From: a virus
DNA length: 40,744 nt
Direction: 5' to 3' (one strand)
Virus record (IMG/VR): IMGVR_UViG_3300020452_000858
Location: 1 to 40,744 of that record
The first letter of the stretch is position 1. Every line of letters begins with the position of its first letter. Position numbers and translations under genes: made by a program. Shown one piece after another: positions 1 to 40,744 of the stretch. Under the pieces are notes generated by a model, which did not search any database, was not told the origin of the DNA, and saw nothing but the letters and a program-made list of their open reading frames with translations.

Positions 1-1
1 G

Positions 2-118
2 CTTTCACGGCTTGCTCGGAAGCTTAAAGAAGAAGGTAAGGCCGGCAGCTTAATTGATGCACACCGAATTGCCAAAACTGAGCGGCCTGATTTAGTCGCC
101 GCACTAAAGGAGAACTAG
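2..118 (+). CDS. C-terminal end of probable head maturation protease/scaffold (partial)
   Basis: An open frame enters from the left edge and stops with TAG at 116-118. It encodes 38 residues rich in Lys, Arg and Ala, in a helical style (ARKLKEEGKAG, then AHRIAKTERPDLVAALKEN). This resembles the tail end of phage protease/scaffold fusions, and the position directly before a decoration protein and the major capsid protein fits that role. The AAAGGAG ribosome binding site of the next gene lies inside its last codons, so the two are translationally coupled. Function is inferred from position and composition only; the catalytic part lies outside the window. Confidence 0.5.
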   Translation, partial: LSRLARKLKEEGKAGSLIDAHRIAKTERPDLVAALKEN

Positions 119-121
119 AAA

Positions 122-538
122 ATGGCTGTTTTCGTTCCAGTAGAAGATCCAAAAGCAACTGCCACCGCTGGCGCTGCTATTTCAGAAGGTGTTTTCGTAA
201 AGTACAATGCCGCAGGGACCAAGGTTGAAGTATGCGACGGGCCCGACAAGCACTGCGCAGGTGTTGCGGCTGAAGCTGCAGCGGCTGACGGTGACGATAT
301 TCGCGTCTATTCGCTTGATCAGTATGCACGTGTAGTTGCAGGGGAAGCGCTCGTTGCGTCAAACGGAATTGGTGATTGTCGTCTAACTGCATCGGCAGCG
401 GGCAAGGCTGTCAAGGCTGGAAACACGCAAGCAATTCTTGCAATGTGGTGTCCAAAGCCAGGCGAATCCGCGGCCGACGGTGATTTCATCACGGTGCAGT
501 TGATTCAGGGCGGCGGCAAGCTAGTTGACGACGCATAA
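122..538 (+). CDS. Capsid decoration protein (DUF2190-like)
   Basis: A 138-residue, Ala/Gly/Val-rich protein with short beta-strand segments and no membrane segment. The pattern of an N-terminal stretch with GAAISEGVFVKYNAAG followed by a middle AGVAAEAAAADGDDIRVYSLDQ resembles small head decoration/stabilisation proteins (DUF2190 type) that cap the capsid surface. It starts 3 bases after the preceding stop with a strong AAAGGAG site and is followed 24 bases later by the major capsid gene, the usual decoration-capsid order. The assignment rests on context and general sequence style; a minor structural protein is the alternative. Confidence 0.65.
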   Translation: MAVFVPVEDPKATATAGAAISEGVFVKYNAAGTKVEVCDGPDKHCAGVAAEAAAADGDDIRVYSLDQYARVVAGEALVASNGIGDCRLTASAAGKAVKAGNTQAILAMWCPKPGESAADGDFITVQLIQGGGKLVDDA

Positions 539-562
539 ACATTTATTTAGGAGTATTTAAAA

Positions 563-1669
563 ATGTCACTTAACTATCAATCTTTGAATCCCAAAAGTAT
601 TCTAAGGGATGCACTCATAGATCCTAGCCCCGACTTGGCGGGCATGGAGCTGGCTTACCCAAAAATCTTTGGCATTCCTGGAATTGCTGAGGGCGGAATT
701 GCGCGCGGCCGTGCAATCGATCTCACAGGCAATCCGGGTTTTCTTCATGGCAAGCTTTTAGTTCGCAACAAGCGCGACCTTTTAGGCGCGGCGGCTGAGG
801 GTAGTGTGGCTAAGCCAATCAACAGCCCGCGTGATAACGTCGAGCGGTTCTCTTACAATGAGGTTGAGTTCAGCCTTAAGCAGTTTGACGGGCGCACCAC
901 TATTCCATTGCCGTTTCTGGAGAATGGTTTCTTGTCTTCTGAAGATGAAGAAATGAGCCTTGTACAAAGAGCAATGATGAGCGTGCACGTGAAGCTTGAG
1001 CGGTATGCATCTGCATTTTTCACGGAATATCAGGCAGGCGGTGATCGGGCTCCGGCCGGATGGCACGTTGAGCAGTGGACCAATGCAGGCGGATTGAACG
1101 GCACCGACATTGACAGCTCCACAGATTTCATGTCTGTTATGTCAAGCGCCATTGATGCCGCACGCTTGCGCTCCACAGCCCCTGTAAACTGCATGATCCT
1201 CGGTAGAGGATTGGCCGAAAAGCTTGCAAGAGAGCCAAGCGTTTTGGGTCGCAGCATTGTCGGCACATCTGCGCAGGGAATCAGCCAGGTTAACGGACTA
1301 ACCGCAGCGCCTATCAGCCACGTTGAGAATGTATTGCGCGAGTATTTGGGTTTTGATGAGATCCATATTTCTGGCGCAATTCAAGACTCTGCAAATCACG
1401 GCCAACCTTCATCTAAATCCTATATTTTCCCTAATGACCGATGCTGGATTGGGTCCGCTGGATCTTTGGAGCTGTCCGTAAGAAGCGGCCAGACGCCTAG
1501 AGTCATCAGCGGAGCAGGCGCCTTTGCTAAGCTCATCGGGAAAATGGACGTGCAAATGGGTCCAGAACCTGGTGTAATGCCTCAGAATTTCGAGGCAATT
1601 GCGGAATATTTCTGCGAGTCAGTTGCTCTCGATACTGACAAGGGGACAATCATTCACAGCATGTCGTAA
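563..1669 (+). CDS. Major capsid protein
   Basis: A 368-residue protein in the canonical slot between the decoration protein and head-completion genes, with a TAGGAG ribosome binding site. It is soluble and mixed alpha/beta. The middle holds a long acidic helix region (SSEDEEMSLVQRAMMSVHVKLERYASAFF, about residues 126-154), and the C-terminal half has beta-rich segments (IFPNDRCWIGSAGSLELSVR). The length fits HK97-fold capsid proteins without the large N-terminal scaffold, which here probably belongs to the truncated upstream gene. No motif is diagnostic by eye, so the call relies on size, position and translation signals. This is the most likely major virion protein of the window. Confidence 0.8.
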   Translation: MSLNYQSLNPKSILRDALIDPSPDLAGMELAYPKIFGIPGIAEGGIARGRAIDLTGNPGFLHGKLLVRNKRDLLGAAAEGSVAKPINSPRDNVERFSYNEVEFSLKQFDGRTTIPLPFLENGFLSSEDEEMSLVQRAMMSVHVKLERYASAFFTEYQAGGDRAPAGWHVEQWTNAGGLNGTDIDSSTDFMSVMSSAIDAARLRSTAPVNCMILGRGLAEKLAREPSVLGRSIVGTSAQGISQVNGLTAAPISHVENVLREYLGFDEIHISGAIQDSANHGQPSSKSYIFPNDRCWIGSAGSLELSVRSGQTPRVISGAGAFAKLIGKMDVQMGPEPGVMPQNFEAIAEYFCESVALDTDKGTIIHSMS

Positions 1670-1697
1670 GCGTGAGTGAAAAAAAGGAGCTGACGAG

Positions 1698-2129
1698 ATG
1701 AGTGACGAGCTAAAGCCATATCGATTAAACGGTTTTAAATTTTTACACGACAGCCGTGGCAGATATATCACTGACGGCGGTGTGGCTTGGCTCGATGACT
1801 CACGAGCGCGGAAGATTTTCAGTACCCTTAAGTATGAGGGGAATGAAGACCAGCTGGTGCTTGAAGTCTCAAAGATGAAAGAAGAGTCTGCACCAGAATC
1901 CCCGACCCGTGGTGCAGATGTTCCAGCGGGCGAGGATGGCGAAGATCGAGATTTACTCTCCGTTGTCTCGGTTGAAGCTGTCCTCGCCTTGCATTTTAAA
2001 AAGCGAAAAAAGATTGCGTCCTTCCTAGTGGGCGCAGATGTTGATTCTACTAAAGAGGCGGACGAGCTTATCAAGGCCGCAAGCGTCGAAGACTTGGCGC
2101 AGCTAGTAGACAATCTAGACGAGGACTAA
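1698..2129 (+). CDS. Hypothetical head-region protein
   Basis: A 143-residue acidic protein with an AAGGAG site. The N-terminal third (residues 1-60) looks like a small globular domain (YRLNGFKFLHDSRGRYITDG, WLDDSRARKIF). The middle is a charged linker rich in Glu, Pro and Ser. The C-terminal 50 residues form a Lys-rich then acidic helical hairpin (LHFKKRKKIASFL, then EADELIKAASVEDLAQLVDNLDED). It sits between the capsid and minor head genes, where head-completion or assembly factors are usual. I do not recognise a family; the role in head assembly is inferred from position only. Confidence 0.75.
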   Translation: MSDELKPYRLNGFKFLHDSRGRYITDGGVAWLDDSRARKIFSTLKYEGNEDQLVLEVSKMKEESAPESPTRGADVPAGEDGEDRDLLSVVSVEAVLALHFKKRKKIASFLVGADVDSTKEADELIKAASVEDLAQLVDNLDED

Positions 2130-2131
2130 CC

Positions 2132-3109
2132 ATGCCCCCGCCAAACTTCAGGCGGCTCTTGGAAACTGCCTTTGAGATTCAAGAAACGGCGACCGACGAC
2201 TTTGAAGATCTAGCCGAAGATTTAGCCGAGAACATCGGGCGAAGGCTAGCCGCATCTATGGGCGTAGACCCGGACACGGTTTTCCCGCCAGACGGGTCAG
2301 ACGGTCGGAAGGTGGGGCGCACCAATTTTGAGAGATTGCTGCAGAGTGTTTCGGGAGACGATGCGGTCAAGGCTGTCGTTATGGCGTCGGACCTTGCAGA
2401 CCTTGAAGATTTTGTGGCTGAAAGTGGCAGCTTAGCCGCTAGAGAGCGCATACAGCGCGCAGTGTCCAGTCTGGCAGGTATTGCGGAATCGTCGCTTGTA
2501 GCGCAAGGAATAGCCGCACAGGGCGCGCTCGATACCGTGGCGGCCGAGGCGCTTATTGGTACATACATCACAAACAATCTGGACGAGGCTTTGCGGTCAA
2601 CTATTGATCGCGCGGCTGCGTTGCGCATCAGGCAGGGCATTTTGTCAAATATGGGGCGAATGTCAATTGCTGAAGTAGCGCAACAGATAGCCCTAGAGCA
2701 GTCTGCGTCCGTGCCGATGGCTACAACGGAGGCGCGTACCCGACTGGCAGAAGCTGACCGATTTGTGAACGAGACCACACGCCAAAGCCTTGACCCGAAA
2801 GGTGAGCGGTTTCTGCTTGCATACTTAGGACCCGATGACCGCATAACGAGACCATTTTGTGATCATCTGGTGAATAAGGCGTTTACGGTAGAAGACTTTA
2901 ATAAAGCGCGAAACAGTCAAACGGCAACTCATCCAAGGATCAGCGGGGGCGGATATAATTGCAGGCATGACGTCCGCGCAGTCATCAATGATGACAAAGT
3001 TTTATCCGACTTACGCCTACAACGTGGTACACTTTCCGACATAAAGAAAGCCAATGCGTCAGCTAAGGCAAAGAGGCGCAAGAAAAAAAGAAGGGGGAGG
3101 CGTAAATGA
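2132..3109 (+). CDS. Minor head protein, Mu gpF-like head morphogenesis domain
   Basis: A 325-residue protein, mostly helical, ending in a Lys/Arg-rich tail (KRRKKKRRGRRK). The C-terminal region (about residues 225-290) matches the signature of Mu F-like minor head proteins: an RPFCDHLVNKAFTVEDF segment followed by GGGYNCRHDVRAVI, with the conserved Cys/His pattern typical of that family. These proteins sit near the portal vertex and help head maturation. In many phages the gene follows the portal gene; here it follows the capsid gene, an unusual order. The stop overlaps the next ATG (ATGA). The basic tail could contact DNA. Confidence 0.75.
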   Translation: MPPPNFRRLLETAFEIQETATDDFEDLAEDLAENIGRRLAASMGVDPDTVFPPDGSDGRKVGRTNFERLLQSVSGDDAVKAVVMASDLADLEDFVAESGSLAARERIQRAVSSLAGIAESSLVAQGIAAQGALDTVAAEALIGTYITNNLDEALRSTIDRAAALRIRQGILSNMGRMSIAEVAQQIALEQSASVPMATTEARTRLAEADRFVNETTRQSLDPKGERFLLAYLGPDDRITRPFCDHLVNKAFTVEDFNKARNSQTATHPRISGGGYNCRHDVRAVINDDKVLSDLRLQRGTLSDIKKANASAKAKRRKKKRRGRRK

Positions 3110-4101
3110 TCTTTCAAGTTCAAATAGGACAAGCCGAGTCTTTCAGGTGGTCTCCGCCATATTTGCCAGACCCTTCCGCGGCCCACAGTGTCACATTTTA
3201 CGCTAACGGGTTAAGCATAACAAAAACGCTTTCTGCGAAGTCTTCGCGAGCTGTGACCTCTGTGCCTGATCGCTTCAAGGTTCAGGTTGGCGCAATCGGC
3301 ACAGGTGACGTGGCTGGTGAGGTTGGCGAGCCTGGCGGACTTTATTGGCTGCACCTTTTCGGCTTTGGTCAGTTTCAGGTCCGCATTTCGCACCTAGACG
3401 ACACATCAAACCAGCTTATACTTTCGGAGCCTTTGCCTGTAGGAATCCCGTCAGACGCAAGCGGGACGCTCTATCATAACGATTGGAGGGCCACACTTTC
3501 CTCTGATGAGCTTGGCACGGCAATTGATCGCTCGGGGTATTATTTAATCAACTACACAATTGATGATGCGCCATTACATGACATTGGGACGCGAACAAAA
3601 ACAGAGCGAGGGCGTTTACGTGTAGTTCGTGCAAGCTTTGAAACTGGGCTTAGTTCAAACGACCTACTAACTCTGGTGCCGCAACTTGAAGCAACGCGCC
3701 CTGCAAATCGGGAAGGATGGCAGCCATACATTGAGAGGTATGACATTATAGGTGAAATTGAAGCGTTGTTGCCTTCAAACCGCTTTGCGGATATGGCGCT
3801 AGGTGAGCAGTTTAGACGCGCCCACGCCTTATTTGTGGCCGCATCTTTGGCTGAGATTGGATATGCGCCAAACGTTGACCCAGAGAAAATGCGCACCGCT
3901 GCCGATGCTGAGCTGCGGCGGCAATTGTCGAGGATCCATTGGCTCGATTTAGACAATGATGCGGCGGTGGATGACGCTGAAAAGCTGCTAAATAGTGAGC
4001 GGCTTGTGGCCATTACCAGGTCAAGCAATAGCGAGACAAAGAAAGACTATGATGACCAAAAGCGGTTTAGGCCTGTCTTAAACAATGCGGACGACAGGTG
4101 A
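3106..4101 (+). CDS. Hypothetical structural protein, head-tail junction region
   Basis: A 331-residue protein translationally coupled to the minor head gene through an ATGA overlap. The N-terminal half (1-170) is beta-rich with aromatic residues (FRWSPPYLPDP, LYWLHLFGFGQFQVRISHLD). The C-terminal half (about 190-331) is helical and charged (FADMALGEQFRRAHALFVAASLAEIGYAP, then AEKLLNSERLVAITR). No family is recognised by eye. Position between head and fibre genes suggests a connector, head-completion or virion-associated protein. No membrane or signal segment is visible. Confidence 0.75.
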   Translation: MIFQVQIGQAESFRWSPPYLPDPSAAHSVTFYANGLSITKTLSAKSSRAVTSVPDRFKVQVGAIGTGDVAGEVGEPGGLYWLHLFGFGQFQVRISHLDDTSNQLILSEPLPVGIPSDASGTLYHNDWRATLSSDELGTAIDRSGYYLINYTIDDAPLHDIGTRTKTERGRLRVVRASFETGLSSNDLLTLVPQLEATRPANREGWQPYIERYDIIGEIEALLPSNRFADMALGEQFRRAHALFVAASLAEIGYAPNVDPEKMRTAADAELRRQLSRIHWLDLDNDAAVDDAEKLLNSERLVAITRSSNSETKKDYDDQKRFRPVLNNADDR

Positions 4102-4110
4102 GGTGAGCCA

Positions 4111-4488
4111 ATGCAGATAGTTAGAGACCTGCAAGTGAAAGCAATGGCTCATGCAGTAATTAATTTCACATCATCAGAATGGACGGAAATCGATCTTTCT
4201 ACGGTGGGGCCAAATCTTACAGAAAAGCAACCCGGGGAAGATGTGCAGAGCGTACTTATCCACAATAAGTCAGGAAGCTCTAGCGCGGCACATATAGTCT
4301 TCAAAAGAGACCCGGGCGCAGGCATACCCGCCAGCCACGGCTTTGAGATTGAAGTGGGCGGCGTGTTGCAAGAGGGCACAGTTAAGAATATCAGGTACCT
4401 ATCTTTACGGGGTGCAACTGGTAGTGGTACAGTCAAACTCATACTCAGGTCGCACAGGACAGCACAAGAGGCGCCCTGGGGTAACTAA
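4111..4488 (+). CDS. Hypothetical small beta-sandwich virion protein
   Basis: Encodes 125 residues starting at the first ATG after a GAGGTGAG site; a second in-frame ATG at 4144 (residue 12) is an alternative start. The protein is almost entirely beta-strand in character (alternating hydrophobic residues, VQSVLIHNKSG, IVFKRDPGAGIPASHGFEIEVGG, GTVKLILRSH). Such small beta proteins near fibre genes are often adaptor or fibre-accessory proteins. Function is unknown; its neighbours are an apparent fibre fragment and a long tail fibre. Confidence 0.65.
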   Translation: MQIVRDLQVKAMAHAVINFTSSEWTEIDLSTVGPNLTEKQPGEDVQSVLIHNKSGSSSAAHIVFKRDPGAGIPASHGFEIEVGGVLQEGTVKNIRYLSLRGATGSGTVKLILRSHRTAQEAPWGN

Positions 4489-4499
4489 CGGAGGGCAGC

Positions 4500-4961
4500 A
4501 TGGTCAAGGGCTTTTACAGCCCGCCGCCAGTCGGACAGCCATCAACGGGCACAGTCCAGGGTAGCGATTCAAGCGGCGATACAGGTCTTACAGTAGCGGA
4601 CGGGCAGGCCGGGCTGCGCACTGATGGAGTTTCGCAGCTTTTAGCCACTGGTGACGGCGTGACCATGAGAGTGCCTATCCGTGCAGTTGCTGCAAGTGAT
4701 TCGCCCTATACTGTATCGTTGACAGATCATGTGATTCTTGTGGATAGCGCGCTGGGAGCAGTTGACATTTCTTTGCCTTCGGCGGTGACAGCCGCCAACC
4801 GCCGTTATATAATAAAAGACAAAGGGGCGGCCGGAAGTAATGCTGTGAGCATTGCTGCGACGAGTGGAAATGTTGACGGGTTTGCATCCGTTTCAATCGT
4901 AAATTCGTTTGCACATCTGGCAGTTGTGTCTGATGGCTCAAATTATTGGGTGATAGAATAA
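4500..4961 (+). CDS. Short fibre-like protein with appendage-type C-terminus
   Basis: A 153-residue protein with a GGAGGG site. The N-terminus is Gly/Ser/Thr-rich. The C-terminal half (about residues 80-153) carries the strand pattern found at the ends of phage fibres and appendages: ISLPSAVTAANRRYIIKDKG followed by VSIVNSFAHLAVVSDGSNYWVIE. That pattern forms a beta-structured tip. It lies directly upstream of the long tail fibre. It may be a short tail or head fibre, or an accessory tip. No catalytic residues are apparent. Confidence 0.6.
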   Translation: MVKGFYSPPPVGQPSTGTVQGSDSSGDTGLTVADGQAGLRTDGVSQLLATGDGVTMRVPIRAVAASDSPYTVSLTDHVILVDSALGAVDISLPSAVTAANRRYIIKDKGAAGSNAVSIAATSGNVDGFASVSIVNSFAHLAVVSDGSNYWVIE

Positions 4962-5022
4962 CCGTTGAGCGTTTAGCCTGTGCCTCTTCGGTTGTAAAAA
5001 AAAACAGGCCGGAGAAACAAAA

Positions 5023-7695
5023 ATGGCTCAAGGTATTTTTCTGCACGATTACAACACTGGCGGAAAGCTTTATGACGGCGATGTAGGGACGGCGGCTAAC
5101 CAGCTGGCAAACAAGGCCTATGTCACGGCAAACGCTCTATTGAAGTCTGACAATTTAAGCAGTGTCGCAAATAAGGGCACCGCGCGAACCAATCTTGGTG
5201 TTGCAATTGGAAGTGACGTGCAGGCGTATTCAATTCGCCTCGGAGAGCTGGCTGCCCTTTCTCAAAGCGATGGGTCAATCGTTGTTTCTGATGGAACCAG
5301 CTTTGTTTTTGAATCAGGCGCAACGGCTCGCACATCTTTAGGCGTGGATGCCGCAGGCACAGACAACTCGACAAATGTGACGCTTGCGGGCAAGGATTAC
5401 GCCAGCATTTCAGGACAGGCAATCACGTTTGGTCAGGTCGACTTAACTGACGACGTGACTGGAACGCTGCCGATTGCAAACGGCGGTATTGGTGCAACGT
5501 CTGCACCGATGGTTGGCGTGATTACTGCCGCCGACGCTGCCGCGGTTCGCGCTTTGATTGACTTGGAGCCAGGAACTGACGTCCAAGCATATGATGCAGA
5601 GCTGGCAGCTTTGGCCGGGCTCACAAGCGCAGCCAACAAGATTCCAATGTTTTCTGGTAGCGGGACCGCCAGCCTGGTCTCGTTTTTAGATGAGGATGAT
5701 CTTTCTAGCGACTCATCAAGCGCGGTTCCGTCTCAGCAATCAGTTAAAGCTTACGTTGACGGCGTGCGATCAGGTCTTGACATAAAAGACTCTGTACGAG
5801 TTGCCACGACAGCGGCCGGCACTCTTGCAAGCTCTTTCGCAAATGGCCAAACCGTTGACGGTGTAACGCTTGCGACTGGTGACCGAATCTTGGTGAAAGA
5901 CCAAAGCGATGCCAGCGAAAACGGTATCTTTACAGTCAACGCGAGCGGCGCACCCACACGCGCAACAGACTGTGACGCAACTGGTGAAGTGACGGCGGGC
6001 CTTTTTGTTTTTGTTGCCGAGGGTACATCAAACTCGGATGCGGGTTTTGTTCTGACGACTAATGACGGCACAGGTGATCTCGATCCTAATACGTCAAGCC
6101 GGTATACGGGATTCGATCCAACGTTTGGATCAGCTACCAGTGTGTCAGGTGTCACTCTAAGCTCAGCCACACTAAATTCGTCTACTGGCTACATTTCGTA
6201 CTCAGCAGGCAACACAGGCGTGACTTTCCCGAATCAGGGTGTGATCATTCTTAGCGACGGATCCGACACTATTGCCTACCGATTGGGCAGCAACTCTGCA
6301 ATGAGTTCTGGCAGTGGTAGCATTCAGCTAATGAGCGGAAACCCATACAACGACGCGCAAGGCGAAAGCAGTGTGTCTTCAATGTCTGCGTCTTCTGTTA
6401 CGTCAATTTCATACAAGTCGCTTTCGGCGGAAGGTCTACAGAGAACCATAAACAGTTCCAGTATTACCCATACCAGTACGTCCTTACTTTTCCAGGGCGG
6501 CGGAAACTGGGGTGGCGGAAGTGTGCCATCTGGTAAATTTATTGAATTTAAGGCAAGCGGAAGCACTCCGTACTACTACAGAACCACAAGCGCTCTTTCA
6601 AATGGGGACTCTTTCATTTCAGTAGTGGCAGACACTGATTCATCAGACAGTGCAACTTGGACGGTGTACCCTGGCGCTTCAACGCCCATGAATTTCTTTG
6701 ATTCTCAGGGTTCGGCGGCGCTTACGCCCGGCACTTCAGATCTGGCTTTCACTCAATTTTCTGGCGCTGGTCAGATTACCGCGGGCGACGGTCTTCAAAA
6801 AAGCGGCAATTCAATTTCTGCAGACCTTAAAGCAAACGGCGGTCTAGTTATCGAAAGCGGAGAGATTGCCATTGACCTGGGCGCGAGCAGCATTACAGGC
6901 GCTCTAGCAAATGGTGACCTTGCTAATTCCGCTGTTACGCTGAGCCAAGGTGCAGGCATGGCCGCAATGGGCTCCGTTTCTCTTGGCGGCTCCGTAACTG
7001 TTGCCGTTGATGGTGTGTTGGAAGATCTTGACACTTTGGGCGCTGCGGCTTCGGATGGCCAGTTCATCGTTGCAACTGGTTCAGGGGCCTTTGCCTATGA
7101 ATCAGGCGCAACCGTCAGAACTTCTCTTGGGTTAGGCTCTGCGGCGGTAGAAGCTTCTTCTGCATTCCAGGCTGCGGACGCTGAGCTTTCAGCGTTGGCG
7201 GGCTTAACGTCAGCCGCTGACAAGGGAATTCAATTTACTGGCAGCGGAAGCGCGGGCACCTTTGATCTTACGGCAGCAGGTAAGGCGCTGCTTGATGATG
7301 CTAACGCAGCGGCACAGCGCACGACGCTTGGACTAGGGTCTGCATCTGGCGAAGGTGTGACGATTTTGGAAGAGGATCTTGCAAGCTCTGACCCGTCAAG
7401 TATTGCAAATGTAGGCGCCATGAAAGGTCTCTATATTTTCGACCTTAGTGGAGCAAATAGCCCCAAGGCGCTATCATTACCCACGACCGCAGGCCAGACC
7501 GTAGGCGCAAAAGTAACTTTTAAAATCAAGGATACCGTTGGCAGTGGGTCAAGTCTTGTGATTTCTGGGCAGTCTAACCAGAAGATTGATGCCACTGCTT
7601 CAATCACACTTGATCAACAATATCAGTCTGTAACATTGGTGCTTTCTACAGCCTTCACAGGCTCAAGCGCCATACAGTGCTGGGTTGCCATCTAG
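5023..7695 (+). CDS. Long tail fibre protein with internal repeats
   Basis: An 890-residue fibre, rich in Ser, Ala, Gly, Thr and Asp and poor in Cys, with a CGGAGA site. Repeated fibre units are visible. TARTNLGV, ATARTSLGV, ATVRTSLGLG and QRTTLGLG mark four copies of one motif. DVQAYDAELAALAGLTSA and AADAELSALAGLTSA mark a second. Residues about 240-370 match a segment common in phage fibres (GVTLATGDRILVKDQS, NGIFTVN, AGLFVFVAEGT). The C-terminus (790-890) is a beta-rich tip. It should trimerise and contact the host surface. It is followed at once by a bidirectional terminator. No chaperone gene follows it. Confidence 0.85.
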   Translation: MAQGIFLHDYNTGGKLYDGDVGTAANQLANKAYVTANALLKSDNLSSVANKGTARTNLGVAIGSDVQAYSIRLGELAALSQSDGSIVVSDGTSFVFESGATARTSLGVDAAGTDNSTNVTLAGKDYASISGQAITFGQVDLTDDVTGTLPIANGGIGATSAPMVGVITAADAAAVRALIDLEPGTDVQAYDAELAALAGLTSAANKIPMFSGSGTASLVSFLDEDDLSSDSSSAVPSQQSVKAYVDGVRSGLDIKDSVRVATTAAGTLASSFANGQTVDGVTLATGDRILVKDQSDASENGIFTVNASGAPTRATDCDATGEVTAGLFVFVAEGTSNSDAGFVLTTNDGTGDLDPNTSSRYTGFDPTFGSATSVSGVTLSSATLNSSTGYISYSAGNTGVTFPNQGVIILSDGSDTIAYRLGSNSAMSSGSGSIQLMSGNPYNDAQGESSVSSMSASSVTSISYKSLSAEGLQRTINSSSITHTSTSLLFQGGGNWGGGSVPSGKFIEFKASGSTPYYYRTTSALSNGDSFISVVADTDSSDSATWTVYPGASTPMNFFDSQGSAALTPGTSDLAFTQFSGAGQITAGDGLQKSGNSISADLKANGGLVIESGEIAIDLGASSITGALANGDLANSAVTLSQGAGMAAMGSVSLGGSVTVAVDGVLEDLDTLGAAASDGQFIVATGSGAFAYESGATVRTSLGLGSAAVEASSAFQAADAELSALAGLTSAADKGIQFTGSGSAGTFDLTAAGKALLDDANAAAQRTTLGLGSASGEGVTILEEDLASSDPSSIANVGAMKGLYIFDLSGANSPKALSLPTTAGQTVGAKVTFKIKDTVGSGSSLVISGQSNQKIDATASITLDQQYQSVTLVLSTAFTGSSAIQCWVAI

Positions 7696-7701
7696 TGCAT
7701 A

Positions 7702-7727
7702 ACAGCCCGCCCTATGGGGCGGGCTGT
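7702..7727. terminator. Bidirectional hairpin terminator between fibre and ERF genes
   Basis: A perfect 11-bp stem (ACAGCCCGCCC / GGGCGGGCTGT) closes a TATG loop in the 37 bases between two convergent genes: the fibre (stop at 7695) and the ERF gene (stop at 7733, minus strand). The T-tracts on either side are weak, but the stem is very GC-rich. It probably stops transcription from both sides. Confidence 0.75.
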
Positions 7728-7732
7728 CCTTC

Positions 7733-8470
7733 CTACTTCTGACACTCCACAAGGAGATCACGAAGAACGCAGATTGCATGCAAATCGTTGCAGCCATCAA
7801 TGTCGTTCACATTTCGCATGCCAGCAACCACAGCCTCAGGCCAGTTGTCCCGCTTGGGGCCCCCGGCTTTCTCATACTCAGCTCTGCTCATGGTGCGCGC
7901 CCGTTCTAATATGTCAGACCTTTTTAGGTTTGAAGTGGCGCGGTCGGCCATGTCCGACAGCTCACCGAGTGTTTTGGATGGAGTCGGCGGCTCTTTCCAG
8001 CCCATAATCCTCAAAAGCTTTAGGCCTGGCGCCTCGCTTGATCCATCGTCATCATTTCCCCAGGGCGGCGTCTTCGCCTTTCGCTCTTCAAAATCTCTCT
8101 CAGTAATTGGCGCAATCCCTACCGCAGCCTGAAGCGCATACCGTCTTCCATATGTGTAGGCGCTCCCAAGCTCTTGCATTTCGTTGTTTCTGCCATTGCT
8201 GGCAACCCTAAGCGGGCAGTACGTTGTGACCCATTCACCATCTTTAGCAAGGCGCGTGACGCAGCGCACCTTGCCGTCTTCTAGCTCTTCAATACCTTGG
8301 ATAAAGGAGATCCCGTTATTGCTTAGCGCCTCAATGGCCGCCTCCATAACCTCTTCCAGTGCGGCATAACTGTATCCGTGCCCCCTTGCGGTTTTAACCG
8401 CAGGCTTAAGATCCGACTGTGCTTTTGCTAGCGCCGCATCCAGCGCTGCCGTGTTGTCTGAAAATATCAT
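7733..8470 (-). CDS. erf: ERF-family single-strand annealing recombinase
   Basis: A 245-residue protein. The start is placed at the ATG at 8470, not at an ATG 14 codons upstream, because a CGGAGAGA site sits 5 bases before it. The N-terminal domain carries ERF family hallmarks: GYSYAALEEVMEAAIEALSN, a central strand region, and NEMQELGSAYTYGRRYAL followed by a short hydrophobic end, the most conserved ERF block. ERF proteins anneal complementary single strands and help circularise or recombine phage DNA. The C-terminal third is a charged linker plus small helical tail. It stands alone on the minus strand between tail genes, far from SSB (28.9 kb) and the YqaJ exonuclease (34.9 kb) that would be its functional partners. 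Confidence 0.9.
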   Translation of the reverse strand: MIFSDNTAALDAALAKAQSDLKPAVKTARGHGYSYAALEEVMEAAIEALSNNGISFIQGIEELEDGKVRCVTRLAKDGEWVTTYCPLRVASNGRNNEMQELGSAYTYGRRYALQAAVGIAPITERDFEERKAKTPPWGNDDDGSSEAPGLKLLRIMGWKEPPTPSKTLGELSDMADRATSNLKRSDILERARTMSRAEYEKAGGPKRDNWPEAVVAGMRNVNDIDGCNDLHAICVLRDLLVECQK

Positions 8471-8503
8471 TTTTCTCTCCGTTTTTTGTGCGTACATCTT
8501 AGG

Positions 8504-8531
8504 GTGACGCAATCCCCTTTCATGGTATAAT
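8504..8531 (+). promoter_or_regulatory. Sigma70-like promoter upstream of hairpin/terminator
   Basis: A perfect TATAAT -10 box (8526-8531) lies 16 bp after GTGACG (8504-8509), a 4/6 match to TTGACA. Initiation would fall near 8538, right at the first base of a hairpin. It faces rightward, away from the ERF gene, toward a strong terminator at 8570-8616 and then the tail-tip gene. No other rightward promoter of this quality is visible before that gene. Confidence 0.55.
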
Positions 8532-8537
8532 AAGGAC

Positions 8538-8616
8538 AGGGGCTTAGCCCCTGCCTTTCGCGATGGGTTGCGGGCGGCCGGCGCAGCTGTCCGCGCAGGC
8601 CGTCCGCTTTTTCTTT
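8538..8616 (+). ncRNA. Possible short structured RNA or leader attenuator
   Basis: If transcription starts near 8538, the RNA begins with a tight hairpin (CAGGGGC-TTA-GCCCCTG, 8537-8553). It then enters a second, larger stem ending in a T-tract at 8616. The product would be roughly 78 bases with two hairpins. It may be a stand-alone small RNA, or a 5' leader that controls read-through into the tail-tip gene at 8668. No open frame of useful size lies inside it. This is inferred from sequence alone. Confidence 0.35.
8570..8616 (+). terminator. Strong intrinsic terminator ahead of the tail-tip genes
   Basis: A 10-bp GC-rich stem (GCGGGCGGCC 8570-8579 with GGCCGTCCGC 8598-8607, one G-T pair) is followed by TTTTTCTTT (8608-8616). 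It fits a rho-independent terminator. It stands only 51 bases before the tail-tip start codon, an unusual place unless termination is regulated. On the other strand it lies upstream of the ERF gene and has no T-tract. Confidence 0.7.
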
Positions 8617-8626
8617 ATACCTCACT

Positions 8627-8642
8627 TTTTCCGCACGGAAAA
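8627..8642. repeat. 16-bp perfect inverted repeat, possible operator
   Basis: TTTTCCG-CA-CGGAAAA is a perfect palindrome directly after the terminator and 25 bases before the tail-tip start codon. It is too short and AT-flanked to be a good terminator. Its size and symmetry fit a dimeric protein binding site or a small leader hairpin. Confidence 0.45.
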
Positions 8643-8667
8643 CATTTATTTGAGAGATAATGACGGC

Positions 8668-11600
8668 ATGGTAGATTTGACAAAACTAAGGCAGAAGGAC
8701 AGGCGCCCTTGTTACGTGTTGCGGGTTGCTGGTCTTCCCGTGTTATATGGCACGCATATGCCACCAGCGTTAACAACCAACGGCATTACGCATGAGCGCA
8801 GAATGGGACTAGATGCCAGCGGCGTTAGTTTCTCAAGGCGTTTTGATGAAAATGCCCGCGTTGTAGAGGTTGGGAATCTGGAGATCAATTTGTCCTCGGA
8901 TGAATTGTACACGGCTGACAGCTATGACCCGGGAAAGATTTTCGGGCGCATTGGTTTTCGCGGTGCAGATAGCTTTTCAAAGATAACGTCCAACGTCAGC
9001 AATACCGACACATCAATAACGGTAGCCGACAATTCTAGTTTTACGTCTCCCGGTGTCGTTCATGTCGGCTTAGAGTCTCTCTGGGTTACAAGTAAGACGG
9101 GCACCGACAAGTTAAACGTTTCGCGCGGTATTCTTGGCACGTTTCCGCGTGAGCACAGGGTGTCCGATGTTGTGGGGTCATACCCTTACGCCACAAGCCC
9201 TTTGACGTATTTCCGCGGGCGCCGTGTATTGCTTTATGAGGGGCGCGTTGAGTCTGATGGGTCGGTGTCGTCTGATCTTAACGACTACTCTGAGGTTTTC
9301 CGCGGTTTCTTTGCCGCAGAGCCGGCCGCAGCTATCACAGGGCGAAGCCATCAGATCACGCTAGAAGTTGCGCCAATGACGGCGATTCTTGACAAGCCTT
9401 TGCCCGGGTCGTCATTGTCGGCAAAGCTGCACCCCAATCTCCATGCTTTTGACGGAAGAATTGCAAACAAGGTCTTAGTCTCTAGTGCAACGCTTGACGG
9501 CGGAATGTTTCAAGATGTTGCGTTAGAGCAGATTTCGTATTTGAAAGCGGGTATGGCTGAATCAATTTTGACCCGCTTTGCAAACGACATTGCAGACTTT
9601 CACCCGCGAGCGCTTCATTTTGATGTGCCTGTAGTGGGCACACAGACGGTTACGCTCAGCCCGCAGAGCGTGACCCCGGCCGGTGTGGTCGGAACTGATG
9701 AAGTTACCGGGTTTTATCCTACCGCAAAAAGAACAGAATTTTTTGCAGGTGCAGATTTAAATACCCCGGTAACTATTAAGTCCAAAAGTAAGGTTGAGAC
9801 GAAGGTGGCCAAGGTTTCAATACTGGGCACGCGTTTAGCTCCACAAGTTCAGAACTGGCGTCCATTTGTGGCTCAGATGTTTAATTTGCAGCTTTCTTCG
9901 GGGACCATTTCGGGCATGAATGGGTTTCTTTTTAGCGTCGAATTTGATGCGGCTTTGGGTTGCGCATATGTGACGCCTAATTTTCATTCACCCGTAAGAG
10001 GCGTTAAGCCAAAAGCTTTTATTGTTATGGGCAACGATCCCGCGCACGTTGAGAACGCGATCAAGGATTTAGGGATAACGGGCTATGATGGACTTTATGA
10101 AATTGTTTCTAGGGTTGCAGACTCTTCGACGATAACGGGCTATCAGCTTGAAACGCAGCACATCTACAATGGTTTCTATGATCACTATCGAGAGATCCCA
10201 TTTGGGGAAGACTTCAGGGCCCCGTCTACATGTGACCCGTACTACCTGCCAGTAGAGGCCGTAGGCTTTAGCACGCCAGATGGTCACGCTCAACACCTTG
10301 AGGTGTCGTCGCAGGCGCTTATCATTACGGACGGAGGCGTGACGGTTAGGACGCCAATGGCTAATGCATTCTTTCACCTTGGCTATCAATTCGCCGGGTC
10401 TGGCGAAGAAGTCATTTCCGACTTTGCTGAAAAGTTCGTGGTCCTTGATTCGCCGCTATCCATACCTAGCGGTGCAACTTCCGACGTTAGCATCAAGAGA
10501 GAAGATGACGTTTTGGCAATCGTCAGACTAAGTGATGAGACGTCTGTAAGCAATGACGGCTTTTCTGGGTATCAATACAAGATCAATAAGGTGATCAAGG
10601 TTGCGGACGTTCAAACGATTGCCGATATTCCAGGGGAAAAGCGGCACACATTTACGCCAACCATTTCGCCAACTGACGAGGGTATAGGTAAGCTACTTTT
10701 AAAGGTTTTGATCAGCTTAAACGGTGGATCAAAAACGTCTGGTGCATATGACGTTCTGGGGCTTGGTGCAGGGCTTAGTGATGGCACTGGGCATTCTGAT
10801 ACATTTGGAGCTGATATTGACGTTGAATCTTTTTTGGGTGTGCCAAACCCATTTGCGGCGGAGCTTTTTGCGCCAGTATACAAGGAAGGTGACACGCTTT
10901 TGCAAATTGTGGAAGGGCTTTTGGCTGCAGTGGGTTACACGGTAGACATTCGCACAGACAGTCAAGGGCGGTGCAGGCTTTGCGCGGTTGAATTGTCTTT
11001 GCCTAATGCTTCAAACGTTTCGCAGTCTTTTACAACAGCGGACATTTCAGACAGTCCGACGCCTACCAGCGCGTCAGAGCTGCAGATCAAAAACGTTTTT
11101 AAATTTTCCTCTAATTATGATTGGGATGGCGACCCTTTAGTAGAGTTGAAAGTTAAAGATCAAACCAGCATCGATCTTTTCAATGAGGTTGAAGAGATTA
11201 ACATTGAGTTGAAAGGTGTGAAGATAGACGCAGCATCGGCGGGTGACGCGGTGCACGTCTTGAGACCGATTTTCTCAAAACTTCGCACAGAGAACAGCTA
11301 TCCTCGTAGGGTGTTTTCTTTCGAGGTGCCAACAGGACTTCTTCATGGTTTAGCTCTTGGCGACACCTGCACGGTGACTCATCCTTTATTGCGTGGGAGT
11401 AGCGGGCTAGGTGTTGTCACTGCACCATCAAGAGTTAGGTCGATTGAATATGATGGCTATGCACCAACGGGCGTGATTGAGCTGGTTGACTACGGCGTAA
11501 GTGGTAGCTCTTGGAATATGTCGGCCGCAATCACTGCAATCGTAGGAGGCTCTAGCAACCTTGCATTTACTGTGAAAGAAAACGATCACAGTCCAACGGA

Positions 11601-11889
11601 GCGGCCGACAAATGGCGAAACCATTGAAGACTTGAGCGGGTTTGTCGTTGGTGAGTGGGTGAAAATTTACAGCGCATACTCGTTTGATGCGGCCGTGGTC
11701 ACCGCACAGATAACAGGCATCAACACTGCTACAAATACGGTTATTGTGGATCAAAGCGTGGCAGCGTTGCCGGCCGACTCGCTGTCACTTGGTTATATTG
11801 GTTTCATTGTGCCCGTTGCATACAATCACGCCAAGGCGTCATCCAATCAGAAAGATTTTGCCTACATCGACAGGACTACATCTACATGA
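8668..11889 (+). CDS. Large tail-tip/baseplate-type protein
   Basis: A 1073-residue protein. The ATG at 8668 was preferred over an upstream in-frame ATG because the upstream 35 codons would overlap the terminator hairpin; GAGAG lies 11 bases before it. The sequence is beta-rich throughout with no membrane segment. Early blocks (FGRIGFRGADSF; SRGILGTFPREH; YFRGRRVLLYEGRVES, about residues 90-200) resemble tail-tip proteins that organise the host-contact end. Residues about 720-800 (TLLQIVEGLLAAVGYTVDI) look like a separate domain. Its stop overlaps the next ATG (ATGA). It probably works with the two small genes that follow. The exact tail-tip role (hub, host specificity) cannot be fixed by eye. 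Confidence 0.7.
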   Translation: MVDLTKLRQKDRRPCYVLRVAGLPVLYGTHMPPALTTNGITHERRMGLDASGVSFSRRFDENARVVEVGNLEINLSSDELYTADSYDPGKIFGRIGFRGADSFSKITSNVSNTDTSITVADNSSFTSPGVVHVGLESLWVTSKTGTDKLNVSRGILGTFPREHRVSDVVGSYPYATSPLTYFRGRRVLLYEGRVESDGSVSSDLNDYSEVFRGFFAAEPAAAITGRSHQITLEVAPMTAILDKPLPGSSLSAKLHPNLHAFDGRIANKVLVSSATLDGGMFQDVALEQISYLKAGMAESILTRFANDIADFHPRALHFDVPVVGTQTVTLSPQSVTPAGVVGTDEVTGFYPTAKRTEFFAGADLNTPVTIKSKSKVETKVAKVSILGTRLAPQVQNWRPFVAQMFNLQLSSGTISGMNGFLFSVEFDAALGCAYVTPNFHSPVRGVKPKAFIVMGNDPAHVENAIKDLGITGYDGLYEIVSRVADSSTITGYQLETQHIYNGFYDHYREIPFGEDFRAPSTCDPYYLPVEAVGFSTPDGHAQHLEVSSQALIITDGGVTVRTPMANAFFHLGYQFAGSGEEVISDFAEKFVVLDSPLSIPSGATSDVSIKREDDVLAIVRLSDETSVSNDGFSGYQYKINKVIKVADVQTIADIPGEKRHTFTPTISPTDEGIGKLLLKVLISLNGGSKTSGAYDVLGLGAGLSDGTGHSDTFGADIDVESFLGVPNPFAAELFAPVYKEGDTLLQIVEGLLAAVGYTVDIRTDSQGRCRLCAVELSLPNASNVSQSFTTADISDSPTPTSASELQIKNVFKFSSNYDWDGDPLVELKVKDQTSIDLFNEVEEINIELKGVKIDAASAGDAVHVLRPIFSKLRTENSYPRRVFSFEVPTGLLHGLALGDTCTVTHPLLRGSSGLGVVTAPSRVRSIEYDGYAPTGVIELVDYGVSGSSWNMSAAITAIVGGSSNLAFTVKENDHSPTERPTNGETIEDLSGFVVGEWVKIYSAYSFDAAVVTAQITGINTATNTVIVDQSVAALPADSLSLGYIGFIVPVAYNHAKASSNQKDFAYIDRTTST

Positions 11890-12644
11890 GCACACCAATA
11901 CCCACAAAAAGGGTCAGCGCGTTTGATCTTACAGAAAGGCAGTGGCTGAGGCGTTTGCGCGGCTCAAGCCTTAGCAATCTAGCAGACATGGCAAACCAGC
12001 TTTGCTTCCGTCAAGGGTTGAACGTCATACAGAAGTCTTGGACATACCAGTTCGACCGCAGCGATAAGGCGACGGGCGCCGGGCACTTACAGTATGACAC
12101 CAATCTTTTTGCGGGTGCGAACATAGATTACTATGTAGACATTCAGCATACACACCCAGGGGCCAGTGAAATCGGCGTGATCTTGACATACTTGGCACCA
12201 AATGACCTTGAAAACGACGCTGATCCACAAGGTACTTTTGGCGCTGCGGGGCAAAGCATGGTGAGAGTAAGACTAATTGACACAAGCGACACAAAAGTGG
12301 ATCCGCCGGTGTCATCAAGTGAGACGTGGGCCAGCATTCTTAGCGGGTCAGAAATGCCACAACCAAGGGCGATTCATTCAACAATTAACACTTTTGAAGC
12401 GGAAGACAGCAGCGGCAACGCTTCGTACAATTTCCCGTCAAACCAAGATATGCATGGCTATTCAGCGCGAGTGTTGCGATCAATTTTCTATGTAGACTAT
12501 GGAACCGCATCGTCAACAAAAGCAAGGCGCATGAAATACGGGTCGATTGCTGGATCAATAAAACATTTAGTTGTTCATATCAGGGCAGACTATGCAGCAA
12601 TACTAGACGCAACTGTTTTTGAAATACCCAGGTTGGCGACTTAG
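11886..12644 (+). CDS. Tail-tip accessory structural protein
   Basis: A 252-residue protein coupled by an ATGA overlap to the large tail-tip gene. It begins with a helical segment (DLTERQWLRRLRGSSLSNLADMANQL) and continues as a beta-rich domain with many Ser, Thr and Asp residues. Two surface-like regions lie around residues 60-160. No known motif is visible. Tight linkage suggests it assembles with the preceding protein at the tail end, perhaps as a receptor-binding or tip subunit. Confidence 0.65.
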   Translation: MSTPIPTKRVSAFDLTERQWLRRLRGSSLSNLADMANQLCFRQGLNVIQKSWTYQFDRSDKATGAGHLQYDTNLFAGANIDYYVDIQHTHPGASEIGVILTYLAPNDLENDADPQGTFGAAGQSMVRVRLIDTSDTKVDPPVSSSETWASILSGSEMPQPRAIHSTINTFEAEDSSGNASYNFPSNQDMHGYSARVLRSIFYVDYGTASSTKARRMKYGSIAGSIKHLVVHIRADYAAILDATVFEIPRLAT

Positions 12645-12648
12645 AACG

Positions 12649-12888
12649 ATGAAGTTTTTACGCTTTAGCCGGGGCAGCTATCGCGGGCAGATTTTGCAAG
12701 GTGACACGCTTGATCGTCTGTTGCTGCTTGGCGATCTGTGTGATCAGGCATACGGAGGACACACCGGGCAATGGGTGCGCTTGATTTTTCGGATGTACAG
12801 GCACAAGATTATTCCTGAACATATCGCAGAGTGCCTTGACGACATAGAAGAGGGTGCGATCACTGCGTTAAACCTAAAGCACAGATAG
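12649..12888 (+). CDS. Small hypothetical protein, end of tail-tip operon
   Basis: A 79-residue basic protein read from the ATG 5 bases after the preceding stop; a TTG 30 bases upstream is an alternative start. It is helical (DTLDRLLLLGDLCDQAYGG, then VRLIFRMYRHKIIPEHIAECLDDIEEG). No family is recognised. Its last 15 bases overlap the end of the convergent minus-strand gene, so the two operons collide here without a spacer or terminator. Confidence 0.5.
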   Translation: MKFLRFSRGSYRGQILQGDTLDRLLLLGDLCDQAYGGHTGQWVRLIFRMYRHKIIPEHIAECLDDIEEGAITALNLKHR

Positions 12889-13188
12889 AGCCTTGGCTAT
12901 TGCTTCAGCGTATTCAGTCGGCGTACGCAGCCTCATATCAGCGGACAAAAGTTCTTGAACCTGCACGGCGCTTAATCCTTTAGGCTTACGGCCGCCTTTC
13001 TCAAAAGGACGCCCAACAACTTCACCATCAAGAACTCTGTAAACCGTGCGACGGTCTACACCATAAAACCGCGCGGCCTCGTGTGCAGTCGTGGGCCCAA
13101 TTACAGACAACACCGCGTCTCTGATCTTTATCTTCTCTCTTGCCAGCGCTTCAAATTCTTGCCGTTCCATCAACTCATTTCCCTTCAT
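12874..13188 (-). CDS. Small helix-turn-helix DNA-binding protein
   Basis: A 104-residue protein with a helix-turn-helix at about residues 30-57 (TTAHEAARFYGVDRRTVYRVLDG), followed by a basic linker (RPFEKGGRKPKGLS) and a C-terminal helical segment. This layout fits a small phage regulator or a DNA-packaging/recombination accessory protein. The start overlaps the previous stop (ATGA); an internal ATG at 13170 is possible. It is the last gene of the leftward unit whose promoter lies near 14345, so it may be an early regulator. Confidence 0.7.
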   Translation of the reverse strand: MKGNELMERQEFEALAREKIKIRDAVLSVIGPTTAHEAARFYGVDRRTVYRVLDGEVVGRPFEKGGRKPKGLSAVQVQELLSADMRLRTPTEYAEAIAKALSVL

Positions 13189-13718
13189 TTTATGATCACT
13201 CTCTCTAGTCCAGCGGTTTCAATTCTGTCAACAGTGAAAGACTCACCGCTTCCAGGATCGCCCACCTTAACCGTCGAAACCGACAACCCAACCAGTTCAC
13301 CCATAAACCAAAAGGAGTGCCGATTGACTGAACGTTCGCCGCGCGCAAAATCTTGACCCTTTTGCGTGACATGCCATCGCCGCGCATCGTCTCGCCAAAG
13401 AAGCCCCAGGTCAATCAACTTAGCATAATCCCCACCGCGGGCGTTGATTTCTTTGGACTCAAAGCTAACTCCGACTGAAAACCGTTCCACCAAATCCGTG
13501 AGCGCTCTGACCTGCCCGCGGTTGATTGATCGCTTGTAGAGTTTGACGCCAGCGCCACAACAGGGGCATAGCGTGCCGTCTATGGCTTTTTCAGCAAGAT
13601 CTAGGGCGGCTGCCTGCGTTGTACCGCTACGAGCCACCAGAACGCCCGCCAGACGCTTTAGAAAGCGCGGAGAGTTAACTGACACAGGCTCAGAAAATAA
13701 ATCAATCTGACTATCCAT
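13185..13718 (-). CDS. Hypothetical protein with CPCCG motif and winged-helix-like C-terminus
   Basis: A 177-residue protein. A CPCCGAG motif (about residues 52-58) suggests a small metal-binding or zinc-ribbon-like loop, but a second Cys pair is not obvious. Residues about 70-130 have the order of helices and a strand wing seen in winged-helix proteins (INRGQVRALTDLVERF, then YAKLIDLGLLWRDDARRWHVTQKG). A nucleic-acid-binding role is therefore plausible. It overlaps the upstream gene by 8 bases and the downstream gene by 4, so it is tightly coupled in the early leftward operon. Confidence 0.65.
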   Translation of the reverse strand: MDSQIDLFSEPVSVNSPRFLKRLAGVLVARSGTTQAAALDLAEKAIDGTLCPCCGAGVKLYKRSINRGQVRALTDLVERFSVGVSFESKEINARGGDYAKLIDLGLLWRDDARRWHVTQKGQDFARGERSVNRHSFWFMGELVGLSVSTVKVGDPGSGESFTVDRIETAGLERVIIK

Positions 13719-14019
13719 GATCGCACCCTGTCCATTTTTCCCAGGCTGAAAAAATCACACTTTCCATCAGCTCTAGTTGTCCGGCCGTCAATCCGTCAAC
13801 ATTGATCGGCATGCGCGCATCACCGCGCGCCATCACGAGCGTCACAAGGTCAATGAACCCACCGCCACCATCGTGGCACTGTTCTGGCAGCCCGCTAAGC
13901 ACTGGCGCTTCGTGCGGCTCTGCGTTGAATGTGACAACGCACTGCCCGAAGGCAGGCAATGCAATGGTGCCCATGTATGCGTTTGTGTCAAAGCTCCAGC
14001 ATTCTTCAAATTGTGCCAT
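13711..14019 (-). CDS. Hypothetical small protein with structured leader
   Basis: A 102-residue protein of unknown family, with an acidic N-terminus, a Gly run (HDGGGGFIDL) and a C-terminal helix. I start it at the ATG at 14019 because GGAGAG lies just upstream; the frame stays open further up but that part is leader. The leader closely matches the one before the GNAT gene at 34232: a hairpin with a TTCG loop, then CTTTCAATGGAGAGAA. No domain can be assigned. Confidence 0.65.
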   Translation of the reverse strand: MAQFEECWSFDTNAYMGTIALPAFGQCVVTFNAEPHEAPVLSGLPEQCHDGGGGFIDLVTLVMARGDARMPINVDGLTAGQLELMESVIFSAWEKWTGCDHG

Positions 14020-14054
14020 GATTCTCTCCATTGAAAGCCGTTCCGAAGGGCGGC
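14020..14054 (-). promoter_or_regulatory. TTCG-loop hairpin and shared leader motif
   Basis: Read on the minus strand, a GCCG...CGGC stem with a closing C-TTCG-G loop is followed by CTTTCAATGGAGAGAA and then the start codon. The same arrangement, nearly base for base, occurs at 34197-34231 on the plus strand. The stem has two internal mismatches, so it is weaker than its partner. It may be an mRNA processing or stability element between genes of one operon. Confidence 0.5.
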
Positions 14055-14066
14055 GGTCGTTCTGCA

Positions 14067-14282
14067 TTATTCCCATGCACCAAAAGCAATAAAGCCATCG
14101 TTGCCGCCCGCCCATATCGACGCATTGCGCCTCACAAGCTCAACGTGATGATCAGGACGAGTGTCTCGATGGTGCCTTGCCAAAGATTTGATAAGATCAA
14201 GACCGCGTGCGTCTGCGGTGTCAACGCTATGGCTCTCTTTCCCATTGATGATTAAAACTGCAATATTAAAAACCTTGTTCAT
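14067..14282 (-). CDS. Hypothetical small early protein
   Basis: A 71-residue protein starting at the ATG at 14282. This start was chosen because an ACGGAGA site lies 6 bases upstream, in a leader identical in design to that of the gene at 33837. The sequence is mixed alpha/beta (VFNIAVLIINGKESHSVD, then LDLIKSLARHHRD) with several His residues. It is the first gene of the leftward early-type unit. No family is recognised. Confidence 0.65.
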   Translation of the reverse strand: MNKVFNIAVLIINGKESHSVDTADARGLDLIKSLARHHRDTRPDHHVELVRRNASIWAGGNDGFIAFGAWE

Positions 14283-14351
14283 TTTGTTTCTCCGTTTGTT
14301 GTTTCTCTCAACATCTGTATACATAATTGCACCGATCGAGTGCATACGCAA
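14283..14351 (-). promoter_or_regulatory. Early-type promoter with TGCAC-N7-GTGCA palindrome
   Basis: On the minus strand TTGCGT (14351-14346) is followed after one base by TGCAC-N7-GTGCA (14344-14328) and then AT-rich ATTATGTATAC, where a -10 box would lie. The rest of the leader ends with GAAACAACAAACGGAGA. The palindrome lies where a -35/-10 spacer would be, a usual place for a repressor. Matching modules occur at 33769-33836 and 37445-37521. The leader here and at 33.8 kb is 45 bases from palindrome to ATG in both. Confidence 0.6.
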
Positions 14352-14406
14352 GCGGTTTATTGAGTTTTGTTGTCGAAAATCGTAAAAGTGTAAAGAGTTT
14401 AGCAGG

Positions 14407-15726
14407 TTAGAACGGCAACCCTGTTCTATTTTGAGCTGAGACTGCGCTGCCGTCGCCTTTAATGGTGTGGCCGTAAAGCACAGCCTTCCCGTTTTGGATT
14501 GGAATAAGTTGCTGCGAGGTCTGCCCGTCTTCGTCTAGATACACAACGCCAAACCCTTGTTGCCAGTCTAGGTAGTCGCCGCCTGCGTGGGGGACGGCGC
14601 CATCTGTGCGACACAGGCAGCCGGGCGATGAAGCGGTGATAATTTTGGGTCCGTCGGGCGTTTGAATTGTCTTTTGTGCCATTTCAAGGCGGTGGACGTG
14701 TCCCCAGATTACCGAACTTGTGGCGTTTCGCAGATATGCGCTAGCGGTCTCACCGCCCGGGCGTGCTTTGGTGCCGTGCTGAATCCGTATTTGGTCAAAA
14801 AGCCAGAAAGCCTTGCCGTATGGTGCAAAATATTCAATGTCGAGGGTGTCAAGTGCCAGAAGATTAGGCACGGTTAGAAGCTCGGACCCGTCAAGCGTGT
14901 CTGCGGAGCGGAGCCCGTGGGCCTCATCTAGCTTAGAAATGATCGCGTCTGTGATGCGTTTCTCATGGTTTCCCTCTAAAAAACGGATATTTGCGTGCGG
15001 TGCGGCAAGCCTAAGCGGGCGAAGGAATCCCGCGTAGAGTTCACGGAGCGTTGCGTTGGATGTGTAGCGCACGGAAGGGTCTGCGGTCCATCTAGTAGAC
15101 CAAGGCGCCAGATCAAGCATATCTCCAAGCAAAATTATTTCATCAGGCTCAAGTAGCTCTGCGGCCTGTAAAACTACATCGCACGCAGCCCGATCATGTA
15201 GCGGGTGCCAGTCGTATCCGCCCGGCTTGCTAATGTCTTCAATCCTTCTGAAACCGTGTTGACTGTCTGGGACAATTAGTGCCGTTTTAATTACGGGATC
15301 ACAGTCTAAAGGCTTTCGCTTGTATGCTGGCATAGGGTCTAGGGCGTTGACAAAAAATGATGGTGCTCTTTCCATGTACGCTTTGACTTGATGCATCTGG
15401 TGCACCTCTGACTCTTTGCCGAGCGCTTGCCATGTGTTCAGTGTGTGCTTTGTGCATACCCAGTCTTCGTCCAAGTTTGCAGCATCTAGAAGGTGGTCAA
15501 GGTTGACGATGCCCTTGCCAACAATCGTTGCGCGGTCCCCTTCGTGTTTTATGTCTACCTTTGGGCGGGGCTTTGGCTTAGGCTGTGGCGGATCAAGAAG
15601 TGAGTTGTTTGGTTCTTTGTTTAGGTGGTAATGGACTGTAGATGGGGCTAGCCCCATTTCCCTGGCCACGGCCCTGATTGATTGTAGTTCTTGGTAAAGT
15701 TTTCTGACTTGATCTGTGATGTTCAC
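14407..15726 (-). CDS. Metallophosphoesterase with N-terminal helix-turn-helix
   Basis: A 439-residue protein started by a GTG that overlaps the previous stop. Residues about 1-36 form a helix-turn-helix (LQSIRAVAREMGLAPSTVHYHL), then a Pro/Lys-rich linker (45-62). The catalytic part carries all calcineurin-type metal motifs in order: D154-H157 (PDSQHG), GDMLD 201-205, GNHE 252-255, H317 (IQHGT) and GHVH 342-345. Such enzymes hydrolyse phosphoesters, and many act as nucleases or phosphatases. The HTH suggests DNA targeting, so a nuclease role in replication or host DNA attack is inferred. It sits at the end of the leftward small-membrane-protein cluster, separated from the next early unit by 124 bases that contain the palindrome promoter. 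Confidence 0.8.
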   Translation of the reverse strand: MNITDQVRKLYQELQSIRAVAREMGLAPSTVHYHLNKEPNNSLLDPPQPKPKPRPKVDIKHEGDRATIVGKGIVNLDHLLDAANLDEDWVCTKHTLNTWQALGKESEVHQMHQVKAYMERAPSFFVNALDPMPAYKRKPLDCDPVIKTALIVPDSQHGFRRIEDISKPGGYDWHPLHDRAACDVVLQAAELLEPDEIILLGDMLDLAPWSTRWTADPSVRYTSNATLRELYAGFLRPLRLAAPHANIRFLEGNHEKRITDAIISKLDEAHGLRSADTLDGSELLTVPNLLALDTLDIEYFAPYGKAFWLFDQIRIQHGTKARPGGETASAYLRNATSSVIWGHVHRLEMAQKTIQTPDGPKIITASSPGCLCRTDGAVPHAGGDYLDWQQGFGVVYLDEDGQTSQQLIPIQNGKAVLYGHTIKGDGSAVSAQNRTGLPF

Positions 15727-16079
15727 ATGGCCCCCGCGAGCAGCACCACAGACAGTGCCCCCGCGAAGAAAGTGCCCACAGCAACAGCGGGCAGAATCCA
15801 GGGCGGTGGCGCCTCTGGGGTGGTCTCAATAATGTTGTTCGCTGTCCGCAGTTTTGTCTCTAACTTTCTAATCTCTATGGCTTTAGTGGATGCGCAGAGA
15901 TTCAATTTTGCTGTCAGTGTCGGCACTTCCACCTGACTACATTTTAAAGCATTCTTTGTTTGTGGGATAGTCCAAAGGATGCCCGCGCACGGTGCAGTCA
16001 TTCCAACGTCAAGCGGCATTGCCTGCGTGCAGAGCTGAAATAGGATTATTGAAATCACGCTAGTCGCTCCCATACTCAT
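15723..16079 (-). CDS. Membrane protein, candidate unimolecular spanin
   Basis: A 118-residue protein with a short hydrophobic N-terminus (ISIILFQLC, then TQAMP), a polar, partly coiled-coil middle (KLNLCASTKAIEIRKLETKLRT) and a C-terminal membrane helix (ILPAVAVGTFFAGALSVVLLAGAM). A Cys near the N-terminal hydrophobic segment plus a C-terminal membrane helix is the layout of u-spanins, which bridge outer and inner membranes during Gram-negative lysis. The lipobox is not canonical (FQLC). The ATG at 16079 overlaps the upstream gene; a GTG at 16058 with a GGGAG site is an attractive alternative start. A TTG at 16106 is less likely. A simple two-membrane-segment protein is the other reading. 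Confidence 0.55.
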   Translation of the reverse strand: MSMGATSVISIILFQLCTQAMPLDVGMTAPCAGILWTIPQTKNALKCSQVEVPTLTAKLNLCASTKAIEIRKLETKLRTANNIIETTPEAPPPWILPAVAVGTFFAGALSVVLLAGAM

Positions 16080-16320
16080 GGTTAACCATGCTGGAAAGTG
16101 TGTCAATGCTGGCGCGGTCTATCGCTTGCGTGCGACTGGCGGCCGCGTCTACCTCTTGGTCATGTTCTGCTTTTGCCGCACTGGTTTCAACTTCTGCCAC
16201 CGAATCAGCCTTGCGATTGGCGGCTTCACGGTCTGGGCTTGATCGCTTCGGCCTGGTGGCGAAGTATGTCACCGCGGCCGTCAGAAGGGCCAGTATGAGA
16301 CTTAATGCATTATCACTCAT
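16060..16320 (-). CDS. Small membrane protein with N-terminal helix and charged tail
   Basis: An 86-residue protein started at the ATG overlapping the previous gene by 8 bases. Residues about 4-21 form a membrane helix (ALSLILALLTAAVTYFAT), followed by a basic cluster (RPKRSS) and a long charged, probably coiled-coil tail (NRKADSVAEVETSAAKAEHD). The shape is that of an inner-membrane spanin subunit or a phage-encoded lysis accessory. It is followed at once by the candidate u-spanin. No endolysin gene lies in this cluster. Confidence 0.55.
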   Translation of the reverse strand: MSDNALSLILALLTAAVTYFATRPKRSSPDREAANRKADSVAEVETSAAKAEHDQEVDAAASRTQAIDRASIDTLSSMVNHEYGSD

Positions 16321-16600
16321 CTGAGGCGCTAGAACTCTTGATCTTTGCTTTGATGCAAGCAACAACCGTTGCACTTAGCGCAGCGCCACAGATGCCGGCC
16401 ACCAAGCCTTCAGGCGTCTCTTTTAGAAAGTAGCCGAAGCATCCACCGCAAGCTAACGCGAAAACTCTGACCGCTGTACGGCTCCACGCTTTCGTCGCCA
16501 TTTTGACCAGGGGCTTGCATGCCTCCGTGACACCCCAAGTCGCCACTGAGACCAGGGTGCCAAGCTTCAAAAGCTCTTGCATTTCGTTTAAGTCGATCAT
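16313..16600 (-). CDS. Holin-like protein with two to three membrane segments
   Basis: A 95-residue protein. The ATG at 16600 follows a good AAGGAG site; a GTG three codons upstream is possible. Three hydrophobic stretches are visible: residues about 13-28, 43-60 (RTAVRVFALACGGCFGYF) and 67-86 (GLVAGICGAALSATVVACIK). The C-terminus is charged and Ser-rich. Size and topology match phage holins, which form lesions in the inner membrane to time lysis. It overlaps the next gene by 8 bases. Function is inferred from topology and from the neighbouring small membrane proteins. Confidence 0.6.
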   Translation of the reverse strand: MIDLNEMQELLKLGTLVSVATWGVTEACKPLVKMATKAWSRTAVRVFALACGGCFGYFLKETPEGLVAGICGAALSATVVACIKAKIKSSSASDE

Positions 16601-16605
16601 CGTTA

Positions 16606-16809
16606 TCACTCCTTATTGTTAGGGCCAGCGGTCTCGGGTCGTGCATCTTGCAGACTCTCCATGATCATGTCCGTTTTCTTTGTGCTGTCCTTAATCGATG
16701 CCACTGCATCCAAAAGCTCACTATGAGGCTGTGCCGCTTTTGGGCTGGGGGCCGCCATGTAAATGATGGAAGTTAAAAGCGCGGCCAATGCAGTGGTCTG
16801 AGTGTCCAT
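16606..16809 (-). CDS. Small membrane-associated protein
   Basis: A 67-residue protein. I start it at the ATG at 16809, which has an AAAGGAA site, because the upstream open frame has no signal. A short N-terminal hydrophobic stretch (ALAALLTSIIYMAAP) is followed by a Lys/Asp/Glu-rich amphipathic region (LLDAVASIKDSTKKTDMIMESL). It resembles small lysis accessory proteins. It sits between two other one-membrane-segment genes in what looks like a lysis or membrane cassette. Confidence 0.5.
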   Translation of the reverse strand: MDTQTTALAALLTSIIYMAAPSPKAAQPHSELLDAVASIKDSTKKTDMIMESLQDARPETAGPNNKE

Positions 16810-16813
16810 CCGT

Positions 16814-17041
16814 CTATTCCTTTGAATGATAAATTTTGACCCGTTCCGCAATAGTGGCCCAGGTGGTAGCATGCTCAGCAAGCATTTTGGTTATTTGTTT
16901 CTGTTCTTCTTTTACTTCAGAAAGTTCCGCGGATATTTGATCCATTTGCAGCTTTCCAACATACAAAGATGCCGCCAGCACGAAAAGCATTGAAGCGTTG
17001 TTTTTACCTTCGCCCGCTATTTTCTGCATAAAATCGATCAT
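16814..17041 (-). CDS. Small membrane protein with amphipathic helix (holin/XhlA-like shape)
   Basis: A 75-residue protein read from the ATG overlapping the previous stop (ATGA). A hydrophobic helix lies at about residues 18-30 (SMLFVLAASLYVG). An amphipathic, coiled-coil-like segment follows (QISAELSEVKEEQKQITKMLAEH). This mix is known from hemolysin XhlA-type and other lysis-accessory proteins, though XhlA has the membrane helix at the other end. It begins the cluster of five small membrane proteins. Function is inferred. Confidence 0.5.
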   Translation of the reverse strand: MIDFMQKIAGEGKNNASMLFVLAASLYVGKLQMDQISAELSEVKEEQKQITKMLAEHATTWATIAERVKIYHSKE

Positions 17042-18177
17042 CACTCACCCCAGAAACTATATGATAGAACCTTCAAACTCGAATCAAAGGCGCTGCCTTC
17101 ATTATATCCGAAGCTGTCACGCGGCGCCATTGCACGCGTGCCAATAGCTAAAGAAACAAAATGCCCGTCTGCGATGCTTTCCAGATATTCAAAAGGGGGC
17201 ATAATTGTGAATGATCCCGAAACTTTCACGGTTGAGTTTGCTGCGATTGTCTCCGTGGCCGATTCGCCGCGAGGAACAAAAAAGTTTGTTGCTGCGTTTT
17301 GTGACGCAAAAAGTGATCGCGGATTTATTGCAATCACTCGGAAATCTTTTGTGTCTGTGGAGTGCGAGTTCTGAACGTGCGCAAAATAATTGATTGTCAG
17401 AGGTGATCTTCTGTCCTGCACTCTTAACAAATGAGGGCGCACAAACGGAGATATTCTTTCCTCGCCTGTGGATGTAGACGCCTTAGAAATACCGCTAGCG
17501 CCACCATAAAACCGACGGCGGTTTTGAAGAGTGTTTGCCGTGGCTGCAAACGCAAAGCCCAGCGCAGCACTAGCCGCCTCGTTATCTGCAGTGGGTACCG
17601 TGCCCACAGGAATGATAACGCCTTGGCTGCTCTTGGTGGTAGATAATGTAGACAGTGGCACCCAGCAAAGCGAAAGATCTTGAATGTATGACACCCCGCT
17701 ACCTGTAGCACCTAAACCTACTTGTATCGTGATCTTGTCTTGTGTTGGCACTGTGATTGAAAACGTATGATTGAGCAACACCGCAGAAGCGCTTGAGGAT
17801 ATAGCTGTATCAATGTCTGCAATTTGCGTACCGCCAGACTCTCCATCAAAAACTCTGATCTTAAGCGTGCCAGTGCTACCAGACGCTGACACATGATAAG
17901 CCCGGACGGTGGCCATGATTTGACTGTGGGCGCGTGAAAGCGTTGGCGCCTGAATTTCCAGTATGTTTATCTGAGACTGAGCGCTGCCGTTAACAAAAAA
18001 CGGCGACGTGCCCAGACCGAGAGAGCTGAAACCCTGTGAAAAGATGTGCGTTGAATTGTTTGCGTGGGCACAATTCAAAGTTTCTGCCAGGCCCTGATAG
18101 AAGCTAGCGCCAGGCGTAGAGCCTGCATACGCTTGCACAGGGTTCGGCGCATTGTCGGGTGTAAGGTTTATAGCCAT
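17041..18177 (-). CDS. Beta-rich structural/adhesion-type protein
   Basis: A 378-residue protein with no recognised family. The start is placed at the ATG at 18177, where the sequence becomes protein-like; the upstream 50 codons are rich in aromatic residues and overlap a divergent promoter region. The protein is rich in Ser, Thr, Ala and Asn with beta-strand periodicity (GTLKIRVFDGESGGTQIADID, KITIQVGLGATGSG), like fibre, receptor-binding or virion surface proteins. It is the first gene of a leftward unit that continues into the membrane cassette, and it faces away from the tail genes at 18.3 kb. Virion surface role is inferred. Confidence 0.65.
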   Translation of the reverse strand: MAINLTPDNAPNPVQAYAGSTPGASFYQGLAETLNCAHANNSTHIFSQGFSSLGLGTSPFFVNGSAQSQINILEIQAPTLSRAHSQIMATVRAYHVSASGSTGTLKIRVFDGESGGTQIADIDTAISSSASAVLLNHTFSITVPTQDKITIQVGLGATGSGVSYIQDLSLCWVPLSTLSTTKSSQGVIIPVGTVPTADNEAASAALGFAFAATANTLQNRRRFYGGASGISKASTSTGEERISPFVRPHLLRVQDRRSPLTINYFAHVQNSHSTDTKDFRVIAINPRSLFASQNAATNFFVPRGESATETIAANSTVKVSGSFTIMPPFEYLESIADGHFVSLAIGTRAMAPRDSFGYNEGSAFDSSLKVLSYSFWGE

Positions 18178-18289
18178 GTCAAGATGATAGCACGTTGCTC
18201 GATGTATGAAAATGTGAGAAAATGTGAACATGCCGTATACATCTATAAAAATTTCCGAGTCATCAATCACAGCTTGGTCCAGAAAGAAG

Positions 18290-18718
18290 ATGTTTGAGCT
18301 GGGCACCCAGTGCGCTCTTATTATCATCCAGCGCGCTCAGCATGGCGGTGACGCGGGGCACGGCTTAGATGACCGACCGCATAAGACCTACAAGCAAAGC
18401 GGCGGCAAGGGTAAAAGCTTGGGTGCCTACTCTGCGTCTCATGGAAAGATTAGGAGCGAAGGCGGCAAGTATAATCGAATCAAAATTGGCGGCGGTCTTC
18501 CGATTAACCGTGTGACGTTATCAGTCACCGGCCAAATGTTTCGCCAGTTTAGGGCTTTAAATACCAGCGCAAAAAAGTTTTCAATTACTTTAAAGCCCAC
18601 AGGGGGAAGCGCCAAGTATGCCGGACATGTAAACAATCGACGGCCTTGGATCGGCTTTAGCCCTAAAGACCAGGACAAGATCCGCAACGTCTTCAGAGCA
18701 ATTTGGGTTCAGCGATGA
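18290..18718 (+). CDS. Virion morphogenesis/tail completion protein (gp10/gpG-like)
   Basis: A 142-residue basic protein. The ATG at 18290 with an AGAAAGAAG site is preferred over an upstream ATG that would run through the divergent control region. The C-terminal part resembles phage virion morphogenesis and tail completion proteins: YAGHVNNRRPWIGFSPKDQDKIRNVF matches the 'RPWLGLS..D...I' pattern. The N-terminal region carries the HGGDAG and KSGGKGKS style of such proteins. These proteins cap or join the tail to the head. It is coupled to the next gene by an ATGA overlap, as in tail completion/tail terminator pairs. Confidence 0.65.
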   Translation: MFELGTQCALIIIQRAQHGGDAGHGLDDRPHKTYKQSGGKGKSLGAYSASHGKIRSEGGKYNRIKIGGGLPINRVTLSVTGQMFRQFRALNTSAKKFSITLKPTGGSAKYAGHVNNRRPWIGFSPKDQDKIRNVFRAIWVQR

Positions 18719-19212
18719 GAACGGCTATTGATAGAACGGTTGATCATGTCAGCTCTACAATCCAGGCTATGCCGTCTGAAATCATTGCAAGCTTTCCAGA
18801 AATGCGCGCAGCAGGATTTGTTGACATTGAGAAAATGGGTGGCTCGCGGTTGCCTCTGGGTGCGCTTGTGGGCAGGTCTCGCGTTTTTGAAATTGAGCTA
18901 GATGATTCAACGGTAAGCCCGTTGCAGGTCGGGCAGTTTGTGCCGTCATCTTTCAACGGTCGTGCAGTCGTTCGTGTGCGATATGACGCGCAGGGTGCAT
19001 CGCCTAGACGGGAGGTTCAAACGCGTGCCATGAGCGAGCAGCTTGTGATTTTAAAAGCGTTGGTATTAAGCAACTGGCCATCCGTAACGGGGCTGGTGAA
19101 TTTTCGTGCCGATACAGGTACAATAACGAGCGGCACCGCGTACGATGATGCGGGCGCCGAATATGATTTTGTTTTATCCGAGATCACAGTTGATTTCTCG
19201 GTGGATGTTTAA
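18715..19212 (+). CDS. Tail terminator/neck-type protein
   Basis: A 165-residue protein started at the ATG that overlaps the previous stop; a TTG 12 bases upstream is an alternative. It has an N-terminal helix (MRTAIDRTVDHVSSTIQAM) and then alternating beta-strand segments (RVFEIELDDSTVSP; GRAVVRVRYDAQ; YDFVLSEITVDFSV). That layout fits tail terminators that cap the tail tube before head joining. It lies between the completion protein and the tail tube gene. The family cannot be fixed by eye. Confidence 0.6.
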   Translation: MRTAIDRTVDHVSSTIQAMPSEIIASFPEMRAAGFVDIEKMGGSRLPLGALVGRSRVFEIELDDSTVSPLQVGQFVPSSFNGRAVVRVRYDAQGASPRREVQTRAMSEQLVILKALVLSNWPSVTGLVNFRADTGTITSGTAYDDAGAEYDFVLSEITVDFSVDV

Positions 19213-19227
19213 AGGAGAAAAAAAGAC

Positions 19228-20643
19228 ATGGCTGGGAAATCAATCCAAATCTACAGCTTGCAAGTGGCTACGGCTGCCCAAGAGGGCGGAGACCAAGACG
19301 CGAACCACCTACCTGACATTAGTGGGCGAAGCTTTCTTGGCATGGCCACGACAACGGCAACCGTTGACGCCTTCCAGGGTGATGAGGCTTTCCATGAAGA
19401 AGATCAAGGGCGAAGGACGCCAGGCGAAAACCGTCCGGCTCCGATTGGTGTAATTAATGGCAGCGGGTCATCTAAATACGGCGCGGCCTCAGGTGAGTTT
19501 ATTCGTGCAATGTATCCTGATGAAATTTCTGTAAGTCACCGACTGCGAACACCCAATGGTGCATCACCAGACAGCGTGCCTTTTGGTTTGGTCTTAAACT
19601 CTTCAATGGGCCTTTTTTCACCGCACGCGGCAAGCATGACGGTTACGGTGACGGGTGCAAACAAGTCTCAGGTCATTGTTGACACCGCAACAGATGGCGC
19701 CAATATTAAAGTAGGGCAGCCTATTCGACTCTTTACAAGTGACAGCACTTTTTACCATGAGTATGCCGTGGTCACTGCTGTTAGTGCTGACGGTACGCCA
19801 ACGGCCGGAAACACCACGCTGACCGTTCACCCTGAACTTTCAGAAGTCGCTCAGGCTTCGGACAAAATACAACTCAACTATGCTTTTTACCCTGTTGTGG
19901 GCGATGGTGACACGACGTTAAAAAACGACTTCCACGCACTATTTGACATGGGCGGCACGGGTAGCGCAGCAACTGTAAGAAGACTTGCAAGCGGTTGCCG
20001 TTGCTCAGGGTTTGAAATTTCGAACGACAATTCTGGCGCCAGCCTTTCAATGTCTTTTCGTCCGATGGTGATGCTGCAAGATGATGCGGCTGCGTCAACT
20101 TCTACCACGTCAGAGCCTGCAGGTAAGCTACTCCAACACCGCTATGGGTGCCGAGTTGATCTTGGTGGGAATCATGGCGGCGTTGCAGCGGGCACCGCTG
20201 CGTCTACGAGCCGCACCTATCTGGCAAATTTTGATCACAGTATTTCGGTTAGTTTTGACACTTCGCCCGGGACGCCAGAAACGCGCGGAGTTATGCGTGG
20301 GGGGTCTCACGAAATTCACAATGCTACTTGCAGTATATCTATTACGTCTGAGTACAACGAGACGCTGCAGCGTATGATTTCACGCGATGAGCTTCGTACT
20401 CTGATCGTCGGTTTCGGACCTGGCGGAAGTGGTGACACAAACCCCAACGGGGCTGCATTCATCCTCAAGAATGCATCAAGGGCTGACGGTTCAGCAAACG
20501 CATCTGGCGGTGACGGCAACCGCATCCAACAAGAGACCGCACTGCGTGCCACTGCAGATTTCAATACTTACGCAGGCACGCCAACGGGCAATGATCTAAA
20601 TCTTGCTTCAGCGCCTTTCATTCTTTGCTTTCCGCGTTCCTAA
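19228..20643 (+). CDS. Major tail tube protein
   Basis: A 471-residue protein with a strong AAAGGAG site. It is beta-rich and Gly/Ser/Thr-rich throughout, with insertions that could be surface (Ig-like) domains (about residues 130-200, SMTVTVTGANKSQVIVDTAT). It precedes the frameshifted chaperone pair and the tape measure gene, the canonical place for the tail tube protein. It should be one of the most abundant virion proteins. Being longer than most tube proteins, it may include decoration domains. Confidence 0.75.
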   Translation: MAGKSIQIYSLQVATAAQEGGDQDANHLPDISGRSFLGMATTTATVDAFQGDEAFHEEDQGRRTPGENRPAPIGVINGSGSSKYGAASGEFIRAMYPDEISVSHRLRTPNGASPDSVPFGLVLNSSMGLFSPHAASMTVTVTGANKSQVIVDTATDGANIKVGQPIRLFTSDSTFYHEYAVVTAVSADGTPTAGNTTLTVHPELSEVAQASDKIQLNYAFYPVVGDGDTTLKNDFHALFDMGGTGSAATVRRLASGCRCSGFEISNDNSGASLSMSFRPMVMLQDDAAASTSTTSEPAGKLLQHRYGCRVDLGGNHGGVAAGTAASTSRTYLANFDHSISVSFDTSPGTPETRGVMRGGSHEIHNATCSISITSEYNETLQRMISRDELRTLIVGFGPGGSGDTNPNGAAFILKNASRADGSANASGGDGNRIQQETALRATADFNTYAGTPTGNDLNLASAPFILCFPRS

Positions 20644-20683
20644 TTCTCTTGTTTCGTGCATGCGCCTGCGTTAGTGTGGGCGC

Positions 20684-21610
20684 ATGCTACGAAAACTGAC
20701 ACACACTGACGAGCCTGTCCGCCTTCCGTTATTGGCGGACTCAGCCACGGCTGACGCACAATTCGAGGCGGCAAGGATTGAAGTCAATAAGGACCTTGAT
20801 GCCCCAAAATCTGAGAACTTTGCGGAAGAAATTTTACGCCTGATCAAGGCTACCGTAGGAGATTCGCAGGCGCTTGAAGTTATGAAAGGCCTGGAACTTG
20901 CAGCGGTGTCCATGATTGATAAAAATATCCGTCCAAAGCAGGTTGGGAAGGCGCTAGCAAATCTTCGTGAGACGATGCAGAGCCACGATTCAAGAGAGGC
21001 TGTTGCATATGTAAGAGCCCAGCTCGCAATTCAAAGATATAGAGAGACGAGTGACGTTACTGATCTATTGGTTCAAGATCCCAGAGGCGTCTCGTTTGTA
21101 ACGGTTCGCGCATTAACAGCGGACGAGAGACGAGCGGCGGAGCGGAAGGCTGGACACAAGCCGAGGCACGGCGCCCTTTTAGCGTCGAGGGCATATGATG
21201 TTCTGCGCAGAGATTCAAGAGAGGGCGGAGACGGCAATGCGGCATACGCTGCACATGTTGCAAAGATGAGCGTTGATGATCAATCTGCTCTTGAGGATTT
21301 TGAATTGTGGTCTATTAGGGTTGACCGCGAAGTGGTTAGATCTGGCGTGATCTCAATTGATGGCTTTGAGATTGAGCGAAACGATAATGGCTATGATGTT
21401 GAGTCGTTTCTTTCTGAGTGCGTAGAAGGCGAAGAGGTGATCAGCGAAGCGGCGCGGCACATCAGGAACGTGGCCACCTTGGGAAAATCGGAGAAATGCT
21501 TGCGGTCCTTGGAGTCTGGCACCGCCGAATCCGAGGACGAGGGGCGGGTGTTGGTGACGGCTGGCAGTGCGCTCAATGCGTCCACGGCGGAAGATCCCCA
21601 CCAATCCTAG
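20684..21610 (+). CDS. Tail assembly chaperone, zero-frame product (gpG-type)
   Basis: A 308-residue acidic protein read from the ATG at 20684. It lies between the tail tube and tape measure genes, as gpG does in lambda. It is rich in helices and ends in an acidic low-complexity tail (RSLESGTAESEDEGRVL). About 20% of ribosomes may shift at 21481-21487 if it behaves like its relatives, giving a longer fusion. The start site is weak (no clear Shine-Dalgarno). Position and the overlapping -1 frame with a slippery heptamer support the call; no sequence motif was used. It binds the tape measure protein in related phages. Confidence 0.75.
   Translation: MLRKLTHTDEPVRLPLLADSATADAQFEAARIEVNKDLDAPKSENFAEEILRLIKATVGDSQALEVMKGLELAAVSMIDKNIRPKQVGKALANLRETMQSHDSREAVAYVRAQLAIQRYRETSDVTDLLVQDPRGVSFVTVRALTADERRAAERKAGHKPRHGALLASRAYDVLRRDSREGGDGNAAYAAHVAKMSVDDQSALEDFELWSIRVDREVVRSGVISIDGFEIERNDNGYDVESFLSECVEGEEVISEAARHIRNVATLGKSEKCLRSLESGTAESEDEGRVLVTAGSALNASTAEDPHQS
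21481..21536 (+). promoter_or_regulatory. Programmed -1 ribosomal frameshift site
   Basis: The heptamer GGGAAAA at 21481-21487 is in phase as G GGA AAA, a classic -1 slippery site like lambda G/T (GGGAAAG). The zero frame continues 123 bases to a stop at 21610. The -1 frame is open from before the site to a stop at 22047, three bases before the tape measure ATG. Possible stimulatory stems follow at 14-20 bases: GCGGT/ACCGC (21502-21506 with 21521-21525), and CCTTGGA/TCCGAGG (21507-21513 with 21530-21536). They compete, and the spacing is longer than usual, so the stems are less certain than the heptamer. Confidence 0.75.
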
Positions 21611-22047
21611 GAGAGATAGAAAGGCGCGGCAACTGTGGCGGGCCTTTTGACTCTGATGTTCTTGGCGCAATTATCCGAAAAGAGTGGTGTAGCTGGCGGG
21701 CCGGGTTCTATGACGGATCGCCCGTGGTTTCTCTTGAGGACATTCTAGGCAGTGGCGTGCCTTCTAGTGTAGCGGGACGTTTTCATGGCGAGCCTAATGA
21801 AATTGGGATCATTGATTGGCTAGAAATAGACAGATGCCCGCTATCATATATAGACAATCGATCACCATCTTATGACTCGGGGTGGCTTGTGGAAGTGTTT
21901 GAAGCTGTTGGCGTTTTGAATATGGGTGCGCCGCACGGGTGGATCCCAGAACAGCCGAGTGCGGCTTTCCGTGACGCGGTGGTCATGGTAAAATCAGAAC
22001 AGGAACATGCAAGCGGCTACCGTAGCAAACACTCAGAGGACTGGTGA
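21487..22047 (+). CDS. Tail assembly chaperone, -1 frame extension (gpT-type)
   Basis: The -1 extension of the chaperone gene, 186 codons after the shift, giving a 454-residue fusion (268 residues from frame one plus 186). Its sequence has no clear start with a ribosome site; the first in-frame ATG in the overlap lacks one, which supports expression by frameshifting. After a basic junction (WHRRIRGRGAGVGDG), it becomes globular (FDSDVLGAIIRKEWCSWRAG, IGIIDWLEIDRCPLSYID). In lambda the T part recruits tail tube protein while G coats the tape measure. It ends 3 bases before the tape measure gene. Confidence 0.7.
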   Translation: MGEMLAVLGVWHRRIRGRGAGVGDGWQCAQCVHGGRSPPILGEIERRGNCGGPFDSDVLGAIIRKEWCSWRAGFYDGSPVVSLEDILGSGVPSSVAGRFHGEPNEIGIIDWLEIDRCPLSYIDNRSPSYDSGWLVEVFEAVGVLNMGAPHGWIPEQPSAAFRDAVVMVKSEQEHASGYRSKHSEDW

Positions 22048-22050
22048 AAG

Positions 22051-25000
22051 ATGGCGCTAAATAAGATTTCAACTGAGGTAATCTCGGTAAAATTGGAGGG
22101 CGCCAAAGAGGCCGAAAAAGAACTTGGCGGGCTTAAAGACGGGCTTGAAGGCGTAGAAGACTCGACCAGAGGCGTTGACAAGGCGACAGAAGAAGCGGGC
22201 GGCGGGTTTAGCAAGCTACAGGCAGGCGTTACAACAGCGGGTGCAGCAATGGCCGGCTTTATGGCAGCGGCGGCGGCGGCTGGTGCAGCCATTAAAGCAA
22301 TCAAGGCGCCTGTCAATCTTGCAATAGATTTTGAGCGGCAATTTGCACAGGTCAAGACACTTAACAATCAAATTGGCGACGACTTAAAAACCGAGCTTCT
22401 GGCGTTAGCTGCAGAAGTGCCGCAAACGGCCGGCGATCTGACTTCTGCAACATACCAGGCCATAAGTGCAGGCGTGGCACCCACAGACGTTATTGAATTC
22501 ATGAAAGCGGCAAGCCAGACAGCTATTGCGGCGGGCGGGTCACTCACGGAAGCGGTTGAACTGTTGACCGCAGGCGTCAATGCATTTGGAAAGCAGGGTG
22601 AGACCGCTGGCAGTATTTCCAACAAGCTTTTTGCCACTGTTAAGCGCGGCGTTACGACAATACCAGAACTTAATTCAGTGTTTGGCCGCGCTTCGGCGGC
22701 GGCGTCTTCTTATGGTGTAAGCGTTGATGAAGTTTTGGGGGCTATTGCCCAAATGACGCTGCAAGGCATACCTACCAATGAGGCGGTTACGCGAATCAAT
22801 GCAGTGTTGAAAGAGCTTTCATTAGAATCAGGCAAAGCGGCAAGGGCCTTAAAGGACAAGGGTGTCCAACTTGGCGTAAATGCGCTTAAGCAAAAGGGCC
22901 TAGTAGGCGTATTAGAAGAAGTGAACAAAGCGACCCGTGGACAGGCTGACGCCACGGCAAGGCTGTCAACAAGCCAGGAAGCCGTGCAGGGCTTGCTTAA
23001 GTTGACCGGTGACAATATGGGCGCCTATGCGTCAATTGTTCAGGGCATAACGGACGACACAACAGCAGCTGGCGAAGCTACACAAGTTATGGCAGACACA
23101 ACAGACGGCGCGCAAAAGCTTTTTGAGTCTGCAAAAGAGGGCGCGTTGCGTGATCTAGGATTGACGGTTCTGCCTGCCGTCAATGAGCTGTTTGTTAGCA
23201 TGACAAGAGAAATTGGCAGAAGCGGCAGTGCCGTGTCATCGCTTGGCGCAGTGCTTCGCGTCGGCGTGAAAATGCTGCAATTCTTTGTGGAAAACTTGAA
23301 GCCAATAGCAATTGGGTTGGCGTCCGCTTTTGGCGTGGCCTATGCGCCAGTTTTTATTGCTGCGCTTGGAAAGATGCGCGCGGCAATTGTGGCATGGAAT
23401 GCCAGTCTTATGCCTGCAGGTGCTAGCGGCGGCATGGCGTATGCTCGCGGGTTCATGAGTAGCATGACAACCATTATGACAGGGCCGGCGGCTGTCGGCG
23501 TGATTGCTGCACTAACCACAATGCTGATCACAAGTTACAACAACGCTCAGCGGGAAATTATAGAAAAGCAGAGAAAGCAGCAAAGAGAAGAAGCAAAAAC
23601 AACAACAATGGAATTCCTCAAAGATGAGAAGCTAAACAAACAAGCAATTGAGGAAAGTCTAAAAGCAGAAAATCAGCGCGAGCTATTATTGAAAGCGCGA
23701 GTATTAACCCAAAAAGCGGTAGCTGATGGTGACCGTGAGCTGGCTCAAGGCATGCGGCTATTGTCTGCGGACATTGATAACAACCGCGGCAAACAGACAA
23801 AGCTTGAAGACTTAATGCTTACCAATAGTGAAGCGGCCAAAGTTCTAGCGCGCAGCCTTGCAGACACAAGTACAAACGCAGAAGACTCTGCGGCTGCGTT
23901 TATGTTAAAAGCCCAAAGCTCAGGATCTTTAGCTGAGAAAGAGCGCATTCTAAACGAAGCGCTCAAAGAAAATAAGGCACTACATAATGAAAGCGCAGAA
24001 GGGGCTTCAAACGCAGCGCAACAGGTGAATCTTTTGGCGGCAGCCGAAGAAGATGCAAAAGGAAGAATTGCAAGTTTAAAGGCAGAATATGATCGTTTGA
24101 ATGAAGAAAGCAGAGGTGCTTTCTTTTTCAAAAATATCGCCATACTTGTGGCAACGTTTGGCGAAATGCCTGCCGAGCTTAAACCGTTTTATGACGAGAT
24201 GGTGCGAATCAATCAAGTCATAGAAGAAGGCGAGAAAAGTTCTCAAAATGCTACGATTGCTCAAGAGGATTTCCAAGAGTCCATGAGCCTTCTGCGGGAT
24301 GACGCTGTGGAGTTAACGGAGGAACTGGAAAAGCTTGCAATTGCGCAAGGTTATGCAAGCATCGTGCAGGACACTTACGGGAAACTGATTTCAGAAACGA
24401 CGACCGCTTTAGACGATGAGATCAAAATGTTGAAAGAGCGGGCCGAGTGGTACAAGGCCGAGGTTCTTTTTGACAAAGAGCATGTGGCAATCATTGAGGC
24501 AGGACTTAAAGTTGAAATTAAGCAAGCGCGAGCAAGGCACAAACAGTTTGAAAAAGACGCAAAAGCTGCCGAGCAAAGAAGAAAGAGGGCCATTGCGGGC
24601 ATGAATCGGGTGGCGGCCGCCAGGTTTAAAAATGCACAAGCAGCAGAAAAAATAAGAGCAAATGCGATTATATCTGAAGAAAAGCTTTTTCTGTCGGAGC
24701 TACAGCATGCGAAGGAGCTGGAGATTGCAAAGTTGGAGTCTGACAGAAAGCTTGACCCGGTAAAGAAACTGCAGAAAAGACTTAAAGAAGAAGAAATGTT
24801 TGCGGCGCTTATTTTAAAGCAGAAGCTTGTCGTTATCAATGAAGAGGAACAACAGGCGCAAGCGGCTGAAGAGAGAGCAAGCAAAGAGCGCAGGCGCAAA
24901 ATCAAAGAAGCTGAAAAAGTTGCGAGCGTTCGCAGGGGGCTGTTGAAAGAGGAGCGAAAGCAGACAGAAAACAACATTGCAAAGATTCAGCAGAAGGCGG

Positions 25001-25866
25001 ACTTGGAAAAGCGGTCCGCAATGGACGCAAAGAGACAAGCTGAAGAATTGGCGGACGTTAGAGGTCCACAAGATGAGGCGGCTGCGCAGCAAGAGATTGC
25101 AAGGCAGCGTTCTGAGCGTGCACAATTTCTCGCAGAAATGAGCGATCTAGACAACTTGCACGCAATGGCGAAATTTGATGCCGAGACTGATAGACTCCGC
25201 AGGGAATATAAACAACAGGAATGGTTTCTGTCTTCATCTTTAGCAGAGCAAGCAAAAATAAATGAGGCATTTGACGGCGCGAGACTAAGAGCAAGAAAGA
25301 AGCACGCCAAAGAAATCGAGGAAATTGAACGCCAACAGGTGCTTAGTGCTATGTCTGCAACGGAAAACGCTATTGGTGAGATTGGCGCAGTGGCTGACGC
25401 TTTAGGTGCATCAGAATCTTTTGTGGGTAAAATCGAGGCGGCGCAGATAATTGCAAGAGGCATCATGCACGGTTTTGAGGGCGCAAGTGAGCAAGCAGAG
25501 GCCCTTTCTTCTTTTGCAGACGGAAACATTGCGGGCGGTGTGGCTCACCAAGCTGCAGCAATTGCACACTTTGCGCAGGCGGGCACAGCGCCAATTATGG
25601 CACGACGGGCAGCCACAAGAGGTGGAGGTGGTGGTGCTGGCGCGGGTGGATCTGTTGCAGCAAGCGGACCAAGAACTACCGCAAGAGAATCTAGACCAGA
25701 AAGAAATGAAAGGCAGGCAGCCGTGCAATTTGGTGACATTATTTTGGCTGACGTGCCGGCCCTTCTATCTAGAAACGGGTCACGCCAGCTTGGGCGGCAA
25801 ATTGCTGGTGACGTTGCGCGTGAGTTAAACAGGCGCCGAGCGTTGCCGGGAGGCGGAAACATATGA
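22051..25866 (+). CDS. Tape measure protein (TP901 family core)
   Basis: A 1271-residue protein, the longest gene here. Residues about 50-80 are very Ala/Gly-rich and hydrophobic. A TP901-type core follows at about 85-340 (FERQFAQVKTLNNQIGDDL, ATYQAISAGVAPTDVIEFM, AVELLTAGVNAFG). Hydrophobic segments at about 415-490 may cross the membrane during injection. A long charged coiled coil spans about 500-1100. A Gly-rich tail (RGGGGGAGAGGS) precedes the C-terminus. Tape measure length sets tail length; at about 0.15 nm per residue this predicts a tail of about 190 nm. It follows the frameshifted chaperone gene, as expected. Confidence 0.9.
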   Translation: MALNKISTEVISVKLEGAKEAEKELGGLKDGLEGVEDSTRGVDKATEEAGGGFSKLQAGVTTAGAAMAGFMAAAAAAGAAIKAIKAPVNLAIDFERQFAQVKTLNNQIGDDLKTELLALAAEVPQTAGDLTSATYQAISAGVAPTDVIEFMKAASQTAIAAGGSLTEAVELLTAGVNAFGKQGETAGSISNKLFATVKRGVTTIPELNSVFGRASAAASSYGVSVDEVLGAIAQMTLQGIPTNEAVTRINAVLKELSLESGKAARALKDKGVQLGVNALKQKGLVGVLEEVNKATRGQADATARLSTSQEAVQGLLKLTGDNMGAYASIVQGITDDTTAAGEATQVMADTTDGAQKLFESAKEGALRDLGLTVLPAVNELFVSMTREIGRSGSAVSSLGAVLRVGVKMLQFFVENLKPIAIGLASAFGVAYAPVFIAALGKMRAAIVAWNASLMPAGASGGMAYARGFMSSMTTIMTGPAAVGVIAALTTMLITSYNNAQREIIEKQRKQQREEAKTTTMEFLKDEKLNKQAIEESLKAENQRELLLKARVLTQKAVADGDRELAQGMRLLSADIDNNRGKQTKLEDLMLTNSEAAKVLARSLADTSTNAEDSAAAFMLKAQSSGSLAEKERILNEALKENKALHNESAEGASNAAQQVNLLAAAEEDAKGRIASLKAEYDRLNEESRGAFFFKNIAILVATFGEMPAELKPFYDEMVRINQVIEEGEKSSQNATIAQEDFQESMSLLRDDAVELTEELEKLAIAQGYASIVQDTYGKLISETTTALDDEIKMLKERAEWYKAEVLFDKEHVAIIEAGLKVEIKQARARHKQFEKDAKAAEQRRKRAIAGMNRVAAARFKNAQAAEKIRANAIISEEKLFLSELQHAKELEIAKLESDRKLDPVKKLQKRLKEEEMFAALILKQKLVVINEEEQQAQAAEERASKERRRKIKEAEKVASVRRGLLKEERKQTENNIAKIQQKADLEKRSAMDAKRQAEELADVRGPQDEAAAQQEIARQRSERAQFLAEMSDLDNLHAMAKFDAETDRLRREYKQQEWFLSSSLAEQAKINEAFDGARLRARKKHAKEIEEIERQQVLSAMSATENAIGEIGAVADALGASESFVGKIEAAQIIARGIMHGFEGASEQAEALSSFADGNIAGGVAHQAAAIAHFAQAGTAPIMARRAATRGGGGGAGAGGSVAASGPRTTARESRPERNERQAAVQFGDIILADVPALLSRNGSRQLGRQIAGDVARELNRRRALPGGGNI

Positions 25867-27425
25867 CACACACAATCAGAAGACCACAGATTGCCCTACT
25901 AGGAGAGTTTGACAGCACCCCGTACGCGGGCAGCGTCTATACGCGAAACGGTAACGCAGTGTCTGTAACTGCAATGACAAACAATGTGCCGCATTTTGAC
26001 GTTATAGCGTTTTTAAATGGCTATGGGTCTATTACGAACAACAGCTTAAAGAAGATCATGGATAATGCAAAGCCATCAGGGTTTGGATCTATTACTTGCG
26101 GGATCAATTCAGGCAATCGTTTCTACATAGAGGCGGCATCAACGTCTTTTGGGCTTGCGACTACAGGAACAAACCCCGAAGCAAGCCGAGAAATGTTTGG
26201 GTTTGACGGGACCGAATCCGTAAGTGGCTCGGGACCGTATACACTGACAGCGAGCAAGCGGTGGGCGCGCGGCGTCTTTCAAACTGATTACGATACTGTC
26301 GGCGGGTTAAAAATAGCTACATCATCAAGTGCAACAATGACAATGACCTATGCAAGCCAAGATCCAGGTCCAGCATCTGGACAGGTGACCATCACGTTTA
26401 CGGGTTTTACTGATGGCAATATAAACAACTTAGAAGTGGGCGGCACAGTCGAGGCCGTAAGCGCAGGAACGTCTTATACAATCGCTGGCTTCACTGTAGA
26501 CGGTAGCGGAAACCGCGTGGCCGTAATTGTCACCAGTGGATCAACCGTCAACCCTGGTCCATCCTATCAAGCTTCATACACATCAGAGTCCGTAACTGAT
26601 ATTGTCCCATCAAATCACCGCGTTCAGAATTTGGTTGCGTGGATACGCCAACGCACCGGAGTCTCTGACGCTGACGACATATATGCAGATCATTGTTTAG
26701 AGCGCTTCGAGTTTGCGGCCGGCAACACATCAATGACGGTTGTATTAGAAGAAGACGGCAGAATCTCCTTAAACTACCCATCATCTGTTGACTACAGCGG
26801 ACTAGCATCCGTGAGCGCTGCAGGTGAGGCGCTTTTTAGGCGTCTAGGTTTTGATGGCACGGAAACGGTGACCACAACAACCACAAACCACAGACAAATC
26901 AAGGGCAGCAATCGCGCGCCGTGCGTTTTAGCCACAGGGCGAGGCTATGTTAGCATGCGCAGAGAGGTGAGCGGACGAGATGAGTTAACCGTTATGGCTG
27001 ACGGATCAGTCATATCGTCAGGGCTGGCGCCAACAAAAGGTTGGTCGCTGACAATACGTGTGGATGGTCCTGCGCACGGCTATGCGTCTGACATGGAAAA
27101 GCATCTGCGCAACTGGTGGACGCACGCACGACGAGGGTTGACGATTTATCCAAGCTTCGGTGACCCAAACAACGGCGGTAAGGGTGGCAATGACACACGG
27201 AGGCATGCCGATTTGGAGAGCGTTTACGGATTAACGTCTAGACATAACGAAACGCAGACGGTCGAAGCCGACGAAAGTGAAACCCATTACGGAAAGAGGG
27301 TTGGCGGGCGCATTCTTGCCAGGCGTCACCCGTCCGACCAGCAATCACGGCGTGAATCGTACTCCGGGCAAATTGATATTCATCAAGATATTATACTTCG
27401 GCTTATAGACGACCCATCAAGGTAA
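25863..27425 (+). CDS. Distal tail structural protein with internal duplication
   Basis: A 520-residue protein overlapping the tape measure stop (ATGA) with a strong GGAGGCGG site. Placed right after the tape measure gene, it should be a distal tail or tail-tip subunit. Two parts look related: about residues 85-140 (ASREMFGFDGTESV then LTASKRWARGVF) and about 305-360 (GEALFRRLGFDGTETV then IKGSNRAPCVL). Each has a GFDGTE motif after a short helix. This is consistent with an internally duplicated beta-rich domain. Function beyond tail-tip structure is unknown. Confidence 0.65.
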   Translation: MTHTIRRPQIALLGEFDSTPYAGSVYTRNGNAVSVTAMTNNVPHFDVIAFLNGYGSITNNSLKKIMDNAKPSGFGSITCGINSGNRFYIEAASTSFGLATTGTNPEASREMFGFDGTESVSGSGPYTLTASKRWARGVFQTDYDTVGGLKIATSSSATMTMTYASQDPGPASGQVTITFTGFTDGNINNLEVGGTVEAVSAGTSYTIAGFTVDGSGNRVAVIVTSGSTVNPGPSYQASYTSESVTDIVPSNHRVQNLVAWIRQRTGVSDADDIYADHCLERFEFAAGNTSMTVVLEEDGRISLNYPSSVDYSGLASVSAAGEALFRRLGFDGTETVTTTTTNHRQIKGSNRAPCVLATGRGYVSMRREVSGRDELTVMADGSVISSGLAPTKGWSLTIRVDGPAHGYASDMEKHLRNWWTHARRGLTIYPSFGDPNNGGKGGNDTRRHADLESVYGLTSRHNETQTVEADESETHYGKRVGGRILARRHPSDQQSRRESYSGQIDIHQDIILRLIDDPSR

Positions 27426-27430
27426 TAAGA

Positions 27431-28123
27431 ATGAGCGAATCAGAAAGAGATTGGAACCTGGCCAAGCTTAACGCAGGGCTATTTGAGGACGACGTTTTAG
27501 GTGAGCTGATTAGATGCGGTGCAAGGGCCGTGCAGACGGCCGCAGGGCTTACCGTTGACGGGCTGGCGGGACCAGCAACGCGGGCAGCCGTTGAAGACGC
27601 CATAGGAAAGACGATAGAGGGCACTGGGGACCATGATGGGGTGCGGCCTACATACCAGGTGCCCATACCAAGAAGAAATGCCATAGAGAGCATTTACGGC
27701 ACCTTTAGGTACAAAGAGCACCCCGACACACCAGGCGCAATTATAATTGAGAAAGATTGGGTGAAGGCTAACATCACACGACTTGAGCTGCATACGGGGC
27801 AGAAAGTGTGGGTGCATCGGTCGATTGCTTTTGAAATGGGCGAACTTTATAAAAAAGCGTGTGAGGTTAGCGGATACACACCCGCAAAGGTAGCAAGTTG
27901 GGTGCCCCGACATATGAGGTGGGACAAGTCACGAAGCCTAAGCCGTCATTCGTGGGGAATAGCTTTCGATATTGATTGGCACCTAAACGGCATCGGAATG
28001 TCTGACACGCCCTTACATCGACACCCAGAATGGGTAGAAGTGTTTAGGGGCGCAGGGTGGAATTGCGGCATTGACTGGAGAACATACAATGATCCTATGC
28101 ACTTTGAGCGGACAGCGCGCTAG
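27431..28123 (+). CDS. Endolysin: M15-type peptidase with peptidoglycan-binding domain
   Basis: A 230-residue protein. Residues about 8-60 form a PG_binding_1-like domain (LAKLNAGLFEDDVLGELI, AVQTAAGLTVDGLAGPATRAAV). The C-terminal half is an M15 zinc peptidase: H173 and D180 in SRHSWGIAFDID and H224 in DPMHFE are the metal ligands; these enzymes cut D-Ala-containing bonds in peptide stems. It probably degrades cell wall at lysis, or locally at infection since it ends the tail operon. No signal peptide is visible. Its stop shares the palindrome CTAG with the convergent sulfotransferase gene. A transglycosylase at 32.6 kb is a second muralytic enzyme. Confidence 0.85.
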   Translation: MSESERDWNLAKLNAGLFEDDVLGELIRCGARAVQTAAGLTVDGLAGPATRAAVEDAIGKTIEGTGDHDGVRPTYQVPIPRRNAIESIYGTFRYKEHPDTPGAIIIEKDWVKANITRLELHTGQKVWVHRSIAFEMGELYKKACEVSGYTPAKVASWVPRHMRWDKSRSLSRHSWGIAFDIDWHLNGIGMSDTPLHRHPEWVEVFRGAGWNCGIDWRTYNDPMHFERTAR

Positions 28124-28716
28124 CTTTCTGGAAAAGTCTGATAATCGAAAAAGTAGAAGTCTTGAGCGTAGACCTGAAGCACCTTCTCCAAGACCGCAGT
28201 GGGTGCGGCCGACCAGTCCACGAATAGCTGCAAGGATTTGCCAAGGTGGGGCATGCTGGAGTTGCTAGAAATCCAGCCACGGAATGCCAAAGCTTGAGCA
28301 ACTTGCGCAAGCCCGTCTTCATATCTAAACACTTCAGAACTGTCTAGAACAAACTCCGATGCAGGTCTTAAGCACATATTCCAGACCGTGTAGATCTTTT
28401 CCGTAGGCATATCCATAAAAGATCGAAAAAGCTCAGACGCGCTTGACACGTTGCCATGTACAGAAAACGCACTAGCTATTCTGTCCATAGGGTGCCTAAT
28501 GATAGCAAAGCTCTTAGGCAGGCAGCCCCTATAGTGCGCCCGAATCTCAAAATAGTTAAAGTGACGACTTTCGCGGCCGTGCATTTCGTAAGAAGTGGAC
28601 CAGCCGGCCGTCTCCATCATCTTCACAATGGTACGGCCGCCAGTCCTGGGTACATGGCAGAAGTAAACGCGCTCATTTTCGCCCGTCTTGTGGTTCTTTC
28701 TGCACAGTTCAACCAT
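28120..28716 (-). CDS. Sulfotransferase-like protein
   Basis: A 198-residue protein. I use the ATG at 28716, which overlaps the previous stop; a TTG 27 bases upstream is an alternative. It has both PAPS-binding motifs of sulfotransferases: a P-loop-like 5' site (HVPRTGGRTI, about residues 21-30) and a 3' site (IIRHPMDRIASAF, about 72-84, with R74 and S82). The family transfers sulfate from PAPS to hydroxyls or amines on carbohydrates or other molecules. It is rare in phages. It sits with coiled-coil and SSB genes on a short leftward unit. The substrate is unknown; modifying a host envelope glycan is a reasonable guess. Confidence 0.75.
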   Translation of the reverse strand: MVELCRKNHKTGENERVYFCHVPRTGGRTIVKMMETAGWSTSYEMHGRESRHFNYFEIRAHYRGCLPKSFAIIRHPMDRIASAFSVHGNVSSASELFRSFMDMPTEKIYTVWNMCLRPASEFVLDSSEVFRYEDGLAQVAQALAFRGWISSNSSMPHLGKSLQLFVDWSAAPTAVLEKVLQVYAQDFYFFDYQTFPES

Positions 28717-28912
28717 CGCGCAAATATTTCTCCAAGACTTCAATGCACCGGGTGTTGTGTTCTATCATTTCCTTCATGAGTAAGAGCTGCTCACGCGTAG
28801 CGTCAATGTATTCTATGAGCGCATGATTGCGACGGTGTAAGTCCGACTCAACGGCCGCAATTCTGTCGACTTGATCGGCCGGCTTTGCGTCTAATATGTG
28901 CGAAAAGTCCAT
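28709..28912 (-). CDS. Small coiled-coil protein
   Basis: A 67-residue, mostly helical charged protein (DQVDRIAAVESDLHRRNHAL, then REQLLLMKEMIEHNTRCIEVLEKYLRDG) with heptad-like leucine and isoleucine positions in the second half. It lies 5 bases after SSB and overlaps the sulfotransferase start by 8 bases, so the three are co-translated. It has only a weak ribosome site. Function unknown; a protein-protein interaction role is possible. Confidence 0.6.
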   Translation of the reverse strand: MDFSHILDAKPADQVDRIAAVESDLHRRNHALIEYIDATREQLLLMKEMIEHNTRCIEVLEKYLRDG

Positions 28913-28917
28913 TTTTC

Positions 28918-29349
28918 TTACCAGGGGCTATTGCTTTTTGACGGGTCTTGGCTTGTGAAACCACCTTCAGAATTGCCCCACGCGCCAGAATTTCCGCCAT
29001 GTTGAAAAGAATTTGCCGCGGATTCGCCACCAAAAGGTGTGATCTTGTCTACTTTGATTTCTTTTACATAGATTTTTTGACCGTCTTTTTCATAGCTGTC
29101 GGTTGAAAGCGTACCCTGCACGATAACCTTAGAGCCTTGCCGCAAATAGGCCTGCGCGGTCTCCGCGGTGCCATTCCAAAGCACAGCCTTATTGAACTGC
29201 CTGCCTTCTCTAAGCTCGCCCTGCCTTGTTTTGTATGCGTGCCGTGTTTCAAGGTTTATGCGTGCAACCATTGATCCGCCGTCAAACTGCTTGACCATCG
29301 GATCGTCTGTTATAGTGCCGCTAATGATCACAGTGTTTATGTCATTCAT
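28918..29349 (-). CDS. ssb: Single-stranded DNA-binding protein
   Basis: A 143-residue OB-fold SSB. The first 100 residues show the family pattern: NTVIISGTITDDPMVKQF, ARINLETRHAYKT, FNKAVLWNGTAETAQAYLRQG, VIVQGTLSTDSYEKDGQKIYV. The C-terminal tail is short, Gly/Ser/Asn-rich and ends SPW; it lacks the acidic DDDIPF tip used by cellular SSBs to recruit partners. The start overlaps the upstream stop (ATGA) and has an ACGGAGA site like other early genes here. It coats ssDNA in replication and recombination. Confidence 0.92.
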   Translation of the reverse strand: MNDINTVIISGTITDDPMVKQFDGGSMVARINLETRHAYKTRQGELREGRQFNKAVLWNGTAETAQAYLRQGSKVIVQGTLSTDSYEKDGQKIYVKEIKVDKITPFGGESAANSFQHGGNSGAWGNSEGGFTSQDPSKSNSPW

Positions 29350-29708
29350 TTCTTTCTCCGTTTATTCTTGAGCAACTCGACACGAAGTGCTCCAAATTCA
29401 CATTCACCGCATGCCCGGCAACCAGCAATCTCATACTCTACAGGGCTTGCACCTTCAGCATCTAAAGACTCAAGCCTTGCCTTAGCTTTAGAGTGTCTTT
29501 GTGCGCAAGATTTTCCGCTTAGAAAACATACTTCACCAGGCTTAGCCCATTTGCAATAGAAAAAACGAGCGGCTTGATCAGACGTGCGCGGGCGCTTCTG
29601 TTTAAAAATGCCCACACGATCAATATGTTCTTGCAGTTTATCCACGGCCTCTTTAATACTTTTTCCGTAAAGAAAACTTTTTGATTGCCAACAACTCCCC
29701 GCGGGCAT
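29346..29708 (-). CDS. Cys-rich protein, probable zinc-binding
   Basis: A protein of about 120 residues. The N-terminus is uncertain; I place it at the ATG at 29708, while an ATG 30 bases upstream overlaps the divergent replication gene. The second half has Cys-rich patterns (FYCKWAKPGEVCFLSGKSC, then CRACGECEFG) that could bind zinc or an iron-sulfur centre. The C-terminus is basic (LLKNKRRKK). It is coupled to SSB by an ATGA overlap. A role in DNA metabolism is inferred from operon context. Confidence 0.6.
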   Translation of the reverse strand: MPAGSCWQSKSFLYGKSIKEAVDKLQEHIDRVGIFKQKRPRTSDQAARFFYCKWAKPGEVCFLSGKSCAQRHSKAKARLESLDAEGASPVEYEIAGCRACGECEFGALRVELLKNKRRKK

Positions 29709-29719
29709 AGTGTAGGGTA

Positions 29720-30520
29720 ATGACACACATTCGACCACAAAAAACTATTGCGGCGTTTTTACTTACTGACGGCGGCGGCGCAAAGCTTTCAAAACTTTCA
29801 ACGCTTCCATTGTGCTCAGTGCTGCTTGCGGTGTCATTACTGACAGATGCGCACAGCGTATCCAAGTGTAGTCAGCAACAAATTGCCGACGGGCTAGGAA
29901 TCGGGCTTAGAACGGTGAAGAATACATTCAAGGAACTGCTTGCCCTTGGAATACTTCGGAAGCTATCGAGAGGCGCATATGGTGTCACCTCTTACGACAA
30001 CCTTGAGCTAAGGTGCAACCACTGCACCTTCAGCATAGATAAGTGCAACCATTGCACCTTCGGAAAAGATAAGTGCAACCATTGCACCTTCGGCGCTTTA
30101 GATTCTGAGAAATCTGAAGAGTATACAATTATAAAAGACTACCCGGTAAGTGGTAGTCAGGTTATCAGCAACGACGACAACCGACAACAGAAAATTGAAA
30201 GACTTGAAAAGATTGTTTGTGACAACCTCGGTACGGCGGTCTGGGCACAGTCGATGAACTGGGCAGACTTAATGAATCGAGCCGAGTGGGATTTGGATAC
30301 GGTGACGGACGCGATCATTTCATATAAGGACAAAGTAATAGGCGCGGGACAGAGGCATCGATTCTCTAGGCTCTATACTTTTGTCAAGACAGAGGCAGAG
30401 TCAAAGCGGGCTCGACGTCCGCTGAGGCCAAACTATACACCACAAGATGTGGAAGACGAAGGGCAGAGAATAACGGAGGGCACTATGGGTGAACTATTGG
30501 AAAGGTTAAAGAATGTTTGA
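29720..30520 (+). CDS. Replication initiator, lambda O-like, with internal iterons
   Basis: A 266-residue protein. Residues about 45-85 form a helix-turn-helix (KCSQQQIADGLGIGLRTVKNTFKELLALG). About 97-125 hold three copies of CNHCTF spaced exactly 10 residues; these are encoded by 30-bp DNA repeats (iterons). The C-terminal part is helical, ends near residue 266 and directly precedes the DnaB gene. This is the lambda O/P arrangement: the initiator binds iterons in its own gene, melts the origin and recruits the helicase. An alternative reading is that the CxxC pairs bind zinc. Start context is AGGGTA before ATG. Its gene is divergent from the SSB operon. Confidence 0.8.
   Translation: MTHIRPQKTIAAFLLTDGGGAKLSKLSTLPLCSVLLAVSLLTDAHSVSKCSQQQIADGLGIGLRTVKNTFKELLALGILRKLSRGAYGVTSYDNLELRCNHCTFSIDKCNHCTFGKDKCNHCTFGALDSEKSEEYTIIKDYPVSGSQVISNDDNRQQKIERLEKIVCDNLGTAVWAQSMNWADLMNRAEWDLDTVTDAIISYKDKVIGAGQRHRFSRLYTFVKTEAESKRARRPLRPNYTPQDVEDEGQRITEGTMGELLERLKNV
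30013..30140 (+). repeat. Predicted replication origin: three 30-bp iterons and AT-rich region
   Basis: Three direct repeats start at 30013, 30043 and 30073, an exact 30-bp period (about three helical turns). Each core is GTGCAACCATTGCAC (15-bp palindrome, C for T in the first copy) followed by CTTC; copies two and three agree over 23 bases. An AT-rich stretch (30098-30140) follows, as expected for a DNA-unwinding element. The half-site GTGCA also forms the palindromes at the early promoters, but arranged in the opposite sense. Confidence 0.7.
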
Positions 30521-31844
30521 GGTTGACAAGACTGACAGCCTGGAGGCCGAAGCGTCAATCATTGGTGCGGCTCTTGTTCGTGACTTAGTGGTTGATGAGC
30601 TGTCGGGGGTTTTGGAGCCTGCACACTTTAGAAGCTCAGAGCTTGGTGGGCTGTGGGCTGTAATGATGGCAACGCGCTCAAAGGGTATGCCCACGCGGTA
30701 CGGTCAAATGATTGCGGAGGGGTGTGATGATAGTGCGCTCAGACAATGCCAAGATATGGTTGCATCGCACTTAGGGTTTGAGACGTATGCTGCGCAGATT
30801 ATGGAAGCCCACAAGCGAAGGAATGTCATAGCGGCATGCATGTCTACAATCGACATGGCGAGAGACTCACCAATGGATGGAAGCTTTGAGGGTGACGTGT
30901 TTGACGTCATGCTTGGCGCACTAGGCACAGCCAAGACAAACTCGGACGTTTACAGTTTGAAGGATAGCGCACAGAGCGCATTTACTTCAGCGCTTGAGGC
31001 GCTGCAAAATGGTGGCGACGTTTCTGGGTTGTCGGTGGGTTATCCGTCCATTGATTCAAAGACGACAGGCCTGCAGCCTGGTGATTTGGTAATACTTGCT
31101 GCACGCCCTGGCATGGGTAAGACTACGCTGGCACTAAATATTGCGCGGCATGCATGCATTGAAAAGCAGGTGGCGTTCTTCTCTTTGGAAATGCCGCACC
31201 AGCAGTTGGGCGGAAAGATTTTGTCTTCCGAGGTTGGCATAGGCTCACAGGCTTTGCGCACTGGGATGATAGGCGGAAAGCAAACGGATTTGCTTAGGGC
31301 GGTTGAGCGTTTTGGTAAGTGGGGGCTTACAATCTTTGACAATTCGGGGGCGACTCTTGGGTACATGCGAAGCAAGCTGCACCAAGTGGAGGCACGCACA
31401 GGGAAAAAGACGGACTTGATTTTGCTGGACTATCTGCAACTTATGCGTGGCGGTCGTTCGGAGAATCGTGTGCAAGAGGTAAGCGAGTTGAGTAGGGGAT
31501 TAAAGCTGCTGGCGCGAGATTTTAAGTGCCCCGTTATAGCGCTGAGCCAGTTGAATCGTAGTGTGGAAAGTAGACAGGACAAGCGGCCGTTGTTGTCAGA
31601 TTTAAGGGAATCGGGAAGCATTGAGCAAGATGCTGATATGGTGTGGTTTATCTATCGTGAAGAGTATTATGACAAGCACGCGCCTCGTGATGGTGCTGAG
31701 TTGATTATTGCAAAGCAGCGCAACGGGCCATTGTGCACAGTGCCTCTGTCTTTTGATGGAAGGTTGAGCCGATTCAAAGAGCCAAGCTTTGATGATTTGA
31801 CAGTGAAGCAAGCCAACGAAAGGATAAGATCGTGGCAAGGATAA
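30513..31844 (+). CDS. dnaB: DnaB-family replicative helicase
   Basis: A 443-residue protein with a clear DnaB layout. The N-terminal domain is at about residues 8-135. A RecA-type core has Walker A at 197-205 (ARPGMGKTT), a Walker B-like LILLDYLQLM near 305-314, and the DnaB-typical SQLNRSVESRQDKRPLLSDLRESGSIEQDADMV segment after it. It unwinds the fork ahead of the polymerase and is loaded by the preceding initiator. It overlaps that gene by 8 bases and is followed by a small winged-helix protein. No separate loader gene is visible. Confidence 0.95.
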   Translation: MFEVDKTDSLEAEASIIGAALVRDLVVDELSGVLEPAHFRSSELGGLWAVMMATRSKGMPTRYGQMIAEGCDDSALRQCQDMVASHLGFETYAAQIMEAHKRRNVIAACMSTIDMARDSPMDGSFEGDVFDVMLGALGTAKTNSDVYSLKDSAQSAFTSALEALQNGGDVSGLSVGYPSIDSKTTGLQPGDLVILAARPGMGKTTLALNIARHACIEKQVAFFSLEMPHQQLGGKILSSEVGIGSQALRTGMIGGKQTDLLRAVERFGKWGLTIFDNSGATLGYMRSKLHQVEARTGKKTDLILLDYLQLMRGGRSENRVQEVSELSRGLKLLARDFKCPVIALSQLNRSVESRQDKRPLLSDLRESGSIEQDADMVWFIYREEYYDKHAPRDGAELIIAKQRNGPLCTVPLSFDGRLSRFKEPSFDDLTVKQANERIRSWQG

Positions 31845-32038
31845 CAACGCAACAAATAAGGGACGCTGTGGTTGAGGTTTCTAGGGACAAGGGCAGGCCC
31901 GCTACATATGAAGATGTGCAACATTACTTTGGGATGAGCTTTCCGCAACATGCCCGCTACTATGTCAGACTGGCAGTTGAGGCCGGACTGATAAAGGTTG
32001 ACCGTGAAAGGCAACCACACTGGTTGGAGGCAGTCTGA
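31832..32038 (+). CDS. Small winged-helix DNA-binding protein
   Basis: A 68-residue protein started by a GTG that overlaps the helicase stop. It has the helix-helix-wing order of a winged helix (TQQIRDAVVEVSRDKGRPATYEDVQHYFGM, then YYVRLAVEAGLIKVDRERQPHWL). It is joined to the nuclease gene that follows by a TGATG overlap. A replication or regulatory role is inferred from location. Confidence 0.65.
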   Translation: MARITTQQIRDAVVEVSRDKGRPATYEDVQHYFGMSFPQHARYYVRLAVEAGLIKVDRERQPHWLEAV

Positions 32039-32388
32039 TGGGTTTACTGTCAAGGCGGAAGGGGGCAGCGAACGAGCGCCGCTTGGCCAAGATGTTTGCA
32101 GATGCGATGCCAGGGGCAGACGTGCACCGCGGGCTACAATACCAAAACAGATTTGCGTGCGACAAGGTGCCCGATGTCGAGTGCCCCGTCTTTTGGGTTG
32201 AGGCAAAAGTGGGCAAGAAACCAAATCCGAGGGCGGCAATGAGTCAGGCACGCGATGATGTGACAAAGGGAAAGATTCCGATTGCGGTCATACGTGATGA
32301 CGGTGCGCCAAGCGATGAATTTGTGTGTATCGGTTTGGCTGACTTTCTAGACTTTGTTGGTGAGTGGTGGGAAAGGGGCGAGCGGTGA
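32038..32388 (+). CDS. PD-(D/E)xK-type nuclease, Holliday-junction resolvase-like
   Basis: A 116-residue protein with a restriction-endonuclease-like core: an N-terminal helix with a Glu (ANERRLAKMFADAMPGAD), then a metal-binding PDVECPVFWVEAKVGKK segment (D and E-x-K around residues 43-55), followed by a GKIPIAVIRDDG strand. These features fit phage Holliday-junction resolvases or related nucleases that process branched DNA before packaging. It is cotranslated with the winged-helix gene. RusA-type resolvases look different. Confidence is moderate because only the core motifs are visible. Confidence 0.65.
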   Translation: MGLLSRRKGAANERRLAKMFADAMPGADVHRGLQYQNRFACDKVPDVECPVFWVEAKVGKKPNPRAAMSQARDDVTKGKIPIAVIRDDGAPSDEFVCIGLADFLDFVGEWWERGER

Positions 32389-32501
32389 ACATATACGATG
32401 ATCCCATCCTTTTGGATTTCGGGTCTGTTAATTTTTGGGTGTGGCTTTTAGGTGGCAGCATTTATTCATGGATATTGATCGAAGTGTTTGGGGGTGATTA
32501 A
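32385..32501 (+). CDS. Tiny membrane protein, possible holin component
   Basis: A 38-residue reading frame started by GTG in a GTGA overlap with the nuclease gene, with a GAAAGGGGCG site. It encodes one hydrophobic segment (about residues 15-34, VNFWVWLLGGSIYSWILIEV) flanked by acidic ends. It is followed without a gap (TAATG) by a second one-membrane-segment protein, and then an exported transglycosylase. Tight overlaps and topology support a real gene. Function in lysis is inferred from the neighbours. Confidence 0.55.
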   Translation: MNIYDDPILLDFGSVNFWVWLLGGSIYSWILIEVFGGD

Positions 32502-32635
32502 TGCGGGCTGTCTTTCCATACGAGCAAATGCAGCATGGATCCTCTGTTGATATGTACGGGCTGATCTTAGGTGTCACAATTGTTGCTGTGTCGATTGTTT
32601 CTCTTGTAATGATTAGAAAGGGCGATGGCTCATGA
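32501..32635 (+). CDS. Small membrane protein, possible holin
   Basis: A 44-residue protein from the ATG overlapping the previous stop by one base. The N-terminal 17 residues are soluble. Residues about 18-38 form a membrane helix (MYGLILGVTIVAVSIVSLVM) followed by RKGDGS. The basic C-terminus after the helix implies the C-terminus is cytoplasmic. It ends in an ATGA overlap with the transglycosylase gene. A single-helix holin or antiholin is the likely reading; proof is lacking. Confidence 0.55.
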   Translation: MRAVFPYEQMQHGSSVDMYGLILGVTIVAVSIVSLVMIRKGDGS

Positions 32636-33084
32636 TTGGCTTGCTGTGTGTGTCGATGTTCTGCGGGATAGTTGTTAAGGCTGAAGGGGTAAAGAATATT
32701 ACTGAACGCGTGAGCGTGTGTGTCGATGTAGTCAATGAGGCGCAGCGCCAAAACGTTGAGCCCGCCTTGGCGGTGGCGGTAGCCTGGCGTGAGTCAGCCC
32801 TTACTCGTGACGCGGTAAGCAGTGCAGGCGCCGTAGGACCAATGCAGGTGATGCCCAGGTTTTGGTGTAAGTCTAAGTCATGCAACTACATTGAGGCGGG
32901 TGTGCGGGCGTTGAAGTATTACACCAAAAGGTACGGTGAGCAGGGCGGACTCTGCGCGTACTTGAGCGGGCGGCCGTGTCAATATGGCGGTGAGACGGTT
33001 AGCGCATACAGGTCTAGCGTTATCATGAAGGCGGCAAGCTATGCAGAGCTGTGGCGAAAGGTGTGTGACTCTGATGGGTGCTGA
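32632..33084 (+). CDS. Exported lytic transglycosylase (SLT-type endolysin)
   Basis: A 150-residue protein. Residues 1-17 form a short Sec-type signal (IGLLCVSMFCGIVVKA) with a plausible cut after KA. The mature part is a small SLT domain: the catalytic Glu at about E54 in AWRESALT, followed by GAVGPMQVMP (residues 67-75), typical of the fold. It has seven Cys residues after the signal, consistent with disulfides in the periplasm. It cuts peptidoglycan glycan strands. Its location directly after two small membrane proteins makes a lysis cassette likely. Being exported without a holin would fit a signal-dependent endolysin. Confidence 0.8.
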   Translation: MIGLLCVSMFCGIVVKAEGVKNITERVSVCVDVVNEAQRQNVEPALAVAVAWRESALTRDAVSSAGAVGPMQVMPRFWCKSKSCNYIEAGVRALKYYTKRYGEQGGLCAYLSGRPCQYGGETVSAYRSSVIMKAASYAELWRKVCDSDGC

Positions 33085-33616
33085 CGATTGGCAAACAATC
33101 CATAGCAGCAAGCGACACGATTGGCAGACGCCACAGGGACTTTTTGAGTCTCTTGATCAGGTGTTCCGCTTTCAGCTCGACGCGGCGGCCAGCTCAGAAA
33201 ACAAGAAGTGCCAGCGGTATTTTTCGACAAGGCCTTTGTCGAATGCGTTTGATCATTCGTGGAATGTTGGCGGCTGGGTGTGGGTCAATCCTCCCTACGG
33301 CAAGCAGGTTGGGCGGTGGTTCGATAAGGCGATTTCAGAAAGTGAGAAGGGCGCACGCATTGTCATGATGTGCATGGCCTGCACAGAAACAAAGTGGTTC
33401 CAGTCCGCCTGGAATCACTGCGCCGAGATTTGGCTGTTGACGCCGCGCGTTAAGTTCGTGCAGCCAGGGGAAAAAACAGGGCCAGCACCAAAGGGCTCTG
33501 CATTGTATATCTTTGACCGTGTACACGTTCCGCGCGTGGTCAGGATGTTTGATTGGAAGCGGGGCGAATGGACAGGCAATGCGGAAGTGTTGCGGAAGTT
33601 TGGAGAGGAGAGATGA
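33074..33616 (+). CDS. Phage Dam-type DNA N6-adenine methyltransferase
   Basis: A 180-residue protein. I use the ATG at 33074, which overlaps the transglycosylase stop by 11 bases; a TTG/ATG 11 codons upstream would lie within that gene. Phage Dam family marks are present: DWQTPQGLFESL (residues 16-27), a short DAAASSENKKC segment in place of DPAA, and the catalytic WVNPPYGKQ (72-75 NPPY). These small enzymes methylate adenine, often GATC, to evade restriction or regulate packaging. The target is not known. A second, D12-type methyltransferase lies at 36.2 kb. Confidence 0.85.
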   Translation: MGADDWQTIHSSKRHDWQTPQGLFESLDQVFRFQLDAAASSENKKCQRYFSTRPLSNAFDHSWNVGGWVWVNPPYGKQVGRWFDKAISESEKGARIVMMCMACTETKWFQSAWNHCAEIWLLTPRVKFVQPGEKTGPAPKGSALYIFDRVHVPRVVRMFDWKRGEWTGNAEVLRKFGEER

Positions 33617-33768
33617 TTGGGGACCTGTCCGGGTCGATAGCGTTGACGAAGTAGGCGGTCCGCAATAAGGCCAGTAACCATTCTCGTTTCATCTAGCAGT
33701 TGCACCAATTTTAAACGCTAGAAAGATCAAGCACTTAAGAACTGTTTTCTTTTAATGTTCATTTTAAT

Positions 33769-33836
33769 TTGCAATGCACGTCAAAGGTGGATACGATATT
33801 CTTAAGAGTTGAGGGAAACAACAAACGGAGAAAAAA
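33769..33836 (+). promoter_or_regulatory. Early-type promoter with TGCAC-N7-GTGCA-like palindrome
   Basis: TTGCAA (33769-33774), then the palindrome TGCAC-N7-GTGGA (33775-33791, one mismatch), then TACGAT (33792-33797) as -10: a -35/-10 pair with 17-bp spacing whose spacer is the palindrome. The leader ends with GAAACAACAAACGGAGA before ATG at 33837. Compare the modules at 14283-14351 and 37445-37521. The 150 bases upstream (33617-33768) hold no gene; AACTGTTTTC at 33740 recurs at 37383. Confidence 0.6.
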
Positions 33837-34088
33837 ATGCTTACACGATTTGACTTCACGAAAAACGAAAGAGACCTACTGAATACCGCCGTGTCCTGTG
33901 GGCTTGTTGACCCCGTTGGATTGGCGTGCATAGTGGCGAGCCACGCAAACAGCATGGACGCGATTATCAGCAAGCTTTCCGAAATTTGTTGGACGCTTAG
34001 GACTGGCAGCGATGCAGAGCAGGAAACGAGATCACGATGGATTGATGCTTGTGATTATTTTCGTTTCATCGATGATGATCAAGGCTAG
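33837..34088 (+). CDS. Hypothetical small early protein
   Basis: An 83-residue protein at the head of the rightward early-type unit, with an ACGGAGA site identical in type to that of the leftward unit. It is mostly helical (LLNTAVSCGLVDPVGLACIVASHANSM, then AIISKLSEICWTLR) with an acidic end (CDYFRFIDDDQG). No family is recognised. It does not resemble its counterpart at 14067-14282. Confidence 0.65.
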   Translation: MLTRFDFTKNERDLLNTAVSCGLVDPVGLACIVASHANSMDAIISKLSEICWTLRTGSDAEQETRSRWIDACDYFRFIDDDQG

Positions 34089-34097
34089 GAAAAAGAG

Positions 34098-34184
34098 ATG
34101 CGGTCTTACAACAAAGAGCAGTACAAAGATTGGAGAACCACAAAACCCACACCGCATGACCCGTACGGGTTGAGAAAAGTTTGA
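34098..34184 (+). CDS. Micro-protein of 28 residues
   Basis: A 28-codon frame with a GGAAAAAGAG site 1-9 bases before its ATG. It encodes a basic, Pro/Tyr-rich peptide (RSYNKEQYKDWRTTKP, then HDPYGLRKV). It lies between the first gene of the unit and the hairpin leader of the GNAT gene. The clear ribosome site and position support translation, but the size makes it uncertain. Confidence 0.45.
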   Translation: MRSYNKEQYKDWRTTKPTPHDPYGLRKV

Positions 34185-34196
34185 AGATAAATAACA

Positions 34197-34231
34197 GTCG
34201 CCCTTCGGGGCGGCTTTCAATGGAGAGAAGG
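34197..34231 (+). promoter_or_regulatory. TTCG-loop hairpin and shared leader motif
   Basis: A 7-bp stem (GTCGCCC / GGGCGGC, one G-T pair) closes an exact TTCG loop, the most stable RNA tetraloop in this context. It is followed by TTTCAATGGAGAGAAGG and the start codon at 34232. The same block lies at 14020-14054 before an unrelated gene. A weak attenuator, RNA stability or processing element is possible. Confidence 0.55.
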
Positions 34232-34876
34232 ATGGAGAATTTAATCAAGTTACAGAAGGCGGGATTTCTGATTAGAAGGTTAGACTACGCAGTATCGCGC
34301 TCGTTTTGTTTTTGCGAAACATTCGGGCTTTTTAATGTTGATGGTGAGGCGTGTGGGCTTTTGCAGGTATCTCTCGACGAACCGCTTTCTCATGATTTAT
34401 CTGAGAAGGAGTTTCGCAACCATTTGTTCGATATTGGCGATTCGGTTGATAGTGATTGCGAAATAACGGCGGTTGAGATTTATGAAAAATTTAAGTCTGA
34501 CCCGAATTTTATGAATGATTTGCGCGGTGTTAGCTATTGGAGCCACGTTGATTATTGCTTTGTCAGCAAAGAATGCCGAGGGCAGGGGCTCGGCGCGCTG
34601 TTTTTGTTGGCGTATGTGGAAGGGTTCGCGCCTAGCCGAATCATTACAGCAATACCTGAACTAAAGAGCGCAAAGCTGATTGAATACTGGCAAAAGGTTG
34701 CGGGGTTTCAGCCGCTCAATCCGCTCAAACACGGGGGTCCAATTTTTATGTTTTCGCCGAACGACTCAAGCCTCGATTCTGTGGAGCGGTTGGGGGAATT
34801 GATGATGAGCCATAAACGAGAGGCTCATGGCGTAAGCTCGGATGATGACGACGCAGAATGGTTAAGCAAAAGGTAA
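34232..34876 (+). CDS. GNAT-family acetyltransferase
   Basis: A 214-residue protein starting at the ATG at 34232 with a GGAGAG site. The GNAT acetyl-CoA motif A is visible at residues about 105-125 (VDYCFVSKECRGQGLGALF, R/Q-x-x-G-x-G/A). A later segment (ITAIPELKSAKLIEYWQKVAGF) fits motif B. GNAT enzymes move acetyl from CoA to amines. In phages they may inactivate toxins, host factors or DNA-binding proteins. The substrate is unknown. The N-terminal 90 residues are divergent. It is translated from the leader shared with the 14-kb unit. Confidence 0.75.
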   Translation: MENLIKLQKAGFLIRRLDYAVSRSFCFCETFGLFNVDGEACGLLQVSLDEPLSHDLSEKEFRNHLFDIGDSVDSDCEITAVEIYEKFKSDPNFMNDLRGVSYWSHVDYCFVSKECRGQGLGALFLLAYVEGFAPSRIITAIPELKSAKLIEYWQKVAGFQPLNPLKHGGPIFMFSPNDSSLDSVERLGELMMSHKREAHGVSSDDDDAEWLSKR

Positions 34877-34885
34877 GGCAAGTTC

Positions 34886-35743
34886 ATGGCATATAAGCAA
34901 ACCAAAACAATTGGCGGCACTGCGGTGTCAGCTATTCTTGGAGTGAATAAGTGGGCCACGCCTTGGGATGCATGGCGGCGCATTTTGCACGGAGTGCAGG
35001 CAGAAACAAATGAGGCTATGGAGCGCGGGCTGCGTCTTGAAGGTCCGATTGCAGAAGTGTGGGCGATGGCTAGGGGGCAAGTTCTGGTGGAGCCTAGCGG
35101 TACGAGGATCGTGGATGGTGTGTTTAGTGCTACCGCGGACAGAGAAGTCTATGAAGGCGGTAAGCTTACGGCGCTAGTTGAAATTAAAACGGCCGGCACG
35201 TATGGGGTTTTGGACCCGTTGCCGCTGCACTATCAGTTGCAGGTTCAGCACTATCTTTGGGCGTATGATGTTGATGTGGCTCATTTGGTTGGGCTAAAAA
35301 CTGCGGACGAGTGTTACCGAATGTTGGATACGTACGGGGACGTTGACTTTGCATTAAGGCGCGGGGCCGCCAAGTTGGTTCATCATGAGATACAGCGTGA
35401 TCCAGAATATGCAGAGACCGTCATACCGTTTTTGCGTGATTGGTTTGAGCGGCACATTGTTAATGAAGAACCACCCGCGGTTGACGGCTCAGATGGTTGT
35501 AGGCACGGCCTGTTTGACTTGTATCGTGACCGCATGAAAGAGAGCGTTGCCGAGCCTGATCTTGACGAGCTGCTTTTACAAAGACAGCAAGTGCGCACGG
35601 CGGAGGCCGAGCATAAGTCAAGGCGGGACTTAGTAGAAAACAAGATCCGTGCAAAGATGGCGGACCGAAGAAAGGTCAGAGGTTCAGGCGTTTCGTGTAC
35701 GCTTTCCAAAAATAACCGCCTTACATTTAAGGAGATAGATTGA
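34886..35743 (+). CDS. YqaJ-type phage exonuclease/recombinase
   Basis: A 285-residue protein with the YqaJ nuclease pattern: GGTAVSAILGVNKWATPWDAW (residues 10-30), an acidic Glu near E52 (ERGLRLEGPIAE), D85 (ATADREV), and the ALVEIKTAG (E99/K101) and LQVQHYLWAYD blocks around 95-128. These make a PD-(D/E)xK-like active site. It is predicted to resect DNA ends 5' to 3', producing single strands for the ERF annealing protein at 7.7 kb, as in a lambda Red-like pair, although the two are not adjacent. The C-terminal part is helical and basic. It has only a weak ribosome site. Confidence 0.85.
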   Translation: MAYKQTKTIGGTAVSAILGVNKWATPWDAWRRILHGVQAETNEAMERGLRLEGPIAEVWAMARGQVLVEPSGTRIVDGVFSATADREVYEGGKLTALVEIKTAGTYGVLDPLPLHYQLQVQHYLWAYDVDVAHLVGLKTADECYRMLDTYGDVDFALRRGAAKLVHHEIQRDPEYAETVIPFLRDWFERHIVNEEPPAVDGSDGCRHGLFDLYRDRMKESVAEPDLDELLLQRQQVRTAEAEHKSRRDLVENKIRAKMADRRKVRGSGVSCTLSKNNRLTFKEID

Positions 35744-36204
35744 AATATAAGGCCTACAAAAAGGTCAAGGAGCAACTAAACCGTGCCAATCTTTCGCGGT
35801 GCGTCATGTATCAAGGCAACGGTGCTGGCAAAGGCGGGTATGGGCGCATCGTGGTGAAGAGCGGCGGCAAGTTTTTTAGCTATGCCGCGCACCGCATTGC
35901 ATATGAGTTAAAGAATGGCGCAATCACGGAAGGCTGTGTGGTTAGACACAAGTGTCACAATCCACGATGCATAAACCCGCGGCACCTTGAAGTCGGCACA
36001 CATAAAGACAACGCGCAGGATAGGGTGAAAGCAGGCAGAAGCGCAACACAGAAGGGTGCCCAAAACGGCAACGCGAAAACGACCGCAGGCGACCGTGTTG
36101 TCATTCGGCAAAGGCGAGCGGCCGGCGAAACACTAAAGACAATTGCTGCGGACTATGGCATACATCTGTCTACAGTGTACGCTATAATGAAAAGCGAGAA
36201 TTGA
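35740..36204 (+). CDS. HNH endonuclease with C-terminal helix-turn-helix
   Basis: A 154-residue protein started at the TTG overlapping the previous stop, with an AAGGAGA site. It has a homing-type HNH layout: H51/R52 and H70, C72, C77, N79, H82 (VVRHKCHNPRCINPRHLEVGTHKDN), then a basic middle and a C-terminal helix-turn-helix (AGETLKTIAADYGIHLSTVYAIMKS, about 128-152). It is probably a DNA nicking or cutting enzyme. Such genes often spread between phages; lack of its own control signals suggests it is integrated within the operon. A packaging nuclease is another possibility but it is not next to terminase. Confidence 0.8.
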   Translation: MKYKAYKKVKEQLNRANLSRCVMYQGNGAGKGGYGRIVVKSGGKFFSYAAHRIAYELKNGAITEGCVVRHKCHNPRCINPRHLEVGTHKDNAQDRVKAGRSATQKGAQNGNAKTTAGDRVVIRQRRAAGETLKTIAADYGIHLSTVYAIMKSEN

Positions 36205-36992
36205 TGCGGTCCCCATTACGATACCCAGGCGGTAAGACGCGAGCCCGATCAATCATCGTACCACAGCTTACAAGGCAGCGCGCCACACGGCTGATTTCGC
36301 CCTTTATTGGCGGCGGCTCTGTTGAGCTGGCCTGGTTGTCTGCCAATCTGCACGGCGTGGCTGAATGCTTTGATCTCTATGAGCCGCTGGCAGAGTTCTG
36401 GCGATACCTTTTGACTGACCCGCAGGGCGTTGCGACTTTGGCAAAGATGCATATGCCCTGTGAGCGTGATTTGTTTTACAAGCTGCAGAACAAACTCGGA
36501 GAGCTTCAAGGCATCGAAAAGGCGGCGGCGTTCTTTGTCTTGAATCGCTGTTCATTTTCAGGCGCAACCAATAGCGGCGGCATGTCACCAGGGCATCCAC
36601 GGTTTACAGAGTCGAGCATTGACCGCGTGCGAAATTTCCGCGCGCCTTGGCTTAGGGTCAGACGTTACGACGCGTTTGAGCTGTTGGCAGAGCTGGCAGA
36701 CGAAAGCCCAGACAATAAAGTCATCTACCTTGATCCGCCGTATGCAATCAACGGCTCAACGCTTTATGGCGACAAGGGCAGCACACACAAACGATTTGAT
36801 CACGAACTGTTTTCAACACTCTTCCATGAGCTAAGCGCGAAAGGCTGGCGAATGCTTATGTCTTACAACGATTGTGAAAGCATACGGGCGCTGTATAATG
36901 AGGCGCGAATAGAGACCGCAGCGTGGTCCTATGGTATGCGTGCAGGCGATTCGTCTGAGGTTTTAATTTATTCGGAGACGTGGAACCAATGA
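36204..36992 (+). CDS. dam: D12-class DNA adenine methyltransferase
   Basis: A 262-residue protein started at the ATG in a TGATG overlap with the HNH stop. The SAM-binding motif is PFIGGGSVEL (residues 33-42), preceded by SPLRYPGGK (3-11), and the catalytic motif is IYLDPPY (174-180). D12 enzymes methylate adenine, commonly in GATC. Together with the other Dam-type gene at 33.1 kb, the phage has two unrelated adenine methyltransferases. It overlaps the next gene by 4 bases. Roles may be restriction evasion or marking DNA for packaging. Confidence 0.9.
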   Translation: MRSPLRYPGGKTRARSIIVPQLTRQRATRLISPFIGGGSVELAWLSANLHGVAECFDLYEPLAEFWRYLLTDPQGVATLAKMHMPCERDLFYKLQNKLGELQGIEKAAAFFVLNRCSFSGATNSGGMSPGHPRFTESSIDRVRNFRAPWLRVRRYDAFELLAELADESPDNKVIYLDPPYAINGSTLYGDKGSTHKRFDHELFSTLFHELSAKGWRMLMSYNDCESIRALYNEARIETAAWSYGMRAGDSSEVLIYSETWNQ

Positions 36993-37360
36993 AGCTGCCA
37001 ATCGAAATTGAAAACAGCCGTGTTCCTGTGTGGCTGTCTTATCTTGCGCCAATTGAGATTTATGCATTTAGCTTTGGCCCGTTCATCTGGTGCCGTGGGA
37101 TATTTTCCACCAGGCTCCGAAACCATGAGACCATCCATTGGCGCCAGCAGCTTGAGTGCCTTTTTGTCGGGCAGTGGATTTTGTACGCGTTGCTGTGGTT
37201 TTGTATGCTCATTAAATACCGTGGCAACATGCGCGCAGCTTATCGCAACGTGGCTTTTGAAAGAGAGGCGTATGCGAATGACATTGATCCGCACTACCTT
37301 CACGGGCGAAAAATGTACGCGTGGGTTGGGTACATTATAAAAAACGACGGCGAGCCGTAA
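36989..37360 (+). CDS. Membrane protein with HExxH motif
   Basis: A 123-residue protein in an ATGA overlap with the methyltransferase. It has the zinc-protease signature HETIH (about residue 47, in LRNHETIHWRQQ). A membrane segment (FVGQWILYALLWFCMLIKYRG, about 58-78) follows, and then FEREAYAND (about 92-100), where a Glu could be the third metal ligand. This resembles small membrane-bound HExxH proteins found in some bacteria and phages. It may be a site-specific protease; without the active-site context this is tentative. It ends the rightward operon before the next palindrome promoter. Confidence 0.6.
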   Translation: MKLPIEIENSRVPVWLSYLAPIEIYAFSFGPFIWCRGIFSTRLRNHETIHWRQQLECLFVGQWILYALLWFCMLIKYRGNMRAAYRNVAFEREAYANDIDPHYLHGRKMYAWVGYIIKNDGEP

Positions 37361-37444
37361 GATTTCGGACGCGCATAAGTAACTGTTTTCATTGATATTG
37401 TTTGGCGCCTGCAAAATTATTCTGGCATTCACTGCATTTTCTTC

Positions 37445-37521
37445 TTTACGAATGCACGGATAAAGTGCAATAAATAGACATGGGAAACGAAACACAAAAC
37501 ACAAGCAACGGAGAGAGCAAA
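37445..37521 (+). promoter_or_regulatory. Early-type promoter with TGCAC-N7-GTGCA palindrome
   Basis: A perfect TGCAC-N7-GTGCA (37453-37469) is preceded by TTTACG (37445-37450) and followed by ATAAATAG, in the -10 position. The leader carries CAAGCAACGGAGA before the ATG at 37522. This is the third copy of the module at 14.3 and 33.8 kb. The 84 bases before it (37361-37444) contain no gene; AACTGTTTTC at 37383-37392 is repeated from 33740. Confidence 0.6.
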
Positions 37522-37962
37522 ATGCGGAACATCACAATTGAATCAGTGAGAGCACTTTACAGCAACAGCAACTTTGTTGCGTTGGTCGAAGACGTGAGGC
37601 AGTGCCGAGTAGAAGCGGCGCAGATGCGAAACGTGGTTGACGCGTACACGCTGCCAGTTTTTGAGAGCTTTGATCTCGTTGATGATTTCACAGGCGGGAA
37701 GATTGAGCGCATGGAGGACGCCTGGAACGCCAGCGATGAATTATTTGGCGCGTATAACGACAAGTGCATTGAAGCGGCGCACGCGGCCGGCTTTGCGCAT
37801 CTTGGCGACAGTTGCCCCGCGTTGATTGCAGAGAACAAGCGCAGCAAGGCAGAGTCAGCACTGGTCGAAATGGCGTGCGCCGCGTGGGGGTTTAACCGCG
37901 TCTACAATCTAGACCTAAGCAACCGCTTACTTTCGATGCTCATGAAGCAGTTGCGAGACTAA
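37522..37962 (+). CDS. Hypothetical early-type protein
   Basis: A 146-residue protein started at the ATG at 37522 because CGGAGAGA is directly upstream. It is helical and acidic with some Cys (RQCRVEAAQMRNVVDAYTLP, ALVEMACAAWGFNRVYNLD). No family is recognised. It is the first gene of the third palindrome-controlled unit and is followed by a TACG-loop hairpin. Confidence 0.65.
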   Translation: MRNITIESVRALYSNSNFVALVEDVRQCRVEAAQMRNVVDAYTLPVFESFDLVDDFTGGKIERMEDAWNASDELFGAYNDKCIEAAHAAGFAHLGDSCPALIAENKRSKAESALVEMACAAWGFNRVYNLDLSNRLLSMLMKQLRD

Positions 37963-37969
37963 CCAGCCC

Positions 37970-37987
37970 GCCGCCCTACGGGGCGGC
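37970..37987 (+). terminator. TACG-loop GC hairpin, attenuator or terminator
   Basis: A perfect 7-bp stem (GCCGCCC / GGGCGGC) with a TACG loop, a UNCG-class tetraloop. The trailing sequence is only ATTTG, so termination would be partial. It stands 8 bases after the early gene stop and before the gene at 38053, mirroring the TTCG hairpins at 14.0 and 34.2 kb. Confidence 0.55.
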
Positions 37988-38052
37988 ATTTGCACATTGC
38001 GCGGTCAATGTGATATTATTGATGGGGCACTGTGGCCCTAGGAGGTTGCAAA

Positions 38053-38214
38053 ATGGCGTCATTAAGATATGTGAAATTTCACGGTGTTACGCTTGCAAAG
38101 GTGTGTGATTGGTTCACTTCGCAGGGTTACACTATAGACGGAGACAAGGCGACATCAAGGTGCGGCTTACGTGTTTGGTGTTTTGATGGTCACATGGCGG
38201 TGCGTGTAGTATAG
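38053..38214 (+). CDS. Small hypothetical protein with strong ribosome site
   Basis: A 53-residue protein. The ATG at 38053 follows a near-perfect AGGAGG site, so this start is well supported; the upstream codons are leader. It contains YVKFHGVTLAKVCDWFTSQGYTI followed by GDKATSRCGLRVWCFDGHM, with two Cys and mixed alpha/beta content. Function is unknown. Confidence 0.6.
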   Translation: MASLRYVKFHGVTLAKVCDWFTSQGYTIDGDKATSRCGLRVWCFDGHMAVRVV

Positions 38215-38221
38215 ATGCTGT

Positions 38222-38407
38222 ATGTCTGACAAATCAAAGCAAGCAATGATCAAGACCTGGCGTGCAGGCTATCCGCCTGGCACACCCTGCGGGCCGATGA
38301 GTCTTCCTGTATCTTACAGCGTTCTTTATTATCAGGGGAAGAACCAGAAGCTAGTCAAGGCCAATCAGGGTGTGAGCCGTTCACGCGCTCACAATCCGCA
38401 GGACTAG
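38222..38407 (+). CDS. Small hypothetical protein
   Basis: A 61-residue basic protein starting 7 bases after the preceding stop. It has no recognised motif (MIKTWRAGYPPGTPCGP, then a Lys/Gln-rich end). Its TAG stop lies on the palindrome CTAG, also used as the stop of the convergent terminase gene. No clear ribosome site. Translation is plausible, not certain. Confidence 0.45.
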   Translation: MSDKSKQAMIKTWRAGYPPGTPCGPMSLPVSYSVLYYQGKNQKLVKANQGVSRSRAHNPQD

Positions 38408-39879
38408 CGCATGTCACCAGGGCGCACAATTTGGCGCTCTGTGGCGCTTCCGCTTTTAAATGCGGCGGCTGCGTTGCGCACAGCTTCAGAACCGGCCCAG
38501 CGGGCGTTTATCGCCCAGTATCGCAAAGCGTCGCACGCATGGTCATGTACTCCGTCTTTCTTTGGAATGTCACGGCTGCCCGTCTGCCATTTGTAATTCG
38601 TGACAGACTTGGCAAATGAACGGCCGCCCGTCTGCGTGCCGTAGTTCCAAAGCTGGTGCGAGCATAGCAAGCGACGTTCGCCCGCGTTGGTTTCCATGAG
38701 TCGCCACAATAGACGGATGCCTGCATTAATGTCGATTCGCCCAGGCTGGTCGGTGAACGCTACACGCAGACCGAGCCCGCCTGCATCAGGTGCGGCTTGC
38801 ACGTCTGACATCGCGCTGGTCATGTTTTGGTCGTCTCGCATATTACGCCCAGCGCGGTCACCGTATGCAATGTGACAGGGGATTGATCCCAATGGCAAGT
38901 CAGCGGTTCGATATGCTGGCCAGATGCCAGGGATACCAAAAGACGGTACGCCTTTCCGCAGCATGCCGCACAAATCAAAAACGCTTGCGCGGTCTGGGTT
39001 TGCTTCGCTCCAAATCACGTCGGCGCCATTCTCTCCGATTCTTGGATCATGCGAGATGACGAGCGCAGACGGTGAGCGCACCCCGAAGTCCATTGTGACC
39101 ATCGTGCGCATCCACGGAAGGGGCCGCCATGATGGTGGCGTAATATTTCCGCGCGGGTATTCTTCGGGGCTCCACGTATCAAAGACAGCTCCCGCAGGGC
39201 TTTGCGGAATGCAAAGAATGTTTTCAAGATACTCACGGCGCGAAAGCGTGCCAACCCAGTCATCAAAGTTTGGCAGGTTCTCACGGTTGACGGTAGACGG
39301 ACAGAGAAACCCGACGCCACCGCGGTCTTCAGCGAACCGAATTTGCCACGGGTCATAGGTCGGCTTTCCCATAAGACACAATCGACCAGGGTTGCCAGAA
39401 CGCACACGACCCAACATTGCGCTACCCACCTCAGACTCTAAGACTTGCGCCTCGTCAAGTATTCCCCAACCACAGTCGGGACCTTCGAGAGAGTTTGCGG
39501 CCATGCTTTTGCCGCTGGGACGTTTCCAAGATAGAGCCCAGACAAGCGTTTGCTTTCCGTTCTTTGTTGGGCTTTTCCAATGGGGCGCGGGTTGTCCCTT
39601 GTATGCGTGATGATACACCCAGCCGAGCGGCTCAAGCAGCGCAGCCATTTCGGTGGCGATTGTTCGCGCACCGCGGCCCATTGAATCAGTGACATAGAAG
39701 CCATTGATGCCTGGGTCGTCTTCGTGTGACAGGTGGCAAAGCATAGCCACAAGGCGCGTTTTCCCTACACCCCAGCCACCGCACATCGAGACAATCGGAA
39801 ACCGCTTAGACAGCCAAAGCGCAATGAATTTCATCTGCCCTTTGTTTGGCTTAAACTCTGACAGAATGTTGTCAATCAT
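38404..39879 (-). CDS. terL: Terminase large subunit
   Basis: A 491-residue protein with the full TerL plan. Walker A is at 34-41 (GGWGVGKT) and Walker B at 138-145 (WGILDEAQ). A nuclease domain starts near D264 (VTMDFGVRSPSAL) and continues to DHACDALRYW near residue 457. It cuts concatemers and pumps DNA into the procapsid. The start overlaps the small subunit stop. The remainder (about 225-260) is a linker. It is the clearest taxonomic marker of the phage. Oriented leftward, with the presumed portal gene beyond the right edge or the left one. Confidence 0.95.
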   Translation of the reverse strand: MIDNILSEFKPNKGQMKFIALWLSKRFPIVSMCGGWGVGKTRLVAMLCHLSHEDDPGINGFYVTDSMGRGARTIATEMAALLEPLGWVYHHAYKGQPAPHWKSPTKNGKQTLVWALSWKRPSGKSMAANSLEGPDCGWGILDEAQVLESEVGSAMLGRVRSGNPGRLCLMGKPTYDPWQIRFAEDRGGVGFLCPSTVNRENLPNFDDWVGTLSRREYLENILCIPQSPAGAVFDTWSPEEYPRGNITPPSWRPLPWMRTMVTMDFGVRSPSALVISHDPRIGENGADVIWSEANPDRASVFDLCGMLRKGVPSFGIPGIWPAYRTADLPLGSIPCHIAYGDRAGRNMRDDQNMTSAMSDVQAAPDAGGLGLRVAFTDQPGRIDINAGIRLLWRLMETNAGERRLLCSHQLWNYGTQTGGRSFAKSVTNYKWQTGSRDIPKKDGVHDHACDALRYWAINARWAGSEAVRNAAAAFKSGSATERQIVRPGDMR

Positions 39880-40558
39880 CGGTCGGAACGTCTGCCATCA
39901 AATCAAGGTCTGCGGCCTTGGCTAACTCTTGGCGCACACTGTCCACGATAAACTCAGCGACCTTTGGCGCGGTATCAGCGTCGGAACCGCGCGCGTCGAT
40001 GTTGATCATAGGTTGCCCGCCGTTCAGATTGTTATCAGCCAAGCGCCACCAGTCAACAATCGCCTTGGCTCTGACTGCGTGAGGCACGTCTGCATCCGTT
40101 GCCAGCTTGAGCATATGAGTTAGCGCCATGATTCGCGGCTTGGCATGTGCTCGCCTTACATCAAGATCACGAATGAACTTGGCCACATCTTCATCGCTGG
40201 CACCACTAAAGTCTTGAGCCCAGGCAAGGCCGCCAACGCCAACAGCCTGCAAGAATTTGCCGCGCGTCTCAACGTCTGCAAGATTATCCGACGCGCCAGC
40301 CTCGTACCGCTGCGAAGTGTTCACCGTCGTCTCGTCTTGATACTGCGGCACTGTTGTTTTCATTTCACGAGCCGTTGCACCTGTTGTGCGCTCTGCGTGG
40401 TACAGGGCGAAATCTTGAGAACGTCGCCAGCGTGAAAGCGTGCCGCGGTTGATGCCTGTTTGCTCTTCTATCTGTGGCATGCTGTAGCCTTCGGATAGCA
40501 TTTCAAAGCATTGCAACTTTTGCTCTTTGGTTGCGTGTGGTTTTTGTTTTTTCTTCAC
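39872..40558 (-). CDS. terS: Terminase small subunit (helix-turn-helix)
   Basis: A 228-residue protein read from GTG at 40558. This start keeps a complete N-terminal helix-turn-helix (about residues 11-46, KEQKLQCFEMLSEGYSMPQI, then INRGTLSRWRRS); later starts would cut it. The middle has a charged helical part and the end is acidic (DLDLMADVPTDD). It binds the packaging site and hands DNA to TerL. The stop overlaps the TerL ATG. Three GTTGC repeats lie just upstream of its start and are candidate recognition sites. Confidence 0.85.
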   Translation of the reverse strand: MKKKQKPHATKEQKLQCFEMLSEGYSMPQIEEQTGINRGTLSRWRRSQDFALYHAERTTGATAREMKTTVPQYQDETTVNTSQRYEAGASDNLADVETRGKFLQAVGVGGLAWAQDFSGASDEDVAKFIRDLDVRRAHAKPRIMALTHMLKLATDADVPHAVRAKAIVDWWRLADNNLNGGQPMINIDARGSDADTAPKVAEFIVDSVRQELAKAADLDLMADVPTDD

Positions 40559-40635
40559 TTTTCAAAGCCCGTTGCGTTGGGTTGCGTTTCGTTGCATTAT
40601 GGGCACAATTCCAGAAACGACGCAACCGAGGCAGC
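40559..40635. promoter_or_regulatory. Divergent control region with phased GTTGC repeats
   Basis: Between the terminase and ParB-like genes, GTTGCGTT or GTTGCATT starts at 40571, 40581 and 40591, exactly 10 bp apart, with an inverted GCAAC at 40622-40626. Another GTTGCGTG lies at 40530 inside terS. TTGCGT (40582) with CACAAT (40604) could be a weak rightward promoter. One helical-turn phasing suggests cooperative protein binding. Confidence 0.5.
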
Positions 40636-40744
40636 ATGAAGACCAAAACCGTGAAGATTTCAGAGCTGACACCAGACGACATAAACGCGAACAAAGGCAC
40701 GCCGCGCGGGTCTGCCATGCTTGAGAAGTCACTGCGCGAGTATG
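40636..40744 (+). CDS. ParB-like nuclease/partition domain protein (partial)
   Basis: The first 36 codons of a gene running off the right edge, with GAGGC upstream of the ATG. The sequence KTVKISELTPDDINANKG followed by TPRGSAMLEKSLREY matches the ParB/Srx N-terminal domain seen in phages. These domains bind nucleotide and may have nuclease or regulatory activity. In phages they often sit near terminase genes. Its full length is unknown. Confidence 0.75.
   Translation, partial: MKTKTVKISELTPDDINANKGTPRGSAMLEKSLREY

Follow-up and report, generated by a model that had tools for sequence, protein, structure and literature searches.

A sulfotransferase-like gene at the end of a predicted SSB operon in an IMG/VR virus

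The window analysed here spans an entire IMG/VR virus record (40,744 bases). On its minus strand, a Cys-rich ORF is followed by the gene for a single-strand DNA-binding protein (SSB), by a short coiled-coil-like ORF and, in last position, by a sulfotransferase-like gene, which meets an endolysin-like gene tail-to-tail with an overlap of 4 bases (Table 1). Divergently from these genes are encoded a candidate replication protein with a winged helix and a helicase of the DnaB type. Given the gene overlaps and spacing, the four minus-strand genes probably form a single operon, which would be expressed with the replication genes; promoter and terminator scans gave results no better than those for shuffled sequence. 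The location in an SSB operon, away from the fibres, had been pointed out in the preliminary description, and the gene is indeed the last of four that include SSB, distant from fibre and sugar genes. Family searches returned no match for the Cys-rich ORF and no convincing match for the coiled-coil-like ORF, and among the window ORFs searched, a part of the total, neither a glycosyltransferase nor a PAPS-making gene was recognised.

The sulfotransferase ORF runs from an ATG at 28716 to a stop at 28120-28122; it is intact and lies exactly where the preliminary description had placed it. A version started at a TTG and reaching 28743 is possible on sequence grounds but less likely, because the relatives begin at the equivalent of 28716.

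Table 1. Features at the sulfotransferase-like locus, in window coordinates
Feature	Position	Strand	Remarks
Cys-rich ORF, 130 aa	29346..29738	-	Uncertain start; heads the minus-strand operon
SSB gene	28918..29349	-	PHROG 44 E 3e-31, PF00436 E 7e-21
Short coiled-coil-like ORF, 67 aa	28709..28912	-	Overlaps sulfotransferase start by 8 bases
Sulfotransferase-like gene	28120..28716	-	198 aa, intact; PF03567 above cut-off, AF2 fold, two syntenic homologues
5'-phosphosulfate-binding loop FCHVPRTGGRT, residues 19-29	28630..28662	-	Alignments A1, A3
H52, candidate catalytic base	28561..28563	-	Conserved in alignment; profile match to SULT HLP-type His
3'-phosphate-binding motif RHPMDRIAS, residues 74-82	28471..28497	-	R74 and S82 invariant
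Endolysin-like peptidase (M15-type) gene	27431..28123	+	PF13539 E 5e-11, PHROG endolysins

Two sets of repeats were observed in the window. Tandem repeats with a spacing of about 30 bases and short palindrome-like cores occupy positions 30013-30102, within the gene for the replication protein candidate (29720-30520). Repeats with other sequences are found in the same gene and at the same spacing in all four related contigs described below (L074 4929-5018, L075 2073-2150, L076 2997-3111, L077 3575-3694). They look like an iteron-type origin inside the initiator gene, an arrangement found in the O gene of phage lambda. The second set consists of two inverted pairs about 20 kb apart, one of 42 nt (14016-14057 and 34194-34235) and one of 30 nt (14283-14312 and 33808-33837), each near the starts of genes at 13711-14115 (minus) and 34181-34876 (plus). 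The 42-nt repeat contains a GC-rich hairpin adjoining a likely start codon and is possibly a shared leader.

The search against sulfotransferase families that had been proposed at the outset supports the assignment. Sulfotransfer_2 (PF03567) was the best Pfam match of the 198-aa protein, with an E-value of 3.1e-7 and a score of 31.2 bits for a curated cut-off of 22 bits; the two syntenic homologues scored 37.9 and 31.3 bits. The best PHROG (3347, E 1.5e-7) agrees with this, its name 'Galactose-3-O-sulfotransferase' being an annotation by homology. A search of solved structures with the single window sequence gave no match, and a five-sequence profile gave weak matches only.

Both PAPS-binding motifs reported in the preliminary description were recovered, and conservation was assessed in an alignment of 39 sequences (A3), 38 of which match Sulfotransfer_2. 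The conservation of F19 to G27 was set aside as evidence, because the scan pattern used to collect the relatives demanded those residues. H52, R74 and S82 lie outside that motif, and their conservation is therefore informative: every one of the 38 proteins having the column carries H52, and R74 and S82 are found in 39 of 39. When the A3 profile was compared with the PDB, cytosolic sulfotransferases (SULTs) were found (E 8e-6), with the invariant histidine aligned to their HLP-type histidine. H52 is thus the candidate catalytic base. We take His108 of SULT1A1 to be the histidine of the HLP-type motif. That residue is catalytic in SULT1A1 (PMC3206062), and heparan sulfate 2-O-sulfotransferase requires His142 (PMC6094399). 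At the sequence level, the presumed PAPS-pocket residues are conserved, with a recognisable 3'-phosphate-binding R...S motif and a recognisable 5'-phosphosulfate-binding loop in which R replaces the usual K at position 24. This arginine is found in all three members of the clade, and most relatives have a lysine that their search pattern demanded. The arginines R78 and R79 of the tyrosylprotein sulfotransferases presumably sit in the same 5' loop. In these enzymes an arginine is catalytic, R78 in TPST2 and R79 in TPST1 (PMC5562738).

A structure prediction without a sulfotransferase fold had been named beforehand as the result that would count against the idea; the predicted structure does show the fold. 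With three sequences only, AlphaFold gave a pLDDT of 42.7, and the AF2 model built from A3 reached a mean pLDDT of 93.4 and a pTM of 0.88, to be read with caution as a fold test given that the relatives in A3 were collected with the 5'-loop motif. In a Foldseek search of the PDB, sulfotransferases came on top with modest E-values (best 2e-3). After structural re-alignment with VIA-align, the best 50 PDB rows listed were all sulfotransferases, headed by heparan sulfate 2-O-sulfotransferase 3f5f (Z 9.9 over 168 residues, rmsd 3.7). In a viral structure library, the best match was a sulfotransferase family protein of Prochlorococcus phage P-SSM7 (E 4e-9), the top matches were Prochlorococcus and Synechococcus phage proteins annotated as sulfotransferases, and a match was also obtained for Gp5.1 of Roseobacter phage SIO1. 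The protein is therefore predicted to adopt the sulfotransferase alpha/beta fold. Nucleotide kinases do appear low in the Foldseek list, as they might if this were another P-loop protein, for example a kinase with look-alike motifs, but with all of the best 50 re-aligned structures listed being sulfotransferases and with Pfam and PHROG in agreement, we give this explanation hardly any credence.

We conclude that the protein very probably belongs to the PAPS-dependent sulfotransferase superfamily, in its Sulfotransfer_2 branch. Supported by the profile, the fold and the conserved catalytic residues, the enzyme class and the general mode of action, PAPS-dependent sulfate transfer, are likely, and the protein would be catalytically active. 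It might instead bind PAPS or PAP after losing its activity: the arginine that replaces lysine in the 5' loop of the whole clade could reduce activity, although the tyrosylprotein sulfotransferases do employ an arginine in catalysis, and the protein is small for a Pfam profile of 252 positions. However, the candidate catalytic histidine and both phosphate-binding residues are kept, the gene appears to be under purifying selection (see below), and many viral relatives are equally short, so that a loss of activity seems quite improbable.

Relatives of the window were sought among viral contigs. A scan with the sulfotransferase protein alone found none, nor did a tail-gene query (25863-27422), and related contigs were found via the neighbouring genes. 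Among known phages there was no near DNA match to the window, and searches with its terminase, capsid and tail proteins led to no annotated phage. Two of the related contigs carry a sulfotransferase in the same slot, G001 with 48% identity and G003 with 43%; the terminase of G001 is 97% identical to that of the window, and G003, a fragment of 4.8 kb, stops next to the sulfotransferase gene, with the endolysin side lying beyond its end. In both homologues the reading frame and the motifs are preserved, as is the length (199 and 201 aa). Between the three homologues, pN was 0.36-0.39 versus a pS of 0.74-0.85, with silent sites saturated, a pattern of purifying selection as judged from the sequences. 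In two other contigs, G005 and G006, the neighbouring genes are the same but the sulfotransferase gene is missing. In G005 the endolysin gene directly meets the coiled-coil ORF, leaving the slot empty; in G006 an unrelated ORF of 115 aa (L077 1719-2066, minus strand) lies between them, for which family searches and PADLOC gave no match, and this replacement suggests a slot for swappable cargo. An equivalent of the 67-aa coiled-coil-like ORF is present in the four relatives (of four) having the region. Because it occupies the same slot in two relatives and is missing from two others, the sulfotransferase gene appears to be maintained but dispensable across this group of contigs. A small intact gene that some similar relatives have and others lack, in a phage with a compact genome of 40 kb, makes a tractable case for an acceptor search.

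A separate observation concerns SSB (28921-29349 in the window, with L074 3877-4269 and L075 904-1413 in the relatives compared): the window protein shares 58% identity with the SSB of G003 versus 30% with that of G001, the contig with the 97% identical terminase. SSB departs from the rest of the genome, which suggests that it was replaced through recombination.

The preliminary description had held such enzymes to be rare in phages, which did not prove to be the case. A strict motif scan gave at least 120 matches in viral contigs, some of which may be other than phage, and all 80 loci examined had an open frame with the motif. Relatives are carried by phages of Synechococcus, Prochlorococcus and Pelagibacter, and a scan of genome contigs yielded one weak relative from Burkholderiales. 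Sulfotransferases in phages have also been reported elsewhere (PMC8290583), and according to work on OM43 phages published in 2023, what they do in phage genomes is still unclear (PMC10580990). The family is thus common in viruses, and the window protein is a divergent addition to a known group; sulfotransferase genes recur in many bacterial viruses, and taken alone this gene is one more member. The neighbours of the other viral relatives are mixed and include head closure genes, endonucleases and, in part, sugar enzymes.

As to the role of the enzyme, a small soluble member of the Sulfotransfer_2 branch would take sulfate from PAPS and transfer it to an intracellular acceptor; with a surface glycan or its precursor as acceptor, the surface of the infected cell would be altered. 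The PAPS would be that of the host, no PAPS-making gene being recognised among the window ORFs searched. A host cell-surface glycan or its precursor is our likeliest guess for the acceptor, by analogy and tentatively; as no glycosyltransferase was recognised either, we keep sulfation of a host surface glycan as a hypothesis. The structural ranking does not discriminate: Z differences under 1 are ties, glycan and small-molecule sulfotransferases are tied in the VIA-align list, and the acceptor is therefore not readable from it. The enzyme could instead sulfate a host small molecule or protein, for example so as to disable a signal or a part of the defence at an early stage of infection. The superfamily contains small-molecule and protein sulfotransferases, a signal peptide or membrane segment is not evident in the sequence, and the gene ends the SSB operon beside the replication genes, with no sugar genes recognised nearby. 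Nevertheless, a PADLOC search for a defence role gave no family match, no specific target is indicated by any of the data, and the best-matching solved structure belongs to a glycan sulfotransferase, albeit with the tie just mentioned; such a target is rather doubtful. That an early-expressed enzyme, encoded in a swappable slot ending the SSB operon, serves takeover or counter-defence by sulfating not a surface glycan but another molecule of the host, such as a signal, a nucleotide or a protein of its defence, is a long shot.

Among known systems, the 'Galactose-3-O-sulfotransferase' of Synechococcus phage ACG-2014f (YP_009134445.1; PHROG 3347) resembles the window protein in Pfam family, PAPS motifs, size (about 205 aa) and in being phage-encoded; across 73% of the length they are about 24% identical. 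The two differ in setting, the ACG-2014f gene lying in a glycan-modification cluster and the window gene in an SSB operon. The putative sulfotransferase of Pelagibacter phage Mosig EXVC030M is likewise a Sulfotransfer_2 protein of similar size, about 24% identical, encoded among glycosyltransferase and methyltransferase genes; across the Synechococcus and Pelagibacter phage relatives, the surroundings comprise glycosyltransferase, epimerase and methyltransferase genes. The Mosig enzyme (L064) needs a source of PAPS in Pelagibacter, which to our knowledge is without assimilatory sulfate reduction. These surroundings would also suit an enzyme that modifies the phage's own parts, a virion protein or its glycan: in ACG-2014f a tail fibre gene lies about 2 kb away, and some viral relatives adjoin head-closure genes. 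The window gene, however, lies on the strand opposite the tail genes, within the SSB operon and with no glycosyltransferase recognised, and we consider a virion target unlikely.

Heparan sulfate 2-O-sulfotransferase (3f5f, 4ndz), itself PAPS-dependent, shares the fold with the window protein and is its best structural match, but as a larger animal Golgi enzyme with 14% identity it offers no acceptor that could be transferred to the window protein. Among bacterial proteins, those of sulfotransferase family 2 encoded on Sulfitobacter and Phaeobacter plasmids share 25-26% identity with the homologue in G001, of which about 90% is covered; the Sulfitobacter gene lies near Wzz and sugar transferase genes, and the Phaeobacter gene adjoins glycosyltransferase and GDP-sugar (polysaccharide) genes. 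The context within the window adds nothing to the choice of acceptor, and it is the sugar-gene neighbours in the Synechococcus and Pelagibacter phages and on the Phaeobacter plasmid that favour a glycan.
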